Positions 1 through 38,367 of a DNA stretch of 38,367 nt are shown here, piece by piece (within the stretch, counting starts at the first letter, position 1; each line of letters starts with the position of its first letter). Below the pieces are notes generated by a model, which had not been told where the DNA came from, made no database searches, and worked only from the letters and a program-made list of their open reading frames with translations. The DNA lies in the NCBI GenBank assembly GCA_944381535.1, contig CALWLN010000153.1:1-38367 (forward strand), given 5' to 3'. Both the position numbers and the translations under genes were made by a program. This DNA comes from an uncultured Lachnospiraceae bacterium (GTDB taxonomy: Bacteria > Bacillota > Clostridia > Lachnospirales > Lachnospiraceae).

Positions 1-15
1 GCGCTCTCGCTCAGC

Positions 16-81
16 GAAAGACGCAGCGGTACTAAGCTCACTGCCCGTAAACGGTCGGTTCGCTAAGTGCCGGCGTCTTTC
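16..81 (+). repeat. Long imperfect hairpin at window start
   Basis: Two nested arms pair almost completely: GAAAGACGC (16-24) with GCGTCTTTC (73-81), then after a 2-nt bulge CGGTACTAAGC (27-37) with GCTAAGTGCCG (62-72), the latter with one T.G wobble and one A.A mismatch. The apex holds CCGT (45-48) facing ACGG (51-54). No T-run follows, so it is not an ordinary terminator. It may be a REP-like interspersed element or a structured RNA; the sequence alone does not decide. From 82 to 259 I see only the leader of the next gene and no convincing promoter. Confidence 0.6.
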
Positions 82-259
82 AATGGTCTGCTTATAACAA
101 ATATGCCATCCAGGGCTACGTTCCAGTCAAAAGCTAAAAAAGTTCAAATCTCCGGTGAAAACAGCTTTACCCGTTGTATATTTCCCCACCCCGTGAGCAG
201 TATTCTTTCCTTTTTCTGGACGGTTGGAAGCCTTCCGCAAAAGGTGAAAGAGGTGTATA

Positions 260-3200
260 ATGAAGAAAAATAGTCTAAATTTGGCAATGCTTATCCAGGG
301 AGGCTGTTGTGTGCGGCCTAAGGCGCATATGCCGGTAGAAAGCAGGTGTATCATTTGTAAGAAAGATCTCAGACATAGAAAGAAAAACACAGGAAACCGG
401 GGTTTCCCAAGGAGAGTGAAGGCGGCGGTGCTGGCAGGTATCATGGCCCTGGCATTAGCAATGGGGATTGTTCCCCAGGGGGCAGGGCTTGTCCTGGCGG
501 CGGAAGGAACCGTGGATGAGGATACCTCTGCCGCATATGAACAGGCTTTTGGGGAAAACAACTCCACCGAATATGCAGGCAGAGTCTGGACCGACAAGAC
601 GGTTTATTCCGGTGACGGGCAGTTCTCCTTACAGGGAGGGGAAGTTTTCACCGTGGAAAATGACTCTGATTTTCTGGTAGCCTATTCGGCCCTTTCCAGA
701 ACGCAAACGGTGCGGGAACAGACAAAGGCCCCGGTAGATGTGATTTTCGTAATTGATCTGTCCGGTTCCATGACGGGGCAGATGGATAACAGGAAAAGCC
801 GAATCAACAATACGGTGCAGGCGCTGAATAAGTCTATTGAAAAGGTAATGGAATTAAACCCCAATACAAGAGTAGGCGTTGTGGGCTTCAGCAGCACTTC
901 GGATATCCTTCTGCCCTTGGACCACTATACGAGGAATAAGACGGCGGAATATTTCCGCCTGACCGGTGAGAGCACAGGCACTCCCACTCTGCGCTACGAA
1001 GCGGTGGGGAGCAACAACGCGGTCCGGACAGGCAGCAGGGATGTGACAGGTGGAACGAATATCCAGCGGGGGATGTATGAAGGAATGAGACCTCTGTCCA
1101 CGGCAGCCTCCACCACCGTAACCATAGAGGGCAAAGAGGCGCAGCGGATTCCCTCGGTGATTCTTTTATCAGACGGAGCGCCTACCTTTTCCTCCGATTC
1201 CGCAAGCTGGTGGGCGCCTGCCAACAATTACAACCAGGGCCCGGGAAACAGTCCCTACGCGGGGAACGGCATGAAAGCTATGATGACCGCTTCCTATATG
1301 AAGGCGGAGATCAATCGACACTACGGTATTGCGACCGGTAATTCCAAAACCACGGTTTATACGGTGGGGATGGGGATTACCGGACTGACGGGAGATGAGA
1401 GGGCCCTTGCGGATATCACGTTGAATCCTTCCGCTTACTGGGACAGTAAAAACAATATTTCCCAGACCATCAAAAGCAAGTGGGAAGCCTATGCCATGGG
1501 CGGTACTCCTGCGGTAGATGTAAACAGGAGAGAAACCTATACGCTGAATCACCCCGGAAACAATGATATTACCTCCATAAAGGATTACGTGGACACCTAT
1601 TATGACGCGGATGATTCCGACAGTGTGGCGGATGTATTTGACAAAATCGTGGAAGATATCGCCCTGGCGGTTCCGGAGGTGCCCACCGAGCTTACGGGAA
1701 GCGATCCGGCCAATGACGGGTTTCTTACCTACACGGACCCCATCGGCACGTACATGGAGGTGAAGGACGTCAAAGCCCTCCTCTATGGCGGGAAGGAATA
1801 TCTCAGTAAAAATGTATCCACCAGCGGAAGTACTGCAACCTACTCATTCGAGGGAACCATCACAAGCGAAGTGTACGGGGAGCAGAGCATCGGCCTGATT
1901 CAGATCAAGGTCACAACAGAAGCGGATGGGCAGCAAACACTGACGGTGAAGATTCCGGCAGCAGCCATTCCCATGCAGGTCAATAACGTTGTATTGAACG
2001 GGGACGGTTCCGTGAAATCCAACACTGGTAAGGATGCCTTTCCCCTCCGGGTACTTTACACGGTGGGAATGCGGGAGGATGTGCAAAAGGACGGGATAGT
2101 ATCCGCGGAAAAAATCAGCGGGGACTACACAGAGACACATTCCAATGAGGACGGAACCTTGAATTTTTACAGTAACCTGTATACCGGCACCAATGCGGTA
2201 AACGGGGAGGCTGCAGGAAATGCGATGGTGGAATTTGAACCTTCCGATACGAATCCCTTTTACTATAACCAGGAAGATCTGAACATCTTCACGGACGCGG
2301 AATGCACACAGCCGGCAGGCGCGGGGAGCGATTTGACGGATGGCGGCACCTATTATATCCGTCAGACTCATTACGCCGGAAATAAGGTGATAAATACGGC
2401 AGAGACCTACACCGGGGCACAGCTTATAAATGCCGGTGTGAGGAAGGCGGACGGCCAGTGGGTTCTTGAGAAGGGAGCGCTTCTTACGGCCAATATCGCG
2501 GCGTCCCAAAATGCCAAGGAGGAAAACCATACGGCCACGGCAGCCAGCAGCAGCGCCTTGACATTTTCCTATAAGGAGGAAAGCCAGGAACTAAAAACAG
2601 GAACCTGTGTGAATTATCTGGGCAATAACGGGGTACTGAACCTTAAGACAGATAAAAAACCGGAAAACGCCGTACTGCCCGGAGGGACGTATCTCAAGGT
2701 GGCGAAGAAACTGGCAGGGCGGGACTGGCAGGCTGCGGACGCATTCACATTTACGCTGAAAGCGGCGGATACGGTCACGACAGAGGCTGTGAAAGCACAG
2801 ACGGTAATGCTGCCGGAAAATGCCGCCGGAATCACGCTGACAGCCAGCCAAAAGGAAATGGCCTTCGGTGATATCCTTTTTCACAAGGAAGGTATCTACA
2901 GGTTCCTCATAGGAGAGACGGCGGGAAATACGCCGGGAATCGATTATGACGCCCATACGGTGGAAATTACCGTGGTGGTAACGGATTCCCACAAGGGGAA
3001 GCTGGTTGCGGCCGTATCCTCCGTGACGGGTTCCATGACCTTCCAAAACGGCTATGAACCGATGCCGGTGATGGCGGCTCTGAGGGGAACAAAGGTCATG
3101 TCCGGCAGAGATCTGACGAATACGGATAAGTTCCGCTTTACCATTGAGAAGGCCGGCGATTCGGCGGTAAATACACCCCTGCCGGCAGAGACGACGGTGG

Positions 3201-5104
3201 AGAACGGGGCGGACGGAACCATCGCCTTTGCGCCCATGATCTATACGAAGGCAGGCGAATATAAATATATGATTACGGAGACGGGCGGAAGCGCCGCAGG
3301 AGTTACCAATGACGGCGGACAGGTGGAAGCCACGGTGCTCGTGACCTACGACGCCGCCACAGGCATGCTGACTTCCGGCGTAACCTACGAACAGGCGGGA
3401 GCCAGTGAAACTACAGGATTTACCTTTACCAATGTCTATGAGGCAGACCCTACGGACCCGGTTGCCGGTTTTACGGCGGTAAAGACGGTGCTGTCTGACG
3501 AGGAGAGCGGCTATGTCATGCGGGAAGGGGAATTTTCTTTCCGGTTATTGCCGGCTGCGGGGAATCCGGCGGGGGATCCCCTGGAAGAGATGACGGTGGG
3601 AAATGACGCCGACGGAAATGTGATATTTGCGGAAAATGTCCGTTACACCGAACCCGGCACCTATGTGTACGATATCCGGGAGCTTGTGGGAGGAATTGCC
3701 GGGATCATCTACGATGACGCCGTATATACCGTGACGGTAGTGGTTACCGACGGAGGAACCGGAATACTGACGGCACAGGTCGTCCTGGAACAGGACGGGG
3801 AAGCCGCGGAGGGAATCTCCTTTGTCAATCGTTTCGATCCCACGGGGACAACGGCGGTTCTCCGGGGAGAAAAGATACTGGAAGGAAAGCCACTGGAGGA
3901 GGGTGAATTCAGATTTTCCTTAAGCGGGGAAGAGGGAGCGCCCATGCCGGAGGTTTCCGAAGTCTCTAATACGGCGGCAGGCACTTTTACCTTCCCGGCC
4001 ATTACCTATAAGGCGGAGGGCACCTATCATTATGTTATCCGCGAGGTCAATGAGGGGGAGACCGGTTACATCTATGATGACAGCCGGCGTCCGGTCACAG
4101 TGACCGTTACGGCGGATGAAAACAGAAATTATTCCGCAGTGGTAACCGGACTGGAAGAGGTCGTATTTGAGAACAGCTACACGCCCGAACCGGTAACCCT
4201 GCAGGGAGATACCGCCCTTCAAGGGACAAAGACCTTAAGCGGGCGCGCCCTTAAGGCGGGAGAATTTGTATTCCGGCTGACGGACGGGGAAGGGACCCTG
4301 GTGTCCGAGACCTCCAACCAGGAGGACGGAAGCTTTCGGATGGAGCCGCTGACCTTCGATAAAACCGGAGAATACTATTATACGATTGCAGAGAAGGATA
4401 CCGGTCTGGGCGGTGTGTCCTACGACGGGACGGCCGTAACGGTAAAAATTACCGTCACGGATTCCGGCGGATATCTGACCGCGGAGGTTCGGTATCTGAA
4501 GGGGCAGGAGCCTGTGGAGAGCGCAATGTTTTCCAATGCATACCAGGCACAGCGGGCAGAATTGCAGCTGGCAGCGGTAAAGAAACTCACCGGACGCAGC
4601 CTTACGGATGGAGAGTTCACGTTCCTGCTGACGGACGAAAATGGACAGATAATCTCTGAGGCTGTAAACGATACCCAGGGGACAGTGATGTTTGAGACAT
4701 TGTCCTATGAGGAAGCGGGTATTTACCACTATACCCTTTCCGAGGAAAAAGGGACAGCGAAGAACGTGACCTACGATGAAGCGGTATACCAGGTGACGGT
4801 GACCGTGACAGACAACCTGGAGGGAGCGCTGACGGCGGTGATAGACTACGGAGAGGTATTCCCGGTGTTTACGAATAGCTACAAGGCCCCGGTAACGCCT
4901 ACAACACCGACAAAGCCCACGACGCCCGCAAAGCCAGCAACCCCGACGAAGCCCACAACCCCGGCAGGGACGGTACAGACAGCCAGGACCGGAGACGAAT
5001 TTTTCGCATTGGGATTTGTGATCATGGGAATTGCCGGCCTTGCGGCAGGACTGACCCTGTTTCGGGCAGTGAGAAAGCAGCGGGGGAAAAAGGCGGAGCA
5101 GTAA
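260..5104 (+). CDS. VWA-domain surface protein with six pilin-type isopeptide repeats
   Basis: A 1614-residue cell-surface protein. A basic N-terminus precedes a hydrophobic segment (about 54-80) ending near VLAAEG, a probable signal peptide with a long n-region. A von Willebrand A domain follows, with MIDAS motif DLSGSM near residue 166, a TGGTN loop near 263 and SDGAP near 304. Six repeats of 115-130 residues begin near 810, 938, 1070, 1199, 1317 and 1437. Most show a Lys in a (G)TK.L.GR-like strand, a Y.Y.I.E Glu strand, a VTVTVTD strand and a terminal F.N.Y Asn, the Lys/Glu/Asn pattern of Spy0128/FctA isopeptide domains. A Pro/Thr/Lys-rich wall spacer, TARTGDE, a membrane helix and a basic tail end the protein. 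TARTG replaces canonical LPxTG. The start is the ATG after AGAGGTG. A GTG at 416 lies too close to its AAGGAG to be preferred. A role as tip-pilin-like adhesin is inferred. Confidence 0.85.
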   Translation: MKKNSLNLAMLIQGGCCVRPKAHMPVESRCIICKKDLRHRKKNTGNRGFPRRVKAAVLAGIMALALAMGIVPQGAGLVLAAEGTVDEDTSAAYEQAFGENNSTEYAGRVWTDKTVYSGDGQFSLQGGEVFTVENDSDFLVAYSALSRTQTVREQTKAPVDVIFVIDLSGSMTGQMDNRKSRINNTVQALNKSIEKVMELNPNTRVGVVGFSSTSDILLPLDHYTRNKTAEYFRLTGESTGTPTLRYEAVGSNNAVRTGSRDVTGGTNIQRGMYEGMRPLSTAASTTVTIEGKEAQRIPSVILLSDGAPTFSSDSASWWAPANNYNQGPGNSPYAGNGMKAMMTASYMKAEINRHYGIATGNSKTTVYTVGMGITGLTGDERALADITLNPSAYWDSKNNISQTIKSKWEAYAMGGTPAVDVNRRETYTLNHPGNNDITSIKDYVDTYYDADDSDSVADVFDKIVEDIALAVPEVPTELTGSDPANDGFLTYTDPIGTYMEVKDVKALLYGGKEYLSKNVSTSGSTATYSFEGTITSEVYGEQSIGLIQIKVTTEADGQQTLTVKIPAAAIPMQVNNVVLNGDGSVKSNTGKDAFPLRVLYTVGMREDVQKDGIVSAEKISGDYTETHSNEDGTLNFYSNLYTGTNAVNGEAAGNAMVEFEPSDTNPFYYNQEDLNIFTDAECTQPAGAGSDLTDGGTYYIRQTHYAGNKVINTAETYTGAQLINAGVRKADGQWVLEKGALLTANIAASQNAKEENHTATAASSSALTFSYKEESQELKTGTCVNYLGNNGVLNLKTDKKPENAVLPGGTYLKVAKKLAGRDWQAADAFTFTLKAADTVTTEAVKAQTVMLPENAAGITLTASQKEMAFGDILFHKEGIYRFLIGETAGNTPGIDYDAHTVEITVVVTDSHKGKLVAAVSSVTGSMTFQNGYEPMPVMAALRGTKVMSGRDLTNTDKFRFTIEKAGDSAVNTPLPAETTVENGADGTIAFAPMIYTKAGEYKYMITETGGSAAGVTNDGGQVEATVLVTYDAATGMLTSGVTYEQAGASETTGFTFTNVYEADPTDPVAGFTAVKTVLSDEESGYVMREGEFSFRLLPAAGNPAGDPLEEMTVGNDADGNVIFAENVRYTEPGTYVYDIRELVGGIAGIIYDDAVYTVTVVVTDGGTGILTAQVVLEQDGEAAEGISFVNRFDPTGTTAVLRGEKILEGKPLEEGEFRFSLSGEEGAPMPEVSEVSNTAAGTFTFPAITYKAEGTYHYVIREVNEGETGYIYDDSRRPVTVTVTADENRNYSAVVTGLEEVVFENSYTPEPVTLQGDTALQGTKTLSGRALKAGEFVFRLTDGEGTLVSETSNQEDGSFRMEPLTFDKTGEYYYTIAEKDTGLGGVSYDGTAVTVKITVTDSGGYLTAEVRYLKGQEPVESAMFSNAYQAQRAELQLAAVKKLTGRSLTDGEFTFLLTDENGQIISEAVNDTQGTVMFETLSYEEAGIYHYTLSEEKGTAKNVTYDEAVYQVTVTVTDNLEGALTAVIDYGEVFPVFTNSYKAPVTPTTPTKPTTPAKPATPTKPTTPAGTVQTARTGDEFFALGFVIMGIAGLAAGLTLFRAVRKQRGKKAEQ

Positions 5105-5125
5105 TGCGGCATAAAAAGAAATCCG

Positions 5126-5154
5126 TTGCATAATGGGAAGAATCGTATTATAAT
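5126..5154 (+). promoter_or_regulatory. Promoter of the DUF1858 gene
   Basis: TTGCAT (5126-5131), a 17-nt spacer and TATAAT (5149-5154) form a near-consensus sigma-A promoter just after the surface-protein stop. The small gene is therefore probably transcribed independently. Confidence 0.75.
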
Positions 5155-5192
5155 AGAATTCACCCAAGGGAATAATGAAGGAGGAAACAAAA

Positions 5193-5393
5193 ATGGCACA
5201 GGTTACAAAGAACACCATGATTGGCGAGTTGCTGACGATTGATGAGAATGTAGCACCGATTTTGCTGGAGATTGGCATGCACTGCTTAGGCTGCCCGTCC
5301 TCTCAGATGGAGACCATCGAGGAGGCCGCCATGGTACACGGCATTGAGCCGGATGCGCTGGTGGATAGAATCAACGACTTTTTAGCAAAATAG
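5193..5393 (+). CDS. DUF1858 / hybrid-cluster-protein-associated redox domain protein
   Basis: A 66-residue cytoplasmic protein, the usual size of stand-alone DUF1858 proteins (TIGR03980-like). Seen: N-terminal KNTMIGELL, then the Cys pair of the GMHCLGCPSSQMETIEEAA signature, and C-terminal helices ending INDFLAK. The family is thought to act in redox or Fe-S chemistry, often beside hybrid-cluster (prismane) proteins, but no such partner is present here. The start chosen is ATG 5193, 8 nt after AAGGAGG (5178-5184). An upstream in-frame ATG at 5175 precedes that site and is rejected. It has its own promoter and is followed by a terminator shared with mecA. Confidence 0.85.
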   Translation: MAQVTKNTMIGELLTIDENVAPILLEIGMHCLGCPSSQMETIEEAAMVHGIEPDALVDRINDFLAK

Positions 5394-5470
5394 AAAACGA
5401 AATGAAGAAGGCGTACGCCGCAAAGAGGTTTCTGATCGATTTGCGGTTGCGCGGCGATTGGTAAAAAGGC

Positions 5471-5502
5471 AAGCCCCCTCAAACGAGGGGGCTTAAATTT
5501 TT
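5471..5502. terminator. Bidirectional intrinsic terminator between DUF1858 gene and mecA
   Basis: A perfect 10-bp stem, AAGCCCCCTC (5471-5480) and GAGGGGGCTT (5485-5494), with an AAAC loop is followed by AAATTTTT on the plus strand. On the minus strand the same stem is followed by GCCTTTTT, so it can end both convergent transcripts. Confidence 0.9.
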
Positions 5503-5557
5503 GTACGCCAGACGGCGCGATATGCAGTTGTATTGACTCCCGCATCTGATGTATCTG

Positions 5558-6364
5558 TTACAGCTCCGCCAACACCTGCAAAGCATTTTCTTTTAGAATG
5601 ATATCGTAGTGTTCCTCAAAATAAGCGCCTACAGACGCAGTGTACTTCTCCTGTCTGGCATATTCTGAGAGTATATTGCAAACCTTGTTGAATTCTTCCG
5701 GTGTGTGCTGGCTTTTGCTGATGACCAGATAATATTTTCTTGTGGTAACATTTTTATACAATACATTGCAGCCGTTATAGAAGCCGTGGAGAACATGGGC
5801 CAGACGGTTGACCTCATCGAACCGGTTAAAGACAAACAGCTTGGTGATATCAACTACCAGAGGCTCTTCTTCGTCAGATTCCTCCATGTTTTCCAGCAGC
5901 TCATGCTGGATGCCGGCGTCCAAAGGTACAAACTGGGGCTTGTTCTTCAGCGCTTCCTCAACCTTCTTGCGCTCGGCCTGAATTTTCTTAACTAAATCCA
6001 GGATATCATCGGCACCTATGGCCTCCGGCTCCGATTCGGACCGGGAACCGCTGTCGGCATACGCGCTGTCCTCGCTGCCCTCGGAAAACTGGGAAAATCT
6101 GGTGTCCAGTTCCTCGGGATATTCTACTTTTGTAATAATCAGTATAATGGTGTCCGCGGACAGCGGAATTGCTTCAATCATTAACGGGATATCCTCCGCC
6201 TCAAAGCCACATTCATAAGCAGCCTGCTGCATCATCTCACGGAAAAGCGATTTTGCCTTCTCTGTGCCATATGCCAATTCACTCAACTTCAGCTGGCGGG
6301 CCGCCAAATCTTCCCGGGTCAGCGTACAACGTATCTGATTCTCGTTCACTTTTTCAATTTTCAT
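5558..6364 (-). CDS. mecA: Adaptor protein MecA
   Basis: A 268-residue adaptor that in Firmicutes delivers substrates to the ClpC AAA+ unfoldase for degradation with ClpP. Seen: the N-terminal substrate-binding module begins MKIEKVNENQIRCTLT, typical of MecA. An acidic linker lies roughly at residues 95-165. The C-terminal ClpC-binding module contains VVDITKLFVFNRFDEVNRLAHVL and ends with ..YFEEHYDIILKENALQVL. Length matches the family. The ribosome site AAGGGAGTG lies just upstream of the ATG. It is a single-gene unit, convergent with the DUF1858 gene, with a strong promoter carrying a palindrome over the predicted transcription start. The exact substrate cannot be read from the sequence. 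Confidence 0.93.
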   Translation of the reverse strand: MKIEKVNENQIRCTLTREDLAARQLKLSELAYGTEKAKSLFREMMQQAAYECGFEAEDIPLMIEAIPLSADTIILIITKVEYPEELDTRFSQFSEGSEDSAYADSGSRSESEPEAIGADDILDLVKKIQAERKKVEEALKNKPQFVPLDAGIQHELLENMEESDEEEPLVVDITKLFVFNRFDEVNRLAHVLHGFYNGCNVLYKNVTTRKYYLVISKSQHTPEEFNKVCNILSEYARQEKYTASVGAYFEEHYDIILKENALQVLAEL

Positions 6365-6409
6365 ATGATCACTCCCTTTTGCAAGGTCTACAATAACAAA
6401 ATCAATCTG

Positions 6410-6452
6410 CTTTGAGTACTCAAAGTATAAACGTTCTATGAAAGATAGTCAA
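6410..6452 (-). promoter_or_regulatory. mecA promoter with 16-bp palindromic operator
   Basis: On the minus strand TTGACT (6452-6447), a 17-nt spacer and TATACT (6429-6424) form a strong promoter. A perfect palindrome CTTTGAGTACTCAAAG (6410-6425) overlaps the end of the -10 box and the predicted +1, where a bound repressor would block initiation. It does not resemble the tandem-heptamer CtsR box. The binding protein is unknown. Confidence 0.75.
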
Positions 6453-6510
6453 GTAACTGGCGAATAAATTCACAAAAATTTTAGGAAATATAAATTTTTC
6501 AAAAAAACGC

Positions 6511-6539
6511 TTGCAAAAACGGCCGGATTGTGATATATA
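6511..6539 (+). promoter_or_regulatory. Candidate promoter in a gene-free region
   Basis: TTGCAA (6511-6516), a 17-nt spacer and TATATA (6534-6539) give a plausible sigma-A promoter. No convincing open frame with a ribosome site lies within the next several hundred bases, so a non-coding transcript is possible. Confidence 0.45.
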
Positions 6540-7248
6540 AAGTGCTAAGAGATGTGGATTCGGCTTCTTACGAACAGGTAAGGCGCGTATCGACAATCGC
6601 GGCACAATTTGTCAGGCGGCGGCACGTTTAGCAGCAGCGCGGCGCCGGCAGGACATAAGAAGAATCACCGGAAGGTCTCAGGTGTATTCCCAAACACCGG
6701 CCCCGATCAGGTGAATCAAAGTCTGCCCCCAGGGCAGAATCGACAATATTTCCCAGGAAACCGTAATATCCTTTGGTGTACCAGTGCGTATATTTTCAAA
6801 TTCCCGCGGCACATTATAGTATGTGATAATCAGTTGAAATTAATCGGGAATCGTCAAGATACTTTACTATATGCCAATTGGAGAAAGAATACCACTATAG
6901 TTCAAGCACATCTTTTACAGTTTCGAAAGTATTGTTCTATCATGAATATCAGCCGGACCGGCCCACAGCCGGAACCGCGTCTCTGAAAATTCCCAGGACA
7001 GAAATTCAGAGAGGAAAGGAGGTCAAGCATCCCAAAAAGCTGCGTGAAAGCCGCATAAAAGCACTTTGCGAAACGGATACGGACAATCGGGAAAATCGTA
7101 GTATGCGTGGCAGAGTTCATTTGAAGATAGATAAGATAGAAATAAAAAAATTGTCGTACTTTTTCGGCTTGGGGAGCAGTCATTTTTGGAAGTTTCATTC
7201 TGCAGGGAAAACTTATTCCTGAGCAAAAGTCTTTGGCAAAGGCTGCAT
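6540..7248 (+). other. About 0.7 kb with no convincing gene
   Basis: Open frames here (the longest 125 codons on plus and 135 on minus) have no recognisable product and no ribosome site at their starts. Local structures seen: hairpin TCTGCCC/GGGCAGA (about 6720-6736) and GGTGT/ACACC (about 6681-6698). An AAAGGAGG at about 7016-7023 has no ATG, GTG or TTG at a useful distance. The region could be a decayed gene, a long leader or an ncRNA driven by the upstream promoter. I do not recognise 6S, RNase P, SRP or tmRNA signatures. Confidence 0.4.
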
Positions 7249-7278
7249 TTGCCGGGGACGGACACAATAAGCTATAAT
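7249..7278 (+). promoter_or_regulatory. Promoter of the 73-residue ORF
   Basis: TTGCCG (7249-7254), an 18-nt spacer and TATAAT (7273-7278) lie about 50 nt before the ATG at 7327. Confidence 0.6.
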
Positions 7279-7326
7279 ATATCACGGTATTATACTCCTT
7301 GTGAAACATGGGAAGGAAGGAATCGT

Positions 7327-7548
7327 ATGAATAGCGAAAATGGGCTGGAAAAGCAAAAACTATTGATTGAGCTGGAGAACATCCGAAACCGTGGAATCAT
7401 GATTTTTCTGGACGGAATTCCCAGCAGTCCGTTGACGGTCACCGACGTTTTGTGCGTCAATGAAAGCAGCGACTTCATGCGGGATTACGTGACCGATGAA
7501 AAGGGGGTATGGACAGAACTGAGATTTGACCGTATTAAACCAACGTAG
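7327..7548 (+). CDS. Small conserved-looking protein of unknown function
   Basis: A 73-residue soluble protein that I cannot assign to a family. The reading is supported by a strong ribosome site (GGAAGGAAGG) just before the ATG, an upstream promoter, and a plausible folded composition. A charged helix (LEKQKLLIELENIRNRG) is followed by GIMIFLDGIPSSPLTVTDVLCV and an acidic segment with YVTDEKGVWTELRFDRI. No signal peptide, membrane segment or Cys motif is present. An in-frame ATG 141 nt upstream lacks a ribosome site and precedes the promoter, so it is rejected. The following gene has its own promoter, so the two are probably not co-regulated. Confidence 0.6.
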   Translation: MNSENGLEKQKLLIELENIRNRGIMIFLDGIPSSPLTVTDVLCVNESSDFMRDYVTDEKGVWTELRFDRIKPT

Positions 7549-7621
7549 AGACGTTTAGGGAACGAATTTCTATTGAATCAATTACCTGTGAAAACAATGA
7601 TGTAAAATGGATTTTGGCGCT

Positions 7622-7643
7622 CCGGCCGTTGGGGAACGGCCGG
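7622..7643. repeat. GC-rich perfect inverted repeat
   Basis: CCGGCCGTT (7622-7630), loop GGGG, AACGGCCGG (7635-7643). Outer bases TTTTG and CAAAA can extend the stem across an internal loop. No T-run follows on either strand, so intrinsic termination is doubtful. It sits immediately before the promoter of the GH18 gene. Confidence 0.55.
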
Positions 7644-7656
7644 GTGTCAAAACCCT

Positions 7657-7685
7657 TTGCGCTGCGCAGGGGAGTATGGTATAAT
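7657..7685 (+). promoter_or_regulatory. Promoter of the GH18/SH3 gene
   Basis: TTGCGC (7657-7662), a 17-nt spacer and TATAAT (7680-7685), about 38 nt before the ATG. Confidence 0.65.
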
Positions 7686-7723
7686 GATTTCGTCAAAAAC
7701 TTTCACAGGAGGACAGCGAAAAC

Positions 7724-9457
7724 ATGCGAAAAAAAGTCATGCCGGTAATTGTGGCAGTTGTGTTTATCATCATTGTAGGACTGATTGCTGTCTGCACGGC
7801 CCTGGTGCAGCGATACACCCCCAGTAAGGAGCGTGCGGATTTACAGACATATTATAATTTGACGGAAGCGGATGATATGGCGATCATCCTTGACAATCAG
7901 CTGACGGAGGAGACCTGTAAATATATCGACGGACATGCCTACCTCACCTATGAATTTGTCCATGATAATCTGAACCAGCGTTTTTACTGGGACGCCAACG
8001 AGAATATTCTGCGCTACACCACGCCCACGGACGTGATCTCCGTCAATGCGGGAAGCAGCGAATATACGGTGACAAGACAGAACAACAGCGAAAATTATAC
8101 CATTGTCCGGGTGGACGGCGACGTCATGTACCTGGCGGTGGATTTTGTACAAAAATATACCAACCTTGATTTTTCCATCCAGGAAAGTCCCAACCGGCTG
8201 ATACTGACCAGCCAGTGGGGGGAGATTGAGACCGCCACGGTGAGACGGGATACGGAGATCCGGGTGCTGGGCGGGATCAAGAGCGATATTGTGAAGGACC
8301 TGACCAAAGGAGAGAAGGTGACCGTCACGGAGACCATGGACGAATGGAGCCGGGTGTGTACCCAGGACGGGATGATTGGCTATCTGAGAAACAGGGATAT
8401 TAACAATATACAGACCGAGACCATCAGCCGGGACTTTGAAGAGCCGGTATTCAATCATCTGCTGAAGGACGAGAAGATCAACATGGCCTGGCACCAGGTG
8501 ACCAACCAGGCAGCCAACAACGAGATTGCCAACGTGCTGGCAAGTACCAAGGGCGTGAATGTCATATCGCCCACCTGGTTTTACTTAAATGACGACCAGG
8601 GCAATATCATGTCTCTGGCCAGTTCCAGCTACGTCAGCTACTGCCACCAGAACGGGATTGAGGTCTGGGCCCTTGTCAGCAATCTGGAGAATCCGGACGT
8701 GGACACCACAGCGGTGCTGACCCATACGTCCACCCGGGATTATCTGACCAACCAGATCATTGCGGCGGCCATCGAGTACGATCTGGACGGAATCAATCTG
8801 GATTTTGAGAGCCTGGAGGGGGAGGTGGGCGAGGCCTACATCCAGTTCGTCCGGGAACTTTCCATCAAATGTGAGAACAACGGGATCGTGCTTTCGGTGG
8901 ACAATTATGTACCCTCTGATTACACGCAGTTCTACAACCGGGCGGAGCAGGCCGTGTTTGCGGACTATGTGGTGGTGATGGCCTATGACGAGCATTACAA
9001 CGGTTCCGAGGAAGGCTCCGTGGCTTCCATTGGATTTGTGACCGATGGGGTGGAGAATACCCTTCTGGAGGTGCCTGCAGAGCAGATCATCCTGGGCATG
9101 CCCTTCTATACCCGGGTGTGGGAGCTGGTTCCTAAGGGGGATGATGTTCCGGAGGTGGAAGCCGCGTCGGAGGATTATGTGCCCTACACGGTGAACAGTT
9201 CCGCCGTAGGCATGGAGGAAGCGGAAAACCGCGCGGCTGTCAACGGAGCGACACCGGTATGGTCCGAAGAGGACGGACAGTATTATGTGGAGTATGAAAA
9301 TGGCGGCAACACCTACAAAATCTGGCTGGAGGATGAGAATTCCATGGAACTGCGCCTGCAGCTGATGAGGGATAAAGGTCTGGCCGGGGCCTCCTTCTGG
9401 AAGCTGGGTCTGGAGAAGAGCAGTATCTGGGATGTGATCATCAAATATATTAATTAA
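7724..9457 (+). CDS. Membrane-anchored GH18-family glycosidase with SH3 domain
   Basis: A 577-residue envelope protein likely to bind and cleave peptidoglycan or a related glycan. Domains in order: one N-terminal membrane helix (about 6-27), a copper-amine-oxidase-N-like region (about 40-165), a bacterial SH3-type repeat (about 170-225) ending DGMIGYLRNRDI, and a GH18 TIM barrel (about 250-577). The barrel contains LDGINLDFE, which fits the GH18 pattern [DN]G-x-[DN]-x-[DN]-x-E, with the terminal Glu as catalytic acid. VVMAYDEHY and the final SFWKLGLE are typical of the YaaH/SleL-like branch. The ribosome site is AGGAGG. It is followed by cwlD, which supports a role in spore cortex or wall turnover. 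The exact bond cut is not determinable here. Confidence 0.85.
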   Translation: MRKKVMPVIVAVVFIIIVGLIAVCTALVQRYTPSKERADLQTYYNLTEADDMAIILDNQLTEETCKYIDGHAYLTYEFVHDNLNQRFYWDANENILRYTTPTDVISVNAGSSEYTVTRQNNSENYTIVRVDGDVMYLAVDFVQKYTNLDFSIQESPNRLILTSQWGEIETATVRRDTEIRVLGGIKSDIVKDLTKGEKVTVTETMDEWSRVCTQDGMIGYLRNRDINNIQTETISRDFEEPVFNHLLKDEKINMAWHQVTNQAANNEIANVLASTKGVNVISPTWFYLNDDQGNIMSLASSSYVSYCHQNGIEVWALVSNLENPDVDTTAVLTHTSTRDYLTNQIIAAAIEYDLDGINLDFESLEGEVGEAYIQFVRELSIKCENNGIVLSVDNYVPSDYTQFYNRAEQAVFADYVVVMAYDEHYNGSEEGSVASIGFVTDGVENTLLEVPAEQIILGMPFYTRVWELVPKGDDVPEVEAASEDYVPYTVNSSAVGMEEAENRAAVNGATPVWSEEDGQYYVEYENGGNTYKIWLEDENSMELRLQLMRDKGLAGASFWKLGLEKSSIWDVIIKYIN

Positions 9458-9607
9458 CCTGGGATATGAGTTAAAAATTGTAAAAAAAGGCGCATGATAT
9501 TTTGGACTGCGGATGGGAACAACAGCCACAGTGATGTGACAATCAAGTATATCAAGGAAGCGCAAGGCATATCATGTAACAAAGAGTTCTTACATGGGAG
9601 CGCCTCT

Positions 9608-10315
9608 GTGAAGAAAAAAATGGAAGTTCTTATGGCAACGGCCCTGATTCTTTTTGCATACCTATTTGCAAGAAACGGGGCCGTTATTGTAAATAATCTG
9701 AAGGCGGATGAGGAGCCGGAGAGGCCCTGCATTGTCATTGACGCAGGCCACGGAGGCCGGGATCCGGGAAAAGAGGGTGTCAACGGCACCGAGGAGAAGG
9801 TTCTGAATCTTCAGATTACGCTGCGATTAAAGAAGCTGCTGGAGGCTGAGGGGATTGAGGTGATCCTTACCCGGAAGGATGATAACGGCCTGTACCGGGA
9901 GGACGCCAGAAACAAAAAGGTGGAGGATATGAAAGCGCGCTGTAAAATTATTACGGAGGCCATGCCGGTGTTCACCGTCAGTATCCACCAGAACAGCTAT
10001 CCCGAGGAGTACGTGAAGGGCGCTCAGACCTTTTATTACGGGAAGTCCCCGGAGGGAAAGAAGCTGGCGGAAACCATCCAGGCCAGCATGGAGGAACGGC
10101 TGAATAAGGAGAACCACAGAACCGCCAAAGCCAACGATAACTATTATCTTCTGAAAAACACGCCCACACCCACAGTGATTGTGGAATGCGGGTTTTTGAG
10201 TAATTATGAGGAAGCGGAGCTTCTGGCCACGGAAGCATATCAGGAGGAGACTGCCTGGGCCATACATATGGGAATTATGCAGTATCTGAATGAGACCGGG
10301 GTACAGGCGCGCTGA
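9608..10315 (+). CDS. cwlD: N-acetylmuramoyl-L-alanine amidase, CwlD type
   Basis: A 235-residue zinc amidase. In spore formers CwlD removes the peptide from muramic acid so that muramic-delta-lactam can form in the spore cortex. Seen: an N-terminal hydrophobic anchor (about 5-22) and an Amidase_3 domain with zinc-ligand motif DAGHGGRDPG, a conserved Glu (NGTEEKVLNL), the second His (VSIHQNSY) and the catalytic Glu (VIVECGFLSNYEE). The start chosen is GTG 9608, 7 nt after GGGAG (9596-9600). An ATG 38 codons upstream has no ribosome site and would add a non-family extension. It follows the GH18 gene by 150 nt, probably as the same transcript. Its 3' end overlaps the decayed convergent gene by 41 nt. 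CwlD is preferred over a vegetative amidase by size and simple anchor. Confidence 0.85.
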   Translation: MKKKMEVLMATALILFAYLFARNGAVIVNNLKADEEPERPCIVIDAGHGGRDPGKEGVNGTEEKVLNLQITLRLKKLLEAEGIEVILTRKDDNGLYREDARNKKVEDMKARCKIITEAMPVFTVSIHQNSYPEEYVKGAQTFYYGKSPEGKKLAETIQASMEERLNKENHRTAKANDNYYLLKNTPTPTVIVECGFLSNYEEAELLATEAYQEETAWAIHMGIMQYLNETGVQAR

Positions 10316-10768
10316 TTCCGGATCCCAGGTTGGGGGAGGCCGCGGCATAGGCGGCATCCGCCAGAAACAGCAGCAGCAGGACAAGACCTGCGACTTTGCG
10401 TATGCTGGGCGTTAGCATTTCGTACAGCTTTCAAACCAGGGAATGAACAGGTATATCAATATCAGGGCTCCGACGCCAAAGACCACGGCTCCCAAAAGGC
10501 AGATTCGTCCGTTTAAATTCATAAAATAGTCAGAATAATCCCACCAGCGGATTCCCCACAATTTTTCCAGAAACCAGCTGCAGGCATATTCCACGGCAGA
10601 GCAGAGGAGAGCGGCCAGCAGGAATTCCGTCACAAGATACAGGCACACCTTCCAAAGCCACCCCACCAGGGAGAGAGATAGAAAAAACCAAATATAATAA
10701 AAAAAGGAAAAGCCGACAGACTTGTGTCTTAATCGGCTGTTTTCCGGGATGATGCGCCTGCTGTCCAT
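10275..10768 (-). pseudogene. Broken PF06541-like (ABC-transporter type IV / CmpB-like) membrane protein
   Basis: The intact part is a 118-codon frame (10412-10768) with family landmarks: FFLSLSLVGWLWKV, VEYACSWFLEKLWGIRWWDYSDY and NLNGRICLLGAVVFG. Two lesions are visible. The segment that normally follows the first helix (the NRGFLNGP..PIYGFG loop plus a helix, about 40 residues) is absent, VTE running straight into LLAALLCSAVEY. The frame then ends prematurely after FESCTKC, while the next frame from about 10430 continues with the expected C-terminus, reading LYEMLTPSIRKVAGLVLLLLFLADAAYAAASPN in pieces, to a stop at 10275. A single-base frameshift near 10428-10433 explains this. The tail overlaps the end of cwlD. 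A sequencing error could explain the frameshift but not the internal deletion. The original function is unknown. Confidence 0.7.
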
Positions 10769-10823
10769 GTGTTCCCTCGTTTCTGAGTTTTGCTGGAAAC
10801 AGTATGTGCAATATTAGAATCAT

Positions 10824-11861
10824 TTATACGGTGTCAAAGGCGTACCAGGTGGTTGTTGCAAAGGGCTCGCCCGCCTTCACTACAACGGAGGGAAACTCCG
10901 GGATATTGGGGGAGTCAGGAAAATGCTGGGTCTCCAGACAGATGCTGCCACGGTAGCAGAACTCTTCCCCGTATTTTCCGGTGTGGGGTTTCATCATGTT
11001 GGCGCTGTACACTTGTATGCCCGGCTGGTCCGTGTAGCAGGTCAGGCGAATTCCGGTCTTTGGCGCGGTCAGCACCGCGGCCTTGCGGAAGCCCTCGCCG
11101 TCCAGGACAAAGTTGTGGTCGTAGCCGCCGCCGTAGGTCAGTTGAACATCATCCTTGTTGATGTCCTGTCCGACGGTTTTGGGCGTACGGAAGTCAAAAG
11201 GCGTCCCCTCCACGGGAATCATCCGCCCGGTAGGAATACTCTCCGCATCATTTTCCGTGATAGCCGAGGAAAAAATCTGAAGCTCATGGTCCAGAACGGA
11301 GCGGCTCTCATAGCCCTCCAGATTAAAGTAGGCATGGTTGGTAACATTGAGTACCGTGTCCTGGTCGCAAACGCCCTCGTATGTAATGAACAGTCGGTTG
11401 TCCTCGGTCCACTCATAGGTAATTCTCATGGACAGGTTGCCGGGGAAGCCGTCCTCCATATCCGGAAATCTTCTGGTAAAAATGACTTTATTATCCCTGC
11501 ACTCTCCCTTCCACATCCGGAAGGCAAAGCCCTTGCTGCCGCCGTGGAGAGAGTTATTCCCATCATTTTTTTCCAGGGAATATGTTCTGCCGTTCAAGGA
11601 AAAGGAAGCGCCGCCGATACGGTTGGCGTAACGACCCACAGACGCCCCAAGGCTGCTGTCATCCGCTTCATAGTCGTCGGAACTCAGATACCCAAGACAG
11701 ACGTCGGTGAGCACGCCGTTTTTGTCGGGAATACAGATACTTCTGATACGGCATCCAAAATCTATCAGTTCTATGTGCGCGCCGCCGGAATTTTCCAGAC
11801 GGTACAGGGAAATCTCCTCCCCGTCTTTGGTGTGGCCGAAGGTACTTTTCGTTGCTTGCAT
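10824..11861 (-). CDS. galM: Aldose 1-epimerase (galactose mutarotase)
   Basis: A 345-residue cytoplasmic enzyme interconverting alpha- and beta-anomers of galactose or glucose, feeding the Leloir pathway. Seen: N-terminal LIDFGCRIRSICIPDKNG, SVGRYANRIGGASF, the substrate-binding NSLHGG, the catalytic His in VTNHAYFNLEGY, GGGYDHNFVL, and the catalytic Glu in CLETQHFPDSPN. Length is typical. The ribosome site GAAAGGGG precedes the ATG. A promoter lies just upstream, 3' of the yitT-family gene. No gal operon partners are present, so it appears as a stand-alone mutarotase. The broken membrane gene downstream is 55 nt away in the same direction. Confidence 0.93.
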   Translation of the reverse strand: MQATKSTFGHTKDGEEISLYRLENSGGAHIELIDFGCRIRSICIPDKNGVLTDVCLGYLSSDDYEADDSSLGASVGRYANRIGGASFSLNGRTYSLEKNDGNNSLHGGSKGFAFRMWKGECRDNKVIFTRRFPDMEDGFPGNLSMRITYEWTEDNRLFITYEGVCDQDTVLNVTNHAYFNLEGYESRSVLDHELQIFSSAITENDAESIPTGRMIPVEGTPFDFRTPKTVGQDINKDDVQLTYGGGYDHNFVLDGEGFRKAAVLTAPKTGIRLTCYTDQPGIQVYSANMMKPHTGKYGEEFCYRGSICLETQHFPDSPNIPEFPSVVVKAGEPFATTTWYAFDTV

Positions 11862-11897
11862 TTGTGGTAAACCCCTTTCTTTTGCTGTTTAAAAAAC

Positions 11898-11925
11898 ATT
11901 TTACCATATCCACCAAACTTTACAA
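11898..11925 (-). promoter_or_regulatory. galM promoter
   Basis: On the minus strand TTGTAA (11925-11920), a 16-nt spacer and TAAAAT (11903-11898) lie about 37 nt before the galM ATG. Confidence 0.6.
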
Positions 11926-11946
11926 TATTAAAATGGAAAAATTTTA

Positions 11947-12651
11947 TCACGGATTATCTGATGTGTCTGTCGAAGCATCGGGGATTGAGGCGCCCACCTG
12001 CTGCGCCTTTCTGACCCGTTTGGGTAGTTTCAAGGCTTGTATGCGGTCTATCAGAAAAGAGGAAATGGTGACCGTGATAAGGGAAAAGGCGATGCGGGAA
12101 AGGGGAATATAGGTCAGGGAGAGGCCCAGCACCACAAAATCCGTAAAAATGTAGGCTCGAGACAGCCGCCAGTGGGTCAGATGGGAGATGGTGAGGGCCA
12201 GGGCATCGTCCCCGCCGCTGGAGCCACCCTGCCGCACAATCATCCCGACGCCCACGCCCACAAAGATGCCGCCGGCCATAGCCGCTGCCAGCGGGTAAGA
12301 GGATAAATCCGGCAGCATGGGTGGGAAGCATTCCCACAGTTTATAAAACAAGGAAACACTCAAGGTTGACAGGATGGATATTTTAATAAATCTTCCGCCT
12401 AAATATTTAAAAGCCAGAAGGTAGCAGGAAATATCCAGCACCGTTGTAAGGATGGAGGGGGAAATGCCAAACCAATGCTCCACCAGAAGCATCAGACCGA
12501 TCACTCCGCCCTCCGTGATACCGGTCTGCTGGTGGATATTGTGAATCCCGAAAGAGCAAATGGCTGCGCCTGTTATGATAAAAGCAATTTTTTTCCAGGA
12601 CAATCCGCTGGCCAATTTGCGCGCAGAAGCGGAAAAATGATGTTTCAACAT
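11947..12651 (-). CDS. YitT-family membrane protein, short form
   Basis: A 234-residue integral membrane protein of the YitT/DUF161 family. Seen: about five hydrophobic helices, the GITEGGVIGLMLLVEHWFG region, LLAFKYLGG, and the glycine-rich VRQGGSSGGDDALAL motif that marks the family. Most YitT proteins (about 280-290 residues) end in a cytoplasmic DUF2179 domain. Here the protein stops after a basic helix and a polar tail, so that domain is missing. The ribosome site AAGGAGG lies 6 nt before the ATG. It is divergent from a MerR regulator across a region with four hairpin units and a MerR-type promoter, so it is probably that regulator's target. The transported substrate of the family is not established. 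Confidence 0.85.
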   Translation of the reverse strand: MLKHHFSASARKLASGLSWKKIAFIITGAAICSFGIHNIHQQTGITEGGVIGLMLLVEHWFGISPSILTTVLDISCYLLAFKYLGGRFIKISILSTLSVSLFYKLWECFPPMLPDLSSYPLAAAMAGGIFVGVGVGMIVRQGGSSGGDDALALTISHLTHWRLSRAYIFTDFVVLGLSLTYIPLSRIAFSLITVTISSFLIDRIQALKLPKRVRKAQQVGASIPDASTDTSDNP

Positions 12652-12662
12652 GGGAAACCTCC

Positions 12663-12691
12663 TTGTATTTCGTCTTTTTGGCGGGTATAAT
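12663..12691 (+). promoter_or_regulatory. Plus-strand promoter reading into the hairpin array and merR-type gene
   Basis: TTGTAT (12663-12668), a 17-nt spacer and TATAAT (12686-12691). The predicted +1 near 12698 coincides with the first base pairs of hairpin unit 1, so the mRNA of the downstream regulator would begin with the array. The -35 box lies inside the ribosome-site region of the divergent yitT-family gene. Confidence 0.65.
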
Positions 12692-12696
12692 ATTCG

Positions 12697-12835
12697 ATAA
12701 TAGGGTTCGCGAAGCGGTTCCTATTATATTTGATAATAGGGTTCGCGAAGCGGTTCCTATTATACATGATAATAGGGTTCGCGAAGCGGTTCCTATTATA
12801 TTTGATAATAGGGTTTGCGAAGTAATTCCTATCAT
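12697..12835 (+). repeat. Four tandem 36-bp units, each a 31-nt hairpin
   Basis: Hairpins lie at 12697-12727, 12733-12763, 12769-12799 and 12805-12835, an exact 36-bp period. Each reads ATAATAGG, GTT, CGC, loop GAA, GCG, GTT, CCTATTAT. The GTT/GTT step forms G.U, U.U, U.G in plus-strand RNA but only mismatches in minus-strand RNA, favouring the plus transcript. Unit 4 has diverged, yet its inner stem TGC/GTA still pairs (C-G to U-A, G-C to G.U), and GTT/ATT gains a U-A pair. Its outer stem has one mismatch. The units fill the leader between a promoter and the MerR-family gene. Confidence 0.9.
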
Positions 12836-12861
12836 AAAGGATATAGTAACTATAATGTCAA
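12831..12861 (-). promoter_or_regulatory. Probable MerR-type promoter and operator for the yitT-family gene
   Basis: On the minus strand TTGACA (12861-12856) and TATGAT (12836-12831) are separated by 19 nt, the over-long spacer typical of MerR-activated promoters. Inside the spacer lies the perfect dyad TATAGT-A-ACTATA (12842-12854). The adjacent divergent gene encodes a MerR-family regulator. The -10 box lies within the last hairpin unit. Confidence 0.6.
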
Positions 12862-12870
12862 GGGGGCAAT

Positions 12871-13701
12871 ATGGAAAATTTATTTTCGATTGGTGAACTG
12901 TCCAGGTATCAAAATATATCAAAACAGACACTGATTTTCTATGATAAAATCGGTCTGTTCCGGCCGGCCTACGTGGACCCGGATAACGGATACCGCTATT
13001 ACAGCGCCAGTCAGATTGACTATCTGGATACCATTCTGATCATGAAAAAAATCGGATTTTCTTTAAGTGAGATTCGAGAGCATATGCAAAATTATAATAT
13101 TGACAGCAGTCTGGTGGCGCTGCGAAAGCAGTTGACGGTCATTGACAGCCGGATTGAGGAACTGCGCCTGATCCGGAGCCGCTTGCAGCACCGCTGCGAG
13201 CAAATGGAAAAGGCAAAGATATACAGGGAAAAAGAGAATGGTGTCGTTATAGAAGAGATGAACGCCCGGTATATTCTGTTTCAAGAGGTGGAGAGACCGT
13301 ACAGTCTGCGGGAGATCAGTATTGCCACCAAGAAATGCTTTGCCGAAGCTTTTCAAAAGCAATTACCGATATTTTTCCAGAGCGGCGTGACGGTTCCCCT
13401 AAACCGTATCCGGGAGGAACGCTTTACGGAAGCTGCCCTGGCCTTTCTGCCAATCGAAAGGACGGACAGGGCTGGCAACATCCGGGAACTTCCCGCCGGA
13501 ACCTGCGCAAGTATTTACCACGTTGGAGATTATTTGTCTATCGGCAGTTCTTACCGGAAGATCCTTCATTATTGCGAAGCGCATTCCTGGCAGATCGTGT
13601 CGGATTCTTATGAGTTCTGTATCAACGACTATATTACGACCCATGACGAGGCGGAGTATATCACGAAGATCATGTTTTATGTGGAGAAGATGGAAGGGTA
13701 A
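12871..13701 (+). CDS. MerR-family regulator with GyrI-like effector domain
   Basis: A 276-residue BltR/Mta-like transcriptional regulator. Seen: a winged HTH (about 4-70) with FSIGELSRYQNISKQTLIFYDKIGLF and DNGYRYYSASQIDYLDTILIMKKIGFSL, both hallmarks of MerR proteins. A dimerisation coiled coil (about 78-118) is followed by a C-terminal GyrI-like ligand-binding domain (about 125-276). Such proteins activate promoters with 19-20-bp spacers by twisting the DNA, often in response to small hydrophobic compounds. The start has AAGGGGG 6 nt upstream. A TATAAT at 12851 is too close to the ATG to serve it. The array of four hairpins forms its probable leader. The likely target is the divergent yitT-family gene. 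Confidence 0.9.
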   Translation: MENLFSIGELSRYQNISKQTLIFYDKIGLFRPAYVDPDNGYRYYSASQIDYLDTILIMKKIGFSLSEIREHMQNYNIDSSLVALRKQLTVIDSRIEELRLIRSRLQHRCEQMEKAKIYREKENGVVIEEMNARYILFQEVERPYSLREISIATKKCFAEAFQKQLPIFFQSGVTVPLNRIREERFTEAALAFLPIERTDRAGNIRELPAGTCASIYHVGDYLSIGSSYRKILHYCEAHSWQIVSDSYEFCINDYITTHDEAEYITKIMFYVEKMEG

Positions 13702-13749
13702 TTAAGCGCTTTAGTGGCAACTGGATACGGAGACCGACTCCCCGGGGTA

Positions 13750-13778
13750 TTGACGAGTTCCCCCGATATTGGTACAAT
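13750..13778 (+). promoter_or_regulatory. Promoter giving an apparently leaderless sua5 mRNA
   Basis: TTGACG (13750-13755), a 17-nt spacer and TACAAT (13773-13778). The -10 box ends 6 nt before the ATG, placing the predicted +1 at or beside the A of the start codon at 13785. No Shine-Dalgarno sequence is present. Confidence 0.7.
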
Positions 13779-13784
13779 AGACAT

Positions 13785-14834
13785 ATGAATACAATTTTGG
13801 AAAAAACAGACACGAAAAATATGGACCCGGAAATCATTGCCAGGGCAGCCCGCATTATCAAGGAAGGCGGACTGGTGGCATTTCCAACGGAGACGGTGTA
13901 CGGCCTGGGTGCGGACGCTCTGAATCCCCGGGCTGCGAAGCGAATCTACGAGGCCAAGGGGAGGCCCTCGGACAATCCGCTGATTGTCCATATCAGCGAC
14001 TTTGAAGCCTTAAAGGAGATTACAACAGAGATACCGGACAAGGCCCGGCTGCTGGCGGAGCGGTTCTGGCCGGGACCGCTGACCATGATTTTTAAGAAAA
14101 ATGACAGGGTGCCTTTTGAGACCACCGGCGGTTTAAATACGGTGGCGGCGCGTATGCCCGATCACCCGGTAGCGCTGGCGTTGATCAAAGCCAGCACGGG
14201 CTATATCGCAGCGCCCAGCGCCAACACCTCCGGGAAACCCAGTCCCACCCGGGCGGAGCATGTGCTTCTGGACATGGAGGGGCGGATACCAATGATTCTG
14301 GATGGGGGGCCGGTAGGCATTGGCATTGAATCCACCATTGTGGATTTCAGCGAGGGGGTTCCGACGATTTTAAGGCCCGGTTATATCACAGAGGAGATGA
14401 TGGGGGAGCTCATCGGCGAAGTGCGGGTAGACCCCGGTTTAAGCGGCCATGAGGAAAATGTAAGGCCTAAGGCGCCGGGGATGAAATACCGTCATTATGC
14501 CCCAAGGGCCCCGTTGATTCTGGTAAAGGGCCGGGAGGCGGACGTCATTGAGAAGATTAACCATCTGGTCCGTGAGGCGGCGGACCGTGGGATGAAGGCA
14601 GGTATCATCGGCACGGAGGAAACCTGCGCAAGATATAGAGAAGGTATTGTAAAATGTATAGGCACGCGAAGGCAGGAAGCGACGATTGCGCAGCATTTGT
14701 ACGAGATTTTGCGGGAATTTGATGACCTTGATGTGGATATCATATATTCCGAAAGTTTTTCAGACGCGGGAATCGGACAGGCGATCATGAACCGCATGTT
14801 GAAGGCGGCAGGCCATCGTGTCCTTGAGGTGTAG
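13785..14834 (+). CDS. L-threonylcarbamoyladenylate synthase, Sua5 type
   Basis: A 349-residue enzyme making threonylcarbamoyl-AMP from threonine, bicarbonate and ATP, the first step toward tRNA t6A37. Seen: the YrdC/TsaC domain (about 14-205) with GGLVAFPTETVYGLGADAL, KGRPSDNPLIVHI, WPGPLT, APSANTSGKPSPT and ESTIVDF. A conserved linker PGMKYRHYAPRAPL leads into the C-terminal Sua5 domain (about 230-349). This is the two-domain Sua5 form, not the short TsaC form. The first Met gives the expected family N-terminus; the next Met (residue 13) has no ribosome site either. It opens an operon with the phosphatase-like gene, upp and dCMP deaminase, with gaps of only 4-10 nt. The symbol is left blank because naming (sua5, ywlC, tsaC) varies. 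Confidence 0.95.
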   Translation: MNTILEKTDTKNMDPEIIARAARIIKEGGLVAFPTETVYGLGADALNPRAAKRIYEAKGRPSDNPLIVHISDFEALKEITTEIPDKARLLAERFWPGPLTMIFKKNDRVPFETTGGLNTVAARMPDHPVALALIKASTGYIAAPSANTSGKPSPTRAEHVLLDMEGRIPMILDGGPVGIGIESTIVDFSEGVPTILRPGYITEEMMGELIGEVRVDPGLSGHEENVRPKAPGMKYRHYAPRAPLILVKGREADVIEKINHLVREAADRGMKAGIIGTEETCARYREGIVKCIGTRRQEATIAQHLYEILREFDDLDVDIIYSESFSDAGIGQAIMNRMLKAAGHRVLEV

Positions 14835-14844
14835 AGGTGAAGGC

Positions 14845-15303
14845 ATGAAGCAGTATGAGAAAATCATTTTTGTGGGGGAGAGCGGAACCAACCGCTCAGC
14901 CATGGCGGAGGCCATTTTTAAGGAATACCGTTTGAAGCGGCCCGTGGAGGTGGCCTGCCGGGCTTTGGTGGCATTGTTTCCCGAGCCCATAAATCAGAAG
15001 GTGGAAGCGGTCCTTATCAGTAACGGTATTAATGTGGAGAATCATATGTCCGTACAGCTTGGCCCGGAGGATTTTACGGAAAACACCCTGGTGCTGGTGA
15101 TGGAGGAGACCCAGCGGGACAAGATATTGGAGGAGTATCCGCAGGCGGATCCCGAAGACGTCCAGGTGCTGACGACTTTTGTGGGGGATGAGCTTGAGAT
15201 CATCGATCCCTACGGCGGACCTTTGCAGTCTTACGGTGTGTGCTATGAGACTTTGAACAAGTCCATTAAGAAACTGGTAGATAAATTAAATGAAGGAGAA
15301 TAA
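14845..15303 (+). CDS. Low-molecular-weight phosphatase-like protein lacking the catalytic Cys
   Basis: A 152-residue protein with the LMW protein-tyrosine phosphatase fold but a changed active site. The family P-loop is C-x5-R-S. Here the aligned segment is [15 protein letters not shown], so the nucleophilic Cys is Gly11 while Arg17, Ser18 and the MAEA helix remain. The C-terminal general-acid loop is intact (IIDPYGG, Asp121), followed by the usual final helix. Phosphatase activity by the standard cysteinyl-phosphate route is therefore unlikely; a binding or regulatory role is inferred. The start is ATG 14845 after GAGGTGAAGG. An upstream frame from 14818 overlaps sua5 and is rejected. It lies between sua5 and upp, where LMW phosphatase genes are often found in Firmicutes. 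The reading frame is intact, so this is not obvious decay. Confidence 0.82.
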
Positions 15304-15307
15304 AGAG

Positions 15308-15937
15308 ATGTCAAAAGTGTACGTTATGGATCACCCGCTGATTCAGCACAAAATCGGATGGATTCGCAGAAAGGAGACCGGAGCCAAGGATTTTCGGACC
15401 CTCATCAGTGAGATAGCAATGCTCATGTGCTATGAGGCTACCAGGGATCTGAAGCTTCAGGATATCGAGATCGAGACTCCCATCTGCAAAACCACCGTCA
15501 AGGAACTGAAGGGAAAGAAGATGGCTGTGGTTCCTATTTTAAGGGCGGGGCTTGGCATGGTGGACGGTATGTTATCCATCATTCCGGCGGCAAAGGTAGG
15601 CCATATCGGACTGTATCGGGACCCGGAAACCTTAGATCCGGTGGAATATTACTGCAAGCTGCCGGAGGACTGCTCCGAGCGGGAGGTCTTTGTGGTGGAT
15701 CCCATGCTGGCTACCGGCGGCTCATCGGTGGCCGCTATCCAGATGCTGAAGGATAAGGGCGTGAAAAATATCCATTTCATGTGTATCATAGCCGCTCCTG
15801 AGGGAGTGGAGCGCATGAAGAGCGAGCACCCGGATGTGGATATTTACATCGGAGCCCTGGATGAGCGCTTAAATGACCATGGCTACATCGTGCCGGGTCT
15901 GGGCGACGCAGGGGACCGGATTTTCGGAACAAAGTAG
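15308..15937 (+). CDS. upp: Uracil phosphoribosyltransferase
   Basis: A 209-residue cytoplasmic salvage enzyme converting uracil and PRPP to UMP and pyrophosphate; length equals the family norm. Seen: N-terminal [32 protein letters not shown], the PRPP-binding motif [14 protein letters not shown], and the uracil-binding end [17 protein letters not shown]. The start is ATG 15308 with AAGGAG 10 nt upstream. An in-frame ATG at 15290 lies inside the preceding gene and before the ribosome site. The spacing of 4 nt after the phosphatase-like gene and 10 nt before dCMP deaminase places it in one operon for pyrimidine nucleotide metabolism. No PyrR site or uracil-responsive attenuator was seen. Confidence 0.97.
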
Positions 15938-15947
15938 AGGTGAGGGT

Positions 15948-16433
15948 ATGAGCAACAAGCGGGAGGATTACATTTCCTGGGATGAGTATTTTATGGGAGT
16001 GGCCAAGCTGTCCGGCATGCGTTCCAAGGACCCCAACACCCAGGTGGGGGCATGTATTGTCAGCCAGGACAATAAAATTTTGTCCATGGGGTACAACGGC
16101 TTTCCCAAGGGCTGCTCTGACGACGAGTTTCCCTGGAACCGAGAAGGGGACCCGGTCAACAGTAAGTACTTTTATTCCACCCACAGTGAACTGAACGCCA
16201 TTTTAAATTATCGGGGCGGGAGCCTGGAGGGGGCCAAGCTCTATGTGTCCCTGTTCCCCTGCAATGAGTGTGCCAAGGCCATTATTCAGTCCGGGATTAA
16301 AACGATTGTTTACGACTGCGACAAGTACGATGGCACGCCAGCGGTGATCGCCTCCAAGCGGATGCTGGATGCGGCCGGGGTGCGGTATTATAAGTACAAC
16401 CGGACGGGGCGGAGGATTGAGCTGGAGCTGTAG
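15948..16433 (+). CDS. Deoxycytidylate (dCMP) deaminase
   Basis: A 161-residue zinc enzyme deaminating dCMP to dUMP, the precursor of dTMP. Seen: the N-terminal helix WDEYFMGVAKLSGMRSKDPNTQVGA, the zinc-ligand/catalytic motif THSELNAI (HSE in place of the commoner HAE) and the zinc Cys pair in FPCNECAK. C-terminal YDGTPAVIASKRMLDAAGV matches the ComEB/dCMP deaminase branch rather than cytidine or tRNA adenosine deaminases. The start is ATG 15948 after GAGGTGAGGG. Downstream of upp by 10 nt, it joins salvage of uracil to dTTP supply. A frame opening upstream at 15873 overlaps upp and has no ribosome site. Confidence 0.93.
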   Translation: MSNKREDYISWDEYFMGVAKLSGMRSKDPNTQVGACIVSQDNKILSMGYNGFPKGCSDDEFPWNREGDPVNSKYFYSTHSELNAILNYRGGSLEGAKLYVSLFPCNECAKAIIQSGIKTIVYDCDKYDGTPAVIASKRMLDAAGVRYYKYNRTGRRIELEL

Positions 16434-16502
16434 AAGCGAATATTTTTATTGCGTTGCTAACATAATGCTATAATTATGAAAAAGGAAAAGGAGCGGAGAA
16501 CT

Positions 16503-16766
16503 ATGCCTCTTATAATGCCAATTAAAGATTTGCGTAATACAACTGAGATTTCGAACCTTGCCCACAAGGAACAGGAGCCCATTTTTATCACCAAAAACGG
16601 ATATAGTGATTTAGTTGTAATGAGCAGCGAATTATATGATAAGTTTGCAAGAATCAATCGAATCGACCAGGCTATTTACGAATCTGACCAGGAAATATTA
16701 AACGGAGCTGAGGCGGTAGACGCGGATGTCGTTTTTGCGGAACTGGAGAAAAAACATTTTGGGTAA
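16503..16766 (+). CDS. Orphan Phd/YefM-family antitoxin
   Basis: An 87-residue protein of the Phd/YefM antitoxin family. Seen: PLIMPIKDLRNTTEISNLAHKEQEPIFITKNGYSDLVVMSSELYDKF, the DNA-binding/dimerisation part of the family, then a variable acidic tail (about 60-87) that in paired systems wraps the toxin. The start is ATG 16503 with AAGGAG 9 nt upstream. No RelE, YoeB or Doc toxin follows: the next 140 nt hold an inverted repeat and a terminator. It is either a solitary antitoxin (anti-addiction or regulator) or the remnant of a lost pair. The upstream AT-rich stretch contains TATAAT (16469-16474) with a poor -35, so the promoter is uncertain. Confidence 0.82.
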   Translation: MPLIMPIKDLRNTTEISNLAHKEQEPIFITKNGYSDLVVMSSELYDKFARINRIDQAIYESDQEILNGAEAVDADVVFAELEKKHFG

Positions 16767-16768
16767 GT

Positions 16769-16790
16769 GATATTGTAACGATACAATATC
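16769..16790. repeat. Perfect 9-bp inverted repeat after the antitoxin gene
   Basis: GATATTGTA (16769-16777), loop ACGA, TACAATATC (16782-16790), starting 2 nt after the stop codon. It has no T-run, and the real terminator lies 20 nt further on. It could be an operator or an mRNA 3' stem. Confidence 0.6.
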
Positions 16791-16810
16791 AAGGCCGAAA
16801 ATTATAAGCC

Positions 16811-16860
16811 AAGCACCGGAAGATGAGAAATCTATCATCCGGTGCTTTTTCTCTTTTTTT
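16811..16860 (+). terminator. Intrinsic terminator after the antitoxin gene
   Basis: A stem of AAGCACCGGA (16811-16820) with TCCGGTGCTT (16838-16847) over a 17-nt loop is followed by a long T-rich run to 16860. Confidence 0.9.
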
Positions 16861-16904
16861 AAACGCCTGATGGACGGGACCTTGAAGCTATTGGAGGTGG
16901 AAGC

Positions 16905-18740
16905 ATGAGTAAGGAAAGTCAAAAAATCGGTGATGTACTGTACAAGGTTCGGAAGGAAAAGAGGGCAAGTCAGGATGTGCTGTGTCTGGGGCTGTGCACG
17001 AAAGGGGCATTCTCCAAATTTGAGTGGGGAGAGCGCAGACCGGACCGGCTGCTGTTAAATGCCGTACTGCTGCGGCTGGGAAAGAATCCCGATAAGATGG
17101 CGACTATCCTGACTGCTGAGGAATATGCGTATTTTGTCTGGAAGAAAAAGGTGCTGACAGCAGTGGGACAGCAGGATATGCCTGCGTTGAAAAAGCTTCT
17201 GGAGGAGCCGGAGGCGGAGCGGATCGTGGTGCATGAGGGGCTGCAGCGGCAGTTTCTGTACCAGATGGAAGCGGTAGTGTCGGAGTATGAGGGCAAGGAT
17301 CCGGAGAAATGTATCCGGCTTCTGGAGCAGGCTGTGGATATTACCATGCCGGGGATACGGCGGGGTGGGGCAGAACGGTATCTCATCAGCGTGGAGGAGA
17401 TGAGGCTCCTGCTGAATCTGGCCCGGTTTCTGATTCTGGGAGAGCGGAAGGATGAGGCTTTTCCTATGTTGGTGGACATTCTGGATTATACGGAGAAGCA
17501 TTACAAGGATTATGAGGCAAAGGTAAAGGTTTATCCCTTGGGAGTGAAGCTGCTTGTGCCATTGTTGATGGAGCGGAAGCGGGAGCTGGAAGGGGCGGTA
17601 CTCTGCAAAAAGGCGGTGGAGCTGCTGTGCTGGCAGGGGGTGCTCTATGACCTGGCGGAACTGATGGAATTGTACCTGCTGTGCAGTAAGGGGCTTCCCC
17701 GGACGGAGGAAATTGTGCGCTATGAGAAGCAGTTGTGGGCTCTGAAGGAGGTTTACAGGGAATTCGGAGGGCATGGATATCTGAAGGAAAATTATCTGCT
17801 GTCCTACAGCAATCAGGAAATGTATCTTCTGGATGAGGTCATTCGGCGGAGCCGGACGGCGAAGGAGCTGTCCCAGGAGGAATTGAGCGAGGATATTTGT
17901 ACCCCGGAGACCCTGTCTCGCATTGAGAGCGGGAAGCGCGCCCCTAATACCAGGAATTTCCGGGCTTTGATGGAGAAGCTGGATACGGGGCTGGATTATT
18001 ATAACGGGGAGCTGGATACCGACGATTTTCTGGTGCTGGAGCAGGAACTGGAACTGGAGCGGGCGATTTCGCTGAAGAACTGGGAGGAAGCACAGCGGAT
18101 ATTGGAAGATTTGAAGTCCAAGGTGGATATGAGCAGTCCTAAAAACCTACAGACGCTGCGGGCGAAAGAGAATTGTATCTTGTTTAATCAGAAGAAGTTG
18201 GGTTTGCAGGGGTTTTTAAAAAGCTGTGAGCAGGCTATGAACTGTGAAGGAGAGAGATGGAGAGAGGAAGGCTTCTGGAAGCAGTTTTTCACCAAATATA
18301 AGGTGACGATGATGAATTATATGGCTTGTATTTATCATATCGACCATCGGATGGAGGATGCGCTGTTTATATTGGAGCATTTGTTGGAGCAGCTGACGAG
18401 CAGTAAGATAGGGCTGGCGGGGAGATATAGGTCGAGTATGACGGTGATTAGTAATTTGTCAGCTTATTATGGGGAAAATGGGCAATTGGAAAAATGCATT
18501 GAAATGTGTGAAATGGGAATAGGGTTGTGTTTGGAATGTGGAAGGGGAATTAAATTAGGAATTTTTTTGGTAAATAAGGCGGAAGCAATGAATACAGAAG
18601 CAGGAAAAACAATTGAGAAATGCAAAGAATACTTCAAATGGGCATTCTACATTAGTGATTTGCTGTCTAATCACAACTTAACCGCCTATGTTGAAAAATA
18701 TTATTGCAGCCATTTTGAGCAAGATATTGCATGGTATTAG
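16905..18740 (+). CDS. Double-HTH XRE-family regulator with TPR-like helical repeats
   Basis: A 611-residue cytoplasmic regulator. Seen: a first XRE HTH (about 7-60: KIGDVLYKVRKEKRASQDVLC...FSKFEWGERRPD) and a helical region rich in Leu/Glu (about 70-300). A second, more canonical HTH follows (about 309-372: EVIRRSRTAKELSQEELSEDICTPETLSRIESGKRAP). A second helical repeat region (about 385-611) has TPR-like segments. Architecture recalls the RRNPP/Rgg class, in which the repeats bind a secreted peptide, but two HTHs in one chain are unusual. Ribosome site GGAGGTGG. The last 300 bp become clearly AT-rich, unlike the GC-rich first part, suggesting mosaic origin. The stop overlaps by 4 nt the stop of a convergent 57-residue secreted-peptide gene. 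Peptide sensing and control of the neighbouring genes are inferred. Confidence 0.8.
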   Translation: MSKESQKIGDVLYKVRKEKRASQDVLCLGLCTKGAFSKFEWGERRPDRLLLNAVLLRLGKNPDKMATILTAEEYAYFVWKKKVLTAVGQQDMPALKKLLEEPEAERIVVHEGLQRQFLYQMEAVVSEYEGKDPEKCIRLLEQAVDITMPGIRRGGAERYLISVEEMRLLLNLARFLILGERKDEAFPMLVDILDYTEKHYKDYEAKVKVYPLGVKLLVPLLMERKRELEGAVLCKKAVELLCWQGVLYDLAELMELYLLCSKGLPRTEEIVRYEKQLWALKEVYREFGGHGYLKENYLLSYSNQEMYLLDEVIRRSRTAKELSQEELSEDICTPETLSRIESGKRAPNTRNFRALMEKLDTGLDYYNGELDTDDFLVLEQELELERAISLKNWEEAQRILEDLKSKVDMSSPKNLQTLRAKENCILFNQKKLGLQGFLKSCEQAMNCEGERWREEGFWKQFFTKYKVTMMNYMACIYHIDHRMEDALFILEHLLEQLTSSKIGLAGRYRSSMTVISNLSAYYGENGQLEKCIEMCEMGIGLCLECGRGIKLGIFLVNKAEAMNTEAGKTIEKCKEYFKWAFYISDLLSNHNLTAYVEKYYCSHFEQDIAWY

Positions 18741-18910
18741 GAATTTTCCCATTCATCGCCAATAAAGCAAAGATTGGTCATTTCTTGATAGTTTGTGCAA
18801 TTATCTTGAAAAGCATTTGTATTTGGCAATTGCGTACAAGTTAAAATGATAAGCAGTGTTGCGATTAAGAAGACATTAATTTTGTGACATACTGTAATTT
18901 TTCTCATCAT
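18737..18910 (-). CDS. 57-residue predicted secreted peptide precursor
   Basis: A small gene with an excellent ribosome site (GGAGGGA, 18921-18915) 4-6 nt before tandem ATGs at 18910 and 18907. The product has a basic start (MMRKITVCHK), a hydrophobic core (INVFLIATLLIILTC, about 11-25) and a polar region TQLPNTNAFQDNC, then an acidic tail ending GDEWENS. Cleavage near residue 33 would release a peptide of about 24 residues with two Cys (38 and 48). Cys25 in ILTC is a weak lipobox alternative because -1 is Thr. It lies tail-to-tail with the double-HTH regulator, sharing stop-codon bases (18737-18740), and divergent from the 131-residue secreted protein. A pheromone or toxin-like role is inferred only from this setting. 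No family is recognised. Confidence 0.6.
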   Translation of the reverse strand: MMRKITVCHKINVFLIATLLIILTCTQLPNTNAFQDNCTNYQEMTNLCFIGDEWENS

Positions 18911-18940
18911 GTAATCCCTCCAAATGGTAAATATTTTTTG

Positions 18941-18955
18941 TGTATTCAGAATACA
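18941..18955. promoter_or_regulatory. 15-bp perfect palindrome, candidate operator
   Basis: TGTATTC-A-GAATACA, about 30 nt upstream of the 57-residue peptide start and in the divergent intergenic region. Its position and symmetry suit a dimeric regulator, possibly the adjacent double-HTH protein. This is inference from location only. Confidence 0.55.
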
Positions 18956-18974
18956 TTGGAGGAACGGGGATTCC

Positions 18975-19015
18975 CATGACGTTTCGGGAAACAAAAAGTT
19001 TCCAAAAACGTCATG
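18975..19015. repeat. 41-nt two-part inverted repeat between divergent secreted genes
   Basis: CATGACGTTT (18975-18984) pairs with AAACGTCATG (19006-19015). Inside, GGAAAC (18987-18992) pairs with GTTTCC (18998-19003) around an AAAAA loop, leaving a 2x2 internal loop (CG/AA). No T-run follows on the plus strand. It lies 82 nt before the ATG of the 131-residue protein and may be a leader structure or protein-binding site. Confidence 0.75.
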
Positions 19016-19096
19016 TCCTTTGGGAGTGGAAGGCTGTATGATGTAACTACGAAAAAGACGGTATGACAGCCTGATGAGAGAAAGGAGAAAGAATTT

Positions 19097-19492
19097 ATGA
19101 AGAAACGGATTTTTGCAACGGTTCTGACCATTGCGCTGATGTTTTCATTATCTGGGGTTTGCTTTGCGGCAGAGAGTGTGTTCAGCAAGGTGTATATTGA
19201 CAGCAATGAATATACGTATGTGACCACCGCAAAAAAAAGTAATGATAATTCTGACGCAGAGATTAAAATAATGGCGTTTTATAAAGCTGACGGAAGTTCT
19301 TCCTGGACTTATACCAAGGCATGGGTAAAGGCTACCAGTAGTGGTGAGGGACGAATTGGAATACTAAATGTCTGGGTTCCGGTCCCAATTCCGTCAGCCT
19401 ATCGGAGTGCGGGTAAATACGTAGATTTGTATGCCCATGGATTTAATCCCTCGCTGGATTGTCGTATCAGCGGGTACTGGAATGTACATTAG
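19097..19492 (+). CDS. Small secreted protein, possibly DUF2712 or bacteriocin-like
   Basis: A 131-residue exported protein. A classic signal peptide is seen: MKKR, a hydrophobic core to about residue 20, and cleavage after CFAA near residue 24. The mature part of about 107 residues is rich in Tyr, Ser, Lys and Val and predicted beta-stranded (VYIDSNEYTYVTTAKK, EIKIMAFYKADG, WTYTKAWVKA), ending in an aromatic DLYAHGFNPSLDCRISGYWNVH. This layout recalls the DUF2712 and lactococcin-972 groups of small secreted proteins that sit beside ABC transporters, but the match is by pattern only. Ribosome site AAAGGAG. It is immediately followed by a stem and the ABC-transporter genes, and divergent from the 57-residue peptide gene. 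Function as bacteriocin, signal or envelope protein is unresolved. Confidence 0.72.
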   Translation: MKKRIFATVLTIALMFSLSGVCFAAESVFSKVYIDSNEYTYVTTAKKSNDNSDAEIKIMAFYKADGSSSWTYTKAWVKATSSGEGRIGILNVWVPVPIPSAYRSAGKYVDLYAHGFNPSLDCRISGYWNVH

Positions 19493-19521
19493 TGTAGCGG
19501 TAAAGTGTCCGAACTGCTACA
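19493..19521 (+). repeat. Stem-loop directly after the 131-residue protein stop
   Basis: TGTAGCGGT (19493-19501) pairs with ACTGCTACA (19513-19521) using one G.U pair, loop 11 nt, beginning at the base after the stop codon. There is no T-run, so it is more likely an mRNA-stabilising or partial-attenuation stem between the secreted protein and the transporter genes. Confidence 0.5.
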
Positions 19522-19560
19522 GGGGCGGATGAAGTTCTGCAGAGGCCTGCGGAAAAGGGG

Positions 19561-19589
19561 TTGCGGGTCGTAAGCGTTTTTGGTAATAT
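19561..19589 (+). promoter_or_regulatory. Promoter of the ABC transporter operon
   Basis: TTGCGG (19561-19566), a 17-nt spacer and TAATAT (19584-19589), about 60 nt before the first permease gene. The match is moderate. Confidence 0.5.
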
Positions 19590-19648
19590 GGTAGTATAAA
19601 AAAGGTTGTCATTCCGTCTTTTTCAAGATAAAAAAGGAGCGTGTTGCT

Positions 19649-20536
19649 ATGTTCTTTTCGTCAGTGAAGGTTCAACTGAAGGTGATGATTTGGAAGTGGG
19701 AATTCCAGGTCGCGTTTCTGGTCACGCTGTTTTACGCTTGTGTCGCGTTTGTCTTGTCATTTCTTGGGATGTCCGGGGCAGAAGATATTTTTGAGTGCAT
19801 GGATGCCAACCAGACAATCTGTTATTCCCAGTACAATATATTATGGATGTTGTTTCGTATGCTGTACCCATTTTTGATCGTCCTGCCCTTTGCCACCTCC
19901 TATGTGGATGACTATAAAAACGGTCTTTTGCCGGTCTATGTATCAAGGGTTTCCAGGTGGAGCTATTATGGCTCAAAGCTGCTTGCCGCATTTATCGGCA
20001 CGGCAGTGATGATTGGGGTACCATTTCTTATAAATTTGCTTCTCTGCAACCTGGTTTTGCCCCACAATTACAATACATGGTATGGAGCGTACCAGTTGGA
20101 GGGGTATATCAGGATGTTTTTGGGAACCGGCGCGGATTTTGAGACGGTGAATCGGATAAAGCCTTTTTTAGAGGTGTATTCTGTTAGCCCCTTTTTGTAT
20201 AATGTGGTATATCTGTTGCTTTTATCTGCTTTATCCGGTCTGCTGGGAAGCCTTGTCATGGGATTTTCCTTTTTCTTCCGGAAATGGAAGGTTGTGTTGT
20301 TCGTGCCGGTTTTTCTGCTTCTCCAGGCGTTACAGACATGGGATAGGATAAACTATACCAGAGTGGCATATGGGAAAGGCATGTATATCAATTACGATCC
20401 CCTCTCCTATGTTACGCCGGGGTATGCGATAGGGCATAGCGGCGTATATATTTTCCTGTTCTGCCTGGCTGTGGTTGGAGTAACCTTGCTGTTTCTGCTC
20501 TATGCGGTAAAGCGGGAAATGAAAAGCATTCAATGA
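19649..20536 (+). CDS. ABC-2-type transporter permease (first membrane subunit)
   Basis: A 295-residue integral membrane protein with about six hydrophobic segments: near 20-42, 66-86, 104-128, 178-205, 212-230 and 262-285. There is a loop of about 50 residues between helices 3 and 4. This is the topology of ABC-2 exporter permeases. Segments LYPFLIVLPFATSYVDDYKNGLLPVYVSRVSR and YYGSKLLAAFIGTAVMIGVPFLINLLLCN match the usual layout, in which a conserved basic loop contacts the ATPase. Ribosome site AAGGAG. First gene of a four-gene set (permease, anchored extracellular protein, permease, ATPase). The substrate is not readable; the adjacent secreted proteins make peptide export or self-protection the leading guess. 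Confidence 0.75.
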   Translation: MFFSSVKVQLKVMIWKWEFQVAFLVTLFYACVAFVLSFLGMSGAEDIFECMDANQTICYSQYNILWMLFRMLYPFLIVLPFATSYVDDYKNGLLPVYVSRVSRWSYYGSKLLAAFIGTAVMIGVPFLINLLLCNLVLPHNYNTWYGAYQLEGYIRMFLGTGADFETVNRIKPFLEVYSVSPFLYNVVYLLLLSALSGLLGSLVMGFSFFFRKWKVVLFVPVFLLLQALQTWDRINYTRVAYGKGMYINYDPLSYVTPGYAIGHSGVYIFLFCLAVVGVTLLFLLYAVKREMKSIQ

Positions 20537-20578
20537 CGCAGTGGTATGGACAATGTACAAGGTTAGGAGGGAATTTGG

Positions 20579-21289
20579 ATGAAAAGGAGAGTGTCGCTGA
20601 AACGTCTGGTGGTTCCTGGAGTTTGCCTGCTGATGGTGGCAGGTGCTTTGGCGCTGGGGCTAGCGTATCGCTCTAAAATCCCTGACATGGGTCTGGCGGA
20701 TGCGCGCAACATCGGGGATATACCGAGGGGAACTGCCGCGATAAGCTATGCTTGGGGCGAGAAACGGGAGGACGAGCCTTGGATGGAGGAGAAAAGCTTT
20801 GCCATGGTGGACGGGGAGTATGAAGCGCTTCAGGCGCCCATCGTGGCAAGGGTGGGCTTTACCGGGAACGTGCGGCTGGCAAATGGCAGTACCGGGCAGG
20901 AGATTACCGTGAAAGAGGTCCTTCGGGGGGAGGAATTTCTCTCAGAGGGTCAGACCAGTTATTTTTATCAGGACTATGGTTTCGTGAAAATGGTTGGGTG
21001 TTTTCGGTATGGGAATACGCTCAATATGATGAACCCGGATTATGAGTATCTGGTCTTTTTGGAAGAATCCCCGCTGAACGCCTACAATAAGGAGAAGGCT
21101 TATCTGTCGTACTCTGTGGATTTTGGTTATATCCGTCTGGGGGGCGGTAAGACCGCTACGCTGCCGGAGGATTATGAGAGTATTGATTTTCTGGATTTAC
21201 AGGACTATGAATTTTTCTCTGTTTCGGAGAAGTGTACGGCGGTACTCAATGAGATACGGGGAGAAATATTGGCGGAGTTTGGGTATTGA
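20579..21289 (+). CDS. Membrane-anchored extracytoplasmic protein of the ABC cluster
   Basis: A 236-residue protein that I do not recognise. It has a basic N-terminus (MKRRVSLKRL), one hydrophobic segment (about 10-28) acting as anchor or signal, and an extracytoplasmic domain of about 205 residues. That domain is rich in Tyr, Phe, Glu and Gly with beta-strand character (VARVGFTGNVRLANGSTGQEITVKEVL, YEYLVFLEESP), a single central Cys and an acidic C-terminus. Ribosome site AGGAGGG 7 nt before the ATG. It lies 42 nt after one permease gene and 16 nt before the other, so it is almost certainly cotranscribed and may be an accessory or immunity-like subunit. No catalytic motif is visible. Confidence 0.65.
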   Translation: MKRRVSLKRLVVPGVCLLMVAGALALGLAYRSKIPDMGLADARNIGDIPRGTAAISYAWGEKREDEPWMEEKSFAMVDGEYEALQAPIVARVGFTGNVRLANGSTGQEITVKEVLRGEEFLSEGQTSYFYQDYGFVKMVGCFRYGNTLNMMNPDYEYLVFLEESPLNAYNKEKAYLSYSVDFGYIRLGGGKTATLPEDYESIDFLDLQDYEFFSVSEKCTAVLNEIRGEILAEFGY

Positions 21290-21305
21290 TGGGGTGAGCG
21301 TATAG

Positions 21306-22046
21306 ATGGTCGGAAAAAAGAAACGTTTCTGGCGCATGGCCAGGGTGTTGTTGGTGATTCCCTTTGTGATTGTCCTGGCTCCTTATGATCTGATCGTATC
21401 GGAGAAACAGCCGGGCCCGCTGTATGAAATGCTCTGGTACAGCGTGTTTGGGCGCATTACGGCAAAGGAGCTTCAGACCATTGTGATGTCCATGGAAATG
21501 CTGGGCGTACTGTTCCTCTTTGCCCTGCTGTTCGGGACCTGGATCTCCAGCCATTTTGACGGAAACAGCCACATGACTTTTACCCGGATCGCCCGGCGGG
21601 AGATGTGGAGCTTAAAGCGGATTCTGGAGGTTTGGGGGCTGGCGGCCCTCTACGCCGCGGCGTTTCTGGGGCTGAAGCTGATTCTGGATATACGGAGGGT
21701 GGAAGCCTGGAGCCTGGATAGACGGCTGGCGGGGGCGGTGTGTACCATATTTGGGATGGTATTTCCGCTGCTGGCGCTTATCTGTCTTGCCTCTAACTGG
21801 ATCGCCATCCACAAGGGGATTGCCATCGGGGTACTGGTTTCCTTTGCGGCGGTGCTGGTGCTGATGGAGCTGGCCATCAACTGGTTTGACGCTCCGGCCA
21901 TGACGGTGTTAAATCCTCTGTGCGCCAATCTGCGAATTCTGGATACGCCGGAGCTGGCGGCGCTCAAGGTGGGGGTAAATATAGGGTATCTGCTGCTGGT
22001 GACGGCGGGGATGGTTCTGGATATAAAGTACAGGGATATTTTCTAG
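21306..22046 (+). CDS. Second membrane subunit of the ABC transporter
   Basis: A 246-residue protein with about six hydrophobic segments: near 12-27, 58-78, 104-125, 142-160, 168-188 and 220-238. A basic amphipathic stretch (FTRIARREMWSLKRILEVW) follows the second helix, comparable to the ATPase-contact loop in ABC-2 permeases. No family motif is certain. The start is ATG 21306, preceded by GGTGAG. It lies 16 nt after the anchored protein and 82 nt before the ATPase. With the first permease it would give a heterodimeric membrane domain, both chains being of exporter size. Confidence 0.65.
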   Translation: MVGKKKRFWRMARVLLVIPFVIVLAPYDLIVSEKQPGPLYEMLWYSVFGRITAKELQTIVMSMEMLGVLFLFALLFGTWISSHFDGNSHMTFTRIARREMWSLKRILEVWGLAALYAAAFLGLKLILDIRRVEAWSLDRRLAGAVCTIFGMVFPLLALICLASNWIAIHKGIAIGVLVSFAAVLVLMELAINWFDAPAMTVLNPLCANLRILDTPELAALKVGVNIGYLLLVTAGMVLDIKYRDIF

Positions 22047-22128
22047 GATGGCGCCGGACGTCAGGGATACGAGTCTTAGCTGGGGTGGCTCGGAATATCT
22101 AAGATATGGATTTTAGGAGGGATACGAG

Positions 22129-22767
22129 GTGGAACACGTACTGAAAGCGGAGCACGTAACAAAAATTATCAAGAAGAAGGAGATTTTGAAGGATATTTCC
22201 CTGGAACTTCGGGGCGGGAAAATCTATGGCTTTGTGGGAGAGAACGGCTCGGGGAAAACCATGCTGTTTCGGGCCTTAAGCGGTTTGATCCGGCCCACGT
22301 CGGGGACGGTGCTTCTGGACGGGCAGGATATCCACAGGAGCCACCCGCCGGCGAAAATCGGGGTGATCATTGAGAATTCCGCCATGTGGCCGGATTTGAC
22401 TGGTATGGAAAATCTGCTGTATTTAAGCGCCTTAAACCGCTATATTTCCAAGGAGGAGGTGCGAAACCAGATGGCCCGCGTGGGGTTGGACCCGGAGAAC
22501 CGGCTTCCGGTGCGGAAATATTCCCTGGGCATGAAGCAGCGGCTGATCGTGGCTCAGGCGGTGATGGAGAAGCCGGATTTCTTATTTTTAGATGAGCCTA
22601 CCAATGCCATTGATAAGGACGGCGTGGTGATCATCCGCTGGATCATTGAGGAGGAGGCAAAGCGGGGAGCGGTGGTTCTCATGGCCAGCCATGTGAGCCA
22701 GGATGTGTCGGATCTGTGCTCGGAGGTGTATTTTATGGAGGAGGGACGGTGCAGCCGTAGTTTATAA
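22129..22767 (+). CDS. ABC transporter ATP-binding protein
   Basis: A 212-residue ATPase subunit. Seen: Walker A GENGSGKTM (about 37-45), the Q-loop region with VIIENSAMW, the signature motif in a variant form YSLGMKQRL, Walker B FLFLDEPTNAIDKDG, and switch His in MASHVSQ. Starts with GTG 22129, 7 nt after AGGAGGG. The chain is short, lacking the C-terminal extension of many drug and bacitracin exporters. It closes the four-gene cluster and should energise the two preceding membrane subunits. An LGMKQR signature of this kind is common in exporters of the bacitracin, lantibiotic-immunity and NatA type, consistent with peptide export or immunity; that role is inference. Confidence 0.92.
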   Translation: MEHVLKAEHVTKIIKKKEILKDISLELRGGKIYGFVGENGSGKTMLFRALSGLIRPTSGTVLLDGQDIHRSHPPAKIGVIIENSAMWPDLTGMENLLYLSALNRYISKEEVRNQMARVGLDPENRLPVRKYSLGMKQRLIVAQAVMEKPDFLFLDEPTNAIDKDGVVIIRWIIEEEAKRGAVVLMASHVSQDVSDLCSEVYFMEEGRCSRSL

Positions 22768-22776
22768 TAGCTGTAT

Positions 22777-23214
22777 GTGGAAAAGGTGAGGAACTATGCG
22801 AAGGAGGCCCCTATCCAGGAGGCGGTGGACCGTGCGGTGACCGAGAGCATTCGGGAGGGGATTTTAGCAGAGTTCCTGACAAAATACAGGGCGGAGGCGA
22901 TAGAAGTGAGCATCTTTGAATATGATGAGGAAATCCATATGCGGCAGGTTCGTGAGGAAGGCTGGGAAGACGGCCTGGAGAAAGGCTTGGAGAAAGGTCG
23001 TACGGAGGGCGAATGGACGAAGTTGGTTTCACAGGTACAGAAGAAACTGGATAAGGGATTAAATGCCGCTGCCATCGCTGAAATGCTGGAGGAACCGGAA
23101 ACATTCATAGAAGAACTGATAAAGCTGATAGAGGAGAATCCGGGGAAAACAGCACAGGAGCTGGGAAGAATCTATGCAAAGGAACGGCTGGGAAGTTCAT
23201 TCTTAAAAATTTAA
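22777..23214 (+). pseudogene. C-terminal remnant of a Rpn/PD-(D/E)XK nuclease-transposase-like protein
   Basis: A 145-codon frame that reads like only the tail of the large Rpn-family (recombination-promoting nuclease / putative transposase) proteins abundant in Lachnospiraceae. Features: NYAKEAPIQEAVDRAVTESIREGILAEFL, RAEAIEVSIFEYDEEIHMR, a charged EGWEDGLEKGLEKGRTEGE run and a helical tail. The upstream PD-(D/E)XK nuclease domain (roughly 200 residues) is missing, the space being taken by the ABC ATPase gene that ends 9 nt earlier. There is no good ribosome site before the GTG at 22777. It is best read as a decayed fragment, though a small expressed helical protein is not excluded. A very long inverted repeat follows. 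Confidence 0.7.
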
Positions 23215-23220
23215 TACCAG

Positions 23221-23270
23221 GCGCTACAATTGAGGGCTGTCCCGACAAGGACGGCCCTCAATTGTAGCGC
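23221..23270. repeat. Very long inverted repeat after the nuclease remnant
   Basis: A 17-bp perfect arm GCGCTACAATTGAGGGC (23221-23237) and its complement (23254-23270), then a T.G wobble and a further 4 bp (GTCC/GGAC) closing a 6-nt loop, about 22 bp in all. No T-run follows directly; an AATTTTT begins about 10 nt later. It may be a terminator-like stem or the footprint of a mobile hairpin. Confidence 0.8.
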
Positions 23271-23324
23271 TTGGAGAGAGAATTTTTAAGCTGGAGTATT
23301 TAAATGTAGCACGCAATTAAAATC

Positions 23325-23362
23325 TTGACAAAATATCCAAATGATATTAAAATGATATCATT
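23325..23362 (+). promoter_or_regulatory. SPFH-gene promoter with palindrome on the start site
   Basis: TTGACA (23325-23330), a 17-nt spacer and TAAAAT (23348-23353) form a strong promoter. A perfect 12-bp palindrome AATGATATCATT (23351-23362) covers the end of the -10 box and the predicted +1. ATGATAT also occurs once upstream in the spacer. Repression by a dimeric regulator is plausible but its identity is unknown. Confidence 0.7.
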
Positions 23363-23384
23363 AAGATTAAGGAGGACGTCTCTT

Positions 23385-24413
23385 ATGGAAGAAAAACTAC
23401 TAAAAGCAAAAAAAGGCATGCCCGCTCTGTTCCTGATTTTACTGGCCTATCTGGCCGGTATCGCAGTGCTGATACTGGGATGTATTCTGGTGGATAACAT
23501 GCCTGCGCTCGGCGCGATTCTGATTATCCTCGGAGGCCTGTGGGTTATCCTGGGCTGGATTCCCTTCTGCGGCCTTAAGGTGTTAAAGCCCCAGGAAGCC
23601 CTGGTTCTGACCCTCTTCGGAAAATACGTGGGAACCTTGAAGGGCGAGGGCTTCTATTACGTGAATCCCTTTGTCTCCGCCGTAAACCCCGCAGCCAAAA
23701 CCACCCTGCGCCAGAGCGGTGATGTGGATACGGGAGCTGCGGGCGGCGCGCAGATCACCTTCGGACCCAACGGCGTCAGCGGGAACGCCCAGGTTACGGA
23801 CAAAAAGATTTCCTTAAAGGTCATGACCCTCAACAATAACAAACAGAAGATCAACGACTGCCTGGGCAATCCGGTGGAGATTGGAATCGCCGTGATCTGG
23901 TGCATTACCGATACTGCCAAGGCCGTATTTGAGGTGGATAATTACAAGGAGTTCTTATCCATTCAGTGTGACGCGGCTCTTCGCAATATCGTTCGCGTTT
24001 ATCCCTACGACGTGGCCCAGAACGTGGACACCACCGGGGACGGCGAGCCGGATGAGGGCTCCTTAAGAGGCTCCAGTGAAATTGTGGCCGCCAGAATCCG
24101 GGATGAGATCCAGTCCAGGGTAGCCAGTGCCGGCCTGGAGATTCTGGAAGCCAGAATCACCTACCTAGCCTATGCGCCGGAAATCGCCGCCGCCATGCTG
24201 CAGCGCCAGCAGGCCGCCGCAGTCATCGACGCTCGCAAGGCCATTGTGGACGGGGCCGTGGGGATGGTGGAAATGGCCCTGAAGAAATTAAACGAGAGCG
24301 GTATGGTAGAGCTGGACGAGGAGCGGAAGGCAGCCATGGTATCCAACCTGCTGGTTGTGCTTTGCGGCAACAAAGACGCGCAGCCCATCGTAAATACCGG
24401 TAGCCTCTACTGA
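23385..24413 (+). CDS. SPFH-domain (stomatin/band-7-like) membrane protein
   Basis: A 342-residue protein. Seen: two adjacent N-terminal hydrophobic segments (about 11-30 and 36-56). The SPFH domain follows, starting [34 protein letters not shown] and including [28 protein letters not shown] and [13 protein letters not shown] helical segment has [54 protein letters not shown], typical of slipins. SPFH proteins oligomerise in membranes and organise microdomains or partner proteases; no NfeD or protease gene is adjacent. The start is ATG 23385, 9 nt after AAGGAGG. The frame opens 60 nt earlier, but that would place the start on the -35 box. It overlaps no gene and is 1 nt from the following DNA-binding gene. 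Confidence 0.9.
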
Positions 24414-24414
24414 T

Positions 24415-24624
24415 ATGGCAGACGAAAAGAAGCAGGTTCCCCTTCGGATTTCTGCCAAGCTGTACGCCCAGCTTGCCGCCTGGGCGGAGGATGATTTCCG
24501 CTCCATCAACGGGCAGATTGAATACCTGCTGACGGAGTGCGTCAGGCAGAGAAAAAAGAATGGGAAGTATGTTTCCGATACCTTGGATGAAGGAACCGAA
24601 AATGGAAGGGCTGCGCTCCGTTAA
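24415..24624 (+). CDS. Small ribbon-helix-helix (Arc-like) protein
   Basis: A 69-residue protein with the RHH pattern [39 protein letters not shown]: a short strand followed by two helices, as in Arc/MetJ DNA-binding proteins. A charged C-terminal tail follows. It starts 1 nt after the SPFH stop and is therefore translationally coupled to it; no separate ribosome site is evident. The pairing suggests a regulator, perhaps of its own operon through the palindrome at 23351-23362, but it could equally be an accessory protein for the SPFH assembly. Confidence 0.75.
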
Positions 24625-24742
24625 TCAGAAGCGCGGCCTGCCTGCTGAATTTTTTCTGAATTTATCAAGCGAGGAATGAGAGCTCTGTGGTACAATATGA
24701 GGACTTGACAATGCTGCTTTATATACGAAAGGGAGAACCACA

Positions 24743-25288
24743 ATGAACCTACAGAAAGGCCGCCCCGTCACCAACGAGGGCAGACTGGAAAAAGAAATAA
24801 GAACCTATGATTTGCTGGATCAGGTGGGAGTGGAATACTGGCGTGTGGACCACGAGCCTGCGTTCACCATGGAGGCATGTGCGGAAATAGACCGGGTATT
24901 GGGCTCCATGATATGCAAAAATCTCTTTTTATGCAATCGCCAGAAGACGGCTTTCTATCTATTGATGATACCGGACGGCAAGACCTTCAAGACCAAGGAG
25001 CTGTCCCATCAGATTAACAGCAGCCGGCTGTCCTTCGCTACGGCAGAGGATATGGAAAAATACCTGGATATTGCGCCGGGGGCGGTCAGCGTCATGGGGT
25101 TGATGAATGATAAAAACAACGTCGTAAAGCTTCTGGTGGATGAAGATGTGATGGCGGACGAATATCTGGGTTGTCACCCCTGCGTGAATACATCCAGCTT
25201 AAAGCTGCGGACAAAGGACGTGTTCGGTCCGGTACTTGCGGCCATGCGCCACGATATGACTGTGGTGAAGCTTATGGGAGAGGAGTAG
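24743..25288 (+). CDS. YbaK/ProX-type prolyl-tRNA editing protein
   Basis: A 181-residue stand-alone aminoacyl-tRNA deacylase domain that hydrolyses misacylated tRNA(Pro), typically Ala-tRNA(Pro). Seen: LLDQVGVEYWRVDHEPAFTMEAC, ICKNLFLCNRQKTAFYLLMIPDGKTFKTKELS with the conserved Lys of the family, SRLSFATAEDMEKYLDIAPGAVSVMGLMND, and C-terminal GCHPCVNTSSLKLRTKDVF. Length and motif order match the ProXp/PrdX group. Ribosome site AAGGGAG before the ATG. The following histidine-phosphatase gene starts 3 nt after its stop, indicating a two-gene operon. A TTGACA at 24704-24709 has no correctly spaced -10, so the promoter is uncertain. Confidence 0.9.
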   Translation: MNLQKGRPVTNEGRLEKEIRTYDLLDQVGVEYWRVDHEPAFTMEACAEIDRVLGSMICKNLFLCNRQKTAFYLLMIPDGKTFKTKELSHQINSSRLSFATAEDMEKYLDIAPGAVSVMGLMNDKNNVVKLLVDEDVMADEYLGCHPCVNTSSLKLRTKDVFGPVLAAMRHDMTVVKLMGEE

Positions 25289-25291
25289 CGT

Positions 25292-26020
25292 ATGCGTATA
25301 CTGATCATTCGTCACGGGGACCCGGATTATGAGAGGGATTCCTTGACAGAAAAAGGCTGGCGGGAAGCGGAGCTGTTGGCGGAGCGGCTTACAAAAATGG
25401 ATATCCAGGCCTTCTATGTGTCTCCACTGGGAAGAGCCAAGGACACCGCCTCCTTCACCTTAAAGAGGATGAACCGCGCTGCGGAGGAATGTCAGTGGCT
25501 GAGGGAATTTCAACCGCAGATTTGGAAACCGAATGTGCCGGAGGGACCGAGCATTGCCTGGGACTGGCTGCCGGAGGACTGGACGAAGGAGGAAGCTTTC
25601 TTCCGCAGGGACCTCTGGTCCACACAGGAAGCCATGATAGGTGGAAAAGTCGGGGAGGAATACCGGTGGATTGTGGATAACTTTGACAAATTGCTGGCCG
25701 GGCATGGATATGCGCGGGAGGGTGAATTCTACCGCACGGAGCGACCCAACCGGGATACGGTGGTGTTTTTCTGTCATTTTGGTCTGCAATGTGTGCTGCT
25801 TAGTCATTTGATGCATGTATCGCCCATGATTTTCTGGCACCATTTATGCCTGCCGCCTTCCTCCGTCACTACCTTATATACGGAAGAACGAAGAAAGGGA
25901 ATGGCCATATTCCGGGCGCAGAGCATCGGGGATATCTCCCACCTTTATGCGGGTGGAGAGGAACCGGCTTTTGCCGGACGGTTCTGCGAGGTCTTTGACA
26001 GTGATGAGCGGCATGATTAA
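25292..26020 (+). CDS. Histidine phosphatase superfamily protein
   Basis: A 242-residue cytoplasmic phosphatase of the phosphoglycerate-mutase-like superfamily. Seen: the RHG motif with catalytic His (LIIRHGDPDYERDSLTEKGWREAELLAERL), the phosphate-binding Arg in YVSPLGRAKDTASF, and the second His in VVFFCHFGLQC. A central insert (about 70-140) is rich in Trp (WKPNVPEGPSIAWDWLPEDW). The substrate is not readable; the family covers sugar phosphates, cofactors and alpha-ribazole phosphate. Ribosome site GAGGAG overlaps the end of the preceding prolyl-tRNA editing gene, so the two are co-translated. The ATP synthase operon starts 196 nt downstream with its own promoter. Confidence 0.88.
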   Translation: MRILIIRHGDPDYERDSLTEKGWREAELLAERLTKMDIQAFYVSPLGRAKDTASFTLKRMNRAAEECQWLREFQPQIWKPNVPEGPSIAWDWLPEDWTKEEAFFRRDLWSTQEAMIGGKVGEEYRWIVDNFDKLLAGHGYAREGEFYRTERPNRDTVVFFCHFGLQCVLLSHLMHVSPMIFWHHLCLPPSSVTTLYTEERRKGMAIFRAQSIGDISHLYAGGEEPAFAGRFCEVFDSDERHD

Positions 26021-26144
26021 TAAGAAATGTCATAAATTTTTCTTTCGACGCAGAAGTTCCGATGACAGGGACTGTTGCCCTAAGATTATAAAAAATCGAA
26101 GAGCCATAGTCCCTATAAATTTCTCGATAAAATTCCGTTTTTCA

Positions 26145-26179
26145 TAGACTTTTTCCAGAAAAATGGTTATAATAACCAT
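26145..26179 (+). promoter_or_regulatory. ATP synthase operon promoter with 17-bp palindrome
   Basis: TAGACT (26145-26150), a 17-nt spacer and TATAAT (26168-26173). A perfect palindrome ATGGTTAT-A-ATAACCAT (26163-26179) covers the whole -10 box, a position suited to repression. An AGGGACT/AGTCCCT pair of inverted segments lies further upstream (about 26068-26116). Confidence 0.6.
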
Positions 26180-26216
26180 ATACTGTAAAAAAATATAGCC
26201 AAGGGGGGGACTATAT

Positions 26217-26459
26217 GTGAAGAACAAAAATAGCGTACTCCAATCTTTGGCTCTGGTTACGCAATTTGGGATCAGCATGTTAGTTCCTATTTTATTGTGT
26301 ACCTGGTTTGGCGCCTGGCTGGGGAAGAAATGGAACCTTCCCATACTTGCCGTACCGCTGTTCCTTGTGGGCGCCCTGGCCGGAGCCCGGAATGTCTATA
26401 TCATGGCAAAAAAGGTATATGAAGATAAGGAGGGGGACCATGCTAAGAAGGATCAATAA
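26217..26459 (+). CDS. atpZ: AtpZ/AtpI-family F1Fo-ATPase accessory protein
   Basis: An 80-residue membrane protein with two hydrophobic segments (about 13-34 and 40-60) separated by GAWLGKKWNLP. This is the pattern of the small AtpZ/AtpI family encoded at the head of ATP synthase operons and implicated in divalent-cation supply or assembly. Starts with GTG 26217; the overlapping ATG at 26215 is followed at once by a stop. Strong AGGGGGGG ribosome site. Its end overlaps the next gene by 20 nt, so translation is coupled. A divergence between AtpZ and AtpI names exists in the literature; the call rests on size and position. Confidence 0.82.
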   Translation: MKNKNSVLQSLALVTQFGISMLVPILLCTWFGAWLGKKWNLPILAVPLFLVGALAGARNVYIMAKKVYEDKEGDHAKKDQ

Positions 26460-26850
26460 CATATTGCCCGAGTTGATACTGGAAATTTTCATCTACGGTC
26501 TGCTTGTCCAGCTTGCCGGGGTGTGGTTTGTGGAGGATAAAATAAGGTACTCCATCGGTCTGTGGCTGGGAATCGCCCTGGCCATGGGGATGGCCATTCA
26601 TATGGCGGTCACGATTTCTGATTCCCTGGATGGCGCCGGCGGAGGGAAGATCAACGTCCGCACCACGCTGTTTTTCCTGCTGCGCTATCTGGTGGTGGTC
26701 CTGTTGTTTGTGGCGGTATTTTACTTTAATCTGGGGAATGTCCTTCTGATGTTTATCGGTGTCATGGGTCTTAAGGTGGCGGCTTATCTACAGCCCTTTA
26801 CACATAAGCTTTTGACAAAGAGAGACAAAGGCAATGGTGAGGAATCGTAA
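26440..26850 (+). CDS. atpI: ATP synthase subunit I (AtpI)
   Basis: A 136-residue membrane protein with four predicted helices: about 12-31, 40-60, 78-98 and 100-118. AtpI-type proteins help assemble the c ring and are encoded just before atpB. The start is ATG 26440, inside the end of atpZ, with AAGGAGGGG 4 nt upstream. A longer frame opening at 26308 is a shadow of atpZ. Sequence conservation in this family is low, so the identification depends on topology and place in the operon. Confidence 0.8.
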   Translation: MLRRINNILPELILEIFIYGLLVQLAGVWFVEDKIRYSIGLWLGIALAMGMAIHMAVTISDSLDGAGGGKINVRTTLFFLLRYLVVVLLFVAVFYFNLGNVLLMFIGVMGLKVAAYLQPFTHKLLTKRDKGNGEES

Positions 26851-26891
26851 ACGTTAAGACAGAAGAGAGGTATTTTGAAGGAGGTGAAACC

Positions 26892-27626
26892 GTGGAACAT
26901 GAAATTCTGATGGCTTCCGGCACGGACGTGGACTTTATGATACACGGACTGTTTTCCTATGAGCTGTTTGGCCAGACTTTTTGGATTACTACCAGCCATG
27001 TGTGCATACTGATCGTCATGCTGATCCTGATCGGCTTTGCCCTGGTGGTGAACCGGCGGATGAAGCGGGCCACAAAGGTGCCCGGAACGCTGCAGAACAT
27101 TGCGGAGCTGATTGTTGAAAAATTGGACGGTATGGTACATGCAACCATGGGAAAAAGAGGCCGTGGTTTTGCCAACTATATCGGGACTGTTTTTATGTTT
27201 ATTTTGGTATCCAACATTTCCGGTATCCTGGGTTTAAGGCCGCCCACGGCGGATTTCGGCACAACGCTGCCTCTGGGGCTGATTACATTTTTCCTGATCC
27301 ATATTACACAGTTTCGTTATCAGAGGCCAAAAGAGATATGGGAGGGAATGTGCTCCCCTCTGCCAGCCTGGCTCCCCATCTGGCTTCCCATCAACGTGAT
27401 CAGTGAGATCGCCGTGCCCATTTCTCTGTCCCTGCGTCTGTTCGCCAACGTTTTGTCGGGAACCGTGATCATGGCGCTGGTGTACGCGCTGCTTGCAAAA
27501 ATCGCTTATGGATGGCCTGCGGTGCTGCATGTATATTTTGATTTATTTTCAGGGGCAATTCAGACCTATGTGTTCTGTATGCTGACCATGACCTATATCA
27601 GCAATGCCATGGGAGACGAGGCTTAA
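26892..27626 (+). CDS. atpB: ATP synthase Fo subunit a
   Basis: A 244-residue stator membrane subunit forming the ion half-channels against the c ring. Seen: five to six helices, GRGFANYIGTVFMFILVSNISGILGLRPPTADFGTTLPL, and the essential Arg in EIAVPISLSLRLFANVLSGTVI. The C-terminal helix is DLFSGAIQTYVFCMLTMTYIS. Starts at GTG 26892 after AAGGAGGTGAAACC. Length is typical. It follows atpI by 41 nt in the operon; a 102-nt gap before atpE may give that gene its own strong translation, as is usual because c is needed in many copies. Confidence 0.96.
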   Translation: MEHEILMASGTDVDFMIHGLFSYELFGQTFWITTSHVCILIVMLILIGFALVVNRRMKRATKVPGTLQNIAELIVEKLDGMVHATMGKRGRGFANYIGTVFMFILVSNISGILGLRPPTADFGTTLPLGLITFFLIHITQFRYQRPKEIWEGMCSPLPAWLPIWLPINVISEIAVPISLSLRLFANVLSGTVIMALVYALLAKIAYGWPAVLHVYFDLFSGAIQTYVFCMLTMTYISNAMGDEA

Positions 27627-27713
27627 GGAGCCGGGAACAGCAAAACAGGCGGATGTTGGGAGCATGGCGCTCTATGCCGGTAAAACGGAAACAAAGTGAA
27701 ACCAGAGGAATAG

Positions 27714-27989
<276 letters not shown>

Positions 27990-28016
27990 ACACCCTTCGG
28001 GAAAGGAGGTCAAGCC

Positions 28017-28519
28017 TTGGAGAGATTGGTTGATTTGGATCCGCAGCTTTTCCACGATACCATATTGCTGGCAATCGCGGTATTTGTGCTGTTCACGCTG
28101 CTGTCCTATCTCTTTTTTAATCCGGTCAGAAAAACGCTGGAGGACAGAAAGAAGCGGATAGAGGGCGACATCGCCGCCGCTTTGGCGGACAAAAAGGACG
28201 CCGCTCAGGTGAAGGCCGAGTACGAAGCCCGCTTGAAGAACGCGGAAAAAGAGGCGGAGGAAATCTTGAGCGAAGCCCGCAGGAAGGCGCTGAAAAATGA
28301 AGCCCGGATCGTGGAGGAGGCCAGGCAGGAGGCTGCCCGTATCATTCAGCATGCCAATCAGGAAGCCGCGCTGGAGAAGAAGCGCGTATTGGATGAGATG
28401 AAACAGGAGATGATCTCCATTGCGTCCCTGATGGCCGGCAAGGTGGTTGCGGCCTCCATTGATACAACGATTCAGGATACGCTGGTGGAAGAGACATTGA
28501 AGGAGATAGGTGAGAGTAC

Positions 28520-28532
<13 letters not shown>
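28017..28532 (+). CDS. atpF: ATP synthase Fo subunit b
   Basis: A 171-residue peripheral-stalk protein: one N-terminal membrane helix (about 13-34, ILLAIAVFVLFTLLSYLFF) followed by a long charged coiled coil (about 40-135) with many Ala, Glu and Lys. A C-terminal part binds delta. Begins with TTG 28017, placed 6 nt after AAAGGAGGT. Overlaps atpH by 13 nt. Length agrees with bacterial b subunits. The rare TTG start may lower its output relative to subunit c, in line with the two copies needed per complex. Confidence 0.94.
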
Positions 28533-30588
<2,056 letters not shown>

Positions 30589-30677
30589 GCAAGTGGACAA
30601 GGCGCCAAAGACTGTGCCTTTCCGGTTCGCCGGAGGCGTAGATTTTCCAGAAGCAAGGCGGTAAGGAGGAGGAAGTT

Positions 30678-31535
30678 ATGGCTTCTTTGCGAGATATCAA
30701 GCAGCGAAAAGGCAGCATACAGAGTACCCAGCAGATTACCAAGGCCATGAAGCTTGTCTCCACGGTAAAATTGCAGAAGGCGAGAGTTCATGCCGAGAAG
30801 GTTCAGCCGTATTTTGACTACATGTACCGCACGGTGACTTCCATGCTGGCCCGCTCCGGCAATTTAGACCATCCCTATCTGAGAGCGGGCAGTTCCCGAA
30901 AGAAGGCGGTGGTGGTTATTTCCTCCAACCGTGGACTGGCCGGAGGCTACAACATGAACGTGGTAAGGCTTCTGACGGAGAGTGGTATCCCCAAGGAAGA
31001 CGTGAAGGTTTATGCCCTGGGCCGTAAGGCCAGGGAAATCCTGGAGCGAAAGGGCTATGAGATTGCGGCGGATTATTCCGGGGTAGTGGAGAGCCCCGCC
31101 TACGGGGACGCCTCGGCCATCTGCCGGGATGTCCTTGGGGCATTTACAGGCGGTGAGATTGGAGAGATTTATCTGGCCTACACCCATTTTAAAAATACGG
31201 TGAGTCATATTCCCACTCTCATGAAGCTTCTGCCGGTGGAATTTCAGGCGGCAGAGCTTTCGGAGGCGGATACCGGGACACTTATGAATTACGAGCCCAA
31301 CCAGGAGCAGGCTCTGAACATGATCATCCCGAAATACGTGACCAGTCTGTTCTACGGAGCGCTGGTGGAGGCCGTTGCCAGTGAAAATGGGGCCAGAATG
31401 CAGGCCATGGATTCCGCCACCAGCAATGCGGACGACATGATCGATGATCTGACGCTGCAATACAACAGAGCCCGTCAGGGCAATATTACGCAGGAGCTGA
31501 CAGAGATCATTGCGGGGGCGGAGGCACTGTCATAA
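30678..31535 (+). CDS. atpG: ATP synthase F1 subunit gamma
   Basis: A 285-residue central rotor shaft. Seen: the N-terminal coil MASLRDIKQRKGSIQSTQQITKAMKLVSTVKLQKA, VVVISSNRGLAGGYNMNVVR, and the C-terminal coil ARMQAMDSATSNADDMIDDLTLQYNRARQGNITQELTEI, which reaches into the alpha/beta head. Ribosome site AAGGAGG before the ATG. It is 89 nt after atpA and 103 nt before atpD; both gaps hold no gene. Confidence 0.98.
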   Translation: MASLRDIKQRKGSIQSTQQITKAMKLVSTVKLQKARVHAEKVQPYFDYMYRTVTSMLARSGNLDHPYLRAGSSRKKAVVVISSNRGLAGGYNMNVVRLLTESGIPKEDVKVYALGRKAREILERKGYEIAADYSGVVESPAYGDASAICRDVLGAFTGGEIGEIYLAYTHFKNTVSHIPTLMKLLPVEFQAAELSEADTGTLMNYEPNQEQALNMIIPKYVTSLFYGALVEAVASENGARMQAMDSATSNADDMIDDLTLQYNRARQGNITQELTEIIAGAEALS

Positions 31536-31635
31536 GCCCATGGCAGGCGCCTGGAAAAGGCGTTATCATCATCTTGTGGCCGCCTGCTCCGGAATTGTCT
31601 TAGAGCATGTTTGATAATTGGAGAAAAAGGAGTAG

Positions 31636-33030
<1,395 letters not shown>

Positions 33031-33109
33031 GGGGCTTTGCGGCTTCTTGCCGGGACGGGGCGGAAGAGGCGAAGGAAGCATGCGGCTCTGAAGTTTGAGG
33101 AGGAAAGGG

Positions 33110-33517
33110 ATGGCAGAAGGAAACAATTTATTTCAGTTGGAGATCATCACACCGGACCGGGTATTTTACCGGGGCGAAGCCCGGATGGTGGAGTTTACCG
33201 CACAGGATGGCCGGATTGGCGTGTTGAAGCATCACATCCCTCTGACTACCGTGGTGGCTCCGGGGATTCTGACTATTCAGGAGGCCCGGGGGGAGAGGCA
33301 GGCGGCATTGCATGCCGGTTTTGCGGAAATCCTGCCGGAGAAGGTCACCATCCTTGCGGAGGTGGCGGAGTGGCCGGAGGAGATTGACGAAGAGAGGGCC
33401 CGGGCGGCCCTGGAGCGGGCTGAGGACCGGCTGAAAAACCACAGAACAGAGATAGATGTGGCCAGGGCGGAAATTGCCTTGAAGAAGGCGTTGGTCCGGC
33501 TGGATGTGAGGAAATAG
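33110..33517 (+). CDS. atpC: ATP synthase F1 subunit epsilon
   Basis: A 135-residue rotor and regulatory subunit. Seen: an N-terminal beta sandwich (about 1-85) with FQLEIITPDRVFYRGEARMVEFTAQDGRIGVLKHHIPLTTVVAPG, and two C-terminal helices (about 90-133) that can inhibit ATP hydrolysis. The start is ATG 33110 just after GAGGAGG. A Met five codons upstream sits on the ribosome site. It is the last gene of the operon; a weak terminator-like stem follows and then an unrelated promoter. Confidence 0.95.
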   Translation: MAEGNNLFQLEIITPDRVFYRGEARMVEFTAQDGRIGVLKHHIPLTTVVAPGILTIQEARGERQAALHAGFAEILPEKVTILAEVAEWPEEIDEERARAALERAEDRLKNHRTEIDVARAEIALKKALVRLDVRK

Positions 33518-33528
33518 GAAAATGGCTT

Positions 33529-33561
33529 GGACAGTACGGTTTGGCGTAAAGTCCGGCTTTT
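33529..33561 (+). terminator. Weak terminator candidate after atpC
   Basis: GGAC (33529-33532) and TACG (33535-33538) pair with CGTA (33545-33548) and GTCC (33551-33554) around an internal AG/AA mismatch and a GTTTGG loop. GGCTTTTA follows. The T-run is short, so read-through is likely. Confidence 0.4.
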
Positions 33562-33580
33562 AAGGAAGTTATAGAATAAA

Positions 33581-33634
33581 CCCTCAAAATAAGGGCATCT
33601 GCTGGTTGACATACCCTCATTTTGAGGGTATACT
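33581..33634 (+). promoter_or_regulatory. Promoter with twin operators for the HTH/HipA-like pair
   Basis: TTGACA (33606-33611), a 17-nt spacer and TATACT (33629-33634). The spacer is almost wholly the 19-bp palindrome TACCCTCATTTTGAGGGTA (33612-33630). A second, imperfect copy CCCTCAAAATAAGGG (33581-33595) lies 31 bp upstream, centre to centre 33 bp (about three helical turns). Two sites on one face suit cooperative autorepression by the HTH protein. The TA(C)CC...GG(G)TA layout resembles hipBA operators. Confidence 0.8.
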
Positions 33635-33658
33635 TATATCAGAAAGGTGGGAGTTTAC

Positions 33659-34207
33659 TTGAGTCAAAAAAACTACGCTATCCGGGATATGCTTACGGGA
33701 GACGATATCAAAGGGATTCGAAAAAAACTGCATTTGACGCAGACGGAATTTGCCCGGCTTGCCAATGTTTCCAAGAAAACCATCGAGCGGTGGGAAGGCG
33801 GTGCCAGGCCAGTTACGGGGCCGGTTGTAACGTTGGTTGGAATCTTGAAGGAGAATCCTCAGATAGAGGAAAGCTTAAGAATACCGGAGAGACGCTATCC
33901 CTTACGTTTGTGGTATATGTATCGGGAGGACATCTGCACAATTATAGATGTGGATGAGCGGGAGAGAAGGGTGGCGGTATATAATTTTACATCGCGCCTG
34001 ATGTTCCGGGCCTTTGGAAGAGAGGAGCACCCTACCTTTGAGCAGTACGAGGAATTTCTGGAATCCAGATGCTTTCCCCGTAGCAGGGACAAGATGAAGC
34101 TGGTTTTGAAAGATTTGGATCTGCCATTCTATGACCCATTGATGATCATCGAAAAGACCCATGGAAGAATGGCGGAGGACGATTTCTGGATACGCATTGA
34201 GAGGTGA
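33659..34207 (+). CDS. HTH antitoxin-like regulator paired with a HipA-like kinase
   Basis: A 182-residue protein. An XRE/HigA-like HTH (about 9-62: MLTGDDIKGIRKKLHLTQTEFARLANVSKKTIERWEGGARP) is followed by a conserved-looking C-terminal domain (about 75-182: YPLRLWYMYREDICTIIDVDERERRVAVYNF..., HPTFEQYEEFLESRCFP, ending GRMAEDDFWIRIER). That part is not present in ordinary HipB. Start chosen: TTG 33659, 6 nt after the AAAGGTGGGAG site. A GTG at 33647 lies within that site. The kinase gene begins 4 nt after its stop, so the two are coupled. Binding of the two palindromes in its own promoter is expected. The extra domain may tether or inhibit the kinase; I do not recognise it. Confidence 0.75.
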   Translation: MSQKNYAIRDMLTGDDIKGIRKKLHLTQTEFARLANVSKKTIERWEGGARPVTGPVVTLVGILKENPQIEESLRIPERRYPLRLWYMYREDICTIIDVDERERRVAVYNFTSRLMFRAFGREEHPTFEQYEEFLESRCFPRSRDKMKLVLKDLDLPFYDPLMIIEKTHGRMAEDDFWIRIER

Positions 34208-34211
34208 GGGT

Positions 34212-35021
34212 ATGGTAGAATTATTTGAGCAGCACTTGTATACTGTGGACAGGCAGTCCTCCAAGGGCAATCAACTAAAATGGCAGAGTGAAGATATCTG
34301 GTATAAGGCGGATTACACTGGATATGAGGGGCTAGCGGAGTATGTAATATCTGCTCTGCTTGGGCATTCCAGTCTTGAAAGTGGAGAGTATGTGTCTTAC
34401 GAGACGGAAGAAATACGCTATGGACTGCGCGCTTATCTGGGTTGTCGAAGTAAAAATTTTTTGCCGGCCGGATGGCAGATCCTTACATTGGAGTGGCTTT
34501 TTCAAAATTTTTATGGGCAAAGTCTCAATAAAAGCTTATATTCCATTGAAAATCATGAGAATCGCCTTTCGTTTCTGGTGGAACAGACGGAACGGATCAC
34601 AGGGCTGAAAAATTTCGGCGTATATATCGGTAAGCTTTTAACTGTAGATACTTTTTTTAAAAATGAGGACCGTCACACTCACAACATTGCCGTGCTGATG
34701 GATGAAGCGGGAGTTTATCATAATTGTCCGATTTTTGATAATGGAGCCGCACTGCTTTCCGATACGACAATGGATTATCCGTTGGGCGTGGAGGCTGAAA
34801 GCTTGATGGGAAAGGCAGAGCCCAAAACCTTCTGCCGGGATTTTGATGAACAGCTTGATATTGCGGAGAAATTGTATGGGCAGCAGGTTATGTTTAATTT
34901 TACCAGAGAGGATGTGCTGAATATATTGAAGGCGGAGCCGCATTATCCGGATGAAGTAAAAAGCCGGGTGGCTTATGTGGTCTTGGAGCAAAGAAGAAAA
35001 TATCGTTATTTATTTCGTTAA
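34212..35021 (+). CDS. HipA/CtkA-like Ser/Thr kinase, toxin candidate
   Basis: A 269-residue kinase-like protein. Seen: an ATP-site Lys in IWYKADYTGYEGLAEYVIS (about 28-46) and the catalytic loop FFKNEDRHTHNIAVL with N-x-D-R-H-x-x-N (about 149-156). The metal-binding FDNG is near 174 (CPIFDNGAALLSD). These are the hallmarks of HipA_C (PF07804)/CtkA kinases. Unlike HipA (about 440 residues) it lacks the N-terminal subdomain, giving a short core-kinase form as in HipT or CtkA. The gene starts at ATG 34212 after GAGGTGAGGG. It is paired with the upstream HTH gene under a twin-operator promoter, which supports a toxin-antitoxin-type module. The target (for HipA/HipT, aminoacyl-tRNA synthetases) cannot be read. 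Confidence 0.8.
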   Translation: MVELFEQHLYTVDRQSSKGNQLKWQSEDIWYKADYTGYEGLAEYVISALLGHSSLESGEYVSYETEEIRYGLRAYLGCRSKNFLPAGWQILTLEWLFQNFYGQSLNKSLYSIENHENRLSFLVEQTERITGLKNFGVYIGKLLTVDTFFKNEDRHTHNIAVLMDEAGVYHNCPIFDNGAALLSDTTMDYPLGVEAESLMGKAEPKTFCRDFDEQLDIAEKLYGQQVMFNFTREDVLNILKAEPHYPDEVKSRVAYVVLEQRRKYRYLFR

Positions 35022-35076
35022 ATATGGACATTATCGCTGACGGAGAGAAATATAGCTGTCTGGTCCAATAATGGCA

Positions 35077-35105
35077 TGGACTTTGATTCGGATTTGTGGT
35101 AGAAT
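35077..35105 (+). promoter_or_regulatory. Promoter of the coiled-coil gene
   Basis: TGGACT (35077-35082), a 17-nt spacer and TAGAAT (35100-35105), about 70 nt before the ATG. This is a moderate match to consensus. Confidence 0.5.
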
Positions 35106-35176
35106 AGGGGACAGGATAAGAGAGAGTTTCAAAAGTGGGATATGGAGCGCCAACATATCAGAAAGGGGAAACCAAT

Positions 35177-35530
35177 ATGACAGACACAGAATTATTGCAG
35201 GCGTTGTACAATGACATGCAGTCCATGAAAGAGGACATGCAGTCCATGAAAGGCGACATGCAGTCCATGAAAGAGGACATGCAGTCCATGAAGGACGAAC
35301 TACGGCATGTCAAGGAAAGACTCACCAGTCTCGAATTGAAGCTTGAGAATGAGACGAATCGCAACATTCAGCTTCTTGCGGAGAATCATATGAGTTTAGT
35401 GGATAAGCTCAACAATGCCATCAGAGTGCAGGACAAATCCATCCTTTTCGAGGTGCAGGTATCCGGTTTAAAGTCTCGGATTGACATTATCGAGAGGGAG
35501 ATATCTGAGTTAAAGGCGAAAATTGCATAA
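35177..35530 (+). CDS. Coiled-coil protein with heptad DMQSMKE repeats
   Basis: A 117-residue cytoplasmic protein predicted to be almost entirely coiled coil. Four exact or near-exact seven-residue repeats DMQSMKE/G (about 13-40) are followed by ELRHVKERLTSLELKLENETNRNIQLLAENHMSLVDKL and a second helix SILFEVQVSGLKSRIDIIEREISELKAKI. Heptad spacing of Met and hydrophobic residues fits a trimeric or dimeric coil. No signal or membrane segment. The start is ATG 35177 after AAGGGG; a start 42 nt earlier has no ribosome site. The gene stands alone between a promoter and a strong terminator. The middle and end resemble the small coiled-coil proteins common in Lachnospiraceae, function unknown. Confidence 0.75.
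   Translation: MTDTELLQALYNDMQSMKEDMQSMKGDMQSMKEDMQSMKDELRHVKERLTSLELKLENETNRNIQLLAENHMSLVDKLNNAIRVQDKSILFEVQVSGLKSRIDIIEREISELKAKIA
35213..35296 (+). repeat. Four 21-bp tandem repeats inside the coiled-coil gene
   Basis: The unit begins GACATGCAGTCCATGAAAG; copies lie at 35213-35233, 35234-35254, 35255-35275 and 35276-35296 with only two or three base differences. Each encodes one coiled-coil heptad, so copy-number change would lengthen the rod without a frameshift. Confidence 0.92.
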
Positions 35531-35551
35531 GGAATCATGACCCGAATGGAA

Positions 35552-35576
35552 GGGGCTGCTTACGGCAGCCCTTTTT
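35552..35576 (+). terminator. Intrinsic terminator after the coiled-coil gene
   Basis: GGGCTGC (35553-35559), loop TTACG, GCAGCCC (35565-35571), then TTTTT. Confidence 0.93.
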
Positions 35577-35688
35577 GATAAGGCGCGATTATATGGATAT
35601 TTAACAAGGAGTAATCGACGAGAGGCATTGGTATTTTACAAGGAGCAATCTGGAAAGAAACTAGCAGGAATAAAAGGAGGATTTTTAC

Positions 35689-36798
35689 ATGAAAATCGAA
35701 ATCTACAAGGGAAGCATGACTTCCCGGGAACGGGTACTGCGTGCCCTTAACCGCCAGGAGCCGGACCGGGTGCCGGTCAACTATTCAACAAATCCTGCCG
35801 TTCACGGCAGACTGGCTAAGGCCCTGGGACTTCCCACCGATGAATACGAGGGTGTGCTGCAGGCTTTGGGCGTGGACATTCGCTCGGTTTCCGCAAAATA
35901 CAAGGGCCCAAGGCTCTTTGAGGAGCGGCCGGACAGGCGCGTGGACCCGGTGTACGGCCATGTCATGCGCTGGGCGCCCAATGCGGATGGCGGCTATTGG
36001 GATTTTTGCGATTTTCCTCTGGAGGGCGCGGAGCCGGAGAAAATCGTCGCCTTTCCGGTGCCAAATCCGGATGACTTTGACTATGAGCGGGCGGTGGCGG
36101 ATATTGAGCGGCATTATGAAAATGGTTATGCCGTCAATATCGGTGACGCAGGCTTTGCGGACATTATCAATGCCACCGGCCGGGTGATGGGCATGGAGGA
36201 TACGCTGGTAAATCTGATGATTGAGAATGAGGCTACGCTCGCTTATATCGACCGTCGTCTGGATATGGAACTGGGAATCTGGGAGCGGCTGCTGGAGCGG
36301 GCAGCAGATAAAATCTCCTTCGTCTGGATGGGAGAGGACCTTGGCACTCAGCGGGCCCCTATGATCAGCCTGGAGTTATACCGGAAAGTGCTCCGCCCCC
36401 GTCACCAGCGGTATATTGATCTGGCCAGGGCCTATGACAAGCCGGTGATGGTACATTCCTGCGGAAGTTCCAGCTGGGTTTACGAGGACTTTATCGAGAT
36501 GGGAGTCTCTGCGGTGGATACTCTGCAGCCGGAGGCCGCGAATATGGAGCCGGCTTATTTGAAGAAAACCTTCGGAGACCGTCTGGCCTTTCACGGCTGC
36601 ATTTCCACAGCCGGTCCTCTGGCTTATGGCACGGTAGCGGAAGTGGAAGAAAACGTGCGTACCACCTTGGAAACCATGATGCCCGGCGGTGGATATTTGC
36701 TGGCGCCTACCCATGCCATTCAGGACAACACGCCGGTGGAGAATATCCTGGCCATGTACCGCGCCGCTCACCAATATGGCCGTTACCATCCGGTATAG
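35689..36798 (+). CDS. Uroporphyrinogen decarboxylase (URO-D) family protein
   Basis: A 369-residue TIM-barrel protein of the URO-D/MtaA-like methyltransferase superfamily rather than true HemE. Seen: the N-terminal MTSRERVLRALNRQEPDRVPV typical of the non-heme subgroup, MGEDLGTQRAPMISLELYRKVLRPRHQRYIDLARAY, and the metal-ligand type motif VMVHSCGSSSWVYEDFIEMGVSAVDTLQPEAANM. HGCIST and the C-terminal GGGYLLAPTHAIQDNTPVENILAMYRA follow. No other heme genes are nearby. In Clostridia such paralogues often act as corrinoid methyltransferases or lie beside carbohydrate genes, as here where a GH78-like gene follows by 137 nt. Ribosome site AAGGAGG. The substrate is unknown. Confidence 0.9.
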   Translation: MKIEIYKGSMTSRERVLRALNRQEPDRVPVNYSTNPAVHGRLAKALGLPTDEYEGVLQALGVDIRSVSAKYKGPRLFEERPDRRVDPVYGHVMRWAPNADGGYWDFCDFPLEGAEPEKIVAFPVPNPDDFDYERAVADIERHYENGYAVNIGDAGFADIINATGRVMGMEDTLVNLMIENEATLAYIDRRLDMELGIWERLLERAADKISFVWMGEDLGTQRAPMISLELYRKVLRPRHQRYIDLARAYDKPVMVHSCGSSSWVYEDFIEMGVSAVDTLQPEAANMEPAYLKKTFGDRLAFHGCISTAGPLAYGTVAEVEENVRTTLETMMPGGGYLLAPTHAIQDNTPVENILAMYRAAHQYGRYHPV

Positions 36799-36813
36799 AC
36801 CGTACCGCCCACG

Positions 36814-36855
36814 AGGAAACCGATACAAATCAAACCGGCGGGAAGGCGGTTTCCT
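36814..36855. repeat. Inverted repeat between the URO-D and GH78-like genes
   Basis: AGGAAACCG (36814-36822) and CGGTTTCCT (36847-36855), a perfect 9-bp stem with a 24-nt loop and no T-run. It may modulate expression of the downstream glycosidase or stabilise the upstream mRNA end. Confidence 0.5.
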
Positions 36856-36935
36856 ACGCCGCAGGGTCTTGAAAGCTCGGACGGTTATCTCCGTGAATCC
36901 GGCCGGTGGAATCTTAAGCCAAATGGAGGGTAAAA

Positions 36936-38367
36936 ATGTTTGAAAAAGCCAGATGGATTTGGAGTAGCGATGCGGACGGAACGGATTCTTATGCCGAGTT
37001 TCGCACAAGCTGCCAGTTTGACAGGACGGATTCCGTCATTCTGCGGATTTCCGTGGATTCCAATTACGCCTTTTATCTGAACGGGAAATTTGTGGACAGC
37101 GGGCAGTATGCGGATTTTCCCTATTATAAGGTTTATGACGAGATAGATTTAAGTGGAGCTATTGTATCCGGCAGCAATGAGCTTGCGTTTGTGGTATGGT
37201 ATTATGGGGTGTCGTCCTCCACCTATTTTGTTGGAAAACCGGGACTGCTCTTTGAGGTGGCGCGAAACGGACAGGTGGTAAGCTGTTCCGACGAGAACAT
37301 ATTAAGCCGGAAAAGCAGACGTTATCTCAGCGGGAAGAACGAGATGATCACGCCCCAGTTGGGGTTGAATTATCATGTGGATCTGAGACAGCCGGAGGAC
37401 TGGATGACGGTGGAGGTTACGCCGGGGGAACGGAGGCTTGCTGAGGTTGCGCCGGATGTCCCGGGGAGTGTCGGCGTACTGGCTGCTGCGGGCTTTCGGC
37501 GGAGTGTGATTGCAGAGGGCATGCCCGGAAAGCTGTATCCCAGGGAAGTAAAGAAATTGATAGTGAAGCCCCGTGTGCGGACAGTGATGGTGGGACAGGG
37601 AACTTTTGCCTATCCTGCGGGAGACCAGAATTTTGGTTGGAAAATGCAGCACGCTGCGCTGACCTTCTATCGACTTTCGGAGATGGTCATGCGGGAAAAT
37701 GAGACGGCTTTTCCTGAGATGGTCACGCAGGAAAATGATACAATCCAGCTGGAGCCAGGAGAGCAGGCTACAGAGCGCGTTTTACTGGAAAAACAAGAAG
37801 GGGACGGAATTTACTTTATTGTAGATTTATGTTCCGAAAACGCGGGGTATCTGGATTTTGACATGGAGGTGCCTAAGGACTGCCGGATGGAGGTGGGCTG
37901 GGGGGAACATCTGAAGGACGGACGCTGTCGGACCCAGGTAGGCGGGCGGAATTTTTCCGTGACAGTGGAACTGCGTCAGGGGCGGAACCGCTACATGAAT
38001 CCCTTCCGCCGGCTGGGCTTAAGATATCTTCAGTTCTTCATACATACGAAGCAGGTGAGAATTCAATATGCAGGTATCCGGCCTACGGTCTACCCGCTGC
38101 GGATACAGGAATATAAGGGAAGCAATATGTTAAGAAGGCGTATTTATGAGGTCAGTCAAAATACATTGATCCAATGCATGCATGAGCACTATGAAGACTG
38201 TCCCTGGAGGGAGCAGTCCTTCTATACGCTGGATTCACGGAATCAAATGCTGTGCGGCTATTATGCCTTTTCGGAATATGAATTCCCCCGGGCGGGGCTT
38301 CGGCTGATTGCAAAATCCGTGCGTAAGGATGGCACCCTGCCAATCTGTTATCCGACAGATATAAGTC
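36936..38367 (+). CDS. GH78-like (alpha-L-rhamnosidase family) glycosidase, 3'-truncated by window end
   Basis: An open frame of 477 codons running off the window. Ribosome site GGAGGG before ATG 36936. Seen: an N-terminal beta-sandwich resembling rhamnosidase N-domains (ARWIWSSDADGTDSYAEFRTS...DSNYAFYLNGKFVDSGQYADFP). A second sandwich with RLGLRYLQFF comes before the helical barrel. The barrel start has HEHYEDCPWREQSFYTLDSRNQMLCGYYAF, corresponding to the family DCP.R(D/E) motif, where acidic residues take part in catalysis. No signal peptide, so it is probably cytoplasmic and acts on imported oligosaccharides. The catalytic half of the barrel lies outside the window. Exact specificity (rhamnose or another deoxyhexose/uronide) is open; the DCPWREQ variant suggests an uncharacterised subgroup. 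Confidence 0.85.
   Translation, partial: MFEKARWIWSSDADGTDSYAEFRTSCQFDRTDSVILRISVDSNYAFYLNGKFVDSGQYADFPYYKVYDEIDLSGAIVSGSNELAFVVWYYGVSSSTYFVGKPGLLFEVARNGQVVSCSDENILSRKSRRYLSGKNEMITPQLGLNYHVDLRQPEDWMTVEVTPGERRLAEVAPDVPGSVGVLAAAGFRRSVIAEGMPGKLYPREVKKLIVKPRVRTVMVGQGTFAYPAGDQNFGWKMQHAALTFYRLSEMVMRENETAFPEMVTQENDTIQLEPGEQATERVLLEKQEGDGIYFIVDLCSENAGYLDFDMEVPKDCRMEVGWGEHLKDGRCRTQVGGRNFSVTVELRQGRNRYMNPFRRLGLRYLQFFIHTKQVRIQYAGIRPTVYPLRIQEYKGSNMLRRRIYEVSQNTLIQCMHEHYEDCPWREQSFYTLDSRNQMLCGYYAFSEYEFPRAGLRLIAKSVRKDGTLPICYPTDIS

What the first reader, a model, noticed from the sequence alone, without database searches (positions are those of the whole stretch)
12697..12835. Four tandem hairpin units with compensatory changes in the leader of a MerR-family gene
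Directly seen: exact 36-bp periodicity, each unit a 31-nt stem-loop with GAA loop. Unit 4 differs at seven positions but keeps its stem through a C-G to U-A switch, a G-C to G.U change and a U.G to U-A change. Internal GTT/GTT steps are wobbles only in plus-strand RNA. A plus-strand promoter starts transcription right at unit 1. This points to selection for RNA structure: a multi-hairpin leader, protein-binding array or stability element for a drug-type regulator. No known riboswitch or repeat class was recognised.
Basis: partly seen in the sequence, partly recalled or inferred. Interest (0 to 1): 0.72.

Follow-up and report, generated by a model that had tools for sequence, protein, structure and literature searches.

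The report
Scattered hairpin repeat at promoter starts
The four hairpins ahead of this MerR gene are one local array of a short palindromic repeat that is scattered over the genome and usually sits, in sense orientation, just where transcription of an unrelated gene should begin, so it may be a mobile repeat that puts a hairpin on the start of many mRNAs.

Summary
In detail: four 31-nt stem-loops at exact 36-bp spacing lie at 12697-12835 (unit 4 differs at 5 of 31 positions, not 7, and loses an outer pair). The merR-specific reading fails. The unit is a dispersed family: 56 covariance-model matches in the own genome, 49 in a sister species, patchy elsewhere (8 of 299 family genomes sampled). 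Genes downstream are unrelated (GlnRS, Rho, Tex, SpoIIGA, glycerol-kinase-like and others). The new point is position: of 80 arrays in two species, 76 have a -10 box of at least 5/6 just upstream, 54 of them or their weaker kin ending exactly 5 nt before the stem, with a -35 peak only at spacer 17 and a same-strand gene next in 65. Other intergenic TATAATs show this far less. At GlnRS a sister species and two further congeners keep the promoter but lack the array, which points to a gain at an existing promoter. Stems covary; a GUU/GUU internal loop is nearly invariant. Best reading: a small mobile hairpin repeat that lands at transcription starts, duplicates in tandem, and gives mRNAs a 5'-terminal hairpin. 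The mover is unknown; no RAYT-type partner was found. Start sites and mRNA effects are inferred, not measured.

The parts
12663..12668 (+). -35-like hexamer TTGTAT (3 of 6)
   Evidence: sequence; same hexamer in the sister species' merR promoter; not listed by the promoter scan
12686..12691 (+). -10 box TATAAT, spacer 17; also the left end of the repeat array
   Evidence: kept in the sister species, which has no unit here
12697..12727 (+). hairpin unit 1; predicted transcription start falls on its first bases
   Evidence: start inferred from -10 distance
12733..12763 (+). hairpin unit 2, identical to unit 1
12769..12799 (+). hairpin unit 3, identical to unit 1
12805..12835 (+). hairpin unit 4, 5 of 31 positions changed, outer pair lost
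12836..12870 (+). rest of the merR leader with ribosome-binding-site-like AGGGGG at 12861-12866; its sequence resumes homology with the sister species at CATAAAGGATATAG
12871..13701 (+). merR-family regulator with GyrI-like domain (276 aa), the gene downstream of this array
   Evidence: Pfam MerR_1 and GyrI-like
11950..12651 (-). divergent yitT-family membrane protein gene; neighbour, not part of the repeat
   Evidence: Pfam YitT_membrane

Best explanation
The array is a local tandem amplification of a small dispersed palindromic repeat. Copies enter existing promoters directly 3' of the -10 box, in sense orientation, so that the first hairpin begins at about +1 of the transcript; the unit then multiplies in place by tandem duplication. 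The stem with its GUU/GUU internal loop is conserved between copies because the folded strand is probably what the copying or moving machinery, or an RNA-binding partner, recognises. Side effect on the host: the mRNA begins with one to four hairpins, which by established rules for Firmicutes would shield the 5' end from RppH and RNase J and stabilise the message. Shown: dispersal, register with the promoter, sense orientation, site differences between species, stem covariation, local homogenisation of arrays. Inferred: mobility, the start site, the recognition step and the effect on mRNA. Unknown: the enzyme.
For: 56 model matches at E<=0.05 in the own genome; 53 and 49 at E<=0.01 in own and sister genome. 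Of 80 arrays, 56 have a 6/6 and 20 a 5/6 -10 box in the last 27 nt, 54 ending exactly 5 nt before the stem; the same search 30 or 50 nt further up gives 0 and 1 of 80 with 6/6. Without any choice of offset, offset 5 alone gives 40 with 6/6 and 13 with 5/6 of 80. -35: mean 3.07/6 at spacer 17, 26 of 76 with at least 4/6; no other spacer from 6 to 39 exceeds a mean of 2.04 or 8 of 76. Control: 50 element-linked TATAATs against 136 other intergenic ones: -35 mean 3.14 against 1.93, same-strand gene start within 350 nt 82% against 45%. GlnRS: array in own genome, none in sister species and in two further congeners, with TTGACA-17-TATAAT kept in the three. Covariation on 83 distinct rows: 61 cells changed on both sides against 16.0 in shuffles, 10 of 13 pairs, 0 of 500 shuffles as high. 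Units within an array 92.8% identical, between arrays of one genome 82.3%; 0 of 2000 permutations as high.
Against: No transposition was seen and no moving enzyme found. No clear target duplication at the GlnRS site. 15 of 80 arrays have no same-strand gene next by my crude gene caller, and it calls an ORF over the array at 16 of 80, some surely spurious. The unit itself carries TATAAT (right arm plus spacer), so the -10 match alone is partly built in; only the -35, the gene orientation and the empty sites are independent. Six sites are shared by both species, so some copies are old. At those six sites 5 changed pairs keep and 5 break pairing, 1 is unpaired in both (my count by eye).
Confidence: 0.6

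Rival explanations
1. A selected RNA leader element: the hairpins are kept at each gene because they stabilise the mRNA or bind a protein, and spread is only how the cell recruits them. Not merR-specific.
For: Register at +1 and sense orientation; nearly invariant GUU/GUU loop (104, 109 and 108 of 114 rows at the three positions); compensatory changes.
Against: No shared function among the 49 of 65 downstream proteins scanned; orthologous genes do well without the unit (merR, GlnRS); pairing breaks about as often as it is kept at the six shared sites (by eye).
Confidence: 0.22
2. A DNA operator of one repressor at promoters, like CIRCE.
For: Palindrome overlapping the transcription start of many genes.
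Against: Arms change together in kind (third pair U-A 41, A-U 18, G-C 5 of 83 distinct rows; fifth pair U-A 62, C-G 14), which self-pairing explains and a fixed half-site does not; inner GTT/GTT is not palindromic in DNA; gene set without common theme.
Confidence: 0.07
3. A REP-type or IS200/IS605-derived repeat moved in trans by a Y1 transposase.
For: Single-hairpin and three-hairpin forms with a TAATA-like left flank; Y1 genes exist in the own genome (4 matches) and in 4 of 10 other genomes searched.
Against: No Y1_Tnp match in 6 of 10 genomes that carry the repeat, among them G003 and G216 (92% and 99% complete); no unit within the 13 of 14 fetched Y1 loci, the one exception lying ahead of another ORF; no GTAG or CGTC tag within 6 nt of the stem in 0 of 80 arrays.
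Confidence: 0.08
4. A type III antitoxin array (36-nt ToxI-like repeats).
For: 36-nt tandem RNA repeats with structure (resemblance recalled, not tested against a ToxI model).
Against: Dispersed before unrelated genes; no ToxN match in the own genome, but that control rang nowhere.
Confidence: 0.01

Closest known systems
REP elements and REPINs with RAYT transposases
   Same: Short single-hairpin repeat, many extragenic copies, stem with conserved mismatch, covarying subfamilies (REP features from passages of PMC3733652).
   Different: No GTAG/CGTC tag in 0 of 80, no RAYT partner found, fixed sense position at promoter starts; that paper's listed phyla for GTAG and CGTC repeats do not include Firmicutes, and the word is not found in its main text.
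Pneumococcal BOX, RUP and SPRITE repeats
   Same: Small interspersed repeats of a Firmicute that fold when transcribed; BOX has tandem inner modules that vary in number (passages of PMC3049150).
   Different: BOX has flanking boxA and boxC; here the array flanks are unique promoter DNA. That paper reports those repeats over-represented between convergent genes, here copies precede genes.
5'-terminal mRNA stabiliser hairpins
   Same: Works-like comparison: a hairpin at the 5' end protects mRNA in Bacilli; purified BsRppH needs at least two unpaired 5' bases (passages of PMC3997798).
   Different: Known cases are single native leaders; here one dispersed repeat supplies the hairpin to dozens of genes. 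Stabilisation was not measured.
CIRCE operator
   Same: Inverted repeat at transcription starts (recalled).
   Different: CIRCE arms are fixed (recalled); here arms covary and genes share no theme.

Membership tests
REP (GTAG or CGTC tagged) | Tetranucleotide GTAG or CGTC at one end of the hairpin | tested here: not met
   0 of 80 arrays within 6 nt on either side of the stems; definition from passages of PMC3733652
REP with RAYT | Associated Y1 transposase gene flanked by the repeat | tested here: not met
   Y1_Tnp absent in 6 of 10 repeat-bearing genomes; 1 of 14 fetched Y1 loci holds a unit, ahead of another ORF; draft genomes
BOX element | boxA and boxC modules around tandem boxB | tested here: not met
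   No common sequence beyond -10/-35 upstream in 76 aligned promoters; flanks listed
MITE | Terminal inverted repeats and target site duplication | tested here: inconclusive
   The unit is one hairpin; no clear duplication at the one well aligned empty site
Riboswitch or other Rfam family | Match to a curated covariance model | tested here: not met
   0 at gathering scores in the window; 0 at E<=0.5 in 7 loci
Type III antitoxin (ToxI) | toxN gene downstream | tested here: inconclusive
   0 ToxN matches in the own genome, control rang nowhere; genes downstream are other families
5'-terminal stabiliser hairpin | Hairpin within a few bases of the mapped 5' end | not testable with these tools
   -10 boxes predict it; no RNA data
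5'-terminal stabiliser hairpin | Longer mRNA half-life with the hairpin | not testable with these tools
   needs experiment

The most novel reading that the evidence does not exclude
A non-autonomous element that uses the transcription open complex as its target: the single-stranded non-template strand at the -10 box admits the hairpin, which explains register and orientation at once, and every insertion fits an mRNA with a ready-made 5'-terminal hairpin. It would be promoter-start-targeted mobile DNA in bacteria.
Probability: 0.25. Interest if true: 0.75.

Novelty: new variant of a known kind. Interest (0 to 1): 0.52.

Why it matters
Small palindromic repeats are common, but I know of none tied base-for-base to the -10 box of dozens of unrelated genes. 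If insertions choose open promoters, this links transposition targets to transcription initiation. If copies stabilise mRNAs, expression of many genes in these gut bacteria can be re-set by gain, loss or copy number of one 36-bp unit. My literature check was limited to ten searches of an open-access library; nothing in their listings described it, which is not proof of novelty.

Tried and rejected
Rejected: merR/yitT-specific leader (unit is dispersed). Known RNA family. RAYT partner. ToxIN (control uninformative). Carriage on phages or plasmids: an exact degenerate pattern gave 0 in viral contigs and blastn of the array no match in the plasmid set; both are narrow tests. The sister species' different merR leader insert is not a second dispersed family: 1 match in its genome, itself, and 0 in the own genome. 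I first thought that the 94-95-nt three-hairpin form of other genomes is not at promoters; of 16 left ends listed (3 of them mis-registered or tandem-internal by eye) 11 have a -10 of at least 5/6, with mean -35 2.9 at spacer 17, so that is open. At two other places where the sister species lacks the unit (MocR-like gene, DUF975 gene) its promoter is not alignable, so they say less than GlnRS and merR. My notebook says about 13 arrays end in a half unit; recounted it is 11 of 80, after leaving out L183 (nearly full unit) and the antisense echo in L018. The 80 arrays include that one antisense echo and three weak copies (score under 25), which were left out of alignment A2 (76 of 80 kept, plus 38 from other genomes).

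Full report
Observation. The window holds four 31-nt stem-loops at 36-bp spacing between a divergent yitT-family gene and a merR-family gene. Lag-36 identity is 98 of 108, against at most 44 in 500 shuffles. Units 1-3 are identical; unit 4 has 5 changes in 31, three of which keep pairing and one of which breaks the outer A-U.

It is a dispersed family. BLAST of the array finds 34 places in the own genome. A covariance model from 52 units finds 56 matches at E<=0.05 there. At E<=0.01 the genus gives 53 in the own genome, 49 in G005, 12 in G003, 2 in G002, 1 in G001 and 0 in G004. In a family sample 8 of 299 genomes match at E<=0.001 with stricter filters. E-values are rough because calibration was short. 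An exact pattern in named species genomes gave 33 stretches from 8 assemblies, 6 of them titled Lachnospiraceae. G005 is very probably MAG E08__bin320, as contig numbers and lengths agree. No plasmid match and no viral match was found with narrow queries.

Catalogue. With a weight matrix I listed 80 arrays in the fetched stretches, 44 in the own genome and 36 in G005, 123 units in all; 30 arrays have two to four units; 35 of 43 spacings are 36, four are 40, and 43, 41, 39 and 35 occur once each. One of the 80 is an antisense echo of a real array (L018), and three are weak.

Position. Searching the 27 nt before each first stem for the best -10 hexamer gives 56 of 80 with 6/6, 20 with 5/6 and 4 with 4/6; 54 end exactly 5 nt before the stem, 10 end 9 nt before it. 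The same search 30 and 50 nt further upstream gives 0 and 1 with 6/6. Because the unit's own right arm and spacer can spell TATAAT, this is partly built in. Independent evidence: the -35 match peaks at spacer 17 only (mean 3.07 of 6 over 76 promoters, 26 with at least 4/6, 10 with at least 5/6), and 38 of 80 have TGn before the -10. No other column upstream stands out. As control, 136 other intergenic TATAATs in the same stretches have mean -35 1.93 and a same-strand gene start within 350 nt in 45%, against 3.14 and 82% for 50 element-linked ones. By my crude gene caller the next gene is on the same strand in 65 of 80; in 15 it is not or there is none, and in 16 an ORF is called over the array.

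Genes. Of the 65 same-strand downstream proteins 49 were scanned against Pfam; 44 have a match at E<=1e-5, one of these below its curated cut-off. They include GlnRS, Rho, Tex, SpoIIGA, four response regulators, EF-G-like, thymidylate synthase, FGGY kinase, RtcB-like, RpiR-like, bile-salt-hydrolase-like and nicotinate phosphoribosyltransferase proteins. There is no common theme.

Gain and loss. At GlnRS the own genome has TTGACA-17-TATAAT followed by four units, then the leader; G005 has the same promoter and leader with no unit, and G003 and G001 also have promoter and no unit. Parsimony says gain at an existing promoter. At merR, G005 has the conserved promoter, no unit, and another, non-dispersed insert in the same place. 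At two further genes G005 lacks the unit but its promoter is not alignable. Six sites are shared, with changed copy number at some (a seventh listed pair matched on one displaced flank only and was dropped). Of 11 changed pairs at the shared first units 5 are kept, 5 broken in one species, 1 unpaired in both (counted by eye), so constraint at single sites looks weak.

Structure. On 114 rows (83 distinct) from at least 13 genomes or assemblies, 93.8% of cells pair, 10 of 13 pairs show changes on both sides and 61 cells do, against 4.3 and 16.0 in shuffles; no shuffle of 500 reaches any of the five measures, and sliding the partner gives at most 14 such cells. Related copies inflate such counts, and identical subfamilies are single events. 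The G.U, U.U, U.G steps in the stem are present in 104, 109 and 108 of 114 rows. Loops are GAA 68, GGA 18, AAA 16, GCA 8 of 114. Units within arrays are more alike (92.8%) than between arrays (82.3%; 0 of 2000 permutations), which points to local duplication. Eleven of 80 arrays end in a left half unit that stops in or just after the loop (recounted); I cannot explain this.

Long form. G003, G216, G214, G166 and some named assemblies carry a longer unit with two further hairpins before this one, tandem at 94-95 nt in several, with a left flank like TAATA. The 36-, 40- and 43-nt units look like shortened forms. Some long copies precede genes in sense, others face away; promoter association there is open.

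Mechanism. I favour a mobile or copying hairpin repeat that enters at the -10/+1 region, then duplicates. The 5'-terminal position means a start within the first stem bases for the offset-5 copies. Passages of a review (PMC3997798) state that 5' hairpins stabilise mRNA in B. subtilis and that BsRppH needs at least two unpaired 5' bases; so stabilisation is a fair prediction, not a result. No mover is known: Y1 transposases are absent from 6 of 10 repeat-bearing genomes searched, and no fetched Y1 locus is flanked by units.

Known families. Rfam gives nothing. REP tags are absent in 80 of 80. BOX, RUP and SPRITE are the nearest relatives in kind (passages of PMC3049150). CIRCE and ToxI comparisons are recalled. 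Papers other than these three were seen only as search listings.

Noticed in passing
L009:1476-1525; also L268, L272, L273: The GlnRS leader has, just after the promoter, a small hairpin with a T-run (terminator-like) in the own genome, G005, G003 and G001: a possible attenuator.
   Followed up: no
L018, L021, L026, L179, L187, L194, L197, L204, L205, L209, L217: Eleven of 80 arrays end in a left half unit broken off in or just after the loop.
   Followed up: partly
L280 (tex promoter of G005): Where the own genome has two weak units before tex, G005 has about four GC-rich tandem hairpin-like repeats right after TATAAT.
   Followed up: no
L027, L190, L201; L196, L217: Shared leader sequence AGTTTCTGCTTGGCGAGG after three arrays and a shared sequence upstream of the promoter at two others: further dispersed repeats.
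   Followed up: no
window 35213-35292: 21-bp tandem repeat, 3.8 copies, 93% matches.
   Followed up: no
window 12849-12877, minus strand: Promoter-like TTTCCA-17-TATAGT towards yitT would transcribe the array in antisense; one such hit is what shuffles give.
   Followed up: no
G003 contigs C18, C50, C63, C69, C71: Long-form arrays lie at contig ends, so true copy numbers are probably higher than the assembly shows.
   Followed up: no
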